Shown here piece by piece: positions 1 through 64,000 of a stretch of 64,000 bases of DNA. Where the stretch lies: the NCBI GenBank assembly GCA_026707585.1, contig JAPOWQ010000035.1, positions 1 to 64,000 of the forward strand, in the 5' to 3' direction. Position 1 is the first letter of the stretch. Every line of letters begins with the position of its first letter. A model generated the notes under the pieces. That model saw only the letters and a list, made by a program, of their open reading frames with translations. It was not told where the DNA came from and did no database searches. Position numbers and translations under genes: made by a program. This stretch comes from Chloroflexota bacterium. GTDB taxonomy: Bacteria; Chloroflexota; UBA11872.

Positions 1-1202
<1,202 letters not shown>

Positions 1203-1263
1203 TAGGGATGACACCACTCGGTTTCGGCCGAGCGGTCACCCAGGTTGAGGGATCACATGAATC

Positions 1264-1284
1264 GCCGTCTTCTTGACGGCCTTT
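1264..1284 (+). terminator. Hairpin plus short T run after 16S
   Basis: A 6-bp stem (GCCGTC, 1264-1269, with GACGGC, 1275-1280) with a TTCTT loop is followed by CTTTC. It lies 60 nt past the 16S 3' end and fits a weak intrinsic terminator or processing stem. The T run is short, so termination is not certain. Confidence 0.4.
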
Positions 1285-1460
1285 CGCGCCAGACAGAAAC
1301 CCATCGAGTCGTCCGGAATGGCCCGATCTCGCACTCACTCTTTCCCTGCTAAGGGCCCCTGTCGTGGCACAGTCCTCCCACACCTTCTGTAGGGGCGCCC
1401 CTTGTGGGTACCCGTTCCGCCTGGTGCCCATCGCCCCACGACCTGCGTTGTGTGACCATG

Positions 1461-1796
1461 GAGAGGAGCGTCGGGCCGGTTAGGCGGCCGCTCCGGCTCC
1501 GGCCGGAGAGGAAAGTCCGCACTTCACAGAGCGCGGTAGCGGGTAACACCCGTCGCCCGAATCGGTTCACGCCGGCAAGGGCCGGAACAGGGGCACAGTG
1601 ACGATGCCCGCGCTCCCATCCGGGGGCGCGGGAGTGAAACGGCTAACCTCTACCGGAAGCAAGGCCAAGTCGGGACGCCACCAGGCTGCTCGCCCAGTCC
1701 CAGGTAGGCTGCACGAGGCTGGCGGCAACGCCGGTCCCAGAGAGATGGCCGCCCACGACAGAATGCGGCTTATCGACCGGTCCGACGCTCACCGGT
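1461..1796 (+). ncRNA. rnpB: RNase P RNA, bacterial type A
   Basis: This is the catalytic RNA that removes 5' leaders from pre-tRNAs. The conserved P4 5' strand GAGGAAAGTCCGC is at 1507-1519, and the 3' conserved block ACAGAATGCGGCTTA is at 1758-1772. Helix P1 closes the molecule: 1466-1480 pairs with 1776-1790 with one G-U. The length of about 335 nt is normal for type A. Open reading frames across this stretch are artefacts of its GC content. It lies between 16S and tRNA-fMet on the same strand. Exact ends are estimated from P1. Confidence 0.95.
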
Positions 1797-1910
1797 CATC
1801 GGATCGTCGCGAGCTTGTCTCCCTGGCGCCTTCTCGATTCAGAACCCTTGCGTCGTCGCCAGCTACCCATCCCTCATCCCGCTCGTCCCTTTCGGTTCGC
1901 TACAATGACG

Positions 1911-1985
<75 letters not shown>

Positions 1986-2173
1986 CTGCAACCAATCACT
2001 CTCACCTTCTTTATGGGCGGACGTTTCTTCGCGCACCGGCTCTGATCGCCGGTAAGGGAGTCCGCCATGAGGCGTCGCCAGGAGCAAACGAACAGACGCG
2101 CATTCGCGCACGGCCAACCCGAGGACGCGCGCGCGCGCCGGCCCAGGATCTGGCGAATCACCAACAAGGCTAG

Positions 2174-2296
2174 GCCGCCGCCCTCCACGCCTTACAAGCA
2201 GCCATTCAGGACGGCCTGAATAGCGGGGTCAGCGACAAGACGCCGAGACAGATCTGGGCGGAAGCGGAACAGCGTCACCAAGCGAGGAATGGCTGA
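2174..2296 (+). pseudogene. Remnant: C-terminal tail of a ParD-like antitoxin
   Basis: A 40-codon open frame directly after an in-frame TAG (2171-2173) encodes a tail with AAIQDGLNSGVSDKTPRQIW, then AEAEQRHQARNG and a stop. This pattern (Ala-Ile-Gln-x-Gly-Leu-x-Ser-Gly, then Trp-Ala-Glu-Ala-Glu and Arg-His) is typical of the C-terminus of ParD-family antitoxins as I recall them. No N-terminal DNA-binding half and no ParE partner is visible. It sits just upstream of the intact HicAB pair. I read it as a decayed toxin-antitoxin locus; a short real gene with an unusual start cannot be excluded. Confidence 0.45.
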
Positions 2297-2343
2297 CTTA
2301 GGTCCGTCTGCCGTTGCTTGAGCTCATCGTCACCGCGGCGCCG

Positions 2344-2360
2344 GTGTGTATAATACACAC
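2344..2360. promoter_or_regulatory. Palindromic operator overlapping a TATAAT box upstream of hicA
   Basis: GTGTGTAT (2344-2351), a central A, and ATACACAC (2353-2360) form a perfect inverted repeat. A consensus -10 hexamer TATAAT is embedded at 2349-2354. Toxin-antitoxin operons are commonly autoregulated at such sites. No clear -35 element is visible. If this -10 is used, transcription starts at about 2361, right at the HicA-coding sequence. Confidence 0.55.
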
Positions 2361-2556
2361 GGTAGATAGTCGGGAGGTCCTGCTCCGTCTCCGTCGCGAC
2401 GGCTGGGTTCTCAGAAACGTGAGCGGAAGCCATCACCAGTTCACGCATCCCGACAAGCCTGGGCGCGTCACGGTCAAGCACCCGTTACGGGACATATCGA
2501 TCGGCACGCTACGAAGCATCTTTCGTCAGGCTGGTTGGAATTGGAAGGATCGCTAA
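2344..2556 (+). CDS. hicA: HicA-family mRNA interferase toxin
   Basis: HicA toxins are small dsRBD-fold ribonucleases that cleave mRNA and are neutralised by HicB. The family signature is present: SREVLLRLRRDGW, then GSHHQFTHP with the catalytic histidine, VTVKHP, and the closing IGTLRSIFRQAG. From GTG 2344 the product is 70 residues, but this start lies inside the palindrome and upstream of the likely transcription start. Homology would start the protein at the GTA codon at 2362. No ATG, GTG or TTG exists there. The stop overlaps the hicB ATG (TAATG). Function is well supported; the start is not. Confidence 0.85.
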   Translation: MCIIHTVDSREVLLRLRRDGWVLRNVSGSHHQFTHPDKPGRVTVKHPLRDISIGTLRSIFRQAGWNWKDR

Positions 2557-2963
2557 TGCAGTTTCCAATCGTGATACACAAAGACGAGACAAGCAGCTAC
2601 GGAGTCACGGTTCCCGATCTACCCGGGTGCTTCTCCGGAGGTGACTCGTTCGAGGACGCTGTAAGCTCGGCCCACGAAGCTGTTGCTTGTCATATCGAAG
2701 GCCTGCTTATGGACGGCGAGTCCATCCCAGAGCGTCAACCGATCGATCTGCATCAAAGCAATCAGGACTTCGAAAACGGAGTTTGGGCGCTTATTGAAGT
2801 CGATATTTCTAAACTCTCGAGCAAGACGGTCCGAGTCAATATCACTATGCCATCACGTGTGCTGTCAATCATTGATGAAGCGGCGGCTCGGGAAAGAGAG
2901 TCCCGGTCGGGGCTACTTACGCGTGCTGCCCTTCAATTTGTGGACAGACAGACAACCGTATAG
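2556..2963 (+). CDS. hicB: HicB-family antitoxin
   Basis: This 135-residue protein overlaps hicA by one base, so translation is likely coupled. Residues 1-65 form the HicB RNase-H-like fold that blocks the toxin (FPIVIHKDETSSYGVTVPDL, PGCFSGGDSFEDA, AHEAV). The C-terminal part from about residue 95 (TVRVNITMPSRVLSIIDEAA) is a ribbon-helix-helix DNA-binding domain. It is the likely repressor at the palindrome upstream of hicA. Base composition is less GC-rich than the neighbours, which fits acquisition by transfer. Confidence 0.9.
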   Translation: MQFPIVIHKDETSSYGVTVPDLPGCFSGGDSFEDAVSSAHEAVACHIEGLLMDGESIPERQPIDLHQSNQDFENGVWALIEVDISKLSSKTVRVNITMPSRVLSIIDEAAARERESRSGLLTRAALQFVDRQTTV

Positions 2964-3052
2964 GTTTCCGGCTTCGAGTTCATCTGTAACTGGTATCGAT
3001 TGAATGATTGCCAGAAGCAGTTCTAGCCTTTCAGACGGTGGCGTCTGCGCTG

Positions 3053-4042
3053 CTAAGTCACGTCCACAAGGTCAATCGGATATATCGGCGTGTCCTTACC
3101 GTAATGCAACCGTAACGCCCAATCCCAAATACTGAAATACGGAACCGGCTTCAACCTCGTACCCGCGAGTGGACCTGAAACAGCCGCGCCGCTCAGTGCA
3201 TCCCAACGAGTACCCGTCTCGCGGTCCGTAAGCTCGGTCCCGACGACGTCAAATGTGAACGGACGGCCGTCCACCCGTGCCTCGTACGCGCGGACGCGGC
3301 GACTCTCCGGCTCCGCAAACGCCACCACCGGCGTATCGCCCACCACGGCCTGCTGAACGCCCAGGCGCGCCGTCTCATCGAAGTAGAACCCGGCCGCCGC
3401 GCCGTCGATTTCCACCCCGATCACCCAGATGTCCTTGGGTGATCGTTGATTGTGGAAGGCGCTGTTGGGGGCGCCAAACTGCAGCCGTTGCTTCATGACC
3501 AGCGTTGTGGGGTGTTGCTTCAGCCACGAGCCCCACGGCGTCAGCGACGCCACCACCGGCCGCAGCTGCGCGCCGTCCAGCGGACCGTCCAGCGCCTCCC
3601 CGAACACCTGGCTCCAAATGCTGCCCGTCTGGTGGTCCCACCAGGTTTGCGCCCCTTTGTAAAGCGCCCCCTGCACGCCCAGGGTCAGTGTTCGCCCCTC
3701 CCACACCCGCTCGTAGACCAGGCCCGTGTAGCACAGCGGACACCAGGTAATCGCCACCGGCACGCCGCCCACCACGTCGTTCACGATCTCGTAGCTCACC
3801 AGCGGCTCGATCGGATACGCCCGCGCGTCACCGTTGATCTCCACGGCCAGCACCATCTCGTCCGGCGCCAAGTTGATGTTGTCCGGCGTGGTCAGGCCCG
3901 GGTCGTAAATCGGCGGAATCCCGTCCCGCAGCGTCCGCACGTCCCAGCGCAGCTCAAACGCCGTTGACTGCTGCGGCAGAAACAGCAGCGCCCCAACCAC
4001 CGCCGCTAATGCCAGCGCGCCCAGCACGCGTTGTCCTGTCAT
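3053..4042 (-). CDS. DUF3179 domain protein, probably exported
   Basis: This is a DUF3179-family protein of 329 residues. The signature stretch RAYPIEPLVSYEIVNDVVGG and ITWCPLCYTG with its CxxC-like cysteine pair are present, as are GVQGALYKGAQTWWDHQTGS and HPTTLV. The biochemical role of the family is not established. The start at 4042 places an N-terminal hydrophobic segment ([17 protein letters not shown]) at the very end, consistent with a signal peptide or anchor; an upstream ATG at 4078 would add 12 polar residues. It is divergent from the lipoprotein gene at 4138. Confidence 0.88.
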   Translation of the reverse strand: MTGQRVLGALALAAVVGALLFLPQQSTAFELRWDVRTLRDGIPPIYDPGLTTPDNINLAPDEMVLAVEINGDARAYPIEPLVSYEIVNDVVGGVPVAITWCPLCYTGLVYERVWEGRTLTLGVQGALYKGAQTWWDHQTGSIWSQVFGEALDGPLDGAQLRPVVASLTPWGSWLKQHPTTLVMKQRLQFGAPNSAFHNQRSPKDIWVIGVEIDGAAAGFYFDETARLGVQQAVVGDTPVVAFAEPESRRVRAYEARVDGRPFTFDVVGTELTDRETGTRWDALSGAAVSGPLAGTRLKPVPYFSIWDWALRLHYGKDTPIYPIDLVDVT

Positions 4043-4137
4043 GCCACGATCGTAGTGCGCCGCCGCGCCCAAGCGCATCGACGAGGGACGGCTTGAAGGA
4101 GGAATCGGTCGGGAATGAGACGGCTACGGGTGGTCGC

Positions 4138-5544
4138 ATGCCACTAGCGCGACGCCGCCTCTTGGCGCTGGCGGCGGCCGCGCCGCTGCTCGCCGCCTGT
4201 GGCGAGGCCCCCGCCCCGCGACGCTTGTCCCAGCTTTGGCCCGAGCCCCCGCCCAACCACGACGCCGCGCTGGCCACCGCCGGCTGGCAGGGCTACTGGT
4301 ACGCCCGCTACGTCGGCGGCCTCATCGCAACCCATCCCGCCCTCGGCCTGCCCGCCAACACCCTCGACCCCCGTAGCCGTGCGGCCTTCAACGCCGCCGG
4401 ACCACAGGCAGTCCCCGTCGCCCTGCCGTTCGCCACCGTCACGGTGGACGCCCCGGCAACGCCAGGCGGTCTGCCACAGGTGCGTCATACCGAGGCCGTA
4501 ATCCGCGTTCGCACCGCCGCCCTCTACATGCGCCTCCTCCAGGCCCTCGCCCGCGCCCACCAGCTGCGCGCGCCCCGGGCGCCGGCCGGCGAGGCCCGCA
4601 GCCACGAGCTCTGGCTCGCATCCGCATACACCGCCCTTGCCGTCGAAGCCTCCGAGCGCGTCCATGCTGACCTTTTCCGTCCCAGGCTCGGCGTCCTTTT
4701 CGACTCCGACGACACCTACGATCCTCTTGGCAACATCGACCTCATCTGGGCCACCGCCGACACGGCACGACTGGCGCTGCCGACCGATCCAATGACCGCC
4801 GCCAGGCTGCGAGCCACGGCGGACGAGCTATACGCCGTCTTCCGAGTCAGCTTCCCCCGCTCAATCCCCGAGGCCCACCGCATGGTCCGCGCCCAGGCCC
4901 GGCTCCAGCCGGTCACCGGCCGCGACGACTTCCGCGCCTTCATCCCGGTCCAGCAACGCCGGATCGCCTACTGGCTCCGCGACCGGCAACCCGCCGACAT
5001 CCTCGAAGCCGCCCACGCCCTCGCCGCCCTGATCCGGCTGACTCCGCTCATGCAGACCGATAGCGGTGTCCAGGAACGTGCCGGCGACCTGTTCCTGGAC
5101 CTGGCGACCTCGTTCAACAGGGACAACGGCTGGCTCCGCGACCGGTCCACCTACACCGCCGCCGACGTCGCAGCCCTCCTTCGCGCGCTCCGTTTGGCCG
5201 CCTTTCACGGCCAGCCGCCCATTGAACGCCGTTACGCCCGCGATTTGCTCGTGACCGTCTGGGATTCCCTGGTCAACCGCCTCGGCCTCATGCGCGGTGC
5301 GCCGCCCGGTCGCGCCGAAGACGTGGCCCAGCCCTGGGAGCAGCATCTGGATGACGCGGCCTATCGCCACCCCGCCGTACCAATCAACGCCGTTTCGCTC
5401 TTCGCCCGCTCCGTTACCCGCCATGCCTCGGGCGAGGTAATCGTCGACCCCACCCTCGAAACGGCCTCTGCCCTCGAACTGGCTCTCGAATCCCTCTGGC
5501 TCCACCCCACCTTCGAAGCCCTCAGCGCCGAATCCGCCGCCTGA
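4138..5544 (+). CDS. Hypothetical lipoprotein of 468 residues
   Basis: The product starts with PLARRRLLALAAAAPLLAAC, a basic n-region, hydrophobic core and lipobox cysteine, so it should be lipidated and surface-anchored. I recognise no catalytic family. The mature part is alpha-helical in appearance with repeated Ala/Leu/Arg helices from about residue 100. The ATG at 4138 is preferred because it places the signal peptide at the terminus. It converges on lgt with only 2 bp between stop codons; Lgt would itself lipidate this protein. Confidence 0.75.
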   Translation: MPLARRRLLALAAAAPLLAACGEAPAPRRLSQLWPEPPPNHDAALATAGWQGYWYARYVGGLIATHPALGLPANTLDPRSRAAFNAAGPQAVPVALPFATVTVDAPATPGGLPQVRHTEAVIRVRTAALYMRLLQALARAHQLRAPRAPAGEARSHELWLASAYTALAVEASERVHADLFRPRLGVLFDSDDTYDPLGNIDLIWATADTARLALPTDPMTAARLRATADELYAVFRVSFPRSIPEAHRMVRAQARLQPVTGRDDFRAFIPVQQRRIAYWLRDRQPADILEAAHALAALIRLTPLMQTDSGVQERAGDLFLDLATSFNRDNGWLRDRSTYTAADVAALLRALRLAAFHGQPPIERRYARDLLVTVWDSLVNRLGLMRGAPPGRAEDVAQPWEQHLDDAAYRHPAVPINAVSLFARSVTRHASGEVIVDPTLETASALELALESLWLHPTFEALSAESAA

Positions 5545-5546
5545 CG

Positions 5547-6353
5547 CTAGCCCGAATGTTTCACGTGAAACATTCGTCCCGGCCAGCGCCGCAGCGCCAG
5601 CACCCCGATCCCGCCGGTCGCCACGGCCGCGCTCACGATCATCGCCAGGCGCAGCCCCTCGCCCACGATGATCGGGTCGGCCCGTATCGACTCGATCCAG
5701 AACCGCCCCACCGAATACGCCGCCAGCACCCCCAGCGCCAGGTCCCCGCGCCGCAACCGTCGTGCAGACCTCGCCACTACCAGTGCCGACGCAAACACCA
5801 CCAGCGCCCACACCGACTCGTACAGAAACGTCGGATGGAACCCGTTCACTTCCAGGTACAGAAGCGGCCGGTATTTTTCCTCGATCGACAGCGCCCACGG
5901 CAGATCCGTCGGCACCCCGAACGACTGTTGGTTGAAGTAATCCCCCCAGCGCGCGACCCCGATCCCCAGCGGCAACCCCACCGCCGCCGCATCGATCCAA
6001 CGCACCAATTCCAGTCGCGCCAGACACGAGTAGATCGATATTCCCAGCAACGCGCCTATCAACGCCCCGTGCAGGGCTACGCCGCCCTCCCAGATCTGCC
6101 ACGCCAGCTCCGGCTCGTCCGCGAAGCGCCGCTCCCACTCAAAGACCAGGTAATACACCCGCGCGCCCGGAATTCCCGCCGCAACCGCCACCACCAGCAG
6201 CGGCAGCGCGTGCTTCGAATCGAGACCAAGCCGCCCCGTCCGCCACCGCGCCACCCACGCCCCCGCCAACACTCCCGCCGCCAGCAACACGCTCCACCAG
6301 CGCAGCACACCCCACTCGGGAACGATGAACGCCGAGTAGGGCTCAGGTATCAA
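5547..6353 (-). CDS. lgt: Prolipoprotein diacylglyceryl transferase
   Basis: Lgt transfers diacylglycerol from phosphatidylglycerol to the lipobox cysteine of prolipoproteins in the inner membrane. The 268-residue product has several membrane helices, the motif GGVALHGALIG (His near 95), GIGVARWGDYFNQQSFG (Arg near 135) and HPTFLYES. Aligned by eye with E. coli Lgt, N146 corresponds to Asp138 and E151 to Gln143, an acid/amide swap at two important positions. The last codons (MFHVKH) are the parS site. It is the last gene of a minus-strand run starting at 9898, 9 bp after the MDR gene. Confidence 0.92.
   Translation of the reverse strand: MIPEPYSAFIVPEWGVLRWWSVLLAAGVLAGAWVARWRTGRLGLDSKHALPLLVVAVAAGIPGARVYYLVFEWERRFADEPELAWQIWEGGVALHGALIGALLGISIYSCLARLELVRWIDAAAVGLPLGIGVARWGDYFNQQSFGVPTDLPWALSIEEKYRPLLYLEVNGFHPTFLYESVWALVVFASALVVARSARRLRRGDLALGVLAAYSVGRFWIESIRADPIIVGEGLRLAMIVSAAVATGGIGVLALRRWPGRMFHVKHSG
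5557..5572. promoter_or_regulatory. parS: parS site 1 (ParB/Spo0J binding site)
   Basis: TGTTTCACGTGAAACA is an exact match to the bacterial chromosomal parS consensus. The dyad symmetry extends to a perfect 24-bp palindrome (5553-5576). It lies inside the 3' end of lgt, so it also encodes a peptide. parS sites usually cluster within a few percent of the genome from oriC. No parA or parB gene is in the window. Confidence 0.9.
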
Positions 6354-6362
6354 GGGTTGGAG

Positions 6363-7343
6363 CTAGCTGTTGTCCCAGGTGATCAGCACCCCAAGCGCCG
6401 CTTCCGGATGGTCGTGCAGGAAGTGGAAGGCCTCCGGCGCCTGCTGGTAGGGGAAGCGGTGCGTGACCATGCGCTCCGTGGCGATGCGGCCCTGGGTGAG
6501 CAGATCCAGGGAGCGGGTTGAGGCGGCGACCCGGTTGCTATCCGGCAGCGCGCCGCCGATCAGGCGCTTGCGCTGGATGTAGCTGGACGACAGCGGTAGC
6601 GGGTCGTCCTCGTACAGCCCCACCACCTGCAGCAGCCCGCCAGTCGCGGTCATGCGCTGGGCCTGGTCGAAGGCCCGCAGGCCGGCGCGCCCACCAACCG
6701 CGTAGATCACCACGTCCGCCGCACGACCGCCCGTCAGCTCCTGCACCCGCGCCACCGGGTCCTCGTCCGACACGTTGATCACCTCGTCGGCTTCCATTTC
6801 GGCCGCCAGCGCGCAGCGGTTGGGCAGCGCGTCAACCGCTACCAGCCGGCCCTGGCCGTTGGCTCGCGCTACCTGCAGCATCAAGCTGCCCACCAGCCCC
6901 TGGCCCACGATCACTACCGTGTCGTCCGGCTGGATGTCGTCGTTGTCGATCCACATGACCGCGCTGGTCGTCAGCGGCCAGAAGGTCGCCTGCTCGAAGT
7001 CCAGCGCGTCCGGAATGCGCACGATCTTCGGACCTTCGGACGGTGAGGCAACCCGGCTGTCCTGCACCACGAACTGCGCGTGCGGACCCGAAACCCCCAC
7101 CCGGTCGCCCGGCGCAAACCCCTCCACCTCGGCGCCCACGGCGTCCACCACGCCGGCCACCGAGTACCCCATGATTTGCGGGTCCACGGCCTCGGGCCGG
7201 ATGTACCGCCGCCACAGCTCCGAGCCTCGGCTGATCAGGCTGCGCACGTTGCGCACCCGCACGTCGTGCGGACCAACCGCCGGCACGGGCGCGTCTTCAA
7301 GCACCACATTGAACTTGCCCTCGGGCTTCGCTACCCGCTTCAT
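6363..7343 (-). CDS. Medium-chain (MDR/zinc-type) dehydrogenase lacking the catalytic zinc ligands
   Basis: The 326-residue product has the GroES-like N-terminal half and a Rossmann half with VIVGQGLVGSLMLQVA. The catalytic region reads RSLISRGSELWRRY and has no Cys where zinc-dependent ADHs have one, resembling threonine-dehydrogenase/BchC-like members. Substrate is unknown; operon partners (2-hydroxyacid dehydrogenase, Gfo/Idh/MocA) suggest sugar or polyol oxidation. ATG 7343 is preferred over 7385 because family homology begins at MKRVAKPEGKF. The gene begins 20 bp after the stop of the preceding gene. Confidence 0.85.
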   Translation of the reverse strand: MKRVAKPEGKFNVVLEDAPVPAVGPHDVRVRNVRSLISRGSELWRRYIRPEAVDPQIMGYSVAGVVDAVGAEVEGFAPGDRVGVSGPHAQFVVQDSRVASPSEGPKIVRIPDALDFEQATFWPLTTSAVMWIDNDDIQPDDTVVIVGQGLVGSLMLQVARANGQGRLVAVDALPNRCALAAEMEADEVINVSDEDPVARVQELTGGRAADVVIYAVGGRAGLRAFDQAQRMTATGGLLQVVGLYEDDPLPLSSSYIQRKRLIGGALPDSNRVAASTRSLDLLTQGRIATERMVTHRFPYQQAPEAFHFLHDHPEAALGVLITWDNS

Positions 7344-7363
7344 GGCGCCCTCCCCGCGTTCAG

Positions 7364-8365
7364 CTACGACTGCAGCGCAACCCACTTGCCGCGGCGCGCG
7401 CTGGCGCGCACGGCGTCCAGCACCCGCATCTGGCGGATGGCCTCGTCGCCGTCCACCAGCGGCGCCGCCTCGCCGCGGATCGCCTCGCCCAGATTCTCGA
7501 CCTCGGCCTGGTAGCTGTCGAACGGTGGAAACAGCTCCGTAACGGTCCCGCCCACGGTCTGGATCTCGATACTCGTCGACTCCCCCGGCGCCAGCACGTG
7601 ACGGTCGACGCGAAGCGTCCCCTCCGTGCCCACCAGCTCCAGGAAGTGCCGCCGCGAGGTCGTGAAGCTAAACGCCACCGTCGCCGCTCGATCCCCCTCG
7701 AACTCCAGCAGCGCGTTGCCGTCAAAGTCCACGCCGAACTCCGGGTCGTCCGTCATCCGCGCCACCAGCCGCCGCGGCTCGCCGCCCATGTGCAGGCGGC
7801 TCACGCTCACGCAGTACGTCCCCAGGTCCCCCAGCGCCCCGCCGGCCAGTTCGGTCGAGAGCCGCACGTTCACCGGATCGCGGGTGATCGGGAAGCAGAA
7901 CGCCGTATTGATCTGCCGCAGGTCGCCAATCGCCCCCTCCGCCACCAGCGCCCGCAGCCGCGCGTGCTTCGGGTCGTAGCGGTACATGAATCCCTCGAGC
8001 AGTTGCACCCCCGCCGCCCGGCAGGCATCCACCATTTCGACTGCCTCGGCCGCGTCCACCGCGAACGGCTTGTCTACCAGCACGTGCTTCCCCGCCCGCG
8101 CCGCGGCGATCACCCATTCGTGATGCAGCGACGTCGGCAAGGGGATGTACACCGCATCAATCTCCGGATCCGCCAGCAGCCCCTCGTAAGACCCATACAC
8201 CCTCGGAATCTCCAACTCCGCCGCAAACCCCCGCGCCCGCTCCATCGACCGGCTCGCCACCGCCCGCAACACCCCATTCCGAGCCCTATGAATCCCCGGC
8301 CCCACCGACCGCCGCGCAATCCGCGCCGCGGACATAATTCCCCAGCGGATGGGGCCCGTGCTCAC
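7364..8365 (-). CDS. Gfo/Idh/MocA family oxidoreductase
   Basis: This is an NAD(P)-dependent sugar dehydrogenase-type enzyme of 333 residues. The N-terminal Rossmann fold has WGIMSAARIARRSV, and the catalytic lysine motif is VDKPFAVDAAEA (DKP instead of EKP). The downstream GGALGDLGTYCV places it near the D-xylose/glucose-fructose oxidoreductase-like branch. The GTG start overlaps the stop of the 2-hydroxyacid dehydrogenase gene (GTGA), so the two are co-translated. The exact substrate is unknown. Confidence 0.9.
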   Translation of the reverse strand: MSTGPIRWGIMSAARIARRSVGPGIHRARNGVLRAVASRSMERARGFAAELEIPRVYGSYEGLLADPEIDAVYIPLPTSLHHEWVIAAARAGKHVLVDKPFAVDAAEAVEMVDACRAAGVQLLEGFMYRYDPKHARLRALVAEGAIGDLRQINTAFCFPITRDPVNVRLSTELAGGALGDLGTYCVSVSRLHMGGEPRRLVARMTDDPEFGVDFDGNALLEFEGDRAATVAFSFTTSRRHFLELVGTEGTLRVDRHVLAPGESTSIEIQTVGGTVTELFPPFDSYQAEVENLGEAIRGEAAPLVDGDEAIRQMRVLDAVRASARRGKWVALQS

Positions 8366-9396
8366 GACCTCTCCGGATACCCCCGCCGCCGGAGGGGCTT
8401 GCGCGGCTCCACCTCGGGGTTGACCGTATCCCGCGGCCAGTAGCCCTGGGCGACCCAGGCCATTTGTTCGGCGGAGCCCTGGCCGACGCGGTGCACGCTG
8501 ACGGAGGTGGATCCGCCGATGTGGGGCGTCCAGATGACGTTGGGCAGGTTGATCAGGGGCGTGTCGGGGGTGGGCGGTTCCGATTCGAAGACGTCCACGC
8601 CGGCGGCCGCGATGGCGCCGGACTCGAGCGCCGACACCAACGCCGCCTCGTCGACGATGGGGCCGCGCGAGACGTTGATCAGCGCGGCTGTGGGCTTCAT
8701 TCGCGCCAGCAGGTCGGCGTCCACGAAGTGATGCGTCCGCGGCGTGTACGGCAGGTGCACCGAGACAATGTCGCCCTGCTCAAAGGCCTCGTGCAGCCCC
8801 ACCAGCTCCACTCCCAGCCCCTGCGCCTCCCAGGGCGAGACCGTCGGCGCGTAGGCGATACAGCGCGTACCGAAGGCCTGCGCCCGCACCGCCACCGCCC
8901 GGCCGATCCGTCCCAGCCCGATCAGCGCCAGCGTGCTCGCGCGCATGTCGCCGATGTGGTCGATCCGGCGTTCCCACTCCGCGATGTTGCGGTGCCCCGC
9001 CTCCCACTCGTTCAGGATTGCCGGGATCCGCCGCACCGCCCCCAGGATCAGGTACAGCGCCGTGTCCGCCGTCTGCTCGGTGGCGAAGGTTGGGATGTTT
9101 CCCACCACCACCCCGGCCGCCGTGGCAGCCTCGATGTCCACGTGGTCCACGCCCACGGTCGGCGCGATCACGCCCACCAGGTCCGGCAACTCGTCGAACG
9201 TATGCAGGCGGTAGTGCCCATGCGAATAGATCACGCCCTGGTAGCCGGAGAAGCGCTCCACGGCCTCGTCGTCGCTGGTCGGCGCCGGCACCACGTCCAG
9301 CGTGGCCCCAATGGCGTCCAGCGGCTGGCGGTGCTCGACCACTCGCTCGTGGCGCAAGCCGTCGGTCAGGGCAACGCGGAAGGAATCGTCGGACAT
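8362..9396 (-). CDS. NAD-binding D-2-hydroxyacid dehydrogenase family protein
   Basis: The 344-residue product matches the D-isomer specific 2-hydroxyacid dehydrogenase family (phosphoglycerate/glyoxylate/lactate type). It shows the nucleotide motif GLGRIG (160-165), the catalytic Arg in INVSRGPIVDEAAL (about 244), the Glu in DVFESEPP and the His in WTPHIGGST (about 292). It lacks an ACT domain, so a classic SerA is unlikely. ATG 9396 is chosen because the upstream extension to 9510 shows no family sequence. It probably reduces or oxidises a small hydroxyacid in the same pathway as its two downstream neighbours. Confidence 0.9.
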   Translation of the reverse strand: MSDDSFRVALTDGLRHERVVEHRQPLDAIGATLDVVPAPTSDDEAVERFSGYQGVIYSHGHYRLHTFDELPDLVGVIAPTVGVDHVDIEAATAAGVVVGNIPTFATEQTADTALYLILGAVRRIPAILNEWEAGHRNIAEWERRIDHIGDMRASTLALIGLGRIGRAVAVRAQAFGTRCIAYAPTVSPWEAQGLGVELVGLHEAFEQGDIVSVHLPYTPRTHHFVDADLLARMKPTAALINVSRGPIVDEAALVSALESGAIAAAGVDVFESEPPTPDTPLINLPNVIWTPHIGGSTSVSVHRVGQGSAEQMAWVAQGYWPRDTVNPEVEPRKPLRRRGYPERS

Positions 9397-9466
9397 GGCA
9401 GAGCGGCCTCTCGCGTTCAGGTCGCCGAACCGTAACGCATCAGCCGGCCCTTTCGCGCTGCAACTC

Positions 9467-9898
9467 CTAGTCCAACGAGCCGCGCGCCTCGTTCCAGAGA
9501 TAGCGCCCACTGGCCAGGGCCAGGACCACGAACAGCGCGTTGACCAGCGGGAAGTAGATCAAATGCGCCGTCACCGCGTCTCCGGTTTCGCTGGACGGAT
9601 TCAGCGTCCAGTACCACTCCCACAGCATCAGCATCACCAGCACGATGGCCCCGTAGTAGGCAAAGCTGCCTCGCAGGTACTCGACGGCCGTGACATCCGC
9701 GCGTTCCGGATCGCGCCGACGGCGGAAGCCAATTACGAGAATCACCAGCGCAGCGGCGACCATGAACCAGTTCAGGATCCGCCAGACCGGGTAATCGGTT
9801 GTTCCGTCGTTGTAAACCGGCGTCAGGATGAAACTCACAGCCACGACGATCCCGATAGCCACCAGATAGAACGCCAGCAGCCGCTTCGCCACCGTCAT
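9467..9898 (-). CDS. Small integral membrane protein, unknown function
   Basis: The 143-residue product has about four predicted membrane helices: 8-26 ([16 protein letters not shown]), about 42-58, about 83-93 ([11 protein letters not shown]) and about 112-128. Between helices 2 and 3 lies a basic loop ([13 protein letters not shown]). I recognise no family. It is first in the minus-strand run leading to lgt, 70 bp upstream of the 2-hydroxyacid dehydrogenase. Confidence 0.7.
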
Positions 9899-10071
9899 GA
9901 GTGCCGGATCCTCGCCGGAACCGATCTCAGCAGCCGCGGCTGTTGGGCCGCCCGCCGGATCGCCGCCCGAGCCAAGTCTATGCCCTAGTCGGACCGGCTA
10001 CCGCACGACATACGCTCGGCGCACTGGCGCTCGCGGCAGCCAAAGGTCGAGACCAAGCTTCCGACACCGCA

Positions 10072-10087
10072 TGGTGTATAATGGTGT
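10072..10087. promoter_or_regulatory. Direct-repeat operator and TATAAT box upstream of the first vapB
   Basis: Two copies of TGGTGT start at 10072 and 10082, one helical turn apart. They overlap a consensus -10 TATAAT (10077-10082). The vapB ATG begins 6 nt after the -10 box, which leaves no room for a leader with a ribosome binding site. VapB proteins usually autorepress at such repeats. No clear -35 hexamer is seen. Confidence 0.5.
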
Positions 10088-10088
10088 T

Positions 10089-10349
10089 ATGGGTCGAACT
10101 CAGGTATATCTCGGCGACGAAGAGCGCGCGCTCCTGGATCGCGCCGCCCAAGCCACTGGCGCCTCGCGGTCAGAACTGATCCGGCGAGCGGTTCGGCGGA
10201 CGTATGGGACGCTCTCAACAGCGGACAAACTGCTGGCGATCGAAGCTACGGCTGGTTCGTGGTCCGACTACCCGTACACGGGCGCCGAGTATGTAGACGC
10301 CATTCGCGGCGATCTCAACGAACGGCTACGCAAGCTCGGTCTGGAATGA
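10089..10349 (+). CDS. vapB: Ribbon-helix-helix antitoxin (VapB-type)
   Basis: The 86-residue product opens with [20 protein letters not shown] and continues [19 protein letters not shown], a CopG/Arc-type ribbon-helix-helix DNA-binding domain. The C-terminal tail ([19 protein letters not shown]) is the expected toxin-wrapping segment. The stop overlaps the vapC start (ATGA), typical of these bicistrons. The last 15 residues recur as a gene fragment at 12054-12095. The mRNA may be leaderless. Confidence 0.88.
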
Positions 10350-10723
10350 AGCTGCTGGACACCTCGGTGGCCATCGACCATCTGCGGGGTGTCGAGTCTG
10401 CCAGCGTTCTCCTCCGGGGCCTAGTCGCCACCGGTGAAGCCGTCGCCGCGAGCGAAGTCGTGCGATTTGAACTGCTGGCGGGCGTGCGCCACGACCAGCG
10501 CGACGACCTAGAGCGCTTCTGCGCCGCACTCATCTGGGTGCCGGTCGACGAACCAGTGGTTCGCGCGGCGGGCTCTTTGGCACGGCAGTACCGCCGGGCC
10601 TACCAGGGCATTGACGACATCGACTTTCTGATCGCCGGCACGGCGTTGCTTCTTGATGCAGACCTCCTAACCACCAACGTCCGGCACTTTCCAATGTTCG
10701 ACGGTCTACAGCCGCCCTACTGA
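10346..10723 (+). CDS. vapC: VapC toxin, PIN-domain ribonuclease
   Basis: PIN-domain VapC toxins are Mg-dependent RNases that cleave tRNA or rRNA. The acidic residues are visible: Asp5 in [11 protein letters not shown], Glu42 in FELLAG, Asp90-Asp93 in [13 protein letters not shown], and the late TTNVRHF motif. Length (125 residues) is normal. It overlaps vapB by 4 bp. Confidence 0.9.
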
Positions 10724-10846
10724 CCGGGCAACCGCTCAGATCGGACGCTCGGCGTCCTGCGCGAGCGAGCCCCGGACGTCGATGCGCCAACGTCCAATGG
10801 CGACGCTTCCACTGCCGGTTGTCGTCGACCGCATGAGCCTCCGCTG

Positions 10847-10869
10847 GACGGCCGCCAAGAGGCCGTCCA
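10847..10869. terminator. Perfect 8-bp hairpin between vapC and a convergent gene
   Basis: GGACGGCC (10847-10854) and GGCCGTCC (10862-10869) form a stem around a 7-nt loop. It lies in the 222-bp gap between convergent genes and could end transcription in both directions. There is no T run, so this is tentative. Confidence 0.35.
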
Positions 10870-10945
10870 CTGGACCGCCGCTCATGCCAAGTCTTTGCCC
10901 TCGCGTGCCCACCCACCGCAGGTCGCCGTGCGATGAGGCTACCGA

Positions 10946-11983
10946 TCAGGCCGCGCAGGTCGTCGCGTAGTCGTAGTCGTAGAGCGCGTGCGCTTGCAGG
11001 CCCGGATAGCCCGACACGTCCTCCGGCACGCCGCGCCCGTCATCGCCGGGATCGCTCAACCACACGTCTACAAGGCGCTCCTGGGCCTGCTCCAGCGGCG
11101 TCCGCGGGGTGCCGGGCGAGATGTCCTGCCAGACCGCCGCTTGCGTGACAAAAGCCCGCACTTCGTCCGCGACGCAGTTGTCGAACCCGCTTTCGTCGGG
11201 GATCGGGGAGACGGCGTGCCAGAACTCGTGCGCGATCACCGCAGCGAGGACTTCCGGCTTCTCGCCGCGTAGGCTGGGGGACATGCCGATGAGCCCGATA
11301 TTGGGCGCCCAGCCCGCCAGGGCCGTACCGGGGAGATCGGCGGCCCAGTCAATTTCAACGACGGCCTCGTTGCCTGGGCGCCGAATCAACTGCGAGCCAA
11401 CCTGACTGCGACGGAGCACGTCCCAGGCTGGCCGCAGGGCAGGATCGACCCGCGGTCCGTCGGTGGCCGATGGCGGCGGCGCCCGCCCGCCCGGCTGCTC
11501 CGGGGCCAGCGGACAGGCCATCAATCGCCAGGACTGATCGCAGCTCCAGCGCCCGTACTGCACCCCGTCATCGACGCCCCGCAGGAAGGTATCGACCGCG
11601 CCCCGCTGAATGACGGAATCTGCGATCTGCGAGGACAGGATGGAGTCAGTCGATCGCGCCTGGGCCACGTCTCGCACGCGCGACCAGTCGGGATGCTCCC
11701 GGAGATTCGTCGGGGCAGCGGTCGGCCGCGGCTGCCCGTTGCGAAACGCCCAGGCGAACGCCCTGCGGAGATCGTCACGGTGGTCGTTTTGGCAGGCGGC
11801 TTCGGCCACTACGGGGTCGGGATAGACTCGCTGATAGATGCCGACGTTGTGCAAGCGGCCGGCTGCGTACTCGAAGGCGTCGTTGGCCTCAACGCACGTG
11901 GTCGGCCAGATCGCCAGCGCTTGGGCTGCGGTCAGCAGCCACGCGGCGACGGCGATGACCACGGCCAGTCGAATCTTGCGCAT
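10946..11983 (-). CDS. Exported HExxH putative zinc metallopeptidase with a C-rich 'ACPLAPE' module
   Basis: The 345-residue product has a signal peptide (RKIRLAVVIAVAAWLLTA) and a zinc-binding HEFWH at 252-256 in AVIAHEFWHAVSP. An acidic VADEVRAF helix about 15 residues later could hold the third ligand. Residues 110-162 contain a module (DTFLRGVDDGVQYG, then ACPLAPE) that recurs in the repeat protein at 29759-31717. The family is not known to me. ATG 11983 is chosen because it puts the signal peptide at the start. Confidence 0.7.
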   Translation of the reverse strand: MRKIRLAVVIAVAAWLLTAAQALAIWPTTCVEANDAFEYAAGRLHNVGIYQRVYPDPVVAEAACQNDHRDDLRRAFAWAFRNGQPRPTAAPTNLREHPDWSRVRDVAQARSTDSILSSQIADSVIQRGAVDTFLRGVDDGVQYGRWSCDQSWRLMACPLAPEQPGGRAPPPSATDGPRVDPALRPAWDVLRRSQVGSQLIRRPGNEAVVEIDWAADLPGTALAGWAPNIGLIGMSPSLRGEKPEVLAAVIAHEFWHAVSPIPDESGFDNCVADEVRAFVTQAAVWQDISPGTPRTPLEQAQERLVDVWLSDPGDDGRGVPEDVSGYPGLQAHALYDYDYATTCAA

Positions 11984-12053
11984 GGTGTCCTCCGGTGTGC
12001 CTGGTGCGTCGGACGCCGCCGAGGATTCGGATTGCGATAGTGACACGGGTTGC

Positions 12054-12095
12054 AGCGACCTCAACGAACGCCTGCGCAACCTCGGACTGGAGTGA
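12054..12095 (+). pseudogene. Remnant: last 13 codons of a vapB gene
   Basis: The codons encode SDLNERLRNLGLE and a stop. The intact vapB ending at 10349 closes with [13 protein letters not shown], and the DNA is also similar. No upstream antitoxin sequence is present, and instead of a vapC the next gene is a GNAT starting at 12106. This looks like the scar of a second VapBC module, or of a duplication replaced by the exported metallopeptidase block. Confidence 0.6.
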
Positions 12096-12105
12096 AGCCG
12101 CGGGA

Positions 12106-12636
12106 ATGCCCGAACTGAGCCGTTCCTGCGATGCCGACTGGACCCTTGAAACCGACAGTCTCCGACTGACTCCGATGGTGGAGTGCGACACGGACGCACT
12201 CTTCAGACTGCTGAAGGATCCCGAGATCCACGTCTTTACGGGAGGCCATCCGCCCGCAAGCGCCGACGACGTGAGGGCAACGATCCGTCGCCGTGAATCC
12301 CGACGCTCGCCCGAGGGCGACGAGCTATGGCTGAACTGGACGCTGCGACTGAAGACGGACCAGTCAGTCGTGGGATACGTGCAGGCAGGCGTAAAGCAGG
12401 GTAAAGCCGATCTGGCCTGGGTCGTCGGTGTTCCATTTCAGCGCCGGGGCTACGCCTCCGAGGCAAGTGGAAGAGTGCTGCAGTGGCTTCGCGACGACCT
12501 TGGTGTGCACGAAGTCCGTGCCAGTATTCACCCGGATCACGTCACCTCGCACCGGGTGGCTCGGAATCTCGGACTCCTCAAGAGCGGGGAGCGCACCGAC
12601 GAAGGAGAGGACGTCTGGCGGGCGAGCTTTCGGTGA
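12106..12636 (+). CDS. GNAT family N-acetyltransferase
   Basis: The 176-residue product matches the RimJ/RimL-like acetyltransferases. It opens with a strand carrying ETDSLRLTPM and has the acetyl-CoA loop region LAWVVGVPFQRRGYASEASGRVLQWL. It ends with EVRASIHPDHVTSHRVARNLGL. The acceptor substrate is unknown. It overlaps the 5'-3' exonuclease gene by 4 bp (GTGA), so the two are probably co-expressed. Confidence 0.85.
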   Translation: MPELSRSCDADWTLETDSLRLTPMVECDTDALFRLLKDPEIHVFTGGHPPASADDVRATIRRRESRRSPEGDELWLNWTLRLKTDQSVVGYVQAGVKQGKADLAWVVGVPFQRRGYASEASGRVLQWLRDDLGVHEVRASIHPDHVTSHRVARNLGLLKSGERTDEGEDVWRASFR

Positions 12637-13490
12637 CTTTCACTGACAACGAACGTCCAGTTGCGGACCTCCCACCGCTCGTCCTCGTCGACGGCCTGAA
12701 CCTCCTCTGGCGCGCCGCCTACGGCTTCCCCGCTCGAATCCGTGACGGCGATGGCAACGACGTAACCCCCGCCTTCGGATTCTTCGCCCTTCTCCGCAAG
12801 GCCATCCACGGCCTGGCGCCATGTGAGGCGGTGGTGGTCTTTGACGGGGAAGGCTCAACAGATGCGCGGGTGGAAATGGCGCCCGCGTACAAGGCCAACC
12901 GCGCCGGCGCCGACTACTCGCACCTGGCCTGGCTCCCCACCATCTACACGGGCCTGCGAACCATCGGCCTCGAGTTCGATGAGACCACCGACGCCGAGGC
13001 GGACGATGTGATCGCCCAGCTTGTCCGCGGAGCTTCGGCAACCCGCGCCAGCGTCATCGTGTCTGCGGACCGAGACTTCTATCAGCTGATCAGCGACCAC
13101 GTGGTCATTGCCAACACCATGCGCAAGACCGGCGAGCAAATCGTGGATGCCGCTGAAGTCCGCACGCGCTTCGGTGTCGAACCCTGGCAATGGTGCGACT
13201 ACATGGCGTTGGTCGGCGATACCTCAGACAACATCCCAGGCGTGCGCGGCATTGGTCCCAAGCGCGCCGCGGCCGCCCTGGCCGGCGGACACACGCTGGA
13301 TAACCTCAACGGGGTCGTCAGCCAGGCGTGGTGGGGACGCTATCTCGACGGCGTTCTCCCGGAAGCACTGAAAGCGCGCGACCTGATCCGCCTGGCCCCG
13401 GACGTCCAGACGTCAATCCGGCTCACCGGCCGCCCGTCCCAGCCCCTTCCCCTCGCCGCCGAGCTGCTCAGGACTCTCGGCGTCTGGTAG
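12633..13490 (+). CDS. 5'-3' exonuclease (DNA polymerase I N-terminal type), stand-alone
   Basis: The 285-residue product is the FEN/PolI 5' nuclease domain without a polymerase. Evidence is VDGLNLLWRAAYG, the acidic clusters in TDAEADDVIAQL and VSADRDFYQLI, and the helix-3-turn motif LVGDTSDNIPGVRGIGPKRA. It processes flaps and primers in replication and repair. GTG 12633 overlaps the preceding stop. A long upstream frame back to 12483 overlaps the GNAT gene and is not used. Confidence 0.9.
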   Translation: MTFTDNERPVADLPPLVLVDGLNLLWRAAYGFPARIRDGDGNDVTPAFGFFALLRKAIHGLAPCEAVVVFDGEGSTDARVEMAPAYKANRAGADYSHLAWLPTIYTGLRTIGLEFDETTDAEADDVIAQLVRGASATRASVIVSADRDFYQLISDHVVIANTMRKTGEQIVDAAEVRTRFGVEPWQWCDYMALVGDTSDNIPGVRGIGPKRAAAALAGGHTLDNLNGVVSQAWWGRYLDGVLPEALKARDLIRLAPDVQTSIRLTGRPSQPLPLAAELLRTLGVW

Positions 13491-13497
13491 CCAGCCG

Positions 13498-14202
13498 CTA
13501 GCGCTGCAGGACCAGCGCCGGCAGTTCGCTGAGCCGCTCGATCGTCGGGACGTCCAAGATCCCGGCATCCTCGCCGCGTCGATTCAGCCACACCCCGGTC
13601 AGGCCCGCGTCGCGCGCCCCACGCGCGTCCGCATCCAGCCGATCGCCCACGTGAACGCACGCCGCCGCCGGCGCACCCACGGTTTCGCAAGCCGCCCAGA
13701 AGATACGTGGGTCAGGTTTCCCGACCCCAATGTCCTCGGAGATCACCACGGCCGCGAAGCGATCCAGGACTCCGACCGCCGCCAGCTTCTGCCGCTGCTG
13801 CGCCGACGTGCCGTTGCTGATGACTCCGAGGCGGCAACTATCCAGAGCGTCCAGGGTTTCGACGGCATCGGGAAAAAGCCGCCAGGCCCCGTAGTAGAAC
13901 TCACGGTAGACCTCATGGATGGCGTCGACTTCGGCGTCCGGCATCTGGTCCGGTGACAGTCCGAACAGATCGCGAATCCGTGCGCGGCGCTGCCCGATGA
14001 ACGAGCTCTCGCCGCGCAGGTAGCGCTCGAAGTGGTGGTCCAGCAATGTGATCCAGCGCTGCATAAGCCGTTCGTCACACCCGCCCAGCCGATCCCTGTA
14101 CCTGTCGAACAAGCCCAGCGCCCCCGCTCGAGTCGCTGCGGCGTCATCCACCAGCGTGTCGTCGATGTCAAAGAACACGGCCTTCACCGGTGACTCTGGC
14201 AT
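13498..14202 (-). CDS. HAD-superfamily hydrolase
   Basis: The 234-residue product carries HAD motif I with nucleophile aspartates (FFDIDDTLVDD), motif II (VISNGTSAQQR), the motif III lysine (GVGKPDPRIF) and motif IV (HVGDRLDADARGARDAGLTG). It resembles the YjjG/2-haloacid dehalogenase-like phosphatases; the substrate is unknown. It starts right after the stop of the upstream GNAT gene, so the two form an operon. It is convergent with the exonuclease gene. Confidence 0.9.
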   Translation of the reverse strand: MPESPVKAVFFDIDDTLVDDAAATRAGALGLFDRYRDRLGGCDERLMQRWITLLDHHFERYLRGESSFIGQRRARIRDLFGLSPDQMPDAEVDAIHEVYREFYYGAWRLFPDAVETLDALDSCRLGVISNGTSAQQRQKLAAVGVLDRFAAVVISEDIGVGKPDPRIFWAACETVGAPAAACVHVGDRLDADARGARDAGLTGVWLNRRGEDAGILDVPTIERLSELPALVLQR

Positions 14203-14203
14203 C

Positions 14204-14815
14204 TCACTCAGTCCGCAGCTGCCCAGATGGGCGCGGGCTCTTTGATCGCAAGTCCAGGTACCACAGCAGCTGGACCTCATCCGGGTACTCGGCATAGACG
14301 CCCCGCCGCACGCCCCCAAGCTCAAACCCGTTCTTCGCGTAGAAGCGACAGGCGGCCGGATTCGTGTTCTGCGATTCGACTTTCAGAAACGCATAGCCCG
14401 ACACGCGCGCAAACCGAATGGTGTGGTCGAGCAGGCGCGTCCCGACTCCGCAGCGGCGAACGCTGGAATGCACCCGAATATCCCACAGCACCGCCAGGTC
14501 CTCGCGTCCCTCCAGCATGTGAACGCCCGGCGTCTTGTGGGCCACCACGGCGCCCCCGACTCGCTGTCCGTCAACGAACGCGGCGAAGAGTCCCCAGTGC
14601 GAGATATCGCCGAGGCTGCGCCAGCCAGCGACAGGCTCATCGTCGTCAAAGTCCTTTGAAAGCGGCTGGTCGAGCGGCGCGTCGACCATGCGGACGCCGC
14701 CAAGCCCGTTCGCAATCCACTCCACCTCAAGGACCGTCGAGGTCGAGAACGCAATGGGAATGGAGGCGTAGTCGGACAAGGCCGCAAGCGGCTCCTCCCG
14801 GACGTCGACCCTCAC
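14204..14815 (-). CDS. GNAT family N-acetyltransferase
   Basis: The 203-residue product has the acetyl-CoA binding motif RVHSSVRRCGVGTRLLDHTI and the following LKVESQNTNPAACRFYAKNG, a pattern also seen in streptothricin-type acetyltransferases. Whether it modifies an antibiotic or a cellular amine cannot be told from sequence. It is directly upstream of the HAD hydrolase. Confidence 0.87.
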   Translation of the reverse strand: MRVDVREEPLAALSDYASIPIAFSTSTVLEVEWIANGLGGVRMVDAPLDQPLSKDFDDDEPVAGWRSLGDISHWGLFAAFVDGQRVGGAVVAHKTPGVHMLEGREDLAVLWDIRVHSSVRRCGVGTRLLDHTIRFARVSGYAFLKVESQNTNPAACRFYAKNGFELGGVRRGVYAEYPDEVQLLWYLDLRSKSPRPSGQLRTE

Positions 14816-14842
14816 TGGGCGCCTGGCCGTCCCCCAACCCGC

Positions 14843-15229
14843 CTAACGCACTTCGTCGTGGGTGGCGAACTCGGCCGGCATGGTGATCTCCAGCACCTGC
14901 CAGTCATCGGAGTACTCCAGCACCTCGTGTCTGACTCCCGGCGCCTGGTACCACGCGTCGCCGGCCTCCACGCGAACTTCGCCGATGTCTTCGAAGTCCA
15001 GCTGTGCCCAGCCGCTGATCAGGTACACCATCTGGAAGTCCAGCGCATGCGAGTGGTAACCCATGGGGCCGTCGCAGGGTTGCTCGGCGCGAATAATGTG
15101 CGCCAGGACCTTGCCCTTGGTCGCCTCCTTGATTCCCAGGTCGCGGTAGGCAAAGTAGGGACGCAGATCCCGTCCCCACTTGGCGTCCTTGGCGTGCGCC
15201 GCAAATGACTTCGTCGTCTCATCGGACAT
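14843..15229 (-). CDS. Cupin-domain protein
   Basis: The 128-residue product is a single cupin. Metal-ligand motif 1 appears as GYHSHALDFQMVYLISGWAQ and motif 2 as WYQAPGVRHEVLEY. The function is open; such small cupins bind metals and act as isomerases, dioxygenases or sensors. ATG 15229 is the start; a longer frame upstream runs antisense to the phosphoesterase gene and is rejected. Confidence 0.85.
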   Translation of the reverse strand: MSDETTKSFAAHAKDAKWGRDLRPYFAYRDLGIKEATKGKVLAHIIRAEQPCDGPMGYHSHALDFQMVYLISGWAQLDFEDIGEVRVEAGDAWYQAPGVRHEVLEYSDDWQVLEITMPAEFATHDEVR

Positions 15230-15268
15230 GCTGCAACCCCTCGCGTACCCCGGCGTCTCCCCCATACC

Positions 15269-16114
15269 TTGCCATCGCGCGAGACGCAGGTGTGGAACGA
15301 TGCTCGCGACTTGCTCGACCCGAACGTGAGCCGGGTGCGCATCTGCTTGATCGGCGATTCCCATGGCTTCGTGCCCGGCCTGGAGGCCGCGCTGGCAGCG
15401 TGCCGGCGTCATGCGCCGGATCTGATCGTGCACTGCGGCGACTTCCTGACGTCGCCGTTCTCGCCGGATCCCCCGGGCGTGACGATCGACCTGCTGCGTG
15501 CGGAGGGCGTCAGGGTCATCTACGGAAACAACGAGGCGTACTTCCGCGATTGGGGGACTCCGCGATGGCAAGCGACCGTCGACGAACGTAGGCGTCGGCC
15601 CGACTCGCCGGACTCCTTCCTTTCTCAGATTCCTCAGGGACAGGCCGAACTCACCCCTACGGACCTCGCCTGGCTGCGGGCGCTGCCTGCCGAGCTCTCG
15701 CTGGACGGGGCGCGCCAGGGCGACGTGTACGTCTGCCACGGCATGCCCGGCAACCCCTTCGCCACCATCTGGGACACCGACCCCGCCTTCACCCCGGACT
15801 TCACCGAGCAGGAGATCGACGCCGCGCTGTCCCGCCCTGCCGTCGCCTCGGCCGATCTGATTCTCTGCGGCCATACCCCCGGCCCCACGTTGCTCCGCAC
15901 CGCGCTGGCCAACGGGCGAACCGCCCTCGTCGTCCGAAGCTCCGGCCACCTCCCCGGCGACGGACCCGCCCCCTGGTACCAGGGCATCTGCGTGCTCACC
16001 CACCGTGGCGGCCGGCTCCCCGGCTACGCCGGCTGGAGGATCGAGTATGAATGGGCGCACTTCGAGCCGCGCGACCCGAATTGGTCGGACGCGGCAAGGA
16101 TCACAGCAGTCTGA
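15269..16114 (+). CDS. Calcineurin-like metallophosphoesterase
   Basis: The motif order of YfcE/MJ0936-type phosphodiesterases is present: GDSHG, HCGDFL, GNNEAY, VCHGMPG and ILCGHTPG. These residues bind two metal ions. The start is uncertain: TTG 15269, GTG 15290 or GTG 15328, the last closest to the first beta strand RICLIGDSHG. The stop overlaps the methyltransferase ATG (TGATG). Confidence 0.87.
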   Translation: MPSRETQVWNDARDLLDPNVSRVRICLIGDSHGFVPGLEAALAACRRHAPDLIVHCGDFLTSPFSPDPPGVTIDLLRAEGVRVIYGNNEAYFRDWGTPRWQATVDERRRRPDSPDSFLSQIPQGQAELTPTDLAWLRALPAELSLDGARQGDVYVCHGMPGNPFATIWDTDPAFTPDFTEQEIDAALSRPAVASADLILCGHTPGPTLLRTALANGRTALVVRSSGHLPGDGPAPWYQGICVLTHRGGRLPGYAGWRIEYEWAHFEPRDPNWSDAARITAV

Positions 16115-16806
16115 TGCCCGCCTACGACCCCATCGCCGACTGGTACGCCGCCCAGTCCCGCACGGGTTCGCTGCGCCGGTTCCACGACAACCTTGCACGC
16201 CGCCTGCTGGGGATGGCGGGTGACGTTTCCGGCAGGCGAGTCCTCGACGCGGGCTGCGGGGAGGGCCACGTGGCGCGACTGTTTGCTCGACATGGCGCCG
16301 AGGTCGTCGCCGTGGATATCTCACCGCGGCTCTTGGAGCACGCTCGCATTCTTGAGGCGCGGGATCCGCACGGGATCGAGTTCGTGGAGAGGGATCTGGC
16401 CACCGGGTTGCCGTCCCACCAGGGCGCCTTTGACCTGGCAACGGCCAACATGATGCTGGACGACTGCGAGGACCTGGCCGGGGTACTCCGTGGGATTGCC
16501 GACGCCCTCAAGCCCAACGGCCGCCTGCTGCTGTCGATGAACAACCCCTACGCCGTGGTCGCCCGCGGCAAGGTCCACGACTACTTCGCGACGGGAACGC
16601 TCAGCCATACATTCGGCACGGATCAGGCCGAGTTCGAGGTCCCGTTCTACTACCGGACATTCGAGGAGTGGGTAGCGGCGTTTCGGCAAGCGGGGTTCTT
16701 GATTCGCGGCCTGATTGACGTCCCGTCCGACCCATCCGACCCGCATCTGCCGGACGATCTGGTGCCCAAGATCATGCTCCTGGACCTTGTCCGGCACGAT
16801 GGGTGA
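16114..16806 (+). CDS. Class I SAM-dependent methyltransferase
   Basis: The 230-residue product has motif [17 protein letters not shown], the acidic strand end [14 protein letters not shown], and motif [12 protein letters not shown]. It is a UbiE/type-11 like small-molecule methyltransferase with unknown acceptor. It is translationally coupled to the phosphoesterase. Confidence 0.88.
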
Positions 16807-16896
16807 ACGCCCCGTGCGTCGGTTCTCGGTCGCAGGCACGTAGCCGACCCTCCCCAATCCGACCCGTCACGTCTCTGCCGTCGTCCCTCGTATTGC

Positions 16897-16915
16897 TGGT
16901 GTATCTTTGGTGTAT
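16897..16915. promoter_or_regulatory. Direct-repeat operator upstream of the second vapB
   Basis: TGGTGTAT occurs twice (16897-16904 and 16908-16915), 11 nt apart. The repeat overlaps a TATCTT -10-like box (16902-16907). The ATA codon that starts the homologous part of VapB (16914) lies 6 nt after this box, the same spacing as in the first vapBC. This suggests VapB autoregulation. Confidence 0.45.
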
Positions 16916-17123
16916 AGCACGCACAAACATCGACATCGACGACCGCGCGTGCGCCGAAGTCATGCGCCGCTATCGACTTCCCACCAAGCGCGCCGCCGTC
17001 AACTTCGCGCTGCGGACCCTGGCGGCTGAACCCCTGTCGGTTGACGAGGCTCGCGCCCTCCGCGGCAGCGGCTGGGAAGGCGACCTTGACGCCATGCGCA
17101 CAGCCCGCCCCTCGTGGTCCTGA
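16899..17123 (+). CDS. vapB: VapB-family antitoxin (type II TA)
   Basis: The conserved sequence [20 protein letters not shown] followed by [16 protein letters not shown] and [16 protein letters not shown] is the classic VapB (DUF2191) pattern. The protein is complete by homology from the ATA codon at 16914. The nearest standard start is GTG 16899, which adds five residues and lies inside the operator. It overlaps the toxin gene by 10 bp. Confidence 0.85.
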
Positions 17124-17503
17124 TCGACACGTCGGCCTGGATCGAGTTTCTGCGCGACACCGGGTCCCCCATCTGTCAGCGCGTCGACGAGTTTCTGGCC
17201 GCAGAGATCGCCATTTGCGACCCCATCCGCATGGAAGTCCTGGCCGGTTCGCGCGACGAGGTCCACCTGCTCAACCTTCGGCGCCTGCTGGCGCGGGCCG
17301 TCGTCCTTCCGATGGGGCCCACCGACTACGAAGACGCCGCCGCCCTCTATCGGCGCTGCCACCCGCAAGGCGCCACCGTCCGCAAGCTCATCGACTGCCT
17401 CATCGCCGCCGTCGCCATTCGCACCGGAACGCCCATCCTCCACCACGACACTGACTTCCAAACCCTCGCCCGCCACACCACCCTCAAAACCCACACCCGC
17501 TAG
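17114..17503 (+). CDS. vapC: VapC toxin, PIN-domain ribonuclease
   Basis: PIN signature residues are present: Asp5 in [12 protein letters not shown], Glu41 in RMEVLAG, Asp94 in [14 protein letters not shown], and Asp112/Asp114 in LHHDTDF. The 129-residue length is normal. The GTG start at 17114 overlaps the antitoxin. This module is not closely similar to the VapBC at 10.1 kb. Confidence 0.9.
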
Positions 17504-17504
17504 G

Positions 17505-17592
17505 CCGTTCGTCCTCTCGCTCTTCACTTCTTGTCCCCCGTCCTCCTCCTTTCTCACTGCTCACTTCTCTTCGCTCACTCCTTCCTCCGGCC
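17505..17592. other. Pyrimidine-rich intergenic tract
   Basis: Between vapC and the octopine-dehydrogenase-type gene the + strand is almost all C and T (for example cctcctcctttctcact) over nearly 90 bp. No gene or hairpin is seen. It could be a leftover of recombination, or a weak polypurine RNA signal on the other strand. Confidence 0.5.
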
Positions 17593-17633
17593 GTACCCTA
17601 GACGCGCGTTCGCGTGCCGGCGGGGAGAGACGA

Positions 17634-18728
17634 GTGACCACGGACGTAACGGTGCTCGGCGCCGGCAACACCGGCTTCGCGGTGGCGGCCAACCTGACGC
17701 TGGCGGGGCACTCGGTCACCCTGGCCGAACTGCCGGACTTTCCCGATGCCATCGCGCCCGTGCGCGATTCGCGCACCATCGAATTGCTGGGCGTCGCGCA
17801 CACCGGCGAAGCCCGCATCGCCGACATCACGGACGACGTTGCGAACGCTGCCGTGGCTTCGGACACGCTCATGGTCATCGTGCCCGCCTACGGCCACGCG
17901 CCCTGGGCTGAAGCGCTCGCGCCCCACCTGCGCGATGACCACACGCTGACCCTGATGCCCGGCACTCTGGGCGCGCTGGAAGTCGCCCGCATACTGCGCG
18001 CAGCCGGCGCGCCGCCTATCCCCGTGGCCGAGACCGACACCGCGCCCTACGTCTGCCGCAAGACCGGTCCCGCCGAGGCCACGATCTGGGGCGTGGTTCC
18101 GCACCTGGGCCTGGGCGTGTTCCCCGCCACGGCCACGGAGCGCGTGCATGCGGCGCTGGAGCTGTTCTTTCCGGGCATCGTGCCCCTGCCCGACGTGTTC
18201 GCCTGCGGACTCGGGGCCATGAATCCCGTGGTGCATCCGCCCGGCGTGCTGCTCAACGCCGGACGCATTGAGCGCTCGCGCGGCGAGTTCTACTTCTACG
18301 ACGAGGGCGTCACCCCCGGCGTGGTCGACGCCATCATGGCGCTGGACGAAGAGCGCCGGGCGGTGGCCGCCGCCCTCGGCCACCAGTTGCCCGACGCCGC
18401 CCAAGCATTCCACGCCGCCGGCTTCGGCCCGGCCGCCGACCCGCCCGATCTCTGGGCCACCATCAACGGCAGCCGGATGCTCACCGCCCTCAAGGCCCCC
18501 GGCCAGCTCGACACCCGCTGGCTCTCCGAGGACGTCCCCTACGGCCTCCGCGCCTGGTCCGGCCTCGGCGCCGCCCTCAACGTCCCCACCCCCGTCATCG
18601 ACGCCGTCATCACCCTCGGCCTCACCGTCCTGCACCAACCCCTCCACACCAACCGACGCACCCTCGCTGACCTGGGCATCGACGGCATGAACCGGGACCA
18701 GATGCTGGCCTACGCCCGCGAGGGCTGA
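17634..18728 (+). CDS. NAD/NADP octopine/nopaline dehydrogenase family protein
   Basis: The 364-residue product opens with the Rossmann motif VTVLGAGNTGFAVAANLTLA. The C-terminal alpha-helical domain characteristic of opine dehydrogenases carries CGLGAMNPVVHPPGVLLNAG with the conserved His. These enzymes reduce or oxidise imines of amino acids and keto acids. The start is GTG 17634, at the glycine-rich strand. It is followed 30 bp later by the toroid protein. Confidence 0.87.
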   Translation: MTTDVTVLGAGNTGFAVAANLTLAGHSVTLAELPDFPDAIAPVRDSRTIELLGVAHTGEARIADITDDVANAAVASDTLMVIVPAYGHAPWAEALAPHLRDDHTLTLMPGTLGALEVARILRAAGAPPIPVAETDTAPYVCRKTGPAEATIWGVVPHLGLGVFPATATERVHAALELFFPGIVPLPDVFACGLGAMNPVVHPPGVLLNAGRIERSRGEFYFYDEGVTPGVVDAIMALDEERRAVAAALGHQLPDAAQAFHAAGFGPAADPPDLWATINGSRMLTALKAPGQLDTRWLSEDVPYGLRAWSGLGAALNVPTPVIDAVITLGLTVLHQPLHTNRRTLADLGIDGMNRDQMLAYAREG

Positions 18729-18758
18729 AGCCGCGGCGCCGTCGCGAGGAATCGAGAA

Positions 18759-19883
18759 GTGCAGGCGGACCAGGACGACTCAACAGATCGGGCCTCTCCG
18801 CCGCCCCTGATCTCGCAGTCCAGCGGCCTCCACAACCCCCCGCCCTGGCTGCGCGACCAGGTCGTCAGCTACGTGGCGAGCGTCGAAACTCCCCCCGACG
18901 ATCCCCTGCCCTTCCGCGACAACCCCCAACCCGGCGCCCCCGCCAACATCGAGACCGCCGTCTGGGCACTGTCCGCTCTCCGGCAAGTGGGCGCCCAGGA
19001 CGCAATCGATCGCGCCCGTCCCCGCGCGCTGGCCGCCCTGCGCGCCGCCTACAACCCCGACTTGGGTATCTACGAACCCAACAAGACCCAGGTCGGCGGC
19101 GGCCCGGGCACCTGGCGCATGCATTTCGACGCCGTCGTGCGCATCGGCTTCCAGCTACTGGACGAACGCCCGCGACCCTTCCCGCGCGGCCTGGAACGCC
19201 TGTCCGCCTTGCCCTGGGCGCCCGTCGGCGAGGACGCCTGGCTCCGCTGGCTGGACCAGATCTGGGCCGAAGATCCCCGCGCCGCCGCCAAGGCCGCCTT
19301 CCAGTACCTCTGGCTCTACACCCGGTTCGCGGGAACCAACCACGTCGACGACCTCGACGATCAGGCCCAACAGGTCCTGGCCTACCTCGAGTCCCGCCGC
19401 GACCCCGCCACCGGCTTCATCGGCATGGGTCCCGACGTGGACCTCGGTTGGGCCATGCGCGGCCACCGCAACCTCGCCCTCAACCTGCTCTGGCCCCTGG
19501 GCGTGGAGGAGCCGGGGATTGAGCGGATGATCGACGCCACGCTGGCCTGCCAGCGGCCCGACGGCCTGTTCCACGACGGCAGCATGTGCGCCGACATGGA
19601 CGCCGTCCACCTGCTGGCCGAATACGGCCGCCGCACCGGCCATCGACGCGCCGAGACCATCCAGTCCACCCGACGCTGCGTCGCCGCCATGTTCCGGCGC
19701 CTCGCTTCACCCAACGGCGGCTTCTTATACGAACTCACCGAACGCCAATCCACCGACCCCGCCACCATCCACACCACCAACGGTCTCGCCTTCGCCCTCT
19801 ACACCCTCAACTACTGGCAAGCCTTGGACGTTGATGCCCGCAATGACATGGAGGAGGCGCTGGCCGCCTGTCGTCAGATGTAG
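18759..19883 (+). CDS. Alpha/alpha-toroid protein (prenyltransferase/squalene-cyclase-like repeats)
   Basis: The 374-residue product shows repeated helix pairs with motifs such as NIETAVWALSALRQ, AYNPDLGIYEP, HFDAVVRIGFQLL and CQRPDGLFHDGS, typical of terpenoid-cyclase or glycosidase-like toroids. There is no DXDD cyclase motif, so it is probably not a squalene-hopene cyclase. Function is unknown. GTG 18759 follows a GAGGA-type ribosome site. Confidence 0.65.
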   Translation: MQADQDDSTDRASPPPLISQSSGLHNPPPWLRDQVVSYVASVETPPDDPLPFRDNPQPGAPANIETAVWALSALRQVGAQDAIDRARPRALAALRAAYNPDLGIYEPNKTQVGGGPGTWRMHFDAVVRIGFQLLDERPRPFPRGLERLSALPWAPVGEDAWLRWLDQIWAEDPRAAAKAAFQYLWLYTRFAGTNHVDDLDDQAQQVLAYLESRRDPATGFIGMGPDVDLGWAMRGHRNLALNLLWPLGVEEPGIERMIDATLACQRPDGLFHDGSMCADMDAVHLLAEYGRRTGHRRAETIQSTRRCVAAMFRRLASPNGGFLYELTERQSTDPATIHTTNGLAFALYTLNYWQALDVDARNDMEEALAACRQM

Positions 19884-19893
19884 GACTTTCCGC

Positions 19894-21089
19894 TTAGTAG
19901 ATCGCTTTCAGCAGGCTGGTCAACTCGGTGACGTTGGGTTGGACCGGACTGTTTTGGACCACGCGGGTGTTGCTGAGGGTGGCCGCCGCTACGTCGGGCA
20001 GCCAGGAGCACTCGACCCCCACCTCGCGGAGCGTCGTCGGGAGCCCGACCTGATCCACCAACCGCTCGATGACCCCCACCGCAGCCTGGGCTCGCTCTGG
20101 TGCTCCGATCACGTCGGCTGGCACGCCCAGCGGCTCGGCCAGTTCGGCCATCAGCGTTGGGTTGCGTTCGGCCGCCAGCCGCATTACCGGCAACAAGCAG
20201 ACCGTGTTGGCCACGCCGTGTGGGATGCGCGCCCGCGCGCCGACGGCATGCGCCAGGCCGTGCACCAGGATGACGCCGGCATTGGCCAGGCTGTAGCCGG
20301 CCTGCAGGCAGGCGTAGGCCATCTGGTCGCGGGCCTCCTGGTCGGACCCGTCGGCCACGGCGCGCGGCAGGAACTCCAGCGTGCGGCCCATGGCGTCGGC
20401 CGCCGCCTGGCGGGTGTGTTGGGTGGCACGCCGGGTGATGAACGACTCCGCCGCGTGGCAGAAGGTGTCCATGCCGGTGGCCGCCGTGATGTGCGACGGG
20501 ACCGAGTCGGTCAGGGCCGGGTCGATCAGCGCCGTCTGCGGATAGATGAACGGGCTGACAACCGTCAGCTTGTTGGAGCGGTCCGGCAGCACCATCACGG
20601 CGTTACCGGTCACCTCAGAAGCGGTGCCGGCGGTCGTGGGGATGCTGATGGTGGGAACGCCGGGTTTTCGCACCACCTCCACGCCAATCCAGTCCTCGGC
20701 CCTGCCCCGTTGGTAACCACGCAGGCGGCGATCTGCGAGGTGTCCATGGCGCTGCCGCCGCCCAGGCCCAGCACCACGGCGGGGTCGGCCTCGCGGATGG
20801 CCTGAGCGCAGGCGTCCACGCTGACGGTGGGCGGTTCCGGCTCCGCTTCGTCCCAGACCGTGGCGACAATGTTGGCGCGATCCAACTCGTCCGTCACGCG
20901 CTCGACCACGCCGGCCTCGACCAGTCCCTTGTCAGTGACGATCAGCGCCGGCCCGTCGGCAATGCGCCGCACGTGGTCGGGCAACTCGTCCAGGCAGCCG
21001 CGTCCGAAGACGACGGTGGGCGTGGTGCGGTAGGTCCATCGGTCCAGCAGTTGGGGCATGCGGTGAATCTCGGGCGGCCGGCCGGTCAT
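19894..21089 (-). pseudogene. Iron-containing alcohol dehydrogenase, broken by a 1-base frameshift
   Basis: The two halves of one Fe-ADH lie in different frames. The N-terminal half (from 21089 or 21059) has VVFGRGCLDELP and VLGLGGGSAMDTSQIAACVV. The C-terminal half has PTISIPTTAGTASEVTGNAV and the iron-binding HGLAHAVGARARIPHG. The frame is lost at the CCCC run 20705-20708. One added base restores TNGGRAEDWIGVEVVRKPG, exactly the family sequence. It could be a real pseudogene or a homopolymer sequencing error. It is divergent from the Ldh gene. Confidence 0.85.
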
Positions 21090-21142
21090 TATGTCGGCAA
21101 AGTCCCTACCATGCGCTGGACCACTGCCCGGCGGATTCGCCA

Positions 21143-22183
21143 ATGATCGACCTCGACATCGACGGCGTCAGCGCCGCATCCACGCGCATCTTCGCGGCCG
21201 CCGGAATGCCCGGCGACATGGCCGAGCAACTGACGGTCTGGCTGGTGAGCTCCAACCTTTCGGGGCATCCCTCGCACGGGTTGCAGCGCGTCACCGAATA
21301 CGTGCGGCAGATCCAGGATGGGACCATGGATCCGACCGCCCGGCCGCGCGTGCACCTGGAAACCGGTACCACGGTGGTGCTGGATGGCCAGGCGGGGCCT
21401 GGGCACTTTGCCGCTGACCGGCTGACGCGCGAACTGGCCGGCAAGTGCCGCGAATCGCAGATTGCAATGGGCGGGATCATCAACGGCCGCCACATCGGGC
21501 GACTGGGCGAGTGGGGCGAGCTGGCGGCCGACCTGGGGGTGCTGCTGTACATCTCGCTGGGCTCGGCCAGCGGCTGGATGACGGCCACCTTTGGGGCGGC
21601 GGAAGGTCGACTGGGAACCAATCCGATCGCCTTCGGCGCGCCCGGGCAGGACGGCGACTCGTTCGTGATGGACTTCGCCACCAGCGCCGCGGCCGAGGGC
21701 AAAGTCCGGGTCGCCCGTGACAGCGGCAAGTCCGTGCCGGAAGGCTGGATTCGCGACGCCGACGGCCGCGCCACCACCGACCCCAACGACTTCTACGACG
21801 GCGGCACGATGCTGACATTCGGCGAGCACAAGGGCTCCGCCATCGCCATCATGACGACGCTGTTCTCGGTGGTAACGGCGAGCGCGGGAGAGGACATAGG
21901 TGACGGCGCATCCGTGTTCGCCTTCGCCGTCGACCCCAATGCCTTCGGTCGCGGGAAAGAGACGCGGGCACTCATCCAGCACCAACTCGACCGCGTGCGA
22001 TCCGCGGCGCCCGCCCCGGGCTTCAGCGACGTGCAGGTTCCGGGCGACTTCGAACGCCGCTCCCGCGCCGCCCTTTCCGGCGGCCCGCTGCAACTTCCGG
22101 AGCCAACCTGGGAAGGATTCCTGCAGGCCGCGGATCGGGTGGAGATTCCACGGGTGGAGATTGAGGCGCTGGCACTGGCGTAG
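21143..22183 (+). CDS. Ldh family oxidoreductase (malate/L-lactate/ureidoglycolate dehydrogenase type)
   Basis: The 346-residue product belongs to the type-2 malate/L-lactate dehydrogenase superfamily, which uses NAD(P) without a Rossmann fold. It shows NLSGHPSHGLQRVTEYV with the catalytic His, GIINGRHIGRLGEW, GRLGTNPIAFGAP and the NAD-loop MDFATSAAAEGKVRVAR. It is paralogous to the gene at 25556. The substrate is probably a 2-hydroxyacid. It starts 54 bp from the divergent Fe-ADH. Confidence 0.92.
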   Translation: MIDLDIDGVSAASTRIFAAAGMPGDMAEQLTVWLVSSNLSGHPSHGLQRVTEYVRQIQDGTMDPTARPRVHLETGTTVVLDGQAGPGHFAADRLTRELAGKCRESQIAMGGIINGRHIGRLGEWGELAADLGVLLYISLGSASGWMTATFGAAEGRLGTNPIAFGAPGQDGDSFVMDFATSAAAEGKVRVARDSGKSVPEGWIRDADGRATTDPNDFYDGGTMLTFGEHKGSAIAIMTTLFSVVTASAGEDIGDGASVFAFAVDPNAFGRGKETRALIQHQLDRVRSAAPAPGFSDVQVPGDFERRSRAALSGGPLQLPEPTWEGFLQAADRVEIPRVEIEALALA

Positions 22184-22226
22184 ACGTCCGCGGAAGCCGA
22201 GTGCGCTGGTCAGGACGGTTCGGCTG

Positions 22227-22808
22227 ATGACAAGCAGAAGGCTCCGCACGCACCAGGTCACTCTGCGATTGGGACCGGTGACGCTACGTCCGCTGACTGA
22301 GGACGACTGGGACTTTGTGGTTGGCTGGTGGAACGATCCGGAGATTGCCTCCGACGCCGACTCGAACGAGGGGCCGTACAGCCTCCGGCAGGTGCAGAAG
22401 ATCATGCGCCGCATCTCGAGTCACGCGTACTGCTTCGTCATTGAGTTCAATGGTCGGCCGGTCGGCGAGTGCTGGCTACAAGAGATGAACCTGGACCGGA
22501 TCCTGCGGCGGCATCCGGGGTTGGACTGCCGGCGCATCGACATCGAGATCGAGAAGGCCTTTTGGGGTCGGGGGATTGGCACGGCGGCGATCCGGATGCT
22601 GATTGAGTTTGGATTCGAGAGGGAGGGGGCTGACGCGATCTTTGCGATGGACGTGGCCGACGACAACCCGCGAAGCCGTCGGGCGTTCGAGAAGGCCGGA
22701 TTTGAGTTGTACGACACGGTTTCGCAGCCAGCCGACGCGCGCGCGAACGCCAGCTATGACCTCGTCATTTGGGCGAAACGCCACGTCGGACGGCTGGCTG
22801 CGGAGTAG
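22227..22808 (+). CDS. GNAT family N-acetyltransferase
   Basis: The 193-residue product resembles RimJ/AAC(6')-like acetyltransferases: VTLRPLTEDDWDFVVGWWND, the acyl-CoA region IEIEKAFWGRGIGTAAIRML, and the terminal DNPRSRRAFEKAGFELYD. The target is unknown. It sits between the Ldh gene and nfeD on the same strand. Confidence 0.87.
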   Translation: MTSRRLRTHQVTLRLGPVTLRPLTEDDWDFVVGWWNDPEIASDADSNEGPYSLRQVQKIMRRISSHAYCFVIEFNGRPVGECWLQEMNLDRILRRHPGLDCRRIDIEIEKAFWGRGIGTAAIRMLIEFGFEREGADAIFAMDVADDNPRSRRAFEKAGFELYDTVSQPADARANASYDLVIWAKRHVGRLAAE

Positions 22809-22841
22809 TCTGAAAGGGACGAAGCCAGCGAGGACGCGGCA

Positions 22842-23279
22842 ATGCCCTGGTGGGTGTGGATCGTGGTCGGCGTGGTGCTGCTGGCCGCGGAATTGCTGGC
22901 CATCGAAGCCCAGTTCTACCTGGTGCTGCTGGGAATAGCCGCGCTGCTGACCGGGTTGGGTGTGGCGGTCGGCCTGCCGGGGCAGCCGGTCGCCGAGTGG
23001 GTGGTCTTTGTGGTGCTGGCGTTGGTCCTGATGTTCGGCCTCCGGCGGCAGCTCTACGGCCGGCTGGTTGGCTCGCCGCCACCCATGTACGAAGCGGTGG
23101 TGGGCGAGATTGCCACGGTGTCCGAGAGCATTGAACCGGGCGCGCAGGGCCGCGCGCGCCTGCGGGGCACCGACTGGACCGCCCGCAACGTGGGCCGCAC
23201 GAAACTAACCGAAGGCCAGCGGGCGCGTATCGAACGCGTCGAGAACCTGATCGTCGACCTGAGAGCGGAGGAGGAGTAA
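22842..23279 (+). CDS. nfeD: NfeD-like membrane protein
   Basis: The 145-residue product has N-terminal membrane helices (WVWIVVGVVLLAAELLAIEA, then FYLVLLGIAALLTGLG and VVFVVLALVLMFG). A cytoplasmic OB-fold like C-terminal domain (VGEIATVSESIEPGAQGRAR) follows. NfeD proteins partner with SPFH proteins encoded next to them, as here. This is the short form without the serine-protease domain. Confidence 0.9.
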   Translation: MPWWVWIVVGVVLLAAELLAIEAQFYLVLLGIAALLTGLGVAVGLPGQPVAEWVVFVVLALVLMFGLRRQLYGRLVGSPPPMYEAVVGEIATVSESIEPGAQGRARLRGTDWTARNVGRTKLTEGQRARIERVENLIVDLRAEEE

Positions 23280-23281
23280 GC

Positions 23282-24229
23282 GTGGAGGGTATGGGAATCA
23301 TCGGCCTGATCGTGGTGGGCGCGATCGTGCTTCTGGTGGTCGTGGTCCTCTTCAAGACCGCCGTGATCGTGCCGCAGCAGTCGGCCTACGTGATCGAGCG
23401 GCTGGGCCGTTACAGTCGCACCTTGCAAGCAGGCTTTCACATCCTGCTGCCGTTCCTGGACACCATCGCTTACAAGCACACGCTCAAGGAACAGGCCATC
23501 GACATCTCGGAACAGCTCTGCATCACGCGCGACAACGTGCAAGTCGGCGTGGACGGGGTGCTGTACCTCCAGGTGCTGGAGCCGCGGCAGGCGTCGTATG
23601 GCATCACGAATTACCAGTTCGCCATTGCCCAGCTGGCACAGACGACACTGCGCAGCGAGGTCGGCAAGATCGACCTGGACCGCACGTTCGAAGAGCGGTC
23701 CTCAATCAACCGCCTGATCGTAAACGAGCTGGACCAGGCCTCGGCGCCCTGGGGTGTGAAGGTGCTGCGCTACGAGATCCGCAACATCAACCCCCCGACC
23801 GACGTGCTGAACGCGATGGAGAAGCAGATGCGCGCGGAGCGAGAAAAGCGCGCGGTGATCCTGAGTTCAGAGGGCGAGCGGGACGCCAAGATCAACGAGG
23901 CGGAAGGCGAGAAGCAGCGGGTCATCAAGGAATCCGAAGCTACGCGCACGCAGCAGATCAACGAGGCCCAGGGCGAAGCCGAGGCCATCCTGGCCGTGGC
24001 CACGGCCTCGGCGGAGGGCATCACGCGGATCGGCCAGTCCGTAAGCGGCGATGGTGGCATGGACGCCATGCGGCTGCGCGTGGCCGAGCAGTACATCGCC
24101 CAGTTCGGCCAGATCGCCAAGGAAGGCAACACCCTGGTGGTGCCCGCCAACCTGAGCGACCTGTCGTCCATGCTGGCCCTGGCGTCGACGATCGTGAAGA
24201 ACGACCAGGAGCCGTCGACCGAGCGCTAG
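23282..24229 (+). CDS. SPFH/band-7 (stomatin-like) membrane protein
   Basis: The 315-residue product has an N-terminal helix, then YVIERLGRYSRTLQAGFHIL, YKHTLKEQAIDISEQ and the band-7 core up to RNINPPTDVLNAMEKQMRAE. A long coiled coil (about 185-240) rich in Glu and Lys closes it. These proteins form membrane microdomain scaffolds with NfeD. The GTG start is 2 bp from the nfeD stop; ATG 23291 is an alternative. Confidence 0.93.
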   Translation: MEGMGIIGLIVVGAIVLLVVVVLFKTAVIVPQQSAYVIERLGRYSRTLQAGFHILLPFLDTIAYKHTLKEQAIDISEQLCITRDNVQVGVDGVLYLQVLEPRQASYGITNYQFAIAQLAQTTLRSEVGKIDLDRTFEERSSINRLIVNELDQASAPWGVKVLRYEIRNINPPTDVLNAMEKQMRAEREKRAVILSSEGERDAKINEAEGEKQRVIKESEATRTQQINEAQGEAEAILAVATASAEGITRIGQSVSGDGGMDAMRLRVAEQYIAQFGQIAKEGNTLVVPANLSDLSSMLALASTIVKNDQEPSTER

Positions 24230-24247
24230 CCGGTCAGTTCGTCGCGG

Positions 24248-25516
24248 TCACCAGAGACATAGCGGGGACGCCAGCCTTGCGCGATAAGTTCCCAGCAGAC
24301 TCGCGCAGGCATCGGAAAACTCGGCATCGGCAGCCGGCTGGAATCCGGAGGGCTCGGGCAGTTCCTGGGCCCACGCGAGGGCCGCGCGCAGGCCCTGCAG
24401 GTTTCGTGTGAAATCGGGGTCGGTGTGCGTGCTCAGTTCCACGACCGCTACATGGATGCCTCTCCCGACAAGGAATCTCGAGGCCTGACCGCTGAGGGGG
24501 TAAGCGGTCCACCCCCTCAGGTAAGTGTATTGAGCGGCCCGGGTGATGGCGCTCGCAAGCTCAACCGAGCCGCTGCCAGGACCCGGCACGACCAGGCCGC
24601 CCTTGCTGTGAAAGAAGATCGCCGCAACAAACGGCCGGTCAACGAGATACCCGGCAAGGGCTCGGGTCTCAGGCTCGGAAAACGGCCGCGTGCCGCCGCC
24701 GCCGGGGACAAGGCCTGAGGGTCCGTAGGAGTCGGGCTGCCAGCCCGCGTCCCAGTTGCGGTTGAGGTCGACACCGTTGGCGTTTACGCGTGTGCCTGCC
24801 GCCGCGCCGTCGGGGTTGACGTCGGGAAGAAACACCAGGCCGACGCCATCGGGAATCTCCGAGAGATTCTCTCGGAAGTAGTCCAGCAGCAGATTGGCGA
24901 GAACCGTGGAATTCGCCTCGTTGCCCTGGTGGATGCCGCCGATGGCCGCGACCCAGCGCGGCCCATCGCCCAACTCCACGCCGCGGATCGCGCGTCCCTG
25001 GACCGAGTGGCCCAACAGCACGGGGGTGCCCACAACCGCTTGCGCCACCTTGTCCGCCGTCTGCGCTGCGATTGGTGTCGGTGGGGGATCGGAGGACACG
25101 CCGCGGCCGGTAGGCGGTGGAGGTTTCCCCGGCTCGAGGTCATCCACCTTCGATTCCGGCGTGGGCTGCACGTCCGCGTTCGGTCCGGGCTGCGAGGACT
25201 CGGTGCTCGACGTGTCCTGGGTGGCCACGGCGACCGCAGGGGTTGGGGATGAGGTGTAGGTATCGGTAGTCGGCGCGGCCAGGCTTACCGGGACGCTGAT
25301 CAAGTGAAGCAGGCAGGCCGTGCCGAGGATGGCGACCAGCGCCAGGAGATTGGATGCGCCGACTCGACACCGTGCCTTGACGCCTACCACGCACCCAGCC
25401 AGCGAGGCAGCGCGGCCTGAGGCCTGGCGATGGGAGTTCCGGCAATTTGAGCGCTGGCCCGTGGCGGCAACTCCCGTCTGTTCCGGGTAGGCGCAGCGCT
25501 GACGGCTGCGTACCAT
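24248..25516 (-). CDS. M14-family zinc carboxypeptidase, exported
   Basis: The catalytic domain shows the M14 zinc ligands His and Glu in GGIHQGNEANS, the VNANGVDLNRNWD stretch with its substrate-binding Arg, the third His in IFFHSKGGLV, and the catalytic Glu in VAVVELSTHTD. Before it lies a membrane/signal segment (LLALVAILGTACLLHLIS) and a 70-residue Pro/Ser/Thr linker. A start at ATG 25516 leaves a long basic N-tail; GTG 25390 would put the signal peptide closer to the start. It likely trims peptides or peptidoglycan outside the cell. Confidence 0.85.
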   Translation of the reverse strand: MVRSRQRCAYPEQTGVAATGQRSNCRNSHRQASGRAASLAGCVVGVKARCRVGASNLLALVAILGTACLLHLISVPVSLAAPTTDTYTSSPTPAVAVATQDTSSTESSQPGPNADVQPTPESKVDDLEPGKPPPPTGRGVSSDPPPTPIAAQTADKVAQAVVGTPVLLGHSVQGRAIRGVELGDGPRWVAAIGGIHQGNEANSTVLANLLLDYFRENLSEIPDGVGLVFLPDVNPDGAAAGTRVNANGVDLNRNWDAGWQPDSYGPSGLVPGGGGTRPFSEPETRALAGYLVDRPFVAAIFFHSKGGLVVPGPGSGSVELASAITRAAQYTYLRGWTAYPLSGQASRFLVGRGIHVAVVELSTHTDPDFTRNLQGLRAALAWAQELPEPSGFQPAADAEFSDACASLLGTYRARLASPLCLW

Positions 25517-25555
25517 GCGGCTGATCTTTGCTGCCGCGTTTGACCCGAGGATCGC

Positions 25556-26605
25556 ATGCCGACATTCGCCGTTGAGCCGTTGACCAAAGCCACCGCCCGC
25601 GTGTTGGGCGCGGCGGGTACGCCGGACGACATTGCCGGCAAGCTGGCGCGCTGGCTCATCAACGCCAACCTGTCCGGGCATCCCTCGCACGGAGTCATCC
25701 GGGTGACCCAGTACCTGGCCCAAATCAAGGACGGCGCCTACCGGCCGGCGGAGCGTCCGCGGGTGGTATCCGAGAGCGAGACTTCGGTGGTGATGGAGGG
25801 CGGCGGGGCCTTCGGGCACCTGGCGGCCGAGGAACTGACGATCCGGTTGGTGGAAAAGTCGCGCGTCTCGCGGGTGGCGGTGGGCGGCATCGCGCGCTGC
25901 AACCACATCGGGCGTCTGGGCGAGTGGTCGGAATTGGCCGTCTCGATGGGCGCGGTCTTCCTGATGGTCGCGGGTGGTCCCGGCATGATGCGCACCGCCC
26001 CGTTCGGCGGCCGCGAGGGCCGCATGAGCACCAACCCGATCAGTTTTGGGGCGCCGGCGGGCGACGCCGACCCGATCGTCCTGGACTTCGCCACCACGGC
26101 CGCGGCCGAGGGCAAGATCCGGGTGGCCCGCGACAAGGGCGTGGAGATTCCGCCCGGCCAGATCCTGGACAACCAGGGCCGGCCCTCCATCAATCCCAAC
26201 GACCTCTACGACAACGGCGTCATGCTCCCCTTCGGCGGGCACAAGGGCTATGGCCTGATGCTGATGATCGAGTTACTGGCCTCCAACCTGGTGGGCGACA
26301 CGATTACCGGCGAGCCACAGTCGCCAATCGGCACGTTCGCGCTGGCCATCGACCCCGACGCGCTGGGCGCCGGCGACACCTTTGCGGCCATGAACGACGC
26401 CACGATCAACCGGGTCAAGCTGACGGCAGCGGCTCCGGGCTTCGACGAAGTGCTGGTCCCCGGCGACATCGAGCGCACGTCGCGCAAGACGGTGGCGGCC
26501 GCGGGCGTGGAGCTCCCCGACGCGACCTGGAACGACGTGCTGGCCTCCGCGGCCGAGGTGGGTCTGGACCCGGCGGAAGTGAACGCGATCGCGGCAGGCG
26601 AATAG
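25556..26605 (+). CDS. Ldh family oxidoreductase, second paralogue
   Basis: This 349-residue protein has the same motif set as the 21143 gene: NLSGHPSHGVIRVTQYL, GGIARCNHIGRLGEW, REGRMSTNPISFGAP, LDFATTAAAEGKIRVARDKG and HKGYGLMLMIELLA. It is clearly paralogous but diverged, so the two may act on different 2-hydroxyacids. It is divergent from the M14 gene with a 39-bp gap. Confidence 0.92.
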   Translation: MPTFAVEPLTKATARVLGAAGTPDDIAGKLARWLINANLSGHPSHGVIRVTQYLAQIKDGAYRPAERPRVVSESETSVVMEGGGAFGHLAAEELTIRLVEKSRVSRVAVGGIARCNHIGRLGEWSELAVSMGAVFLMVAGGPGMMRTAPFGGREGRMSTNPISFGAPAGDADPIVLDFATTAAAEGKIRVARDKGVEIPPGQILDNQGRPSINPNDLYDNGVMLPFGGHKGYGLMLMIELLASNLVGDTITGEPQSPIGTFALAIDPDALGAGDTFAAMNDATINRVKLTAAAPGFDEVLVPGDIERTSRKTVAAAGVELPDATWNDVLASAAEVGLDPAEVNAIAAGE

Positions 26606-26731
26606 CGGCGGCGAGCGAGCGACTCTGAGTGAAAGCGCCACGTGAGCTTGAACGTTGGCCGCCCTCGGCTCGCTGCCGCAACGGCGCCACCTCGTAGGTC
26701 CCAGCCCGTGGGAGTGATCACGTGCAGACTG

Positions 26732-28348
26732 ATGCTTCGCCTGGGCGTCACCGTAGCCCCGGGGATTCTGTGCGTCGTTGCCCTGGCGGCCTGCGTCGAA
26801 ACCAAGGTAGTAACCAGGGAAGTTCCGGTGGAGAGGATCGTTGTTCAGGAGGTGGCGGTCGAGAAGGTCGTGACCAGAGAGGTCGAGCGGGTTGTCCGCG
26901 TTGAAGTCCCGGTCGAGCGCGTGGTGATTCGAGAGATCCCGGTTGAAAAGGTGGTGACCAGGGAAGTCGAAAAGATCGTTCGCGTCGAAGTCCCCGTCGA
27001 GAGAGTGGTGACCAAGGAGGCGCCGGTCGAGAAGATCGCTACTGCGGAAGCTACGGAAACGGTCGAAAGGGTCACGGACGACCGAATCTGTGAGACCAAT
27101 CGGACCTCGGTCGTCGAGCGAGTCGTGAATCGAGAGTTTCCTTCGGTATTTGGAGCATGGAGTCACGTCCTTCTGAACTTGCCGATTCCAGAGGACAAAT
27201 GGGAGCTCGAATACGTCGAGAAAACTCGGGCACATCACGATCTTTTCTGGGCCGGAATGGGTCACGGAGTGCAGTGGGCCTCAACGCCGCATGGAGTGAG
27301 AGTTGTTGGACCGTGGCCGTTTGCCCAGGAGCAGAAGAATCGGCTGCACGCTCAGAATCCAAGCTGGCTTCATCTTGTTCCCATTTACCACTACGGCGCC
27401 CACCCGGAGTTGTATCCGCAAGACTGGCCATATTGGCTCCGGGATGAGTCGGGGAACCGAGTCGCAGACGAAGGTTGGGGTGAACTCCTCATCGACTACA
27501 CACATCCCACAGCGCAAGACCATTTCGTCCAACAAGCAATTGCCGTTGCCCAGTGCGGCGTGTTTGACGGAATTTTCATGGATTGGTGGACGCAAGAAGA
27601 GGACTCGAATGAGGAGATAGCGCACCTTTATCACGGCAACAGGATTAGCGCCGAAGTGTCAATACTCCGTCGAATCCGCGAAGCGGTCGGTGACGACTTT
27701 CTGATTGTCGTCAACTCTCGAACAGAGAAGATCCCGCTCTCGGCTCCCTACGTCAATGGAGCCTTCATGGAAGGACATCGCAGGCATTCGCGAGAGTATC
27801 TGACCGAAGTCGAGAGCACTCTGCTATGGGCTGAAGGGAACTTCAGATTCCCCCAGGTCAACAGTTATGAGGCATGGAGCATCCTGGAGGAACCGCTCAA
27901 CTCCCCACGCAATCAGCAATGGATGCGTGTATTCACGACCCTGACCCTGACGCATTCGAACGGCTACGTGTCCTACGTGATCGGGTTTGACGGCGCGCTC
28001 GTGCATCAGCACGGCTACGAGGTCTGGGAAGGACACGCAGCTGAGCACGCGGCCGGCGAGCCCCATGAGCACACGCACGAGAAGAGCTGGCATTCCTTCT
28101 GGGACGCGCCGCTTGGGAAGCCCGTGGGCGGAAGCGAGAGCAAGGGACAGCTCTACCGTGGGCGGCCAGGTCTGTTCCTCCGCGAGTTCACGAACGGGTG
28201 GGCGGTGTACAACCGGAGCGGAAGCGCGCAGCAGATCGAGCTTCCAGAGGAGTCGACCGGAGTGCATAGCGGCGTCACCGGGACACGGCACACGCTTGCC
28301 GATTTAGACGGGGAGATCTACATCAAGGGCGGTCGCACCGACCGCTAG
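26732..28348 (+). CDS. Lipoprotein with a Val-Glu-Lys repeat linker fused to a glycoside-hydrolase-like TIM barrel
   Basis: After a lipobox (LCVVALAAC) come about 100 residues of repeats of the type VEKVVTREVERVV. A catalytic-looking domain follows: WLHLVPIYHYGAHPELYP, LLIDYTHPTAQDHF and, most telling, CGVFDGIFMDWWTQEED, a pattern seen in putative glycoside hydrolases (GHL15/GH114-like). Asp in MDWW and a later Glu are candidate catalytic residues. The same linker occurs in the two solute-binding proteins at 41.2 and 43.3 kb. Base composition is less GC-rich than neighbours. The start is ATG 26732; GTG codons further upstream exist. Confidence 0.75.
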   Translation: MLRLGVTVAPGILCVVALAACVETKVVTREVPVERIVVQEVAVEKVVTREVERVVRVEVPVERVVIREIPVEKVVTREVEKIVRVEVPVERVVTKEAPVEKIATAEATETVERVTDDRICETNRTSVVERVVNREFPSVFGAWSHVLLNLPIPEDKWELEYVEKTRAHHDLFWAGMGHGVQWASTPHGVRVVGPWPFAQEQKNRLHAQNPSWLHLVPIYHYGAHPELYPQDWPYWLRDESGNRVADEGWGELLIDYTHPTAQDHFVQQAIAVAQCGVFDGIFMDWWTQEEDSNEEIAHLYHGNRISAEVSILRRIREAVGDDFLIVVNSRTEKIPLSAPYVNGAFMEGHRRHSREYLTEVESTLLWAEGNFRFPQVNSYEAWSILEEPLNSPRNQQWMRVFTTLTLTHSNGYVSYVIGFDGALVHQHGYEVWEGHAAEHAAGEPHEHTHEKSWHSFWDAPLGKPVGGSESKGQLYRGRPGLFLREFTNGWAVYNRSGSAQQIELPEESTGVHSGVTGTRHTLADLDGEIYIKGGRTDR

Positions 28349-28369
28349 CGCCACAACGCCGCGCTGCCG

Positions 28370-28402
28370 GGCCTCGGGCGCTGTGTGTCAACGCCCGAGG
28401 CC
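28370..28402. terminator. 11-bp hairpin between convergent genes
   Basis: GGCCTCGGGCG (28370-28380) pairs with CGCCCGAGGCC (28392-28402) around an 11-nt loop. It lies between the lipoprotein stop at 28348 and the convergent aminotransferase stop at 28463, where a two-way terminator is expected. No T run follows. Confidence 0.55.
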
Positions 28403-28462
28403 ATCGATCCAATCGCAGGTCTTGTGCCTCACGTCGTTGAACGTGTAGCGCAACGAGACCGC

Positions 28463-29638
28463 TTATTCCAGGAACGCCTCCATGCGACGCAGCGATTCCT
28501 CCAGGTTCTCCATGCTGGTGGCGAAGCTGAGGCGCACGCAGTTGTCGTCGCCGAAGTCGCTACCGGGGACCACGCCCACATGAGCGTCCTCCAGCAGGCG
28601 ATTGGCCCACTCGGTGGAGCCTGACACGCCGACCTGCTCGTAGGTGTCGGACACGTCCGGGAACACGTAGAAGGCGCCGCCAGGCTCAGGGCAAATCACG
28701 CCTTCGATCCGGTTGAGCGCATTGCTCACGAACTCGCCGCGGCGTTCGAACTCGCTGCGCATCATTTCCACGCAGGCCTGGTCGCCATCCAGGGCCGCGG
28801 CCAGGGCGTGCATGGTGAAGGTCGCGGCCCCGCTGGTCGTCTGCGACTGCAGCTTGGCCATGCCCTTGATGATTTCGACCGGCCCGGCCGCGTAGCCCAC
28901 GCGCCAGCCGGTCATGGAGTACGTCTTGGATCCCGCGTTGAAGGTGATGGTGTGGTCGTACGCGCGGTCCGACACCGTGCCGAAGCTCTTAAACGTGCGG
29001 CCGCCGTAGAGCAAGCGGTCGTACATCTCGTCGCTGAACGTAATCACGTCGGTGTCCGCCAGCACGCCCGCCAGCGCCTCGGTCTCTTCCGGCGAGTAGG
29101 CGGAACCCGTGGGGTTACTGGGCGAGTTGAAGACGAACACGCGCGTGCGATCCGTCAGGGCGTCGCGCAGTTGCTGCGGCGTGATCTTGAAGTCTTGGTC
29201 GGCGCCGGCGTTGACGATGACCGGGACGCCGCCACACAGCTTGACCTGCTCGGGGTAGGACACCCAGTACGGCGCCGGGATGATGACCTCGTCGCCCGGA
29301 TCCAGCAGGGTGGCAAAGGCTAAGTAGAGCCCTTCCTTGCCGCCCACGCTGGCGATGACCTGGTCGGGCGTGTAGGTCAAGTCGTTTTCGCGGGCCAGCT
29401 TGTTGCAGACGGCCTGCTTGAGTTCGGGCACGCCCGAGGCCGGCTTGGCGTACTTGGTCTCGCCGCGACCCAGCGCGTCATCGGCGGCCTGCTTGACGTG
29501 GGCAGGAGTGTCGAAATCGGGCTCGCCGGCGCCCAGGCTGATGACGTCCACGCCTTGCGCGCGCAGGGCGGCGACCTTGTTACTGACGGCGATCGTTCCC
29601 GATTCCGCCAAATCTTGAACACGCTGCGAGATCCTCAC
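28463..29638 (-). CDS. Pyridoxal-phosphate aspartate aminotransferase (class I, Ib type)
   Basis: The 391-residue product shows GAGEPDFDTPAHVKQAA, NSPSNPTGSAYS (Asn near 175 contacting PLP), SDEMYDRLLY, the Schiff-base lysine near 238 in NAGSKTYSMTGWRVGY, and a late Arg for the substrate carboxylate. It likely transfers amino groups between aspartate, glutamate and their keto acids, and could serve the lysine/threonine pathway with dapB and asd. It appears to be monocistronic. Confidence 0.93.
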   Translation of the reverse strand: MRISQRVQDLAESGTIAVSNKVAALRAQGVDVISLGAGEPDFDTPAHVKQAADDALGRGETKYAKPASGVPELKQAVCNKLARENDLTYTPDQVIASVGGKEGLYLAFATLLDPGDEVIIPAPYWVSYPEQVKLCGGVPVIVNAGADQDFKITPQQLRDALTDRTRVFVFNSPSNPTGSAYSPEETEALAGVLADTDVITFSDEMYDRLLYGGRTFKSFGTVSDRAYDHTITFNAGSKTYSMTGWRVGYAAGPVEIIKGMAKLQSQTTSGAATFTMHALAAALDGDQACVEMMRSEFERRGEFVSNALNRIEGVICPEPGGAFYVFPDVSDTYEQVGVSGSTEWANRLLEDAHVGVVPGSDFGDDNCVRLSFATSMENLEESLRRMEAFLE

Positions 29639-29758
29639 GGGCCAGCCTTCTGGTGCAATTCAAACGGCGCCCATTGTGCCCGACGCGAGCCGACTGCGGG
29701 TGCGTTTGCCGGTTGCGGGTCGCGCCGGCTATCGCCGCAAGCACCGTCGTGTCGTCTA

Positions 29759-31717
29759 TCAGTACGGTCTACACCCGACGCCGTAGCCCTCGGGGGAGAG
29801 GCTCTTGCAACGGTAGTACTTGCCATCCCGATACTCCAGGACGGGCCACTCGGGATCCACTCGGCACCAAACGACACCGTCCGGTCCCCGTGTGCAGATG
29901 GGCATGTGGTAGCCAGCGAATCGATCACCGCCGCTCGTGCCCCTGCTCGGGCTCGCTCGAGGCCGGCCACCTGAGGGGCCACCGCCTTGCCCGCCGCTTG
30001 ACGATTGGCCGCCATCATTCGCGGCCTCTGGGGCCAGCGGGCACGCGTCGCTTCGCACCAGGCATCCATATTCCCCATACAGCACACCCTCATGCGTGCC
30101 GTCCAGGAAGTCCTTGACCCTGTCATCGGTCACGACCTGAGTCGCAATTCGCTGAGCGAGTTCGGGATACGCACCCCGTGCGACCGCCACCGCATAGACC
30201 GGGAGGTAGTTCGGACTGTCCGCCGGGTCCGGCGTCGAGTCCGGCGTCGAGTCCGGCGTCGGGACCGGAGTTGAGGCCGGCGTCGGGTCCGGCGTCCAGT
30301 CTCGAGTCGGGTGCGGTATCGAGTCCTGGGTTGACACCGGGCCGGTCGCGCCGCCCGGCGAGTCATCCTTCGGCGTGAATGCGACCCGCAGACAGTCCGC
30401 TTCCCAGCGCCAGCGTTGCCAGGCGTCAATCTGCCAGAGAGTCACAAAGACCGTGCGCGTGGCCCGATCCACGAAATTCAAGCTGGCGCCGTCCGTCGTG
30501 TAGATGTTGCGGTCCATTGGGTCCCAAGCCGGCGCGCACTGATCCAGAATCGCGAAATAAACCTGGGTTGGCAGCGACGGTATGGTGACCGCATCGTCCG
30601 TCGTCCGCACGCTGCCCGGGGTTCCCAGCCGTCCAGACGGCACAGCCCGTAGACAATCCGCTTCCCAGCGCCAGCGTTGCCAGGCGTCTACCTGCCAGAC
30701 CGTGACGAACGTCGTCCGCGTGGCTCGATCCACATCGTTCAGGCTGGAGCCGTCCGACGCGTAGATGTTGCGGTCCGCCGGATTCCAGCCCGGTGCACAG
30801 AAATCAAGAGCCGCCGAGTAGTCCTGGGATCGCAAGCCCGGCGCGCCAATCGGATGGTCCGTTACGCGAACGGTGTCCAGCGTCGCTACCCGACCAGGCG
30901 GCGCGGCCCGCAGGCAATCCGCTTCCCAGCGCCAGCGTTGCCAGGCATCCACCTGCCAGACGGTGACGAACGTCGTCCGCTCGGCTCGAGCCACGTCGTT
31001 CAGGCTGGCGCCATCCGTCGCGTAAATGTTGCGATCGGTCGGGTCCCAGCCCGGCGTGCACTGATCGAGGATCGCGGAATAGACCTGGGGCGGCGGGTTC
31101 GGCGCGGTAATCGCGTCATCCGTCGTCCGCGTGCCGCCCGGCCTCCCCAGCTGGTCAGACCGCGCGGCCTGTAGACAGTCCGCTTCCCAGCGCCAGCGCT
31201 GCCAGGCGTCGGCCTGCCAGACGGTCACGAACGCCGTGCGCGTGGCCCGAGCCACGTCGTTCAGGCTGGCGCCGTCCGTCGCGTAGATATTGCGGTCGGC
31301 CGGGTCCCAGGCGGTGGCGCACTGATCAAGGACCGCGGAATAGCCTCGGGGCTGCCGGGTCGCTGTCGTGATCGCGTCGTCCGTCGTCCGCACGCTGCCC
31401 GGCGTCCCCAGCTGGTCAGCCCGCGCGGCCTGTAGACAATCCGCTTCCCAGCGCCAGCGCTGCCAGGCGTCGGCCTGCCAGACGGTCACGAACGCCGTGC
31501 GCGTGGCCCGAGCCACGTCGTTCAGGCTGGCGCCGTCCGTCGCGTAGATATTGCGGTCGGCCGGGTCCCAGGCGGTGGCGCACTGATCAAGAACCGTGAA
31601 ATAGACCTCACGCGACAGACCTGGTGTGTTGATCGGATCATCAGCTGCCTGTCCGGCTTCCAGCGTCATCACCGCTCCAAGCAGCGCAGCCAGCACCACC
31701 GCCGCGGCTCGACGCAC
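29759..31717 (-). CDS. Exported protein with five 87-residue repeats, a Pro-Thr linker and an 'ACPLAPE' module
   Basis: The 652-residue product starts with a signal peptide (AAAVVLAALLGAVMTLEAG). Residues about 37-455 hold five repeats, each with LDQC, WDPADRNIYATDGASLNDV, FVTVWQ, DAWQRWRWEADCL and two Cys. A linker of repeated TPDSTPDSTPDP follows. Residues about 505-570 (DFLDGTHEGVLYGEYGC, then ACPLAPE) resemble part of the HExxH protein at 10946. A Gly/Ser tract and a Cys-rich tail (ICTRGPDGVVWC and others) close it. Repeated paired Cys suggest disulfides outside the cell. Function is unknown. Confidence 0.75.
   Translation of the reverse strand: MRRAAAVVLAALLGAVMTLEAGQAADDPINTPGLSREVYFTVLDQCATAWDPADRNIYATDGASLNDVARATRTAFVTVWQADAWQRWRWEADCLQAARADQLGTPGSVRTTDDAITTATRQPRGYSAVLDQCATAWDPADRNIYATDGASLNDVARATRTAFVTVWQADAWQRWRWEADCLQAARSDQLGRPGGTRTTDDAITAPNPPPQVYSAILDQCTPGWDPTDRNIYATDGASLNDVARAERTTFVTVWQVDAWQRWRWEADCLRAAPPGRVATLDTVRVTDHPIGAPGLRSQDYSAALDFCAPGWNPADRNIYASDGSSLNDVDRATRTTFVTVWQVDAWQRWRWEADCLRAVPSGRLGTPGSVRTTDDAVTIPSLPTQVYFAILDQCAPAWDPMDRNIYTTDGASLNFVDRATRTVFVTLWQIDAWQRWRWEADCLRVAFTPKDDSPGGATGPVSTQDSIPHPTRDWTPDPTPASTPVPTPDSTPDSTPDPADSPNYLPVYAVAVARGAYPELAQRIATQVVTDDRVKDFLDGTHEGVLYGEYGCLVRSDACPLAPEAANDGGQSSSGGQGGGPSGGRPRASPSRGTSGGDRFAGYHMPICTRGPDGVVWCRVDPEWPVLEYRDGKYYRCKSLSPEGYGVGCRPY
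30372..31609 (-). repeat. Five tandem coding repeats with an exact 261-bp period
   Basis: The marker CGCTTCCCA (+ strand) recurs at 30398, 30659, 30920, 31181 and 31442, always exactly 261 bp apart. This keeps the reading frame (87 codons) of the repeat protein. Units 1 and 2, at the high-coordinate end, are nearly identical in DNA, which points to recent unit duplication. Unit 5 is the most diverged. Confidence 0.95.
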
Positions 31718-31813
31718 GACCGCCCCCCGTTCGCCTCCCGGCGAGAACGGGGCTAATTATGTCATATTGACTTCGTCCCTGACGGATCAAGGGCCGAGTG
31801 GTCCACGGCTGAT

Positions 31814-33052
31814 TTAACGGAAGTCGTCGACAAACACGCCTTCGCGCAGGAGATAGTCGCTCACGGCTTGATCCAGGCGTGCGGGATACTTCACGCTCAG
31901 CCGGGCGCAGGCGCGCTCAAGAAAACGGCTGTACGCCGCCGCAACGCCAGTCGCGAGACTGCGGACGCCTCGTACGCCGCCAGCCCGCATTGGCCGCAGC
32001 GCGGTCGCGAGGACGGCTGAGTCGTCAAGGGATAAACATTCCGCGGCGTGGGCCGGCACCGGCGCAGCGCCCCGGGAAGCGACATAGGCGAAATCGGCCG
32101 CAAAGCGCGCCGCGCCGGCGTAGCCCCAGAGCAGGCCGGTATACAAGCCGCGGTTGTAGTAGGTCGCGCCCACCATGGCGTGGACCAGCAGGAAACATCC
32201 TGCTTCGACGGCGAGGGCGGCGGGCCGCGTTTGGGGAACTGTCGCGGGCGACGCCGCATGCACGGGAACGCAGACTCCGTAGCGGGCTTCCGCCGCCGTT
32301 GCCAGCGGACGCAGCACGTCGAGCGTGGGTTCGATCGAGTCCACCGCCGGGTCCGGCCAGTTGCCACTCCAGGCGGCCAGTGGGACGAGCAATGGCTCGA
32401 TGTCGGCGGCCGTCAAGGCGTCCGCCGCATGTTTCGGCCCCAGGCGCCCGGCGGCTTGCGGATCGCGCAGAAGCAGCAGGAGCCGTTGGGCCGATTCCAG
32501 CAGATTCGCCTGCGCCTGGGTGGCAGCGACAATGGATGACTTCTCGATGGCGTGTTGTAGTCGCCCCGCCTCGGCCGGGACCTGCGCGGCTTCGCGTTGG
32601 AGCAGGGCGTGGGGCGTTCGACGCCGAGGCTCGAACGGCATCTGTTGAAGTCGGGCGCCCAACCCCTGGGGATCGAACAGCGGCGCGACCGGTTCGTAGC
32701 GCCGTCGGTCGAGGCTGGCCGGTGACGTGACTACGAAGTCCGCTCGCAGCGGGCCCTCGAAGGTGACGACCACGAGGTCGTCGCCTCGCATTGAGCGCCT
32801 ACGCCAGCCCAGGACGGGGCACATGGCTTGCAGGGTGTGCTCCATGTCCGCCATGAAACCTGGCCGGTCGTCGTCGGCAACCGCCAGCCGCAGATCGACG
32901 TCCGACCAGCGGTCCGCTGTGCCATCGGCCAGGCTGCCGCCGGCCCAGAGCGCTTTGACGCGAGGATCGCGAGACAAAACTCGGTGCGCGAACTCGACGA
33001 ACCGCAGATGCAGTCCGTCGGGCGCCAGGTCCGGGTTGGCCGGCAGGCTCAC
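31814..33052 (-). CDS. Nucleotidyltransferase-domain protein
   Basis: The 412-residue product has the polymerase-beta type nucleotidyltransferase motif GGSLADGTADRWSDVDLRL with the metal-binding Asp-x-Asp, followed by a helical domain of about 250 residues. This layout resembles aminoglycoside-type or minimal nucleotidyltransferases. The substrate is unknown. GTG 33052 overlaps the stop of the nucleoside-hydrolase frame (TGA at 33049), so it is translated downstream of it. An upstream frame to 33181 is rejected. Confidence 0.75.
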   Translation of the reverse strand: MSLPANPDLAPDGLHLRFVEFAHRVLSRDPRVKALWAGGSLADGTADRWSDVDLRLAVADDDRPGFMADMEHTLQAMCPVLGWRRRSMRGDDLVVVTFEGPLRADFVVTSPASLDRRRYEPVAPLFDPQGLGARLQQMPFEPRRRTPHALLQREAAQVPAEAGRLQHAIEKSSIVAATQAQANLLESAQRLLLLLRDPQAAGRLGPKHAADALTAADIEPLLVPLAAWSGNWPDPAVDSIEPTLDVLRPLATAAEARYGVCVPVHAASPATVPQTRPAALAVEAGCFLLVHAMVGATYYNRGLYTGLLWGYAGAARFAADFAYVASRGAAPVPAHAAECLSLDDSAVLATALRPMRAGGVRGVRSLATGVAAAYSRFLERACARLSVKYPARLDQAVSDYLLREGVFVDDFR

Positions 33053-33912
33053 GCGGGACGTTCGATGACGCTGAGGAGTTCGACGTGGAAGGCGTCTGCG
33101 TCGATCGAGCCGGCCAGTCGCAGGCCGGACGTCGCACGGCCAGGACCAAAGCGAATCTGACCGTCGACCACGGCCGCGCACATCGGCGTTGGATCGAGCG
33201 AAAGGAAAGTCTCGTCCAGCGCCAGGGTCAGCGCGGCCGGGTCGTACATTGAGGTCCAGTCGCGCTCGCGACGGTCGAATTACGTCTCCAGCATGGTGGC
33301 AAGCGACGCGCCGACGCGTGGAGCCTGGCGAATGCGCGGCAGATCCTCACGCCGCAATCTGGCCTGGCACGTCACCACGAAGTCGCCCACCCGAACCGTG
33401 CCGCCATGGTTGCACACGGCGGCCGCGGCCTCGGGATTGGTGCCGAAGTTGTGCTCGCGCGGGTACGCCGGCTCGTGCCGGCCGCCCATCATCGCGATCC
33501 CCGCCAGGCCTTCCAGGACCTCGGGTCGTTCGGCCAGCAGCACCGCCGCGTTGGTTGCCGGACCAATGGTTGCCAGCCAGACGGGCGGTGGGGCTGACGC
33601 AATCACGTCGGCCATCAAATCGGTTGCCGAGCGTGGATCGCAACGCGGATCGTCGGCGCCCCGCGGCACCACCACGTCGCCGGACAGGACCACGGTGTTG
33701 ATCTCGCCACCCGCTGCGCCGGCCGCCACAGGTACGTCGTGGACACCAAGGTCGTCCAGCAGCCGCAGCGCCAGGGCCGCCCGCCAGCGCGTATCGCCCA
33801 ACACCGTGGTTACCGCGCACAGGTTGATCCGTGGATGCCGAGCCGCAAAGGCCAGCGCAAAGACATCGTCCACGTCGTCGCCAAGGTCCGTGTCGAGAAT
33901 CAACGAAATCAC
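33049..33912 (-). pseudogene. Nucleoside hydrolase interrupted by an in-frame TAA
   Basis: The N-terminal 210 residues are a nucleoside hydrolase: the Asp-rich calcium site LILDTDLGDDVDDVFALAF, then IGPATNAAVLLAERPEVLEG, IAMMGGRHEPAYPREHNFGT and NPEAAAAV. The frame ends at TAA 33280-33282 in the middle of the family helix (SLATMLET). The same frame continues FDRRERDWTSMYDPAALTLAL and on to the normal C-terminal strand, ending at 33049. Repairing one codon gives a full-length enzyme of about 287 residues. A 66-residue piece could restart at ATG 33249. It is a recent nonsense mutation, a sequencing error, or a split gene. Confidence 0.85.
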
Positions 33913-34014
33913 GTCGGAAACCTCCCGTAGTCGGTCAGTGCTAGCCAGCGCGGCCTTCGTGAAAGCTGCTCAATGGCCTGAATCCAATCCGAAACAGGGT
34001 GTAAGTGCCCCAGC

Positions 34015-35736
34015 TCAGGCGACGGTCAGCGCGCCTTCTTCGTGCAACTCCTGCAGCGTGTCGGCCACCAGCGTGCGGACGGCCGTTGCCGACTTACCGA
34101 CGGCGGTGCCCCACGTGTCGATTGCGTCGTCCACGATTTGCTGGCCGGTTCGGGACCCATCCAGCAGACGCAGCAGCGACGTGGCGGCGATGGAGAGGAA
34201 GTGCGTCTTGGTGCTGTCGCCGTCCGGGATCTCCACCAACGTGGCTGGCCGCAGCACGTCTTCCTGGTCGTTGAGCATGTAGGGCTGCCACTGCACGCCC
34301 TCGGCCCACGTCGGTATGCCGCCGAGCAGTTGCTCCACGGTCACCGGCTGGTAGTCCCGGGCCTGCCGTTCCTCTTCAAGAAAGTCCTCCAGTTGCGCCT
34401 GTTGCTCGTCGCTGAGTTCGAGTTCAAAGTTCTGGTAGATGATCTTGAGCTGCTCGGGACTGAACCCGCCGGCGTGCTTGAGCTTGAGGTGGCTGGTGGC
34501 GCCGGGGCTGCGTGATACCCCGGCGGCAATCAGCGAGAAGGCCTGTTGCAGCGAGAAGCTCTGGGACGGGTCGACGATACGCCGGGCCTGCCAGAACCAA
34601 TCGTCGCGGTTGCGTTCGCCGTGGTACCAGTGCAGGGCCAGCTCCAGGAAGTCTTGCGCTGTCTTGCGGTACTCGCTGTCGTACCAGTGCATGGCCAGGG
34701 GTTCCACCTCGGGCTGGCGCAGCGCCGCGGTCAGGGTCAGGGCGGCTCGAATTGCCCCATTCATGGCCAGCGCGATCCCCGTGGATAGCACCGGGTCGAC
34801 GAAACAGGCGGCGTCGCCGCACAGCATGTAGCCGGGACCGTAGAAGGACTTGCAGAAGAACGACCAGTCGCTGTCCATCTCCACGCGGTCCGAGATCCAT
34901 TCCGCCTGCTCAAGCAGGCGCAGCAATTCCGGGGTAATCGCCACGTTGTCCAGGAAGAACTTCACTCGCTGGTCCGGCTTCATCCCGCGCACGTGGCTGG
35001 GATCGGTCACAAAGCCCACGCTGCTGATCTCGCCGGCCAGCGGGATATGCCAGAACCAGCCGGCCTCGCTGGACACGATGTGCAGGTTGCCGTCGTCGTT
35101 GAGCGTCAGATCCGGGTAGACCTCGGAGAGCTTGCGGGCGCCCCGGTAGTAACCGGAGAGCGAGACGTGCCGCATCTCCTCGTTGAACTCGCGCATCTTG
35201 AAGCGCGTCCCGAGAAGTGAGGACTGGCCCGAGCAGTCCAGCACGTAGCGAGACAGGAGCTTCCCTTCAGCGCCGTCGGGACCACGCCAGCGCAGCCCGG
35301 TCACGCGACCGCCCACCTGGACGGTGTCGGTGACCCGGGTTTCCTCCCACACGGCGGCCCCGCAATCCTCGCTGTGATCCAGCAGGATCTTGTCGAAGTC
35401 GGCCCGCCGCACCTGGAACGCAAAAAAAGCGTCGTCGATCATTTCCGAAAAGCGCAACGTCCACGGTTCGCGGCTACGGCCCCAGATATACGTGGCCCCG
35501 TACTTGCGAACAAAGCCGGCCTGCAGGACTTTCTCGGTGATCCCCATCTGGTCAAGCGCCAGGAAAGCGATAGGCAGCAGCGACTCGCCAATGTGCTCAC
35601 GGGGGAAGCGTTCGCGCTCGAGGACGGCGACTCGGAACCCGGCCCGTGAGAGCAGCGTAGCGGCCGTGGATCCGGCCGGACCGCCGCCGATGACGGCGAC
35701 ATCAACTTCGTAGCCATCGACCGGGCGAGTGCTCAT
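34015..35736 (-). CDS. Flavin-dependent halogenase with a C-terminal PqqD-like domain
   Basis: The 573-residue product has the FAD motif VIGGGPAGSTAATLLSRAG (15-33) and the family block RERFPREHIGESLLP. The conserved lysine region FVRKYGATYIWG has Lys78. The halogenase WxWxIP appears as WFWHIP (227-232), and the Fx.Px.Sx.G motif as FVDPVLSTG. These separate it from plain monooxygenases. Residues about 515-573 (LLRLLDGSRTGQQIVDDAID, then VRTLVADTLQELHEEGAL) look like a PqqD/RiPP-recognition winged helix, unusual for the family. It overlaps the TPR gene by 4 bp. It needs FADH2 from an unlinked reductase. Confidence 0.85.
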   Translation of the reverse strand: MSTRPVDGYEVDVAVIGGGPAGSTAATLLSRAGFRVAVLERERFPREHIGESLLPIAFLALDQMGITEKVLQAGFVRKYGATYIWGRSREPWTLRFSEMIDDAFFAFQVRRADFDKILLDHSEDCGAAVWEETRVTDTVQVGGRVTGLRWRGPDGAEGKLLSRYVLDCSGQSSLLGTRFKMREFNEEMRHVSLSGYYRGARKLSEVYPDLTLNDDGNLHIVSSEAGWFWHIPLAGEISSVGFVTDPSHVRGMKPDQRVKFFLDNVAITPELLRLLEQAEWISDRVEMDSDWSFFCKSFYGPGYMLCGDAACFVDPVLSTGIALAMNGAIRAALTLTAALRQPEVEPLAMHWYDSEYRKTAQDFLELALHWYHGERNRDDWFWQARRIVDPSQSFSLQQAFSLIAAGVSRSPGATSHLKLKHAGGFSPEQLKIIYQNFELELSDEQQAQLEDFLEEERQARDYQPVTVEQLLGGIPTWAEGVQWQPYMLNDQEDVLRPATLVEIPDGDSTKTHFLSIAATSLLRLLDGSRTGQQIVDDAIDTWGTAVGKSATAVRTLVADTLQELHEEGALTVA

Positions 35737-37574
35737 GCCAGGGCTTTCAGCCGGGTGTGCGCCTGCGCGAGGTTGCTCGTGATCATCGCATGCTGTTGCG
35801 GGTACGAGGCGGCCTCGAACACTTGCGCCGCGACCTCGAAACTGCGGACCGCTTCTTCCAGTTCCTGCGCGCCACTGCCGGGCTGCATAAGGGCGACCGC
35901 CAGGTTGAAATGGACACTGGCGGACTCACGTGGATGAGAGTCGACGTCGTACGCGCCGGCCGAGGCTCGGTAAGCCTCGATTGCCGCACCCAGCAGGTGC
36001 GGCTCGCCGCGCGCGGCCTGGGAGGCGAGCGCCATGCCGAGCAGCATCTGGGTTTCGGCATAGGCGACCGGATCCTCATCGCGCTGGCGATCCTCCAGCG
36101 CCCGATACAGGTGCGCCGCGCCTTCGGCCAATGCCTGGGGCGAAGTGCTACCGGCTTCCAGCGCGAGACGGCCGAGCAAATGGTTAGCCCGTCCGACCAC
36201 GGCCCGGTCCTCGTCCGAGGCCTCCAGGGCTCGATTGGCGGCGGCGGCCGCGCGGCGCACATTGTCCGCGCGGTCACCGTCGGTCCGGGCCGCCAGGGCT
36301 TCGGCCAGGGTCACCTGAAGCGAGGCATAGGCCACGGGCTCGGCGTCCCGGTTGACGGCGTCCAGCCCGGCCTCGAACGCCTCAATGGCCGCGCGGACAT
36401 TTGAGGTCCGGTCCCCGGCCGCCGCGGCCAGCAGCGCCGATCCAAGCGTCAGATTGACGCGCGCGTACTCCGTCGGGAATTGGGCACGCGGCCAGGCCGA
36501 CAACGCGTGGCGGCTAATCTCGATTGCACGGGCAACGTGCGCTTGGGTGCGGGTCGGACCCTCCACCATGATCCGCGGCGCTTCGATCAGGGCTGGCGCG
36601 ACCAGCGCGGCAGTGCTCACTCGCGGCGCTAGGGCGATGGCGGCCTCGAAATGTGTCAGCGCTGTATCGCAGGCCAGTTCGCCGCCAGCGGGAAGCCGAC
36701 CGGCCCACAACCGGCCAAATCCGAGCCGGAGTTCCGCGTGACGGTCCGGCTGCGACTCGGCCGGCATATCGCCCAGGGCCAGGTCAAACGCCTGCTTGGC
36801 ATCGTCGAATCGCGTCGGATCCAGCGCCGTCAGCTCGACCTGCGTCAGCGCCGCTTCCGCCAGGGCGGCGGCTCGCATGTCGGAACGGTCGCCCGCGCCT
36901 GCTACCTCCGCCGCGCGCGTGAAAGCCGAGGCGGCCGCTTCCAGTTGTCCCTGCCGGCTCCCCTCCAGTTGCACGCGCCGCGTCTGCCCCAGCGCCAGCA
37001 GGAATCCTGCGTGGTCGGCCGGGTGCGTCTCTGCGGACACCGTGTCCAGCACCGATTCATAGATGGCCACGGCCTGCGCTCGGGCCTGGGCCTCGGGTGT
37101 TGCCGCCAGCACGGCCGCCACGTTGGCTCGGGCCCGAGCATGCTCCAGCGGCGGAACGTCGGGCGACAGCGCCTCCAGCACCGTCTCAAAGCACCAGCGC
37201 GCGGCCTCCAACTGGCCGCCGGCCCAGTTGGCAAGCCCCAGACCGTGGAAGGCGCGCGCAAAGGCCTCAGGAAACTCATCTCGGTTGAAGACGACAATGG
37301 CCTTCTGATAACAGTCGATGGCCTCGTCCAGCACGTCCGGATCGCCCAGGCGCGCCCGCAGATTCAGCGTGTCGGCAAGGTCGAGGTGCAGCGCCCCAAA
37401 TTCGACTGGCAGGACCCCCAGATCAAAGGAGGCGGCTGCTTCGACCAGCAGGTCGGTGGCCGCGCGCAGCTCCATGATGTCGGTGCTGTCGCGCAGGTCG
37501 CGCGCTTGGGCAATCTTGCGTCGCGCGGCGGCCAGGCTGACCTGGTCGAGAGCGCGCGGCTCAAGTTCCATCAC
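35733..37574 (-). CDS. Tetratricopeptide-repeat protein
   Basis: The 613-residue product is almost entirely helical repeats of the TPR type, for example LDEAIDCYQKAIVVFNRDEF, AFHGLGLANWAGGQLEAARW and LEEAVRSFEVAAQVFEAASY. No signal peptide and no catalytic domain are visible, so it is a cytoplasmic scaffold. It stands between the SRPBCC and halogenase genes and overlaps the latter (ATGA), which suggests it holds a partner or substrate of that pathway. Confidence 0.87.
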   Translation of the reverse strand: MMELEPRALDQVSLAAARRKIAQARDLRDSTDIMELRAATDLLVEAAASFDLGVLPVEFGALHLDLADTLNLRARLGDPDVLDEAIDCYQKAIVVFNRDEFPEAFARAFHGLGLANWAGGQLEAARWCFETVLEALSPDVPPLEHARARANVAAVLAATPEAQARAQAVAIYESVLDTVSAETHPADHAGFLLALGQTRRVQLEGSRQGQLEAAASAFTRAAEVAGAGDRSDMRAAALAEAALTQVELTALDPTRFDDAKQAFDLALGDMPAESQPDRHAELRLGFGRLWAGRLPAGGELACDTALTHFEAAIALAPRVSTAALVAPALIEAPRIMVEGPTRTQAHVARAIEISRHALSAWPRAQFPTEYARVNLTLGSALLAAAAGDRTSNVRAAIEAFEAGLDAVNRDAEPVAYASLQVTLAEALAARTDGDRADNVRRAAAAANRALEASDEDRAVVGRANHLLGRLALEAGSTSPQALAEGAAHLYRALEDRQRDEDPVAYAETQMLLGMALASQAARGEPHLLGAAIEAYRASAGAYDVDSHPRESASVHFNLAVALMQPGSGAQELEEAVRSFEVAAQVFEAASYPQQHAMITSNLAQAHTRLKALA

Positions 37575-37602
37575 TGGCGCGCCGATCCTGGCGGTCTCGG
37601 CG

Positions 37603-38070
37603 CTATTCGCCGCCCGTAGCGCCGGCCATCAACTTGTCCAGGTTGGCCAGCGCCTGCTCGAACTCGCCCTTGATCCGGCCTCGATTGGTCAGCGAGCGAA
37701 TCAGGCCCAGCGGGCCCCCGCCGGACCAGGTGCCGGTTAGGGTGATCTCAGTGTTGGCGGCGCTGGGGCGGAGGTCGATGGTGGTCCGGAAGTTTTGAAG
37801 GGCACCGACGTCACGACCGTCCTGAACCTCCCGGACGTTTCGCCAGGCGATGCGGCGCGAGTTGTCCCAGGCCACGACGCGCTGATGCGCTTCCACGCCG
37901 CTTTCCATCTGGGCCACGTGTTCCCTACCGAATGCCTTGGGAGAGCCGCCGGTGTGCTCGATTGCGGTCACGCCTGGCAGCCACTCGGGCATCCGGTCAA
38001 AGTCGGAGAGCACGTGCCACACGAGTTCCTGTGAGCCTGATATCACTTGGCGGGCAACGACTTTGGCCAT
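37603..38070 (-). CDS. SRPBCC (START/polyketide-cyclase-like) protein
   Basis: The 155-residue product begins VVARQVISGSQELVWHVLSD and FDRMPEWLPGVTAIEHTGG, and ends with the long C-terminal helix IKGEFEQALANLDKLMAG, the standard layout of the SRPBCC ligand-binding fold. These proteins bind hydrophobic small molecules and include aromatase/cyclases. It is first in the three-gene run with the TPR protein and the halogenase. Confidence 0.87.
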   Translation of the reverse strand: MAKVVARQVISGSQELVWHVLSDFDRMPEWLPGVTAIEHTGGSPKAFGREHVAQMESGVEAHQRVVAWDNSRRIAWRNVREVQDGRDVGALQNFRTTIDLRPSAANTEITLTGTWSGGGPLGLIRSLTNRGRIKGEFEQALANLDKLMAGATGGE

Positions 38071-38215
38071 CTGGAGCGATCCTCTCGACCGCGCGGCCGG
38101 GCAATGCGGGGCCGCGGAAGCTGGGCTGGACGGTCAGTGTGCGGCTTCAAGCGCGCCTGCCGCAAGGCAGGAGCGCAGTGCTAGGCTGAATATCTACCTG
38201 TTCCTAACTTGCCCG

Positions 38216-38291
38216 GCCCCCGTCGTCTAGAGGCCTAGGACACCACCCTTTCAAGGTGGAGACAGGGATTCGATTTCCCTCGGGGGTACCA
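38216..38291 (+). tRNA. tRNA-Glu (TTC anticodon)
   Basis: A complete cloverleaf runs from GCCCCCG (38216-38222) to CGGGGGT plus encoded ACCA. The anticodon loop is CTTTCAA. The D-arm GTCGTCTAGAGGCCTAGGAC is the usual tRNA-Glu sequence. The acceptor closes with a G1-U72 pair. It stands alone between the SRPBCC and cupin genes. Confidence 0.96.
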
Positions 38292-38307
38292 GAGCGCCCC
38301 GCGCCGC

Positions 38308-38679
38308 CTAGTAATCCCCGCTGTTGGGGATCACGCAGATGAACTTCAGGCGACCCTCACCCGTGTTGCGGAACTGATGCATGGAGTCGGGCGGCACATA
38401 GACGGCTTCACCCTCGGCAAATGGCTCCGAACCGTCAGCCGTCTTGAGTTCGCCCGAGCCCTCCACAATGAAGACCTCGTGCTCCCAGGGATGCTGGTGG
38501 TAGGGAGTCGCTCCGGCCGGCGCCACGTCGAACAATCGCATGGCGAAGTTTGGTGGGGAGACTTGGCTGGCCACCAAGTCGTGCTTGATAACGGTGCCGA
38601 CACCCTCCGGCGAAACATCCAGCGTTGGCGAATCGGCAGGCGCCACCACAAACGGCTTCTCGGTTGTTCGAACCGCCAT
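38308..38679 (-). CDS. Cupin-domain protein
   Basis: The 123-residue single-domain cupin has metal motif 1 as PYHQHPWEHEVFIVEGSGEL and motif 2 as VYVPPDSMHQFRNTG. Three His and one Glu are all present, so metal binding is likely. The reaction is unknown. It is not closely similar to the cupin at 14843. Confidence 0.87.
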   Translation of the reverse strand: MAVRTTEKPFVVAPADSPTLDVSPEGVGTVIKHDLVASQVSPPNFAMRLFDVAPAGATPYHQHPWEHEVFIVEGSGELKTADGSEPFAEGEAVYVPPDSMHQFRNTGEGRLKFICVIPNSGDY

Positions 38680-38764
38680 AGGGCTTCTCCCTAAGCCTGA
38701 ACACGTTCAGCATACGACGGGCGAACTGCTGGCGGCAGGCACCCGGCAGGTACACAATTGAACG

Positions 38765-39385
38765 GTGGCTGCACAGGCACGGCGAATGACCTCGGCGCGA
38801 CTCAGGCGGGCGCTGGCCTGCATCGACGAAATCAATCGTGCCGATCCGCACCAGATCCAGGTCCGCGGCGAGTCCCGGCCCAAGGAGTTGACCCATGCGG
38901 CCATGGTGTCGGCCTGGATTGAGCGGCTGCGTCCCGATGCCGACGACGCCCTGCGTATCGCGGCGCACGGTCACCACGTGCGGCGCTGGGCCATCCCGCG
39001 CGCTGAGTATCCGCTGGGGCGTCGCGGCTACCTGCGGTGGCGGCAGGCCCTCCAGGAAATCCACGCCGACACGCTCGGCGAGGTGATGACGGAAGCCGGC
39101 TACGACACGGCCAGCATCGAACGGGCGCGGAATCTGGTGCGCAAAAGGAATCTGCGGCGCGACGCGGATGTCCAGGCTCTGGAAGACGCCCTCTGCCTGG
39201 TCTTTCTGGAGACGCAACTGCGGGAATTCCGCACTCGACAGCCGGACGACCGCGTGGCCGATATTCTGCGGAAGACGTGGGACAAAATGTCGGCCGAAGC
39301 CCGCGCGTTGGCCGTTGAACTGGATCTGGCGCCTGACGATCGCCGGTTTCTGCAACGCGTCCTTCGGCTCGGCGACGCTGCCTGA
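38765..39385 (+). CDS. DUF4202 family protein
   Basis: The 206-residue product matches DUF4202: IDEINRADPHQIQVRG, RPKELTHAAMVSAWIERL, ALRIAAHGHHVRRWAIPRAE and RRGYLRWRQALQEIHA. Conserved His and Glu residues suggest a metal-dependent helical protein, but no activity is established for the family. GTG 38765 is the likely start. Confidence 0.87.
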   Translation: MAAQARRMTSARLRRALACIDEINRADPHQIQVRGESRPKELTHAAMVSAWIERLRPDADDALRIAAHGHHVRRWAIPRAEYPLGRRGYLRWRQALQEIHADTLGEVMTEAGYDTASIERARNLVRKRNLRRDADVQALEDALCLVFLETQLREFRTRQPDDRVADILRKTWDKMSAEARALAVELDLAPDDRRFLQRVLRLGDAA

Positions 39386-39479
39386 AGGAGACACCCCGCT
39401 TACGTGGACCAAGGCAATAGCAGGATGGCCGATGGCTTCGTTATGGTGAATAGGCAGTCGGCCCAGGATTTGATGCGCC

Positions 39480-39779
39480 GTGGCAGCTAGTCCCGACGAA
39501 GTTCAGCGCCTGATCTTTGCCGTCGTGCATCGGGACGACGCCGAAAGCGTGACCCGGGTCCTGGTTGAGTCCGGCTACCGGGCGACCCGAATCGACGCCC
39601 AGGGTGGCTTTCTGCGCCGAGGCAATGCCGTCTTCATGGTCGGTGTCGGGGCCGAACAGGTCGACGACGTGATCGAGAAAGTTCGCGGCGCGGCCCGGCA
39701 CGCGTCCGGCCAGTCCAAGAGCGGCTCGGCCTACGGCATCGTGTTCGTGGTACGCGTGGACGCCTTCGCCCGCCTGTGA
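39480..39779 (+). CDS. PII-like cyclic-di-AMP receptor family protein (DarA/PstA type), copy 1
   Basis: The 99-residue product has the PstA/DarA pattern: LIFAVVHRDDAESVTRVLVE, SGYRATRIDAQGGFLRRGNA and VFMVGVGAEQVDDVIEKV. These PII-fold trimers bind c-di-AMP, the GGFLRxGN loop being part of the nucleotide site. It is followed 24 bp later by a diverged second copy. The start is GTG 39480. Confidence 0.87.
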   Translation: MAASPDEVQRLIFAVVHRDDAESVTRVLVESGYRATRIDAQGGFLRRGNAVFMVGVGAEQVDDVIEKVRGAARHASGQSKSGSAYGIVFVVRVDAFARL

Positions 39780-39803
39780 GCGCCTGGAAGGTGGACGCGC
39801 ACG

Positions 39804-40142
39804 ATGGCTGATCCCGTGGCCTACGATCGGATGGTTCTCTGCGTTGTGCAGGACGATGACGCCGGCGAGTACTCCAGCGCGCTGCGCGAGGCCGGGATTT
39901 CGCACACGCGTGTGGCCAGCGCCGGCGGGTTCCTGCAGGCCACCAACGCCGTTTTCGTCGTGGCGCTGGAGGCCGAGCGGCTGGACGAACTCAAAGAGGT
40001 CACCGCCCGCACCTGCATCACGCGAACCGAGCTGGTGACGCTGCCCTGGACCGGCGAGATTGACCTCTCGCTGCCTGTTGAAGTCGAGGTCGGCGGGGCG
40101 GCGATGTTCGTGCTGAAACTGGAACACGCCGAGCGGCTGTAG
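39804..40142 (+). CDS. PII-like cyclic-di-AMP receptor family protein, copy 2
   Basis: The 112-residue product keeps the fold (MVLCVVQDDDAGEYSSALRE, AGISHTRVASAGGFLQATNA, VFVVALEAERLDELKEV). The GGFLRxGN motif is changed to GGFLQATN, losing the Arg and the Gly. The C-terminal strand LPVEVEVGGAAMFVLKLEH is complete. It probably forms an altered subunit or binds a different ligand. It is in an operon with copy 1. Confidence 0.8.
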   Translation: MADPVAYDRMVLCVVQDDDAGEYSSALREAGISHTRVASAGGFLQATNAVFVVALEAERLDELKEVTARTCITRTELVTLPWTGEIDLSLPVEVEVGGAAMFVLKLEHAERL

Positions 40143-40153
40143 TCGCCTCGGCG

Positions 40154-40990
40154 TCAGGCCGGATCCTGGCCGGCCGCCGACCACCAGCGCTGCAGGTCGG
40201 CATCCGCAGGGGACCCGTCGTACGCGGCTATCCGTGTTCCAGACGTCCACGACGAACCATCCGCAATCGTCAGCGGCTCATACATAGTGGGGTTGAGCAG
40301 GCTGGTTCCATAGAACCGGGCGAACGTGGGCACTGGCGCCGAGGCCGGATGCGCCATCAGCGCAGCCCCGCAGGCGTGGCCCCCGATGGCGCCGCGGACG
40401 TCGACCCAGCGGACCGGGTTTGCGTTGACCGCGTCGGCACCCTGTCGCCCTTCCGAGTCGCGCATCATCCCGCCGTCGTCCTGGTCCAGTGCGTCAATCA
40501 GCCGGCAGCCGGCCCACGAATGGTTGTCGACCGCGAGTTCCAGCGCGCCGTGTGACGCATGCAGCGTGGAAACCATGTCCAGCAGATGGGCATCTCCGGC
40601 ACGCCGCACCTCGTGCCGGCGGGTTTCAGTGGCCAGCACGTTGCCTTGGCGGTCGCGCCACTCCAGGTCCAGGTCAATCCGTGCGATCTGGGCGTCGGCG
40701 TGCGAGGCAACCTGGACCGTCACGATCCAGCCGGCGTCGATCAGGTCGTGGAAGAAATTGACGCCGTTGACCTGCGCGTGTCCGATCCAGACGCCCTTGT
40801 GGTGCGGAAAGTTGTGCGCGCCCATTTCGGTCACGGGAATCCCAGCCGGCGTGTAGAGCGGATGCACACACGGACGCATCAGGAACAGGTCCTTGTCGGA
40901 ACCGCCCAGGTTGAGGGCCATAACCGGGCGCCCGGCGTCCAGCACCTTCAGCCGGTTGAAGAAGCGCGGTTCCTGGAACTGAATCTGCAT
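40154..40990 (-). CDS. DUF6807 (PmoA-like) family protein
   Basis: The 278-residue product shows the family core LMRPCVHPLYTPAGIPVTEM, NFPHHKGVWIGHAQVNGVNF and the His-rich beta-structured body. The family is found in carbohydrate-use loci; the reaction is not established. ATG 40990 is supported because this 5' end is duplicated, with its upstream region, at 43096. It is divergent from the first solute-binding protein. Confidence 0.83.
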   Translation of the reverse strand: MQIQFQEPRFFNRLKVLDAGRPVMALNLGGSDKDLFLMRPCVHPLYTPAGIPVTEMGAHNFPHHKGVWIGHAQVNGVNFFHDLIDAGWIVTVQVASHADAQIARIDLDLEWRDRQGNVLATETRRHEVRRAGDAHLLDMVSTLHASHGALELAVDNHSWAGCRLIDALDQDDGGMMRDSEGRQGADAVNANPVRWVDVRGAIGGHACGAALMAHPASAPVPTFARFYGTSLLNPTMYEPLTIADGSSWTSGTRIAAYDGSPADADLQRWWSAAGQDPA

Positions 40991-41047
40991 GGGCGGTCCT
41001 GATCGGGGGCACGGGGACGGGAACACCGAGCGAGCGGGCCGACTGCC

Positions 41048-41077
41048 TTGACCTGTTTGCGTCTCGCTCGCTAGTCT
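41048..41077 (+). promoter_or_regulatory. Candidate promoter of the first solute-binding protein
   Basis: TTGACC (41048-41053), 18 bp, then TAGTCT (41072-41077). The same pair with the same 18-bp spacer is kept in the duplicated copy upstream of the second gene (43145-43174), while much of the rest has drifted. Conservation is the main support; the -10 is a poor match to TATAAT. Confidence 0.45.
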
Positions 41078-41185
41078 GCCCTACTTTCACGCTCTTGAAG
41101 TGGCGAGCGTTGCGGTCCGTGTCGTTCAGATGCGGGCAGGCGGCTTGTCGGACAGGGGCTACTTGGGAGGGAGCGGTCGCAGGAA

Positions 41186-42868
41186 ATGGTTACGCGGAGA
41201 CAGCTACTTCGCAGGGGCGGTACCGCCGCCTTAGGGATTTCTGGCGCCGTAGCGCTGGCCGCCTGCGGCGAGACGCAAGTCGTCACCAAGGAAGTCCCTG
41301 TCGAGAAGATCGTGGTCCAAGAGGTTGAGGTCGAGAAGATCGTCACGCAACAGGTCGAAAAGGTCGTAACGCAGGAGGTCGAAAAGGTCGTCGAACGGGA
41401 AGTTCCGGTCGAGAAGGTCGTCGAGGTTCAGAAGGTTGTCGAAGTTCCGGTCGAGAAGGTCGTCGAAGTCGAGAAGGTCGTCACCAAGGAAGTCCAGAAG
41501 GTCGTGGAGAAGGTCGTCCAGGTCGAGAGAGCGCCCGAGCGCATAACCGCAGTCATTCGGCTGGCCAACGACCACTCGTCCGGCCCGCGCGGAGCAGCGA
41601 TGCTCTGGGCGCTGGACAGGCTCCAGGCAGAGTTGCCGCACATCGCGATCAAGTTCGAGCCACAGAATCACCTGTACATGGAGTCGTTCGCGATTCATAT
41701 CGCCGCCGGCACGCAGCCTGAGTTGGGGCTGCTGGACGGCGGGTTCTTCAATGGATGGGTGCATCGCGGCGGATTCGCGCGCATTGACGGTGCGCTGAGC
41801 AAGCATCCGGACTGGGATCCCACCAAGTGGTATGCCCCGCCGGACGAAATGACGGTCGGTCAATTCGACGACGACCGCGCCGCCCGCCCGGCTCCGCACA
41901 CCACGGGATACGGCGGAGTCGCCCAGTTCGGGATGCCCTACCAGGGCAACATCAACGGGAAGATATTCAACTTCACGCTGCTGGAGGAGAAGGGCATCCC
42001 CATGCCGGTGGAGGGCTCGTTCCACTTGGAGCGTGAGGCTTGGGACCTGTACATGCAAGCCTCAGACCCGGAGACCGGCACTTGGGGTCTGCGGATGGCG
42101 TCCAATGCCTGGATCGTTTGGGGAAGTTGGGCGCGCGCCTTGCAAAACAGCGGGAATCACATGTACCGCGCGCCCGACCAGTTGCACTGGGACATCTTCA
42201 ACGACGGTGGCGACCGCGGCTTCGCCTACGCGGTGAACAGCGTGTTGGAAGGCGTGGCTCCACCGTTCGACCAGCTCCAGCAGATCGCCGGCGAGTTCGG
42301 GGATCCGTTCTCGGCCGGCAAGATGGCCACCTACTGGACCGGTGGCGGCGTCGGCAGCACCATAACGCGCGTCAAGGATCGCTTTTCCTGGGGTCTTGGA
42401 CCCATCGAGGAAGGTGACCGCGGTCCGGCGCCGCACCACTTCACCAACCAGGGCCAGTACTGCACCGTCACGGCGGAGAAGAACGGCATCGTGGAAGAGT
42501 GCACCGAGGCGCTACTCTACTTCGCCGGTCCGGCGGTTCAGGGCCGCATCGCCGTCGACCGCGGCTCGCTGCCCATGCTCAAGACGGTGATCGAGTCCGA
42601 GGAGTTCAAGGCCGGGCCGCCCGCGAACCACGGGTACTACAAGACCTGGATGGACAAGACGGACCATCACCACTGGCAGAACGGCCATCCCAACTGGTGG
42701 GAGTGGTACGAGTCCTTCCGTGCGGCTGACCCGCCCTTCATCGGCGACATGTCGATCGAAGAGGGAATGCAGCACATCATCGCCACCTCCGACCGTGTTC
42801 TTGAGAACACCAAGGCGGAGTACGACGAGTGGAAGGCTTGGATCGACGCTCTGCCGCCTTCGTCCTAA
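41186..42868 (+). CDS. Extracellular solute-binding lipoprotein with Val-Glu-Lys linker, copy 1
   Basis: The 560-residue product starts with a Tat-like signal and lipobox (VTRRQLLRRGGTAALG, then AVALAAC). About 95 residues of VEKVV-type repeats lift the domain from the surface. From about residue 125 it is a family-1 ABC solute-binding fold (IKFEPQNHLYMESFAIHIAA, EFGDPFSAGKMATYW, ECTEALLYFAGPAVQGR). A carbohydrate ligand is likely from context. No permease or ATPase gene is adjacent. It has its own promoter and terminator. Confidence 0.87.
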   Translation: MVTRRQLLRRGGTAALGISGAVALAACGETQVVTKEVPVEKIVVQEVEVEKIVTQQVEKVVTQEVEKVVEREVPVEKVVEVQKVVEVPVEKVVEVEKVVTKEVQKVVEKVVQVERAPERITAVIRLANDHSSGPRGAAMLWALDRLQAELPHIAIKFEPQNHLYMESFAIHIAAGTQPELGLLDGGFFNGWVHRGGFARIDGALSKHPDWDPTKWYAPPDEMTVGQFDDDRAARPAPHTTGYGGVAQFGMPYQGNINGKIFNFTLLEEKGIPMPVEGSFHLEREAWDLYMQASDPETGTWGLRMASNAWIVWGSWARALQNSGNHMYRAPDQLHWDIFNDGGDRGFAYAVNSVLEGVAPPFDQLQQIAGEFGDPFSAGKMATYWTGGGVGSTITRVKDRFSWGLGPIEEGDRGPAPHHFTNQGQYCTVTAEKNGIVEECTEALLYFAGPAVQGRIAVDRGSLPMLKTVIESEEFKAGPPANHGYYKTWMDKTDHHHWQNGHPNWWEWYESFRAADPPFIGDMSIEEGMQHIIATSDRVLENTKAEYDEWKAWIDALPPSS

Positions 42869-42903
42869 GCGCCATCCGCTCGTCCGCCACGCGGACAGAG
42901 CTC

Positions 42904-42937
42904 CCGTCGGCCCGGCACCCGCCGGGCCGACGGTTCG
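42904..42937 (+). terminator. Strong hairpin after the first solute-binding protein
   Basis: CCGTCGGCCCGG (42904-42915) pairs perfectly with CCGGGCCGACGG (42922-42933) around a 6-nt loop, followed by TTCGTT. It lies 36 bp past the stop codon. It is a good intrinsic terminator candidate despite a short T run. Confidence 0.75.
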
Positions 42938-43062
42938 TTAAGGGCTCGATTCGCTGGCGTCGCCAGCCGCGTCAAGCCGGCCGCCGCGACAGTCCCCGAC
43001 TGCGAACGCCGCCCAGATCGAGCGCCGTAACGGTACGGACCCAGTCCAACCCTCGCCGGCGG

Positions 43063-43096
43063 TCGAAAAGCGGAATTCCTGAAACTGAATCTGCAT
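43063..43096 (-). pseudogene. Remnant: first codons of a second DUF6807 gene
   Basis: The minus strand encodes MQIQFQEFRF. The intact DUF6807 gene starting at 40990 begins MQIQFQEPRFF. Similarity continues through the intergenic region to the second solute-binding protein. It marks the left edge of the duplication that created that gene. Confidence 0.75.
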
Positions 43097-43144
43097 GGGT
43101 AGTCCGGCGAGGGGCGGGGGCGCCGGTGGAGCGAACCGACTGCC

Positions 43145-43174
43145 TTGACCATTTTCGGGCTAGCTAGCTAGCCT
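43145..43174 (+). promoter_or_regulatory. Candidate promoter of the second solute-binding protein
   Basis: TTGACC (43145-43150), 18 bp, TAGCCT (43169-43174): the duplicated equivalent of the element at 41048. The flanking words gactgcc and ctgccctacttt are also kept. Confidence 0.45.
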
Positions 43175-43304
43175 GCCCTACTTTCTCGCCCTCGAAGTGG
43201 CGAGTTGGCGTTCTTTGTGTGCGCGATCGGGCCCTCGTGGCCGGGTCCGCCGCAGGGTGCGCGCTCGCCGGACAAGGGCTTGCGGGAGGGAGCGCACGTC
43301 GAGA

Positions 43305-44969
43305 ATGGTTACGCGGAGACAACTACTTCGCATGGGTGGTACCGCCGCCCTGGGGATTTCCGGCGCGGTAGCGCTGGCCGCTTGCGGCGAGACGCAGGTC
43401 GTCACCAAGGAAGTTCCCGTCGACAGGGTCGTGGTCAAAGAGGTTGAGGTCGAAAAGATCGTCACGCAACAGGTCGAAAAGGTCGTCACGCAGGAGGTCG
43501 AAAAGGTCGTCGAAAGGGAAGTTCCGGTCGAGAAGGTCGTCGAGGTTGAGAAGGTCGTCGAGGTCCCGGTCGAGAAGGTCGTCGAGAAGGTCGTGACCAA
43601 GGAAGTCCAGAAGGTCGTCGAGAAGGTCGTCCAGGTCGAGAAGATGGCCGAGCGCCCACGCGCGGTCCTTCGATTTGCCCACGACCACTCGTCCGGTCTG
43701 CGCGGCAAGCAGATGCAGTGGGCGTTGGACCGCTTCGCGCAGGTCCGCCCGGACATCGCCGTGAAGTTCGAGCCCCAGAACCACATGTTCCAGGACTCGT
43801 TCGGCATCCAGCTTGCCGGTGGGACACAGGCGGAATGCGCCTTGCTGGACGGCGGCTTCTTCCACCAGTGGGTGGACAAGGGTGGTTTCGTTCAGATCAA
43901 CAGCTATCTGGACAAGCACCAGGACTGGAATCCGCGGAACTACGGGATGTGGCCGGATCAGCACACGATCAACTTCGCCAACAAGCACCCCATTCCCTGG
44001 AACGATGGCATCACGGGCCCGTCGTTCGGTTTGCCGTTCCAGGCTGGCATGAACGGCGTCCTCTACAACTACACGCTGTTCGAGGCGGCGGGAATCGAGC
44101 AGCCGTCAGCCGGCAACTGGGGCATCCTGACCGACTTTCTCGACGCCGCGCGCGCATTGACCGATCCGGAGAACGATCAGTACGGCTTCCGCTCGTCGAG
44201 CTCGATGTGGGGCTTCTGGGCCGGCTGGGGCCGCGCGCTGGCCGACGGCAACGAAGAACTGCTCTACTACGACGAGAACGCCTCGCGGATGACGATCTTC
44301 GACGACGGCGCCCACCGGGCGCACGACTTCGTCGTGAACGCCATCTGGGACGAGGGCATCTCGAATAAGCTGGAGGATTCCAAGTTCCTATCCGGCGAAT
44401 TCAGCGACCCGTTCTCCGCCGGCAAGATGGGCGTGGCCAACTTCGGCAGCGCCGGGAACTACGTGGTGCGCATTGCCGGGCGATTCGACTGGGGCATCAA
44501 CGTCCAGCCGGAGGGCCCGCGCGGCGAGGCGCCAATTCACACCTCGCAGCAACCGCACCTGGTAACGAACGCCGCCGAGTCGAACGGTGTCATGGAACAG
44601 GCCGTGGACATGCTGGTGTTCTTTGCTGGCCCCGAAGTTCAGGAACGAGCCGCGATCGATCGAGGCTTCGTTCCCGTGAACCTTGAAGTGCATGCCGGTC
44701 CGGCGATGCAGGTGGCGCCCCCGCAGGGCCACAACCACATCACCCGCATCCTGACCGGACGCAACGACCACCAGCATTGGCAGTCGGCGCACCCCAGCTG
44801 GTGGGAGTGGTTCGATGGTTGGCGTAAGGGCTCCGACCGCTCCTTCATCGGCGAAGTGACGCCGGAGGAAGGTCGCGAGGCGCTCTTGGCTGCCTCGAAC
44901 AACATCCTCGAGAACCAGCACGACGCCTGGGTCGACTACAAGAACTGGGCAGGCACCCTGACCAGCTAG
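43305..44969 (+). CDS. Extracellular solute-binding lipoprotein with Val-Glu-Lys linker, copy 2
   Basis: The 554-residue paralogue of the 41186 gene has a near-identical signal peptide (VTRRQLLRMGGTAALG, lipobox AVALAAC) and the same repeat linker. The binding domain has diverged (VKFEPQNHMFQDSFGIQLAG, EFSDPFSAGKMGVANF, WQSAHPSWWEWFDGW). The signal and linker are conserved more than the ligand-binding part, suggesting a new ligand. ATG 43305 is chosen over an upstream frame to 43197. No transporter partners are nearby. Confidence 0.87.
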   Translation: MVTRRQLLRMGGTAALGISGAVALAACGETQVVTKEVPVDRVVVKEVEVEKIVTQQVEKVVTQEVEKVVEREVPVEKVVEVEKVVEVPVEKVVEKVVTKEVQKVVEKVVQVEKMAERPRAVLRFAHDHSSGLRGKQMQWALDRFAQVRPDIAVKFEPQNHMFQDSFGIQLAGGTQAECALLDGGFFHQWVDKGGFVQINSYLDKHQDWNPRNYGMWPDQHTINFANKHPIPWNDGITGPSFGLPFQAGMNGVLYNYTLFEAAGIEQPSAGNWGILTDFLDAARALTDPENDQYGFRSSSSMWGFWAGWGRALADGNEELLYYDENASRMTIFDDGAHRAHDFVVNAIWDEGISNKLEDSKFLSGEFSDPFSAGKMGVANFGSAGNYVVRIAGRFDWGINVQPEGPRGEAPIHTSQQPHLVTNAAESNGVMEQAVDMLVFFAGPEVQERAAIDRGFVPVNLEVHAGPAMQVAPPQGHNHITRILTGRNDHQHWQSAHPSWWEWFDGWRKGSDRSFIGEVTPEEGREALLAASNNILENQHDAWVDYKNWAGTLTS

Positions 44970-44996
44970 GGTCACGCGCCTACGGCGCACGTGCAC

Positions 44997-45034
44997 CACC
45001 CGGCCGACGCCATCGAGCGTCGGCCGGGTGCTGT
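44997..45034 (+). terminator. Strong 14-bp hairpin after the second solute-binding protein
   Basis: CACCCGGCCGACGC (44997-45010) pairs perfectly with GCGTCGGCCGGGTG (45017-45030) around a 6-nt loop, followed by CTGTT. It lies 27 bp past the stop and separates this gene from the next oxidoreductase. Confidence 0.8.
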
Positions 45035-45172
45035 TAAGCGCCGGGCCGGGCCGCGACGGGACCCAAGATTCAAGAGCGTCTGCGATACGCTCTTCTCGCC
45101 AACACCGCCCGTGGATAGGCAGCTAATCCAACGGCCAAGCAGCTGGGGGCGGCCTCCAGGGAGCAATCCGGC

Positions 45173-46270
45173 ATGAGCTTCAAAGTCGGGATCATCGGGC
45201 ATACCGGGCGAGGCAACTACGGGCACTATCTCGACATGGCCTTCGTTGGCGTGGAAGGCGCGGATATCGCGGCCCTGGCTGATCCGGATGACGAGGGGCG
45301 GGCCGAAGCGGCCGGGAATACCGGCGCGCGCACGGCCTACGCGGACTACCGCGAGATGCTGGATGTTGAGAAGCCCGACATCGCCGTAGTGGCCTCGCGA
45401 GAAGTCGGCGATCACCGCGACCTGGTCATTGACGCCGCCCGGGCGGGCGCGAACGTCTATCTGGAGAAGCCGGTGGCCACCGCGCCCGAGGACGTCGATG
45501 CCATGCAGGCCGCTTGCGATGAGTCGTCGGTCATCTGCGTGGTCGCTCATCCCTGGCGCGGCCATCCGCCGATTCAGCGCGTGGCCATTCCGCTCATCAA
45601 GTCGGGGCGGATCGGCGAGCCGCGCCTGGTTCGCGTCTTTGGCAAGGACGGCCAGCACGGCGGGGACGAGATGTTCCTGGACCTATACCCCCACTTCTTC
45701 GATTTCCTCTGGCAGGTGTTCGGCGTCCCGCTGTGGTGCAGCGCCCACCTGACCCAGGACGGACGCACCTGCGAACAATCCGACCTCAGGCCCGGCTGGG
45801 AAGGCATGGGCCTGGTGGCCGGCAACGGCCTCAAGGCCTACTACTGCTTCGAGGGCGGCGTGGCGGCCGACTTCGAGTCCTACCAGGGCGACGGCGCCTC
45901 AGACCCCTACCGCGTCGACATCTACGGCACCGAGGGCACGATCTCACTGCCCGGGCCGATGGGCCGCGGCCCTGACATCTACTGGCATCCCAGGGCCAAC
46001 CCCGAACTCATCGACGATGACGGCTGGGAGGTCATCCCCGCTGAACCGCCGCCGGACCGCCACAAGTGGCTGCGCGCACACAAGCGTATGGCCCGCTCGA
46101 TGATGGACATGCTGGAGGGCAAAGAGCCCGAATGGGATCTGGTGCAACTGCCGAACGCGAAGCTCTACCTGGAGATGGCCCTGCTGGCCCACGCCTCGCA
46201 CATGCAGGGCGCGCGGGTCGGATTGCCGTTGCCCGACGGGCGGAACCCCTTCGACCATTGGACGGCGTAG
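45173..46270 (+). CDS. Gfo/Idh/MocA family oxidoreductase
   Basis: The 365-residue product begins FKVGIIGHTGRGNYGHYLDM, a variant nucleotide loop, and has the catalytic motif YLEKPVATAPEDVDAM (EKP). A beta-sheet C-terminal domain (YRVDIYGTEGTISLPGP) follows. It probably oxidises a sugar or inositol-like substrate with NAD(P). It is first of the plus-strand catabolic run and only distantly similar to the pair that follows. Confidence 0.9.
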   Translation: MSFKVGIIGHTGRGNYGHYLDMAFVGVEGADIAALADPDDEGRAEAAGNTGARTAYADYREMLDVEKPDIAVVASREVGDHRDLVIDAARAGANVYLEKPVATAPEDVDAMQAACDESSVICVVAHPWRGHPPIQRVAIPLIKSGRIGEPRLVRVFGKDGQHGGDEMFLDLYPHFFDFLWQVFGVPLWCSAHLTQDGRTCEQSDLRPGWEGMGLVAGNGLKAYYCFEGGVAADFESYQGDGASDPYRVDIYGTEGTISLPGPMGRGPDIYWHPRANPELIDDDGWEVIPAEPPPDRHKWLRAHKRMARSMMDMLEGKEPEWDLVQLPNAKLYLEMALLAHASHMQGARVGLPLPDGRNPFDHWTA

Positions 46271-46302
46271 TCACTCGACCATGGACCGCTCCCAGTGCCC
46301 AA

Positions 46303-46318
46303 TGTTTCACGTGAAACA
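46303..46318. promoter_or_regulatory. parS: parS site 2 (ParB/Spo0J binding site)
   Basis: TGTTTCACGTGAAACA is again an exact parS match, here intergenic, 32 bp past the upstream stop and 168 bp before the next ATG. It lies at the left edge of a unit duplicated at 47.7 kb. Confidence 0.9.
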
Positions 46319-46486
46319 TCCCGGCGAGATTCGGCCAGCTTGACTTGCCAAAGAACCCGTAGCCTCGGCGGACTGATCTGCACTGTTCCGTGGAGCGCGC
46401 CGCGTTCTGCGATGATGCCGCTCGAACCGGTCGGCGGCCTGCCCGGCATCCGCCTGGGGCGCTGATCTCTCGCAGGGGGTGGAGAC

Positions 46487-47623
46487 ATGTCAGCCAGCGA
46501 TCTCCCGGCCTTTCGCATCGGCGTCGTTGGATGCGGCGGGATCAGCTCCCGCCACGGTCGCGCCGGCCTGGAGTCCGAAAAGCTCCAGCTCGTCGCGTGC
46601 TGCGACATCCGCGAATCGGTGGCCCGCGAATGGGCCGAGACGTACGACTGTGAAGCCTGGTACACCGACTACGAGGAGATGATCCGCGATCAGGACCTCG
46701 ACGGCGTGGTCCTGGCCACCTGGCCCAACCAGCACCGCGAACAGGTCGAGCGCTGCCTCAACGCCGGCGCCCGCAACATCCTCAGCGAGAAGTCGCTGAC
46801 CGCCGACGGGCAGGAAGCGCTGGAATTGGCGCAACTCGTCGAGGACGCCGGCGCGTACCTGATGGAAGGCTTCATGTACCGCCACCACCCGTTTGTCGCC
46901 GAACTCGAGCGCCAGGTGGCCGCCGGAACCATTGGCCAGATCGACTCCGTCAGCTCCAAGTTCAGCACCTTCGATCACGAAGACGAGAGCCCCGACGACC
47001 CGAATCGCAACTGGCGCCGCGATCCTGAGCGGCTGGGCGGCTCGCCCTGGGATATCACCTGCTACGCGATCAACGCCGTCAACCACTTTGCGTCGATGGG
47101 CGCGGGCGGTCGCGGCACCGGCATAGGGTCGAACCCCGATGGAACGCTCGGCTCCGACGCGAAGAGCCTTGTCGCCGCCAGGCCGACCCGTGTGTGGTCG
47201 GTCGGAAGCCTGAGCAAGGTCTACGGGACGCTGAACCGCCAGTTCGGGCTGATCAAATACGACAGCGGCTGCGTGGGCTACGTGGAAAGCAGCCGGCAGG
47301 CGCATCTCAGCGAGGAACTGCACATCGCCGGCAGCGAAGGCCGCCTTCTCATCCGCCGAGCCTGGCGGCCCCATGCCGAACCGGTGATCGAGCACCAGTA
47401 TGGCAACGGCGAACGGCGGGAAATCCCCGTTTCAGGTGCCGAGATGTACCGGCTGCAGATGGAAAACTTCGCGGACGTGGCCCAGGGCGTCGCCGAGCCG
47501 GTGATGCCGCTGATCCAGACCGTCGTGAACATGTACACCATCGAGGCCACGGTCACCAGTCAGCTCGAAGACCGGCTGGTGGATCTCGAACTTCCGGCCA
47601 GCCTCTTCGAAGAGTCGGCATAG
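46487..47623 (+). CDS. Gfo/Idh/MocA family oxidoreductase, tandem copy A
   Basis: The 378-residue product has RIGVVGCGGISSRHGRAGLE, then NILSEKSLTADGQEA in which the usual EKP is EKS. The domain-linking EGFMYRHHPFVAELERQVAA and GGSPWDITCYAIN follow. It is likely an NAD(P)-dependent sugar dehydrogenase or dehydratase-like enzyme. AGGGGGTGGAG just before the ATG is a good ribosome site. It is one of two copies about 87% identical. Confidence 0.9.
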   Translation: MSASDLPAFRIGVVGCGGISSRHGRAGLESEKLQLVACCDIRESVAREWAETYDCEAWYTDYEEMIRDQDLDGVVLATWPNQHREQVERCLNAGARNILSEKSLTADGQEALELAQLVEDAGAYLMEGFMYRHHPFVAELERQVAAGTIGQIDSVSSKFSTFDHEDESPDDPNRNWRRDPERLGGSPWDITCYAINAVNHFASMGAGGRGTGIGSNPDGTLGSDAKSLVAARPTRVWSVGSLSKVYGTLNRQFGLIKYDSGCVGYVESSRQAHLSEELHIAGSEGRLLIRRAWRPHAEPVIEHQYGNGERREIPVSGAEMYRLQMENFADVAQGVAEPVMPLIQTVVNMYTIEATVTSQLEDRLVDLELPASLFEESA

Positions 47624-47710
47624 CCTGCGAGCAGGCTTGAGCGTCGAGTCTCGCAGCGCGGCGGCCGCTACTGGCCCAACGTCACCCACGGCACGGCTCG
47701 CGAGCCCCGA

Positions 47711-47726
47711 TGTTTCACGTGAAACA
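47711..47726. promoter_or_regulatory. parS: parS site 3 (ParB/Spo0J binding site)
   Basis: TGTTTCACGTGAAACA, inside a perfect 22-bp palindrome (47708-47729). It lies 167 bp before the next ATG and 1408 bp from parS site 2, at the matching place in the second duplication unit. Confidence 0.9.
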
Positions 47727-47892
47727 TCGAGGCGAACATCCGACAGTTCCGACTGCGCAGGAGTCCCGAGCCTCGGCGAGCTGACCGAGACGGTTCCGTG
47801 CGACGCGCCGCGTTCTGCGATGCTGCCCGTTGAACCGGTCGGCGCCCTGCGCGGGACCCGTCGGGCTCGCTGATCTCTCAGGGGGTGGAGGA

Positions 47893-49029
47893 ATGTCAGC
47901 CAGCGATCTCCCGGCCTTTCGAATTGGCGTCGTTGGATGCGGCGGAATCAGTAACAGCCACGGTCGCGCGGGCCTGGCGTCTGAGAAGCTCCAGCTCGTC
48001 GCCTGCTGCGACATCCGTGAATCCGTGGCCCGCGAATGGGCCGACACCTACGACTGCGAAGCCTGGTACACCGACTTCGAAGAGATGATCCGGGACCAGG
48101 ACCTGGACGGCGTGGTCCTGGCCACCTGGCCAAACCAGCACCGCGAACAGGTCGAGCGCTGCCTCAACGCCGGCGCCCGCAACATCCTCTGCGAGAAGTC
48201 GCTGACCGGGACCGGGCACGAAGCCTGGGAGCTCGCGCAACTGGTCAAGTCCGGGGGCGCGTTCCTGATGGAAGGCTTCATGTACCGCCACCACCCGCAC
48301 GTGGCCGAACTGGAGCGTCAGGTGGCCGCGGGCACCATTGGCCGGATCGACTCGGTCAGAGCCACCTTCAGCGCCTTCGATCCTGAACCCGAAAGCCCCA
48401 CGGATCCGAATCGCAACTGGCGGCGCGACCCCGAGCGCCTGGGCGGCTCGCCCTGGGACGTCACCTGCTACGCGATCAACGCGGCCAACCACTTTGCGTC
48501 GATGGGTGCGGGCGGACGCGGCACTGGCAAAGGATCCAATCCCGAAGGAACGCTCCGTTCCGACGCGAAGAGCCTCGTCGCCGCCCGACCGACCAGGGTC
48601 TGGTCGGTGGGGAGCATGAGCGAGGTCTACGGCACCCTGAACCGACAGTTCGGCTTGATCGAGTACGACAGCGGCTGCGTGGGCTGCGTGGAAGGCAACC
48701 GGCAGGCGCATCTGAGCGAGGAGTTGCAAATCGCCGGCAGTGACGGCCGGTTGGGCATCCGACGAGCCTTTCGGCCGCACGCCGAGCCGGTGATCGAGCA
48801 CCAGTACGGCAAGGGCGAATGGCGGGAAATCCCCATCCCAGGCGCCGAGATGTACCGGCTGCAGATGGAAAACTTCGCGGACGTGGCCCAGGGCGTAGCC
48901 GAGCCGGTCATGCCCCTTATCCAGTCCGTGGTGAACATGCACACCATCTCGGCGCTGGTCACCAGCCAGCGCGAGGACCGGCTCGTGGACGTCGAACTAC
49001 CGGCAGGCCTGTTCGAAGAGCCGGCATAG
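47893..49029 (+). CDS. Gfo/Idh/MocA family oxidoreductase, tandem copy B
   Basis: This 378-residue copy has RIGVVGCGGISNSHGRAGLA, NILCEKSLTGTGHEAWELAQ and the same EKS variant. Differences from copy A concentrate in surface loops (around TADGQEALE and KFSTFDHEDE of copy A); the core is unchanged. A GGGGGTGGAGG ribosome site precedes ATG 47893. The pair may have split substrate ranges or may raise dosage. Confidence 0.9.
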   Translation: MSASDLPAFRIGVVGCGGISNSHGRAGLASEKLQLVACCDIRESVAREWADTYDCEAWYTDFEEMIRDQDLDGVVLATWPNQHREQVERCLNAGARNILCEKSLTGTGHEAWELAQLVKSGGAFLMEGFMYRHHPHVAELERQVAAGTIGRIDSVRATFSAFDPEPESPTDPNRNWRRDPERLGGSPWDVTCYAINAANHFASMGAGGRGTGKGSNPEGTLRSDAKSLVAARPTRVWSVGSMSEVYGTLNRQFGLIEYDSGCVGCVEGNRQAHLSEELQIAGSDGRLGIRRAFRPHAEPVIEHQYGKGEWREIPIPGAEMYRLQMENFADVAQGVAEPVMPLIQSVVNMHTISALVTSQREDRLVDVELPAGLFEEPA

Positions 49030-49099
49030 CTGGCGCGCAGGCTCAGCAAGGCGCGGCGATTGGCCGCCGTCCGCCTCTGGGTGCCAATATGACGCGCCC

Positions 49100-50266
49100 A
49101 TGAGCGCCAACATCACAACCGAACGCGAAGCCACCGAGCTCCTGAGCCGGCTGGTCGCCACGCCCAGCGTCACGCCCGAAGTCGAAGGCGGCACCGGCGA
49201 AGGCGCGATGGCCGACCTCGTTGAGGAGTTCGCCCGCTCCATCGGCGCGCAAGTCGGCCGCCAGGAGGTTTTTCCGGGTCGGGAAAACGTGATCTGCACC
49301 ATTGCCCCCGACGCAGCCGGGCCGCACCTGATGCTGGAAGCGCACATGGACACCGTGGCGCTGGGGCCCATGACCAACGGCCACCAGCCCTACATGGACA
49401 ACGACGGCCGGCTGCACGGCCGCGGCTCCTGCGACACCAAGGGCTCGCTGGCGGCCATGCTGCTGGCGCTCAAGTGGGCCGCCGGGGTATCGGAGCCGGC
49501 CGGTCCGCTCACCGTGGCCGCGGCCGTGGACGAGGAAACCGGCAGCGCCGGCGCCAAGGCGTTGCCCGAATCCGGGATCAGTGTCGACGGCGCAATCGTG
49601 GGCGAACCCACGAGCTTGGAGGTGGTTCGTTCCCACCGCGGCGGTCGCTATTGGCCTCTCATCACTCACGGTACCGCCGTCCACAGTTCCACGCCCGAAC
49701 TCGGCGACAACGCCATCCTCCGCATGGCCGACGTCTTGCACGTCCTCCGAGAGGAATACGGCCGGCGCCTGTCCGGCCGCACGCACCCGCTGGTCGGCAA
49801 CTCGTCCTTCTCCGTCGGCATCATCAAGGCCGGAACCTCATTCAACATGGTTCCCGACCTTTGCGAAGCCATCATCGAGCGCCGCCAGATCCCCGGCGAG
49901 TCCGTCGACGACGTGGAAGCGGAACTCGAGGAAGTTCTCAACATCGCGCGCCGCCGCCATCCCGACCTGCGTGTGGAAGTGCAGGCACCGTTTGTCTTCG
50001 GGGACGTGCTGGACACTCCCGCGGACGCCCCCATCGTGAAGGTCGTGCGAGACGCCGTTACCGACGTCTGCGGATCGGCCAACGTAATCGGTGTGTCCTA
50101 CGGCTCCGACGCTGCAACATTGGCCGCCGCCGGTATCCCCAGCGTGCTCTGCGGCCCCGGCGACATCGCCTACGCGCACAGCGCCGACGAGTTCGTGCCC
50201 ATGGCGGAAGTCGTCCAGGCGGCCGAGATTTACGCGCGCGCCTGGAAGCTCTTCGCCGCCGCCTGA
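49100..50266 (+). CDS. M20-family metallopeptidase (ArgE/DapE/acetylornithine deacetylase type)
   Basis: The 388-residue product has the zinc ligands of M20 enzymes: His-x-Asp in MLEAHMDTVALG, Asp in GRGSCDTKGSLA, Glu-Glu in AVDEETGSAG, and the late His in IAYAHSADEF, with a dimerisation domain between. It hydrolyses an N-acyl amino acid or related amide; the substrate is not fixed by sequence. The stop overlaps the sulfatase ATG (TGATG), so the two are co-translated. Confidence 0.92.
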   Translation: MSANITTEREATELLSRLVATPSVTPEVEGGTGEGAMADLVEEFARSIGAQVGRQEVFPGRENVICTIAPDAAGPHLMLEAHMDTVALGPMTNGHQPYMDNDGRLHGRGSCDTKGSLAAMLLALKWAAGVSEPAGPLTVAAAVDEETGSAGAKALPESGISVDGAIVGEPTSLEVVRSHRGGRYWPLITHGTAVHSSTPELGDNAILRMADVLHVLREEYGRRLSGRTHPLVGNSSFSVGIIKAGTSFNMVPDLCEAIIERRQIPGESVDDVEAELEEVLNIARRRHPDLRVEVQAPFVFGDVLDTPADAPIVKVVRDAVTDVCGSANVIGVSYGSDAATLAAAGIPSVLCGPGDIAYAHSADEFVPMAEVVQAAEIYARAWKLFAAA

Positions 50267-51711
50267 TGCCGTCCACGGCCGCCGCCGGGCGACCGAACAT
50301 CGTCCTGGTCATCACCGACCAGCAGCGCTACGACACCATTGCCGCTCTCGGTCATCCCCACGTCGACACACCCAACCTCGACCGGCTGGTCCGCGAAGGC
50401 GTCAGCTTCGATCAGTGCCACGTAACAGCCGCCTCCTGCGTGCCTGCTCGAGCCAGCCTGTTCAACGGCCTCTATCCCCACACCACTGGCGTAATGCGCA
50501 ATGGCTGCGAGTGGCGGCGCTCCTGGGTCGAGCAACTGGCCGCCTCCGGCTACCACTGCGTCAACGTCGGCAAGATGCACACCGTTCCATTCGAGACGCC
50601 GCTCGGCTTCCACGAGCGCTACGTCGTCGAAAACAAAGACCGGTTCCTGGATGGCCGCTACTACTTCGACGAGTGGGACAAGGCTCTGGCCGCCCGCGGC
50701 CTCGTCAAGCAGCAGCGGGAGCTGTACCGCCAGCGCCCCGACTACCGCGACGCCATGGGCGCCTTTACCTGGGACCTTCCGGCGGACATGCACAGCGACA
50801 ACTTCGTCGGCGGCTTGGCCCGCTGGTGGGTGGACACCTACCCCACCACCCAGCCGCTCTTCCTAGAAGTCGGCTTCCCTGGCCCGCATCCTCCGTACGA
50901 CCCAACGCCCGAGGCGCTGGCCCCCTACCTGGTCCGCGACCTGCCCATCCGCCCGGTCTCACAGGCTGATCTGAACGGCCAGCCCGAGGCGCTGCGCGTC
51001 ATGCGCGAGCACAACACCGAGGTCGACCACGACTCCGTCGTCCACATCGTCGATCCGCCGCTGGAGTCACGCCACCGCCAACGGGCGCACTACCTGGCCA
51101 ACGTGACGATGATCGACACGCAGATGGGCGAACTCATGGACGCCCTGGAACGCAACGGCTACGCCGACGACTGCGTGGTCATCTTCACCTCCGACCACGG
51201 CGACTGCCTCGGCGACCACGGCCACATCCAGAAGTGGACTATGTACGACACGATCACCCGCGTCCCCTGCGTCGTCTGGTCGCCGAACCGTTTCGCCGGC
51301 GGCCGCCGGATCGACAACCTGATCCAGTGGTTCGACCTGGGCCCCACGATCCTGGAACTCGCCGGCTGCCAGCCGGACGCGTCCATGGAAGCCCGCTCAC
51401 TCCTCCCGGCACTCAATGGTGGCCAAGCCCCGCATCGCGACTACGTCTTCACCGAACAGGGCCGCGACGACGGCAACGGCCTGCACGTCGACCTGGTCAC
51501 TGCCGTCCGCAGTCAAACCTGGAAGCTCGTCCACTTCCTCGGCGAGGACGACGGCCAACTCTTCAACCTCCAGGACGACCCGTACGAAGAACGCAACCTT
51601 TGGAATGACCCGCTGGCCGCACCCGCCCGCCGCGAACTCCTCGACGCCCTGCGCGACTGGCGCCTATCTAGCGGCGTCACCACCGCCAACTGGGCCGCGG
51701 ACGCCCGCTAA
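50266..51711 (+). CDS. Sulfatase (arylsulfatase/choline-sulfatase-like, Cys type)
   Basis: The 481-residue product shows the metal site PNIVLVITDQQRYDT and the formylglycine motif Cys-Val-Pro-Ala-Arg at 58-62 in TAASCVPARASLFNG. It also has GKMHTVPFET, PHPPYDP and FTSDHGDCLGDHG. Cys58 would be oxidised to formylglycine by an FGE not in this window. There is no signal peptide, so it acts in the cytoplasm on a taken-up sulfate ester. Context suggests desulfation of a sugar or amino-sugar derivative. Confidence 0.93.
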   Translation: MPSTAAAGRPNIVLVITDQQRYDTIAALGHPHVDTPNLDRLVREGVSFDQCHVTAASCVPARASLFNGLYPHTTGVMRNGCEWRRSWVEQLAASGYHCVNVGKMHTVPFETPLGFHERYVVENKDRFLDGRYYFDEWDKALAARGLVKQQRELYRQRPDYRDAMGAFTWDLPADMHSDNFVGGLARWWVDTYPTTQPLFLEVGFPGPHPPYDPTPEALAPYLVRDLPIRPVSQADLNGQPEALRVMREHNTEVDHDSVVHIVDPPLESRHRQRAHYLANVTMIDTQMGELMDALERNGYADDCVVIFTSDHGDCLGDHGHIQKWTMYDTITRVPCVVWSPNRFAGGRRIDNLIQWFDLGPTILELAGCQPDASMEARSLLPALNGGQAPHRDYVFTEQGRDDGNGLHVDLVTAVRSQTWKLVHFLGEDDGQLFNLQDDPYEERNLWNDPLAAPARRELLDALRDWRLSSGVTTANWAADAR

Positions 51712-51752
51712 GCCGTATCCGAGGGTCGTCGCCTACTACTAGACTGCGGGCC

Positions 51753-52247
51753 ATGCGCCAGCCCGATCTCCCCATCACCATCCGCCGCTACCAACCCGGC
51801 GACCAGGACCGGATCCGCGAGCTCACCCTGGAAGCCTTCGACGGCGTCAGCATCGACCAGAACGCCGACTCGCTGCTGGCCCTTGACTCGGAGCCGCTCT
51901 GGCAGACCCGCAAGTGGTCCGGTGTGCAGGCCGAACTTGAGGCGTCACCGTCCGACCATTTCGTGGCCGAGTTGAATGGCGAGGTCATCGGCTACATCAC
52001 CACCCACCCGCAACCGGCCGCCGGCATCGGCCTGATTCCCAACATGGCCGTGGACGCCCGCTATCGGCGGCGCGGCGTGGCCTCGGGCCTCATCGAGCAT
52101 GCGCTCGACTATCTGCGCGCCGCCGGCATGCGCGTCGCCAAGATCGAAACGCTCGTGCAGAACGCCCAGGGCCAGACTCTCTACCCAAGCTTCGGATTCC
52201 AGGAAGTCGCCCGCCAGATCCACTACGTGCGCCGCCTGGACGATTGA
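51753..52247 (+). CDS. GNAT family N-acetyltransferase
   Basis: The 164-residue product has ITIRRYQPGDQDRIRELTLE and the acetyl-CoA motif MAVDARYRRRGVASGLIEHAL. It ends with LVQNAQGQTLYPSFGFQEVA. The acceptor is unknown. It is the last plus-strand gene before a convergent MDR gene, 41 bp after the sulfatase. Confidence 0.88.
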   Translation: MRQPDLPITIRRYQPGDQDRIRELTLEAFDGVSIDQNADSLLALDSEPLWQTRKWSGVQAELEASPSDHFVAELNGEVIGYITTHPQPAAGIGLIPNMAVDARYRRRGVASGLIEHALDYLRAAGMRVAKIETLVQNAQGQTLYPSFGFQEVARQIHYVRRLDD

Positions 52248-52262
52248 TCCGGCGTTGGCTGG

Positions 52263-53270
52263 CTAGCGCCAGTCGAACAGGCAGCCCACCAGCGACGGCT
52301 CGAAGTCGAACAGCAGGTCGTACACCGCCTCGTACTCACTGCCCTTCACCCTGTGCGTGATCAGCGGATCCAGCGTGATCCGTCCGGCCGCCGCCATCCG
52401 CATGGCCACCGCCACGTCGCGGCGCGCCGACCAGTGCACCGCCAGTGCGTTCAGAAACGGGTTGTCGCCAGCGTCCGGCTGGCGGATCGAGTCGTGCGCG
52501 CCAATGATCGTCAGCCCTTTCTTGTGAACGTCGCGATAGAAGTTCACGCTCTCGGTCGACCCGCGCGTGCTCCCCAGCAGCAGCACCCGTGCGCAGTGCC
52601 CGGCGATGATGAACGCGTCATTGATCGGCGCCGGAAACCCGGTGGACTCGATCACCACCGGTGGGCCGCCCGTGGGACCCTCGGCCAGCGCGGCGCGCTC
52701 CTCCTCGGAAGTCGGATCCATGCTCTCCAGCCACGGCACGGCTTCCGCCATAGCCCGCCGCAAGGGGTCGAGGTCCGCCACGAGCACGCGACCCGCCCCT
52801 GCCACATAGGCCCACTGCGCGGCCAGCTGCCCGATCAGGCCTCCGCCGATCACCAGCACGGTTTCGCCAAGTTCCACCCGCGCCTTGCGCACCGCCTGCA
52901 TCGTGATGCGCAGCAACATGTGAAACGCCGCGTCCTGGTCGGCCACGTCGGCGTCCACCATGAATACGTCGCGCATCGGGGCCAGGCCGGCCGTGGCGTG
53001 CCGACCGCGCGTCAACACGCGTGTGCCCGGCGCCAGGTCCACGCCCTCGCCCGCCGCCACGACCTCGCCCACCGCGCTGTAGCCAACGTTGCGCGGCCAC
53101 AGGTTCGCCGGGGTGTTCGGCAACGCCAGCAGCGAGGCCCGCTCGGTGCCGGGCGACATGGCCGTGAGGTGGTGGCGCACCAGGACTTCGCCCGGTCCCG
53201 GGTCGCCAAGCTCAATCGTCTCCATCTGAATCGTCTCGACCGAGTGACTGACCAGGACTTGCGCTTGCAT
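52263..53270 (-). CDS. Medium-chain dehydrogenase (zinc-type family, ligands lost)
   Basis: The 335-residue product shows the MDR layout: VLVRHHLTAMSPGTERASLL, GYSAVGEVVAAGEGVDLAPG and the Rossmann loop VLVIGGGLIGQLAAQWA. As in the 6363 gene, the catalytic Cys of zinc ADHs is replaced (AMSPGTE). It is likely a sugar or polyol dehydrogenase of the sulfatase/dehydratase locus. ATG 53270 is chosen by homology. It is divergent from the dehydratase gene by 99 bp. Confidence 0.87.
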   Translation of the reverse strand: MQAQVLVSHSVETIQMETIELGDPGPGEVLVRHHLTAMSPGTERASLLALPNTPANLWPRNVGYSAVGEVVAAGEGVDLAPGTRVLTRGRHATAGLAPMRDVFMVDADVADQDAAFHMLLRITMQAVRKARVELGETVLVIGGGLIGQLAAQWAYVAGAGRVLVADLDPLRRAMAEAVPWLESMDPTSEEERAALAEGPTGGPPVVIESTGFPAPINDAFIIAGHCARVLLLGSTRGSTESVNFYRDVHKKGLTIIGAHDSIRQPDAGDNPFLNALAVHWSARRDVAVAMRMAAAGRITLDPLITHRVKGSEYEAVYDLLFDFEPSLVGCLFDWR

Positions 53271-53369
53271 GCGACCGGCCGCCTTGAGCTGCCATCCGAG
53301 CATTGGCAGCCTGCCACAGTCGCCCGTTGCGCGTACGATGCAGGCTCCCGGCGCCTCCCTGGAGCATTC

Positions 53370-54512
53370 ATGCAAATCACCAAAGTCGAACCGCTGTTCC
53401 TGGACCAATACCTGCTTGTGCAGGTGCATACGGACAACGGGTTGGTCGGCCTGGGCGAGTCCGGTTCCTGGGGTTTCCTGGAAGCCTCCGCCGCTGCCAT
53501 CGAAAAAATGGGCCGCTACCTCATCGGCGAGGACCCGCTGCGGATCGAACACCACTGGCAGTACATGTACCGCTGGAGCCACTTCCGCGGCGCCGCCGTC
53601 ATGGGTGCCCTCAGCGCCATCGACATCGCGCTCTGGGACATCGCCGGCAAGTACTTCCAGGTCCCCGTCTACCAGCTCCTCGGCGGCCACGTGCGCGACC
53701 GCTGCCGCGTCTACTACCACGTCCTGGGCGACACCCGGGAAGCCCTCGTCCAGGGCGTCGCTGACGCCCGCAAGGAAGGCTATACCGCCGTCGGCCACCT
53801 CTCGCCCTTCCTGGACGAAGAACGCGACGTCATCTACTTCAAGACGCACGTCGACAAGATCGAGGACGCCACCGAAGCCGTGCGGCTCTACCGCGAAGCC
53901 GCCGGCAACGAGGTGGACCTCTGCGTCGAAATCCACCGCCGCATGACCCCCACCGAGGCCGTCCAGCTGGGCCGCGCCATCGAAAAGTACACCCCCTACT
54001 TCTTCGAGGACCCGGTCACGCCCGACAACCTGGACGAGATGGCCTACGTGGCCTCCAAGATCAACATCCCCATTGCCACCGGCGAACGTTTCAGCTCCAT
54101 CTGGGAGTTCGACATGTGCCTGCGTCGCGACGCCGTGCAGTACGTGCGGCCGGACGTGTGCATGGTCGGCGGCATCACGGGAAGCAAAAAGGTCGCCGCC
54201 CTGGCCGAGGCGCGTCACGTGGGCGTCGTCCCGCACAACCCGCTCAGCCCCGTCAGCACCGCCGCCTGCCTGCAGGTGGCCGCTGCGGTCCCCAACTTCG
54301 CGCTCCAGGAGTTGCCGCTCGGCGAGACCGTCCCGCCCAAGAACGCCATGGTCGAGGGCATCCACCCCCACGACGGCGAGGGCTACATCCGCCTCACCGA
54401 CCGCCCCGGCATCGGCGTCACCCTCAAACCCGACGCCACCCAGAACGCCCCCTACAAACCCCGCGAAATCCACACCCGCCTCGGCGCCGACGGGGCGGTG
54501 GTGGATCAGTAG
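53370..54512 (+). CDS. Enolase-superfamily dehydratase (mandelate racemase / galactonate dehydratase-like)
   Basis: The 380-residue product carries the enolase-superfamily metal ligands Glu187, Glu213 and Glu239 with His189 and His289, in VEIHRRMTPTEAVQL, FFEDPVTPDN, GERFSSIWEF and VVPHNPLSPVS. The spacing matches D-galactonate dehydratase (D183, H185, E209, E235, H285) with Glu for the first Asp. The reaction would be sugar acid to 2-keto-3-deoxy acid and water. This is the clearest metabolic marker of the locus. Confidence 0.9.
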   Translation: MQITKVEPLFLDQYLLVQVHTDNGLVGLGESGSWGFLEASAAAIEKMGRYLIGEDPLRIEHHWQYMYRWSHFRGAAVMGALSAIDIALWDIAGKYFQVPVYQLLGGHVRDRCRVYYHVLGDTREALVQGVADARKEGYTAVGHLSPFLDEERDVIYFKTHVDKIEDATEAVRLYREAAGNEVDLCVEIHRRMTPTEAVQLGRAIEKYTPYFFEDPVTPDNLDEMAYVASKINIPIATGERFSSIWEFDMCLRRDAVQYVRPDVCMVGGITGSKKVAALAEARHVGVVPHNPLSPVSTAACLQVAAAVPNFALQELPLGETVPPKNAMVEGIHPHDGEGYIRLTDRPGIGVTLKPDATQNAPYKPREIHTRLGADGAVVDQ

Positions 54513-54584
54513 AAGGACTCCGCGCTATTTGACCCTCGTTGCTGCTGAATCGTCGGTGGCATAGCGATCAGAGAGGAATGGGCT

Positions 54585-54839
54585 GTGCGGAAGCGTGGCA
54601 AGTGGCTTATCGAAGGGTGCAAGCATCACCTATTGGATGTAATGGACTCACTAGAGGAGTGCCAGCCTGGAGCGTCAGGAGGACGAAACTCGGATATTGA
54701 GAGAGAGGCCGGGTTTGAGATTGAGTTGCGTAATCAGAACAGGTGGCTCACATGGACTCTGCTTCACGGACTTGCTGATGACGGGAAGGTCGAAGTGATT
54801 CAGGGTCGAAGCGGCCGGAGGTATCGACTCATCCGCTAG
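54585..54839 (+). CDS. Small hypothetical protein, possible winged helix
   Basis: The 84-residue product ends WTLLHGLADDGKVEVIQGRS, a helix followed by a beta-hairpin as in winged-helix DNA-binding domains (Mrr-N-like). It is less GC-rich than its neighbours and stands alone. The GTG start has no clear ribosome site. Function is unknown; it could be an acquired regulator. Confidence 0.55.
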   Translation: MRKRGKWLIEGCKHHLLDVMDSLEECQPGASGGRNSDIEREAGFEIELRNQNRWLTWTLLHGLADDGKVEVIQGRSGRRYRLIR

Positions 54840-54964
54840 GCATGCTGTCAAAGTGACTAAGACGCCCGTTGAGGGCCCCGAGTGTGGGGCGAGCGAGGCT
54901 GGCAGGTGCCGATTCCAGGATTCCGCGTTGGTGCAGCCGGGTGGGTCGGAGCCCGAGTTGCCGG

Positions 54965-55052
54965 TTAGCCCGTCTGCTCCTTTGACCCCGCCACCCGCTC
55001 CAAGGCCTCGGTCCAGATCTCAGCCGGGATGGCTTAGGTGGCCTCGCGCGCG
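54965..55052 (-). pseudogene. Remnant: C-terminus of an aldo/keto reductase
   Basis: The minus strand encodes REAT, a stop, then AIPAEIWTEALERVAGSKEQ and TG with a stop. The intact reductase ending at 55484 has REATSAFPADIWAEAQERVA ELEEQAG. A TCA to TAA change puts a stop inside the remnant. It lies in the 318-bp gap between the small ORF and the coiled-coil ORF, where I see no other gene. Confidence 0.7.
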
Positions 55053-55157
55053 AATTGAATCTGGCTGTTGCGAGGAGGTTGTCGGACTGTTGGCCGGTGG
55101 TACGTTTAGTCTCAGATTTCGGGGTGTCCGGGCGGGCCCTGTCGAGGAGCCAGGACC

Positions 55158-55439
55158 ATGTCCGCGACGATTGAAACTCGCCTCACGCGACTTGAGCAGC
55201 GCGCTAATTCGGACGACGACACGATGAACAGCGTCCTGCAAATCTTGCAACGCATGGATCAGCGCCTTGAGATGCTCGAATCGAGGGTCGCAACGCTCGA
55301 ATCAATCGTTGCCACACTCGCATCAAACGTCGCAACGCTCCAATCAGACGTCGCAACGCTCACGGCAGACATGGCCACCGTCAAAGCCACAACCGCCGAT
55401 ACCAACGAGCGTGTACGGGTGCGCGGGTTCAACCAGTAG
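55158..55439 (+). CDS. Short coiled-coil protein
   Basis: The 93-residue product is a heptad coiled coil: IETRLTRLEQRA, then QRLEMLESRVATLESIVATL, then repeats of VATLQSDVATLTAD. There is no membrane segment. It sits between a remnant and the intact copy of an aldo/keto reductase gene. It may be a real structural protein like the small bacterial coiled-coil families, but coding is moderate. Confidence 0.55.
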   Translation: MSATIETRLTRLEQRANSDDDTMNSVLQILQRMDQRLEMLESRVATLESIVATLASNVATLQSDVATLTADMATVKATTADTNERVRVRGFNQ

Positions 55440-55483
55440 CCGCTATTCCGCCTCGCGGCGTTTCAGCGCCTCTATCCGGCTAC

Positions 55484-56416
55484 CTAACCCGCCTGCTCCT
55501 CCAACTCCGCCACCCGCTCTTGGGCTTCGGCCCAGATGTCGGCGGGAAAGGCTGAGGTGGCTTCCCGGACGTTGGTCTCCATCTCGTAGGCCGAGGCCGC
55601 GCCGGTCAGGACCACGTCGATGTCCTCGTTGGCCAGCACGAACCGCATGTTCAGGTGGCGCAGGTCCACCTGGCGATCGCGGCACCACGCCCACCATTCG
55701 CGGGCGCGCTGTATGTCCTCGGGTGGATACAGGTCGGTGAGGTTGGGCCGAACTTTCAAGGCGATCATTGGGTCGCCGTGCGCCAGCAGCCCCTGCAGCT
55801 GCGGCGAGCCCAGGATCACTCCCACGCCGTTGGCCTTGGCGTGACGGATCAGCGGCGCGGCCGTCTGGCGCACCAGGCTGTAGTCGGCATACGTCAGAAT
55901 CGCGTCCACCCGGCCGGCGTCGATGGCCTGCCGGTGGAAGTCCAGATCCCGCACGCCCAGTCCGATCGCTTCCAGCCGGCCTTCGTCTCGCAGCGCCTCC
56001 AGCGTGTCGAAGCCGTCGCCGGCGGTGAACACCGGCTCCATCGTCACCGGGTCGTGGATCAGCACCAGGTCCAGCTTCTCGCGGCCCAGCAGCCGCGAAC
56101 TGTCGTCCAGCGACCAGCGCAGGTCCTCGGCGGTGTAGCTGTGCGGCCGGCTGGCATGCGTGCCGACCTTGGTGGAGATCAGCAGTTCCGGCAGGTCCAT
56201 GCCCTCCATGGCCCGTCCCAGGTTCTCCTGGCTGTTGCCGTAGAGCGGCGAGGTGTCCAGGTAGCGCACCCCCAGGTCGTACATACGCTGCAGCGTGGCG
56301 CGCACCTCGGGAATGGTGATCGCGTGCACCATCCCACCCATGTGCGCCGCCCCCAGGGCCAGGCGGGTTGGGCGCAGGTTCGTCTGGCCCAACCGGCGTC
56401 GTTCCAGTGCGCTCAT
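55484..56416 (-). CDS. Aldo/keto reductase family oxidoreductase
   Basis: The 310-residue product has the catalytic tetrad Asp54, Tyr59, Lys83 and His121 in RYLDTSPLYGNSQE, LLISTKVGTH and LVLIHDPVTME. It resembles the L-galactose/L-fucose/D-threo-aldose dehydrogenase branch. It uses NAD(P) to oxidise an aldose. It lies 4 bp downstream of the Gfo/Idh/MocA gene, so the two are one operon. Confidence 0.9.
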   Translation of the reverse strand: MSALERRRLGQTNLRPTRLALGAAHMGGMVHAITIPEVRATLQRMYDLGVRYLDTSPLYGNSQENLGRAMEGMDLPELLISTKVGTHASRPHSYTAEDLRWSLDDSSRLLGREKLDLVLIHDPVTMEPVFTAGDGFDTLEALRDEGRLEAIGLGVRDLDFHRQAIDAGRVDAILTYADYSLVRQTAAPLIRHAKANGVGVILGSPQLQGLLAHGDPMIALKVRPNLTDLYPPEDIQRAREWWAWCRDRQVDLRHLNMRFVLANEDIDVVLTGAASAYEMETNVREATSAFPADIWAEAQERVAELEEQAG

Positions 56417-56420
56417 CGGA

Positions 56421-57470
56421 CTACACCCATCCGTGCTGAATCTGCACAGGCTCGCCCGCGGCCTGGTGCGACCACTCCTCGCCCGACTCCAGCACGACTT
56501 CGCTGCGCGTGAGCTCCGAGGTCTCCGCGGCCAGCAGGATTTCCATGATGTGCCGCCCGTACTCCCCGGGCACCGGGCTCTCGATGTCCTGCTCGATCGC
56601 CTCGGCGAACCGTCCCCACTCCAGCCGCATGTTCTGCGGCCAGTAGTCGTACTCCACTTCGGCCCAGCTGTTGTTCTTGCCGATCCAGAGGCCGCGCCCG
56701 GAGGCGCTGTGCGCGAACTTCAGGCTGCCGTTGGCGCAAATCACGTGCGTGTCGTGAATCGGACCGCCGTCCGCAAAGCCCACCGACACCGCCACCCCGG
56801 CCAGGCCGTTCTTGTAGCGGATGAAGGCCGTGGCCGAGTCGTCGCCCGCCTGGTAGTGCGCCCGCGTTCCGATCGAGGCCGACACCGACGCCGCCTGCGA
56901 GCCCATGAACCACGTCACTCGGTCCACCACGTGCACCCCGTTGCTCAGCCACATGCCCCCGCCGTGGTAGCGGCTGCGGTACTGCGGCCGCCGGCTGGCG
57001 TGGTTCCAGTTCTTTGACATGTAGCTCACGATGGTGATTAGGGGCCCCAACTCGCCCGAGTCCAGGATCTCCTTGGCCTTGATATTCACCGGCAGGAAGT
57101 GGTTGGTCAGGCCCACCATCAGCTTCACGCCGTTGGCGTGGGCGGACGCGATCATCTCGTCGCACTGCTCCAGCGTCAGCGCCATCGGCTTCTCTGCCAG
57201 CACGTGCTTGCCGGCGTTCAGCGCGTCCACGCTCAGCCGGTGGTGCAGGTGGTGACCCAGCACCACCCCAACGGCGTCGATGTCGGGATCCTCAAGGAGT
57301 TCGGTGTGCGACGCGTAACCCTTCGGGACGTCGTAGGCGTCCATGTACTCGGCGCGCGTGGCCTCGATCAGATCGGCGCAGGCCACGATCTCCACGTCGT
57401 CCAACTCCGCGATGCCCTGGGCATGCGAACGGGCGATACCGCCCAAACCAATCATTCCAACTCGCAACAT
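56421..57470 (-). CDS. Gfo/Idh/MocA family oxidoreductase
   Basis: The 349-residue product begins LRVGMIGLGGIARSHAQGIA and has the EKP motif HVLAEKPMALTLEQCDEMIA. It is distinct from the tandem EKS pair. With the aldo/keto reductase it makes a two-gene oxidising unit, likely for a neutral sugar. The start ATG 57470 is at the glycine-rich strand. Confidence 0.9.
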   Translation of the reverse strand: MLRVGMIGLGGIARSHAQGIAELDDVEIVACADLIEATRAEYMDAYDVPKGYASHTELLEDPDIDAVGVVLGHHLHHRLSVDALNAGKHVLAEKPMALTLEQCDEMIASAHANGVKLMVGLTNHFLPVNIKAKEILDSGELGPLITIVSYMSKNWNHASRRPQYRSRYHGGGMWLSNGVHVVDRVTWFMGSQAASVSASIGTRAHYQAGDDSATAFIRYKNGLAGVAVSVGFADGGPIHDTHVICANGSLKFAHSASGRGLWIGKNNSWAEVEYDYWPQNMRLEWGRFAEAIEQDIESPVPGEYGRHIMEILLAAETSELTRSEVVLESGEEWSHQAAGEPVQIQHGWV

Positions 57471-57739
57471 CCTGACGGGTCCCCGGGCGAGTAGCCATGC
57501 GGACCGTGCCAGCCCCCGGTGCGGGCGTCAATTCCAGGCGCTGGCGATCCCGGCGGCCGCCAGCGTGAGGCTGGGAACGACGGGCCGTCCGCGGCCAAAG
57601 CTATGATGGGTCTGCGCGTCAAGCGGCCCAGCCGTACCAAGGGTGGGACGCGCTTGGTACCGATGCGGTATCGACCCGGAACCAGGGTCAAGCCGCCGAG
57701 ATGCCGGGGAGTCCTCCGGCATGCCAGGGAGTCAGTGAC

Positions 57740-58231
57740 GTGGCGGTTGACGCGCACCCGATTACGCAGGATGAGTTGCGGTTCGAATTGGGCCGCAATC
57801 AGGACCAGTTCCGTGCTGAAGAGAGCCGGACGCGGGAAGAGTTCCGGGCTGAGCTCGGCCGGACTCGAGAGGATTTTCAGGCCGCGCTGACGCAAACGCG
57901 AGAAGAGTTTCAGGCCGGGCAGGCCCAGACAAGGGAAGAGATTCGAGTTGCCAGGGAAGAACTTCGCGCTGAGTTGAGTCAGACACGGAAAGAGTTTCGA
58001 GCTGAGTTGAGCCAGACGCGAGACGAGCTCCGAGCTGAGATGAGCCAGACGCGGAATGACTTCCGGGTCGAAATGAACCTGCTACGCACGGAGATCGTGA
58101 CCCACTACGCCACCAAGGCCGACCTGCACTCGCTTGAGTCGCGCCTGGTCAGATGGATGATCGGCTTGATGATCGGCTCGGTGGGCACTGCGGTCGCCAT
58201 CGCCGTAGCCGCGGATCGCCTGTGGTCCTGA
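57740..58231 (+). CDS. Coiled-coil protein with 11-residue repeats and a C-terminal membrane anchor
   Basis: From residue about 20 the sequence is a run of hendecad repeats of the type RAELSQTRKEF, seen seven or more times (SQTRDELRAEM, SQTRNDFRVEM). It ends in a membrane helix WMIGLMIGSVGTAVAIAVAA. The layout resembles DUF1640/CCDC90-like and other tail-anchored coiled coils. GTG 57740 is preferred; ATG 57701 opens a 7-bp hairpin (57701-57722). The repeat makes 33-bp periodic DNA that can expand or shrink. Confidence 0.65.
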   Translation: MAVDAHPITQDELRFELGRNQDQFRAEESRTREEFRAELGRTREDFQAALTQTREEFQAGQAQTREEIRVAREELRAELSQTRKEFRAELSQTRDELRAEMSQTRNDFRVEMNLLRTEIVTHYATKADLHSLESRLVRWMIGLMIGSVGTAVAIAVAADRLWS

Positions 58232-58381
58232 AGTCTGGCTGAGTTCGGCGGCGGAGCCCGTCGGTCTGTCCGACCACAACGAAGGCTCCCTTGCTCAGGT
58301 TGACCCACGCCGGCTTCCGCCTCCAGGCCGCGTCCCTTGTGATTCGGGGTACTATTGGCGGCTGGCCGGTGGACTCATTCC

Positions 58382-58606
58382 GTGATTTCCAGGCGTCACC
58401 TCATTCGTCTTGCGCCTGCGGTGCTGGTTGCCTTGGGTGCCGGGATGGGTGCCGCGTGCGCCGGCTCGGATGCCGATGCCCCGGGCCAGTTCAGCTTTCC
58501 CAGGGTTCGCGACGGACATCAGTACTACATCTCCGAAGAGGAGCGAGCGAAACTGCAGGAGCAGGCCGCCGCTGGTTACACTCCCACCCCCACCTCCGGT
58601 AGCTGA
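58382..58606 (+). CDS. Mini-lipoprotein, paralogue 1
   Basis: The 74-residue product has a signal with Arg-Arg (ISRRHLIRLAPAVLVALG), a lipobox-like AAC, then SDADAPGQFSFPRVRDGHQY and YISEEERAKLQEQAAAG. GTG 58382 is the start that keeps the signal terminal. Its mature part resembles the next gene (APG, FP, EER-KL, QA). Family unknown. Confidence 0.6.
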   Translation: MISRRHLIRLAPAVLVALGAGMGAACAGSDADAPGQFSFPRVRDGHQYYISEEERAKLQEQAAAGYTPTPTSGS

Positions 58607-58624
58607 CGAGCCGAAAGCAGACCA

Positions 58625-58867
58625 GTGAAGTCACGTCGGTACATCCTGAGATTCGCGCCTGTTGCCCTGCTCGGGCTGACGGCGCTCGGCGCCTGCGGCA
58701 GCGAGGTCGACGCGCCGGGCGGCTACGCCTTCCCCAAGCAGCGCCCCAGCAGCGACGACTACATGAGCGACGAAGAGCGCGAAAAGCTGCGCCAACAAGC
58801 TCTCGCCGACAAGGCCGAACGCGAGCGCCAACAAGCCCAGCAAGCAACCCCCGCCAGCGGCGGCTAG
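58625..58867 (+). CDS. Mini-lipoprotein, paralogue 2
   Basis: The 80-residue product has KSRRYILRFAPVALLGLTAL, lipobox GAC, then SEVDAPGGYAFPKQRPSSDD and YMSDEEREKLRQQALADK. It ends in a Gln/Ala-rich helix. It follows paralogue 1 by 18 bp and shares its signal style and the APG-x-x-FP...EER-KL pattern. GTG 58625 is the start. Probably an outer-surface helper of unknown role. Confidence 0.65.
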   Translation: MKSRRYILRFAPVALLGLTALGACGSEVDAPGGYAFPKQRPSSDDYMSDEEREKLRQQALADKAERERQQAQQATPASGG

Positions 58868-58924
58868 GCTCTAAGGCTCGCGCAGGGCGCTTGTAACGGC
58901 GTCGTCTCCGTTCCGAGGTTCGCA

Positions 58925-59695
58925 ATGGGAGTCCTGGATCGATTTAGCCTGGCCGGCAGAATCGCCTTGGTGACCGGCGGCGGTACCGGAATCGGCAAGG
59001 CGGTGGCGGTTGGGTTTGCGGAAGCTGGCGCCGACGTGGTCGTTTGCGGCCGGACGCAAGCGACCCTGGACGACGCGGCCGCCGCCATCGAGGACACGGG
59101 CCAGCGCGCCCTGGCGTTGACGGCCGACGTCACGAAGGCGGACGAGGTCAACGCGTTGATCGACCGGATCGTTGACGCCTGGGGCCGGCTGGACATCGCC
59201 TGCAACAACGCCGGGGTCAACAACTGGGTGGACGCGGCGGAGATGTCGGAAGAGGACTGGGACTGGATCTACGACACCAACGTCAAGGGCGCGTTTCTCT
59301 GCTCGCAGGCCGAGGCCCGCGTGATGATTGCCGCCGGCCACGGCTCGATCATCAACCTGGCGTCGATCTCCGCCATCATCACCAACCGGCCGCAGCCGCA
59401 GTCGCACTACAACTCGTCCAAGGCTGCCCTGGTGCAGTTGAGCAAGTCGTTGGCCGCCGAGTGGGCGCCGCACGGCGTGCGGGTGAACTCGCTGAGTCCC
59501 GGCTACACCCGCACCGAAATGGCCGACGCCCCCCGCACCCGCGAGGCCCAGCCGATCTGGAATCGCGACACCCCGCTGGGCCGCATGGCCGAGGTCGAGG
59601 AACTCCAGGGCGCCGCCGTCTTCCTGGCCTCCGACGCCTCCTCCTACGTCACCGGCCACGACCTCATCGTGGACGGCGGCTTCACCGTCTGGTAG
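58925..59695 (+). CDS. Short-chain dehydrogenase/reductase
   Basis: The 256-residue product is a classical SDR: TGGGTGIG nucleotide loop (17-24), NNAGVN, catalytic Asn119, Ser147, Tyr162 and Lys166 in SHYNSSKAALVQ, and the terminal VTGHDLIVDGGFTVW. It resembles gluconate 5-dehydrogenase/3-oxoacyl reductase-like enzymes; the substrate is open. Confidence 0.93.
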   Translation: MGVLDRFSLAGRIALVTGGGTGIGKAVAVGFAEAGADVVVCGRTQATLDDAAAAIEDTGQRALALTADVTKADEVNALIDRIVDAWGRLDIACNNAGVNNWVDAAEMSEEDWDWIYDTNVKGAFLCSQAEARVMIAAGHGSIINLASISAIITNRPQPQSHYNSSKAALVQLSKSLAAEWAPHGVRVNSLSPGYTRTEMADAPRTREAQPIWNRDTPLGRMAEVEELQGAAVFLASDASSYVTGHDLIVDGGFTVW

Positions 59696-59711
59696 TTCCG
59701 AGCTTTCGGCG

Positions 59712-60875
59712 TCAGGCGCGGCGCAGCGCCTGTCCCTGCCGGTACGTCGCAACCCGCCAGAGCCACTCGGCCGGACCGAAACGGAACCGCTGCATCCACG
59801 CCTGCGACCACCACAGCTGCAGCGTCCACACGGCCAGGACAAACAGCAGAATGCCCGCGCGGTTTACGGGCGCGGCGTCCAGGATTACCGTCAGGACCAG
59901 CACGCCCAGCACCGTCTGCGTCAGGTAGTTGGTGAGGGCCATCCGTCCGACGGCTCGGAAGCGCTGCTTCAGGGCGCTGTCCAGGCCTCGATTCCAGAGC
60001 ACGATCAGGCTCATATATCCCAGCGAAGCCGGAATCGTGCCGAGGGTATTGGGGACCTGCCCGATGAACGCCACGTTCCTGGAATAGTCGCCCAGCGCCG
60101 TGACCAGGACGCCGATCGCGGCGAGCGGCAGACCGACGCCGATCCCCACGCTGGCCGTCAGACGGTACGTCCTTGCTGACCAGTCACCCTGCATGAAGCC
60201 CAGGCGGTACAGCCCGGCGCCCATCAGGATCATGCCCAGTCCGCGCAGGAAATAGCCCAGGAGTGAGAGTCCCAGCACGGCGCCGTTGAGTCCGGCGAAG
60301 TCGACCTCGTCACCCCGCGAGGCCGTCCAAACGCCGCTGAGCGCGACGTCGGTTGCGCCGGTCACGGCTTGCATCACGAGCAGCACGGGAACGGAAAGCA
60401 GGAAGACGCCCGTGCCGACCGCGATAAGCCACGGGCCCGGGAGTTTCCGCAAGGCGATGAGGAACAGGGCCGAGACGGCATAGACGATCAGGACGTCGCC
60501 TTCCCACAGCAGGCTGTGCAGGATGCCGATGCCCAGCAGCAAGGCATTCCGCCAGAGGTTCAGCAGGACGGGACGGCCGCCCCTGGCCTCGGCCCGCTCG
60601 ATGAACAGCAGGATTCCGGCGCCAAAGAGCAGCGAAAACAGTCCCATGAACTTCTGGTCGACGAAGATCTCGCCGGCGATGCCGACCACCCAGTCCAACC
60701 AGGACTCCGAACCGCCCGCGCTCAGGTTGAGGTAGGGAACGCGACCGATCTTGAAGTGCACGACGTTCATCAGCAGGATCCCCAGCACGGCCACACCGCG
60801 AACCAGATCCAGGCTGGTAATGCGCGCCGATTCGGCTACCGGCTCGGCTTTGGTTTGCTGAGGTGTTGCCGACAT
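59712..60875 (-). CDS. DUF418 (YeiB-like) membrane protein
   Basis: The 387-residue product has the DUF418 layout: N-terminal RITSLDLVRGVAVLGILLMN, about ten membrane helices, and the C-terminal DUF418 domain (VGRMALTNYLTQTVLGVLVL, then WLWRVATYRQG). The family is related to acyltransferase-3-like membrane proteins; no activity is established. It is convergent with the SDR gene. Confidence 0.9.
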   Translation of the reverse strand: MSATPQQTKAEPVAESARITSLDLVRGVAVLGILLMNVVHFKIGRVPYLNLSAGGSESWLDWVVGIAGEIFVDQKFMGLFSLLFGAGILLFIERAEARGGRPVLLNLWRNALLLGIGILHSLLWEGDVLIVYAVSALFLIALRKLPGPWLIAVGTGVFLLSVPVLLVMQAVTGATDVALSGVWTASRGDEVDFAGLNGAVLGLSLLGYFLRGLGMILMGAGLYRLGFMQGDWSARTYRLTASVGIGVGLPLAAIGVLVTALGDYSRNVAFIGQVPNTLGTIPASLGYMSLIVLWNRGLDSALKQRFRAVGRMALTNYLTQTVLGVLVLTVILDAAPVNRAGILLFVLAVWTLQLWWSQAWMQRFRFGPAEWLWRVATYRQGQALRRA

Positions 60876-61305
60876 TGGTCAGGCTTTGCGGGTGAACATG
60901 TTCGCCTCAACGGGCATTGTCAGTCCTTTGGTTATTTCGAGAGCTCCTCCACCGTGGGCCTGGATGGGGGCTGCGCGGTCCGGTCACACGGTGGGGGATA
61001 AAGGGGGAACGGTCGTGCAGCAGGCATCCTCGTCCCCGGATTGCAGCCTGTCCCCCGGGAGAGCCCCTGGCAAATCCCCGGCGGACGACGCTCGGCGCTC
61101 CGCTACCCGCTCGCCGGCCGCGAGACCCTTTGCAGCACTGTGCGCGCCACACTCTTCGAAGGTCTCTCGTGTCAAGAGGTCGCTTATTCCGTCCGCGAAC
61201 TACCCAAGACCACCGTAGTCTCAAGCGTCCCTGGACCGTTGGCCGCGGACGGCCGGCGGAGCAGGTCCACTCAACCGGTCCCATGCCCGGCCCCGGCGGA
61301 TCGCG
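60876..61305. other. 430-bp intergenic region with no recognised feature
   Basis: This gap lies between the start of the DUF418 gene and the stop of the membrane protein gene, both minus strand. It should hold the DUF418 promoter, but no clear -35/-10 pair, RNA gene, repeat or gene remnant was recognised. Open frames on both strands look like chance. Confidence 0.5.
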
Positions 61306-62130
61306 CTACCAGTTGACGCGGCGGCTGAAGTAGCGGTGCCAGCGGCGCCAGACGCCCTTGCCGTAGAACTGCTCTTCCTGGCGCTCGATGATGACGGCTT
61401 CGGTGGTGAGGATCTGCGAGGCGAGACCGGCGGCGTTGTAGGGGCTGAGCGCCTTCAGGATGTCGGGGAAGGCGGAACGCCACAGCGAGCGAAAGAGCAG
61501 AAGCCCCAGCGTCAACAGGAAGAGCACGGGCACCGCGCTCGACTCGCGCAGGTACGGCGCCAGCGCCAGCAGCAGCGGCGCCAGCATGGCCACCCAGAGA
61601 AGGATTTCAAGCTGCGTGTTAATGCGCCGCGCCCGGCGGCGATGGGCAAAGGTGTAGGGTGCCCGCTGCCGCTCAAAGCGCGCCCGCTCCAGCAGGGCCA
61701 GCCCGGCGCCCATGACGCCGAACACGCCGGCAATTGCCAAGCCGGCGGCAATAATGACGCTACCGGGCGTACCAACCGGCGGGTCGTCGCGCTCTCGCGG
61801 AATCTGCTCTTCGGCCACGGCCCGACTGCCCTTGCCCTCCGGGTCGATCAGTAGCTCCACGACGCCCGTCGCGACAATCATGACGATGAAGAGCACCAGG
61901 GCCGCCAGGACAACCCCCATGCCGGCCATGAATCCACACTTCAGGAGATCAAGCGTAGGCGTTCGAGCCGCGCGAATCTCCTCCAGGTAGATATCCAGCT
62001 CTTCCTGCGATGCCTCGGGCGACATGCCGGCCCGCACCAGCGCCTGTTGAGCCTGGCGGTAGTCGTCGCGGCGGTCGGCCGGACGCTTGATTGCGCGCCA
62101 CCACAACTGAACCGAGTTCAGCACACCCAT
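61306..62130 (-). CDS. Integral membrane protein, unknown function
   Basis: The 274-residue product has a soluble N-terminal part of about 60 residues (QQALVRAGMSPEASQEELDI), then about four membrane helices: 64-90 (FMAGMGVVLAALVLFIVMIV), 125-146, 176-192 and 199-210. It ends in a basic C-tail. No family is recognised. It lies 66 bp downstream of asd on the same strand. Confidence 0.75.
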   Translation of the reverse strand: MGVLNSVQLWWRAIKRPADRRDDYRQAQQALVRAGMSPEASQEELDIYLEEIRAARTPTLDLLKCGFMAGMGVVLAALVLFIVMIVATGVVELLIDPEGKGSRAVAEEQIPRERDDPPVGTPGSVIIAAGLAIAGVFGVMGAGLALLERARFERQRAPYTFAHRRRARRINTQLEILLWVAMLAPLLLALAPYLRESSAVPVLFLLTLGLLLFRSLWRSAFPDILKALSPYNAAGLASQILTTEAVIIERQEEQFYGKGVWRRWHRYFSRRVNW

Positions 62131-62196
62131 GACGCCATCCTAGCCGGGACGGCGTTGACCCTCAGCCAGTGACTGGCCGCTAGGGAAGCCTGGGGC

Positions 62197-63216
62197 TCAG
62201 ACGAGGCCCTGTTCGATCATCGACTCGGCGATCTGGAGGGAGTTCGTGGCCGCACCCTTGCGCAGGTTGTCGGACACGACCCAGAAGACCAGGCCGTTGG
62301 GATGCGACATGTCCTGTCGCAAGCGGCCGACCCAGGTGGTGTCGTTGCCTTCCGCGGTCATGGGCATGGGATAAACCTCGGCAGCCAGATCGTCCACGAT
62401 CTCGACGCCCGGCACGTCCTCCAGTAGCGAGCGGGCCAGATCGGCGTCAATCGGATCGCTGAACTCGGCGTGGACGGCGGCCGAGTGCGCCCGGAACACC
62501 GGCACGCGAACGCAGGTCGCGGACACGGCCAGATCGGGGATGTGCATGATCTTGCGAGTCTCCGCCGAGACCTTCCACTCCTCCTTGGAGTAGCCGTCGT
62601 CACGCGGATCGTCGATGGATGGGATGAGGTTGGACGCGATCGGATGCGGGAACACGTCCGGCTCCAGCTCGGCGCCGTTCGACATGGCGGCGCTCTGCTC
62701 GGCCAGTTCGCCCATGGCACTGCCGCCAGCGCCCGATACCGACTGGTAGGTGTCGGCAATCACACGCCGCACGGGGCTGTGCTCGTGCAGCGGCGCCAGA
62801 ACCTGAACGATTGGCGTGGTGGAGCAGTTCGGAATCGCCACGATCCCCTTATGCTCCTGCAGGTCCGCGGCGTTCACCTCGGGGACCACCAGCGGCACGT
62901 CGTCGTCGTAGCGGAAGGCGGAACTGTCGTCGATCGCGACGACGCCAGCGGCGGCAACCCGCGGCGCCACGGCGCGGCTGATGGAGCCGGACGCCGAGAT
63001 CAGGACGAAGTCCAGGCCCGAGAAGTCGCTGTCGTCGTCCAGCACCATCACGGTGTGGGACTCGCCGTTGAATTCGATTTGCTTGCCGCGGCTGCGCTCC
63101 GAGGCCCACAGGCGTAACTCACCAACCGGGAAGTTGCGCTCCTCCATCACGCTCAGGAACTCGCGGCCCACGGCGCCGGTGGCGCCAACAACCCCGATAC
63201 CAAAACTGCGGCTCAT
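62197..63216 (-). CDS. asd: Aspartate-semialdehyde dehydrogenase
   Basis: The 339-residue product opens IGVVGATGAVGREFLSVMEE and carries the catalytic Cys131 in AIPNCSTTPIVQVL, with QSVSGAGGSAMGEL and the substrate His in the VFRAHSAAVH stretch. It makes aspartate semialdehyde from aspartyl phosphate for lysine, threonine and methionine. Its ATG overlaps the dapB stop (ATGA), so dapB and asd are co-translated. Confidence 0.96.
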   Translation of the reverse strand: MSRSFGIGVVGATGAVGREFLSVMEERNFPVGELRLWASERSRGKQIEFNGESHTVMVLDDDSDFSGLDFVLISASGSISRAVAPRVAAAGVVAIDDSSAFRYDDDVPLVVPEVNAADLQEHKGIVAIPNCSTTPIVQVLAPLHEHSPVRRVIADTYQSVSGAGGSAMGELAEQSAAMSNGAELEPDVFPHPIASNLIPSIDDPRDDGYSKEEWKVSAETRKIMHIPDLAVSATCVRVPVFRAHSAAVHAEFSDPIDADLARSLLEDVPGVEIVDDLAAEVYPMPMTAEGNDTTWVGRLRQDMSHPNGLVFWVVSDNLRKGAATNSLQIAESMIEQGLV

Positions 63217-63992
63217 GCGTCGTCACTTTCCTCAAAGAGCAGGTGCTCAAGGCCTATGACCAGGCCGGGCAAGTCTCGCACCCGGCGGGCTGCCAACAAC
63301 ACGCCGGGCATAAACGAATCACGGCTTGTGGAGTCATGTCGAATGGTAAGCGTCTGACCGAGCGCGCCGAAGATCACCTCCTGGTGGGCCACGAAGCCGG
63401 GCAGCCGCACGCTGTGCACGCGAACGCCATGGTTCACTCCTCCGCGCACCCCATCGAGCGTAAAGCGCTCGGTGGGCGTGTCGATGGCTGACCGGCCGTC
63501 GCGCGCCTGCGCGATCAAGTCGGCCGTGTGAGCGGCCGTGCCCGAGGGGGCGTCGATCTTCTGGTCGTGGTGAAGCTCGATCACCTCGACGTGATCCAGG
63601 TGCGGGGCGGCCAGTTGGGCCATGGCCATCATCAGCACGGCGCCGATGGCGAAGTTTGGGGCGATAAAGGCACCCACACCGTCGCGCTCGGCGGCTGCGC
63701 GGATCGCCTCGATCTGGTCCGGTGACATCCCCGTAGTTCCGATAACGGGTGAGACGCCGGCCGCGATGGCCATCAGCGCGTTATCGGCCGCCGCGTCAGC
63801 CACGGTAAAGTCGACGGCGACGTCGGGCTGGGTCTCTCGGATGGCGTTCGCCACGTCGGTGAACCATGGAAAGTCGACGTCTCGATCCATCCGGTTAACG
63901 CCGCCAGCCAACTCCATGTCGGGCGCGCCCTTGACGGCACCCACGACGGTCTGCCCCACGCGGCCGGAGGCCCCGAAGACGACGACTCGCAA
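63213..63992 (-). CDS. dapB: 4-hydroxy-tetrahydrodipicolinate reductase
   Basis: The 259-residue product has VVVFGASGRVGQTVVGAV, GTTGMSPDQIEAI, APNFAIGAVLMM and the signature ELHHDQKIDAPSGTA with His141, His142 and Lys145. It reduces hydroxy-tetrahydrodipicolinate with NAD(P)H in lysine synthesis. The visible start is TTG 63992, 8 bp from the window edge, so an upstream start is possible. It leads the dapB-asd operon; dapA is not seen. Confidence 0.95.
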   Translation of the reverse strand: MRVVVFGASGRVGQTVVGAVKGAPDMELAGGVNRMDRDVDFPWFTDVANAIRETQPDVAVDFTVADAAADNALMAIAAGVSPVIGTTGMSPDQIEAIRAAAERDGVGAFIAPNFAIGAVLMMAMAQLAAPHLDHVEVIELHHDQKIDAPSGTAAHTADLIAQARDGRSAIDTPTERFTLDGVRGGVNHGVRVHSVRLPGFVAHQEVIFGALGQTLTIRHDSTSRDSFMPGVLLAARRVRDLPGLVIGLEHLLFEESDDA

Positions 63993-64000
63993 TGGCGTAC

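Follow-up and report, generated by a model that had tools for sequence, protein, structure and literature searches.

The closest described relatives of the enzyme studied here are the GH168 endo-fucanases (Fun168A, Fun168D and Fun168E, the Muricauda enzyme 9nhf, and PbFucA), and for FunA two acidic residues are reported to be essential (excerpt of PMC10778895). Its front end is of the type found in Chloroflexota solute-binding protein (SBP) lipoproteins (SBP_bac_1, SBP_bac_8, SBP_bac_5 and OpuAC), in which the same signal peptide, lipobox and type of Val-Glu-Lys-Val (VEKV) tether precede a ligand-binding domain, whereas the cargo here is a hydrolase-like barrel. Other lipoproteins have, at the same place and probably in the same role, Ala/Pro/Thr-rich linkers, which are rich in Ala and Pro where the VEKV linkers are charged and rich in Val. 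On the VEKV linker itself, a literature search reaching few subscription journals returned nothing.

We analysed a window of 64,000 nucleotides from a Chloroflexota bacterium (contig JAPOWQ010000035.1). One open reading frame of its forward strand (26732-28348) begins with MLRLGVTVAPGILCVVALAAC-VETKVVTREVPVERIVVQEV... and carries the barrel motif FDGIFMDWW further on (Table 1). The first-pass annotation had seen here a linker of the solute-binding-protein style attached to a TIM-barrel enzyme, and this fusion is real: a lipobox with Cys21, a linker of 94 residues and a GHL15 barrel follow each other in one frame. The motif itself (27563-27589) lies outside the interval 26732-27150, which holds the signal peptide, the linker and the junction. 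The start codon of the gene is unsure, a GTG at 26714 being the alternative. The lipobox LAAC occupies residues 18-21, and LAAC or MAAC is present in all ten orthologues, the window's included. From the signal peptide, lipobox and Cys, the enzyme is a predicted lipoprotein, and its lipidation is likewise a prediction. A twin arginine precedes the lipobox in 8 of the 10 GHL15 orthologues, as in many SBPs, and is missing from the window's copy and from L034; Tat export of the orthologues that carry it is possible.

Table 1. Coordinates of the features discussed (window positions, unless a genome and contig are given).
Feature	Position	Strand	Remarks
GHL15 lipoprotein gene	26732..28348	+	start may be GTG 26714
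Signal peptide, lipobox LAAC at its end	26732..26794	+	Cys21 codon 26792-26794
Val-Glu-Lys/Arg linker, 94 residues (22-115)	26795..27076	+	28-residue repeat
Junction DDRICETNRTSVVERVVNR	27077..27133	+	resembles the start of poribacterial sister proteins just past their signal peptide
GHL15 (PF14885) TIM barrel and C-terminal beta domain	27134..28345	+	GH168-like fold
D284 codon	27581..27583	+	aligned with the catalytic Asp of Fun168A
E347 codon	27770..27772	+	aligned with the catalytic Glu of Fun168A
SBP 1	41186..42868	+	lipobox Cys codon 41264-41266; VEKV linker 41267-41530
SBP 2	43305..44969	+	lipobox Cys codon 43383-43385; VEKV linker 43386-43646; SBP_bac_1 and SBP_bac_8
Sulfatase domain PF00884	50293..51366	+	ORF 49474-51711, also SGSH_C
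L199 linker passing the IMCp cut-off	G011:C15 1201-1503		
L276 linker passing the IMCp cut-off	G013:C45		

The linker of the enzyme consists mainly of Val (34%), Glu (21%) and Lys plus Arg (18%). At a lag of 28 residues it matched itself with 59% identity (compare with 39% for the 99.9% limit of shuffled sequences), and the period of its DNA is 84 bases. When all six-frame open stretches of at least 100 amino acids in the window were scanned as 60-residue pieces, those with at least 65% V/I/E/K/R began only at the enzyme and at the SBPs at 41 and 43 kb. The case against the fusion put forward in the first-pass annotation was a linker confined to SBPs elsewhere, with this gene a chimera of assembly. 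The second half of that case fails: we found no point in support of a chimera of linker and barrel, and the same lipobox-linker-barrel architecture recurs in 9 of the 12 other genomes of the genus (0 of 6 in the sister genus), with barrels 87-91% identical, so that such an artefact can be rejected with near certainty. In eight of these nine genomes, as in the window, the gene shares its contig and strand with an orthologue of SBP 1 at a distance of 14-20 kb; in the ninth the two genes are on separate contigs. Two of the three genus genomes without an orthologue gave no match, and the third gave only a paralogue with leucine-rich repeats.

We then compared the front ends. For each of 25 linker genes of the genome, 22 residues of the signal peptide and 32 residues of the linker were scored against the ten GHL15 orthologues; L024 (no lipobox by our rule), L006 (in-frame stop), and L022 and L027 (second hits) were left out. 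The two SBPs of the window came first (173.5 for SBP 2 and 169.4 for SBP 1; next best 130.8), which upholds the tie between the linker of the enzyme and these two proteins drawn in the first-pass annotation. As low-complexity linkers can converge, this argument is carried by the short signal peptide, which taken alone gave 13.1 and 12.7 identical residues out of 22 (next best 10.9, 10.2 and 10.1). The linkers of SBP 1 and SBP 2 share 93% of their nucleotides (dS 0.24), in contrast to bodies that are 40.5% identical in amino acids with a dS of 1.14; such near-identical 5' ends ahead of divergent bodies look like homogenisation of the front end. SBP 1 scored slightly under the Pfam cut-off for SBP_bac_8 (25.6 compared with 27 bits), and a scan of 20 window ORFs brought up no ABC permease. 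A flavoprotein resembling Trp_halogenase (138 bits; 34015-35736, reverse strand) is encoded between the enzyme and the SBPs, and the reverse strand at 29759-31717 encodes a protein with roughly five tandem copies of a repeat of around 80 residues (CATAWDPADRNIYATDGASLNDV...WEADCLQAAR).

Which other domains carry the linker depends on where one looks. A linker query of the genome gave 28 matches at E 1, or 26 genes once two double hits were merged, and L158 and L166 were added through the SBP search, making about 28 linker genes, among them L006 with its in-frame stop. By Pfam, their cargo was SBP_bac_1, SBP_bac_8, SBP_bac_5, SBP_bac_6 or OpuAC, and apart from SBPs it was GHL15, a vWA/YfbK-like protein (L024) and DUF4349/DUF11 (L028); L011 and L013 had no Pfam match and are SBPs by likeness only, and L020 passes SBP_bac_1. 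L024 (G000:C36) has a hybrid linker, with short VEKV stretches inside an Ala/Pro-rich region. Outside the genus, all six linker proteins submitted to Pfam were SBPs (L059 from the sister genus, L065 from the order and L066-L069 from other families of the phylum), and in the five genomes outside the family (L065-L069) the linker was on SBPs only. The idea that the linker also serves other domains thus holds in this genome, while the six proteins assigned beyond the genus agree so far with the first half of the case against the fusion. Across the phylum, at least 23 of 400 genomes had the linker at E 0.001 (12 of the genus, counting that of the window, 6 of the sister genus, a single one of the order and 4 in the rest of the phylum), a figure that is a floor, since at most 13 candidates were scored per genome with a low-complexity query.

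Looking at the barrel, we obtained 41.9 bits on the Pfam family GHL15 (PF14885, cut-off 27). The first 17 Foldseek matches (E 1.8e-15 to 7e-12) comprised 11 chains titled GH168 or endo-1,3-fucanase, four of PbFucA and two of a Planctomycetota protein (9f9v), the titles of the last six naming no family; from rank 18 onwards alpha-amylases and dextranases appeared. A profile of 27 relatives matched PbFucA (E 7e-14) and 9nhf (E 1.3e-9), which bears both names, GHL15 and GH168; its match to Fun168A (8ya6; E 5e-4) extended over a part of the barrel. D284, the Asp of FDGIFMD, and E347, the Glu of AFME, aligned with D221 and E279 of the 8ya6 chain, and their spacing of 58 is that of D206 and E264 in FunA; it is from this spacing that we take Fun168A to be FunA. 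The enzyme thus shares with the GH168 endo-fucanases the fold, the GHL15 family and the two catalytic acids, but it is only 12-17% identical to structures of this type (TM-scores by target 0.57-0.65) and has a lipoprotein tether, and its activity is a prediction. Two other assignments were considered. For GH114/GH191, GH114 appears as the molecule name of two PDB entries whose titles give PbFucA, and no other such case occurred among the 5 sequences listed for the profile or the 50 Foldseek rows shown; Cwp19, which surfaced under the name GHL15, belongs to GHL10 according to an excerpt of its own paper (PMC5765458).

The enzyme is likely to act on sulfated glycans that contain fucose, because of the GH168 resemblance and of 32 sulfatase matches in the genome, where we also found two alpha-L-fucosidase matches. 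The sulfatase of the window supports, without proving, the sulfated-glycan reading, and sponge glycosaminoglycans contain both fucose and sulfate (PMC6306507, in part). Since identity is 12-17% and the TM-scores are of the order given above, fold and context allow no more than a guess at a fucan as substrate.

Where did the barrel come from? Relatives were gathered via two peptide patterns, and the best 80 of 92 corresponded to 78 loci, assigned by record title to Candidatus Poribacteria (59), Chloroflexota (13) and Acidimicrobiia/Actinomycetota (6). The barrels of the poribacterial and the Acidimicrobiia/Actinomycetota proteins are 33-61% identical to that of the enzyme. Among these 78 loci the linker precedes the barrel in nine, which are those of the nine genus genomes, and in none of the 59 poribacterial ones. 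The N-terminal parts of the poribacterial proteins are unlike that of the enzyme: leucine-rich-repeat-like in 47 of the 59 loci by a simple pattern, or a plain signal peptide in others. In 4 of the 6 Acidimicrobiia/Actinomycetota loci we saw by eye a lipobox-like Cys and a tether rich in Ser/Thr/Pro or Ser/Asp. Other Chloroflexota GHL15 paralogues have leucine-rich repeats or a different N-terminal part; a third type, joined at the same junction, is seen in L084 / L040. The poribacterial chromosome OX639973.1 has at least six GHL15 loci (L096, L102, L106, L130, L132 and L134), four of them, by eye, behind leucine-rich-repeat-like sequence.

In a midpoint-rooted tree of 73 rows, from which six fragmentary or frameshifted loci of the 78 had been dropped (L100, L132, L133, L139, L146 and L153), the ten linker-bearing proteins and the paralogue L084 were sister (100/99) to five poribacterial proteins, and this whole group was nested inside the larger poribacterial set. 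L084, which has no linker, was not placed outside the linker-bearing group, that group standing alone in 46% of bootstrap trees. The five sisters have a plain signal peptide, with a lipobox in 0 of 5, and join the Chloroflexota sequence directly past the linker (E/D-x-I/V-C...VER). As a plain signal peptide is joined at the same place in these sisters, the enzyme is probably an acquired secreted protein that was refitted with an SBP front end. The donor would be poribacterial or related, with some uncertainty both in its identity and in the direction of transfer, because the tree has a midpoint root and samples only relatives picked up by the two peptide patterns, the top 80 of 92. The host bacterium is probably a sponge dweller; the sponge association of these lineages we take from the literature, not from record titles. 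Gene transfer among sponge symbionts, including that of GH33 and of repeat proteins, has been described (PMC8163846, in part).

We next looked at how linkers are distributed over SBPs. The 23 SBP_bac_1 matches of the genome comprised 13 with a VEKV linker, 7 with an Ala/Pro/Thr linker, 1 with another and 2 with no lipobox by our rule; for the seven SBP_bac_5 matches the numbers were 1, 2, 1 and 3, the rule having missed L184 (SBP_bac_5; VEKV by eye) and L176. One SBP type was particularly informative. The body of L199 (G011) is 91% identical to that of L185, yet it follows another signal peptide and a VEKV linker of 101 residues, at the place where 9 of the 10 SBPs of this type have an Ala/Pro linker of 49-55 residues. 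Similarity between the L199 and L185 DNA begins within three bases of the body, and G011 also has an Ala/Pro version of this type (L194). A similar VEKV front end was found on the same type in G013 (L276), in a gene truncated where the contig ends. Across a 16-SBP tree, two or more switches of linker type are needed, and L007 (VEKV) and L161 (Ala/Pro) come out as sisters at 100; this number of switches is not beyond chance, shuffled labels giving as low a value in 56-60 of 500 cases. Since a single SBP type can have either a VEKV or an Ala/Pro linker, the VEKV linker appears, as judged from sequence, to act as an exchangeable tether that is swapped with Ala/Pro/Thr linkers in SBPs.

The constraint on the linker is ordinary. 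Its dN/dS was 0.17 in the enzyme (0.08 for the barrel) and 0.25 in SBP 1; two Ala/Pro/Thr sets gave 0.32 and 0.11 (10, 8 and 11 chosen rows for the SBP sets), the 0.32 of the L161 set including, and being affected by, the exchanged linker of L199. VEKV linkers were therefore not seen to be more strongly constrained than those of the Ala/Pro/Thr type. These values bear on the shape of the linker, which the first-pass annotation had imagined as a membrane-anchored rod. A rigid helical or beta linker, presenting both kinds of cargo, enzymes and binding proteins, at a constant distance beyond the envelope, would agree with the regular 28-residue repeat, with the purifying selection and with the nearly fixed length of the SBP 1 linker (91-93 residues in 11 of 11), and there is a weak hydrophobic moment at the helical angle of 100 degrees (z 2.5 for SBP 1, 2.2 for SBP 2 and 1.3 for the enzyme). 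However, AlphaFold gave no secondary structure and a pLDDT below 50 for residues 1-115 of the enzyme (24-34 over residues 21-110, with no DSSP element) when 310 of its 538 residues reached 90, in an alignment where only 10 of 59 rows had the linker; the prediction for the SBP (mean pLDDT 28.6) was uninformative with two alignment rows only. Prolines at five places in the enzyme linker, the Ala/Pro linkers that replace it in SBPs, and a constraint not clearly above theirs also speak against a rod, which we regard as unlikely, and the either/or use of the two linkers on SBPs suits a flexible tether. What stands of the proposed shared display system is that several types of cargo use the linker; the most plausible reading is the usual anchoring of a lipoprotein, through a tether that is unusual and exchangeable.

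The tolerance of SBPs for linkers of very different length and make-up could also be taken to mean that the fusion is inert, the front end having been captured by chance and the linker merely carrying the anchor, and the L080 orthologue has indeed lost 10 residues of its linker. But the linker is kept in 10 of 10 enzyme orthologues, the window's included, a single residue class fills 74 of its 94 columns and its dN/dS is 0.17, which makes an inert fusion quite improbable.

A last alternative came from the alveolins, eukaryotic cytoskeletal proteins whose repeats join in binding via EKIVEVP-type motifs; the IMC1g copies EKIVEVP, EKIIEVP and EKVVEVP are jointly needed for IMC1c binding (excerpt of PMC11708024). 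If VEKV repeats associated in the same way, they could gather SBPs and enzyme in patches. The EKIVEVP-type motif is the point of likeness, and two linkers of the genus pass the alveolin cut-off: that of L199, taken alone, passes Pfam IMCp (PF12314; 34.5 compared with 21.1 bits, with 0 of 9 shuffles matching), and the similar one of L276 passes at 25.6 bits with its neighbours. In contrast, the three linkers of the window have no such match, IMCp being absent among the families listed for them at E 10. The cut-off was passed in only 2 of 19 family genomes, and 1 of 14 control genomes passed it as well. The motif E[KR][IV][VI]EVP occurred in 1 of the 28 linker proteins examined in the genome, of which L006 was read as far as its stop, and the swap with Ala/Pro linkers speaks against a special function. 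Adhesive linkers are thus very unlikely, and the IMCp matches more likely stem from a simple repeat having converged on the motif. The wider picture, in which sticky Val-Glu-Lys tethers from about 28 genes would form a surface mesh holding binding proteins and a matrix-cutting enzyme side by side, seems just as unlikely; were it true, genes would join the mesh by capturing an SBP front end.

Taken together, these data lead us to an explanation that we hold to be fairly probable, namely that an acquired GHL15/GH168-type hydrolase with an SBP-type front end is tethered to the cell and cuts a sulfated matrix glycan. A secreted hydrolase of this type would have come from a poribacterial or related source, and its original signal peptide would have given way to the 5' end of an SBP gene like those at 41 and 43 kb, which brought a signal peptide, a lipobox and the Val-Glu-Lys tether. 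After export the protein would carry a lipid on Cys21 and stay anchored on the outer side of the membrane, where the 94-residue tether could give the barrel a reach of at most about 34 nm when fully stretched (0.36 nm per residue). Using D284 and E347, the barrel may cleave a matrix glycan that bears sulfate and probably fucose, and the products would remain near the SBPs of the cell, in a possible coupling to uptake. The tether itself would be an exchangeable spacer of the kind that replaces Ala/Pro/Thr linkers.

The locus is a clear natural record, with its junction still visible, of how a bacterium may build a surface enzyme, taking the cargo from another lineage and copying the front end from a neighbouring transporter gene. 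It shows that the tethers of lipoproteins can be swapped like cassettes. A GH168-like branch that is numerous in Poribacteria is also present in these Chloroflexota, and it may let sponge symbionts eat sulfated glycans.

Follow-up and report, generated by a model that had tools for sequence, protein, structure and literature searches.

In chromosomal ParABS systems with multiple ori-proximal parS (chromosome-segregation) sites, site numbers can be high, with about 20-23 sites in Streptomyces coelicolor and Listeria innocua (reviewed in PMC7333895). The growth of parS clusters and the wide variation in site number among species are open questions (PMC7333895; PMC5815017). The ParB residues that specify parS as opposed to Noc sites have been described, including the Noc set Q173/R201 (PMC7383237), and in Pseudomonas aeruginosa, ParB at its native level represses the genes that adjoin the intergenic sites parS3 and parS4 (PMC5521831). 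The locus that we describe here shares with multi-parS chromosomal ParABS systems a canonical 16-bp parS, one parS-type ParB encoded next to dnaA, and sites that lie near the origin by synteny. Unlike in the reviewed systems (PMC7333895), one site here has a traceable origin in a tandem gene duplication, which left a scar at its junction and for which one-copy relatives exist. In its head-to-tail repeat, its truncated downstream gene at the junction and its dN/dS of ~0.2, the locus resembles an ordinary tandem gene duplication with internal deletion of the kind that yields Gfo/Idh/MocA paralogues; it differs in that the duplicated unit took a centromere site along.

The repeat lies in the window (i.e., the whole 64,000-nucleotide stretch of DNA from a Chloroflexota bacterium that we analyzed) and consists of two direct-repeat units, each made up of a parS, a leader and a 378-codon gene for a Gfo/Idh/MocA oxidoreductase (copies A and B), with a start-to-start distance of 1406-1408 nt (Table 1). 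Both parS sites are intergenic, and the distance from parS to the oxidoreductase start codon is ~165 nt in each unit. The units are 91% identical across a 300-nt stretch from the end of leader 1 into the beginning of gene A (46468-46767), and 74% identical over the leader with its parS. An earlier note on this sequence had described a parS-oxidoreductase tandem repeat, and this description was confirmed: both parS sites are perfect, the repeat is direct, and the two proteins are identical at 328 of 378 residues (87%). Both proteins contain PF01408 and PF22725 (a Rossmann NAD-binding domain and a GFO_IDH_MocA C-terminal domain) above the curated cut-off, and among solved structures, a sugar 3-ketoreductase (3rbv) is the best relative of copy A. 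With dN at 0.078, dS at 0.42 and 32% of synonymous sites differing (dN/dS ~0.2), the copies have diverged under constraint. The contig that carries dnaA and parB also holds an older, third paralogue (G000:C8:7561-8659; L162), which shares 69% DNA identity with copy A, and in the genome of one relative (L006) this older paralogue adjoins a homologue of the upstream oxidoreductase.

Table 1 Features of the duplicated parS locus and of its surroundings in the window.
Feature	Position	Strand	Evidence or remarks
Upstream gene, different Gfo/Idh/MocA subfamily, 365 aa	45173..46270	+	PF01408 8.4e-20
parS, unit 1	46303..46318	.	exact match to palindrome TGTTTCACGTGAAACA
Leader 1, drifting part	46319..46405	+	66% identity to same 88 nt in leader 2
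Leader 1, conserved part	46406..46486	+	TCTGCGATG...GAACCGGTCGGC...GGGGGTGGAG; nearly gap-free in all 15 leaders
Gfo/Idh/MocA oxidoreductase copy A, 378 aa	46487..47623	+	PF01408 6.5e-22, PF22725 1.2e-12
M20 peptidase relic between units (peptidase nt 532-578)	47651..47697	+	aligned to the window's own peptidase gene
parS, unit 2	47711..47726	.	exact match; perfect in 4/4 two-copy genomes
Leader 2, drifting part	47727..47813	+	comparison with leader 1
Leader 2, conserved part	47814..47892	+	leader alignment
Gfo/Idh/MocA oxidoreductase copy B, 378 aa	47893..49029	+	PF01408 1e-20; B copies one clade 100/99
M20-family peptidase, next gene	49100..50266	+	PF01546 1.6e-31, PF07687; nt 532-578 (49631-49677) = relic source
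Third window parS, in 3' end of lgt	5557..5572	.	exact match; lgt 5550-6353 minus strand, PF01790 6.7e-51

Three perfect parS sites occur in the window, where shuffles predict 0.01 at up to two mismatches, and nine occur in the genome, where a reversed-pattern control returned none. The genome's single ParB (the one PF02195 protein) is encoded adjacent to dnaA on contig C8, which is not the window's contig. When ORFs from the window and from the other parS contigs were mapped to a complete relative (OY282448, dnaA at 800 kb), 41 fell within 600-1000 kb and none within a control region at 2.10-2.48 Mb. By synteny with OY282448, and thus indirectly, the window appears to lie near the replication origin. 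Two parS sites of the genome (on C49 and at C8:81050) had no match in this mapping, and some neighbours of parS sites in this and related genomes map to ~1.08-1.30 Mb, so the parS domain may be wide. Aligned to Caulobacter ParB (6t1f), the ParB has R at position 173 together with T179, K184 and S201, and not the Noc set, which indicates parS-type specificity (R173). Canonical ParB loading at two neighbouring ori-proximal parS sites is our best reading of these data. The third parS in the window falls inside the coding sequence of lgt (prolipoprotein diacylglyceryl transferase), so this site also encodes part of a protein. The window opens (1-1982) with a 16S rRNA gene that is truncated by the window's edge; RNase P RNA and a tRNA come next, and Rfam detected no 23S rRNA in the window.

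The first reading of the sequence had missed a relic, 47 nt long, of the M20 peptidase gene downstream; it lies between the two units. Within the window alone, this relic aligns with a score of 39, close to the highest of 1000 shuffles (41). Compared with the peptidase of their own genomes, the corresponding relics are 90% identical over 40 nt in L011 and 83% identical over 47 nt in L006, and each of the four two-copy genomes (the window, L006, L008 and L011) has a relic between A and B. The relic marks the junction of a tandem duplication. We collected orthologues by a genome-wide search of Chloroflexota metagenome-assembled genomes (MAGs) placed in the window's genus, and 11 genomes hold the gene: four have two copies, four have one gene with parS (L012-L015), and three have one gene without parS and a leader of ~120 nt (L007, L009 and L010). 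Two genes and two parS sites are present in the window, L006 and L011, while the fourth two-copy genome (L008 and L018, two contigs of one MAG with B across the gap) has parS before B only. The flanking upstream and peptidase genes are the same in all of these genomes, including the seven with one copy. The one-copy and two-copy states that the earlier note proposed to look for in relatives therefore both exist (seven and four genomes, respectively), and four independent assemblies, the junction scar and the one-copy relatives give good support to its claim that parS was copied in a tandem duplication.

Our preferred explanation of the locus as a whole, to which we assign a probability of roughly 85%, is an in-place duplication that included parS and left a scar, followed by ParB loading at both sites, purifying selection on parS and carriage of the oxidoreductase genes as passengers. 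In an ancestor within the genus, a canonical chromosomal parS close to the origin would have lain upstream of a Gfo/Idh/MocA gene. A head-to-tail duplication of ~2 kb would have started just before parS, taken in the leader and the gene, and ended within the 5' half of the M20 peptidase gene, and a later deletion would have removed most of the truncated peptidase copy, leaving the 47-nt scar directly before the second parS. This history builds on what is observed at the locus, namely the duplication, its scar, the one- and two-copy states, the conservation of parS and ori-proximity by synteny. From these observations we infer that ParB would nucleate at both sites, as at the other seven perfect parS sites of the genome. 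The extra parS would then provide one more ParB loading point in a centromere region that is presumably already redundant, and purifying selection would keep it perfect.

Both oxidoreductase genes start ~165 nt from a perfect parS, so the earlier note was right, as a matter of anatomy, to place two metabolic genes directly beside parS. ParB spreading from the two sites might repress or regulate both genes, with a dosage- or cell-cycle-tuned metabolic switch keeping parS in place. The intergenic position of both sites upstream of the start codons fits this idea, and the repression of genes next to parS3 and parS4 in P. aeruginosa provides a precedent (PMC5521831). We nevertheless consider such regulation unlikely. 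Orthologues that lack an upstream parS (L007, L009, L010 and copy A of L008) keep the proximal ~80 nt of the leader, and parS is not confined to promoters, given that the third site lies inside lgt and several others lie in long open frames (not gene-called). The absence of parS before the same gene in four genomes gives no sign that the gene needs parS. Thus, although this locus shares with parS3/parS4 an intergenic parS close upstream of genes, parS here is dispensable before the orthologous gene in four genomes. Most likely, the oxidoreductases would be passengers rather than ParB-regulated genes.

The leaders themselves consist of two parts. In the 88 nt after parS, 34% of positions differ between the window's two leaders, whereas the final ~80 nt upstream of the gene show high conservation across all 15 leaders, whether or not these contain parS, and GAACCGGTCGGC is nearly invariant. 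The leader drift reported previously therefore applies to the upstream part only, and drift across the leader is uneven. The conserved part is probably a promoter, operator or 5' UTR. A 17-codon frame (MMPxEPVGxxxGxRxxR) is open in all 15 leaders, yet it is not coding-like because second codon positions vary most (184/317/208 pairwise differences at codon positions 1/2/3); an operator or promoter is thus more likely than a leader peptide. We found no consensus promoter or terminator at either unit, and no known RNA family in the leaders.

The one-copy genomes L010 and L012-L015 form a clade (X) in both the peptidase and the upstream-gene trees, and every two-copy genome belongs to clade Y (the window, L006, L007, L008, L009 and L011); the X/Y split is clear in the peptidase tree. 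In the oxidoreductase tree, the B copies fall weakly outside all A genes (78/68); this placement would make the duplication older than the clade split and would call for multiple losses of B. Grouping B with the Y-clade A genes was not rejected (p-AU 0.40), and in the segment from parS to the conserved block, B matches the A leaders from the window and from L011 best (67-73%, versus 49-56% with clade X). We read this as a duplication in the Y lineage, with the one-copy Y genomes having either branched earlier or lost B. Divergence among the B copies (dS 0.13) is lower than among the A copies of the same genomes (0.32-0.37), so B has probably moved by recombination as well. In L012 (6001-7208), the single-copy A gene and its 3' spacer are Y-type, while the upstream leader and neighbouring genes are X-type, a mosaic that points to homologous recombination between related species. 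Together, the closeness of the B copies and the Y-type gene in X-type flanks suggest that recombination moved pieces of the locus between lineages. The segment with the A-side parS of L006 barely aligns with the others (51-56%), and this parS may have been regained or replaced. We also considered A/B chimeras, formed by recombination between the copies, in the one-copy genomes, but found no B-like tail at 61 diagnostic sites.

The unusual likeness of B copies between genomes and the gene-scale exchange in L012 could also mean that the second unit is a xenologue (i.e., a diverged copy from another lineage that recombined beside A, with no duplication in place). This origin is improbable, to about the same degree as ParB regulation, because each two-copy genome has a fragment of the resident peptidase gene between A and B, and because the B leader most resembles the A leaders found in the window and in L011. 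These two features fit in-place duplication with later recombinational spread of the two-copy allele.

Following the comparison that the earlier note had suggested, we set leader and synonymous divergence against parS: the leaders are 66% identical over the 88 nt next to parS and dS is 0.42, while parS shows no difference between units (16/16 identical). At the rate of the adjacent 88 nt, such identity has a chance of ~0.001; the same paired A/B comparison in L011 gives 0.002, and the two give ~2e-4 jointly. We relied on this paired comparison and did not use a hypergeometric test (p = 3e-6) as proof of selection because its rows had been chosen for having a perfect parS. No decayed parS with one or two mismatches was found at the locus in the 15 leaders, where the site is either perfect or missing with its whole block. 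Furthermore, for all nine parS sites of the window's genome, the flanking DNA can be aligned (~71-95% identity) to parS sites in G019 and/or G022. Because sites are perfect or absent and all nine have positional orthologues, purifying selection on parS as a site class is well supported by these comparisons. Individual A-side sites are dispensable, as parS is missing before copy A of the two-copy L008 and in the one-copy L007, L009 and L010. The earlier inference of selection on parS thus stands for the identity of the sites and the lack of decayed versions, but this selection is not absolute.

Less probable still is a neutral duplication in which the second parS is perfect through the youth of the event or through gene conversion. 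The B side taken alone would be compatible with this, since 81% of the adjacent 88 columns are invariant across the four genomes and an intact 16/16 then has a p of only ~0.03. However, the adjacent A/B segment is down to 66% identity with synonymous divergence at 0.42, conversion limited to 16-18 bp amid diverging neighbours is implausible, the 15 leaders hold no decay product with one or two mismatches, and perfect parS sites are kept at positional orthologues across the genus. Finally, although the genome is a draft in 75 contigs, a collapsed or duplicated repeat, the outcome that the earlier note named as its refutation, can be discarded with near certainty because the same arrangement occurs in the separate assemblies L006, L011 and L008/L018 (there across two contigs) and the copies differ at a third of synonymous sites (dS about 0.4).

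The duplication falls within a lineage-specific, genus-level rise in parS number. Between 5 and 22 perfect sites are present in 11 of 13 genus members (G000, G018-G029), the other two being a 76%-complete genome with none and a distant complete genome with two; the sister genus has 1-3 and the other family of the order 0-1. Allowing two mismatches left the within-family contrast unchanged. Among 45 parS sites in three genomes (the window's, G019 and G022), within-genome flank homology was found only at this duplication (window and G019) and at one pair in G022. That pair, on contig C21 (L195:1447-1462 and 1508-1523), consists of two perfect parS sites at a distance of 61 bp, set in a 61-nt tandem repeat that is imperfect (~75%), and is a second, independent and much smaller parS duplication. 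On contig C214 of G020, a perfect site and a site with one mismatch lie 52 bp apart. We considered and rejected the idea that a mobile or repeated element had spread parS, as the flanks of the nine sites share only a CGAA/TTCG tendency. The proposal that parS clusters grow by gene duplication therefore holds for one of the nine sites and not for the others, whose flanks are unrelated. Tandem duplication is a real but minor source of parS sites, and because it explains a minority of them, the majority of gains would require a different route, such as de novo origin by point mutation.

It is conceivable, if doubtful, that the centromere of this genus is expanding and that parS-carrying duplications were fixed because an added ParB loading site was favoured, with the metabolic gene hitchhiking. 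If so, selection would favour parS gain, and the number of gene copies in the origin region would be in part a consequence of site gain. With relatives that have one site, two sites or none, the locus offers a natural, datable case that bears on the question of how parS clusters grow. It shows that tandem duplication is one natural way for a bacterial centromere region to gain sites, even though most sites in this genome arose otherwise.
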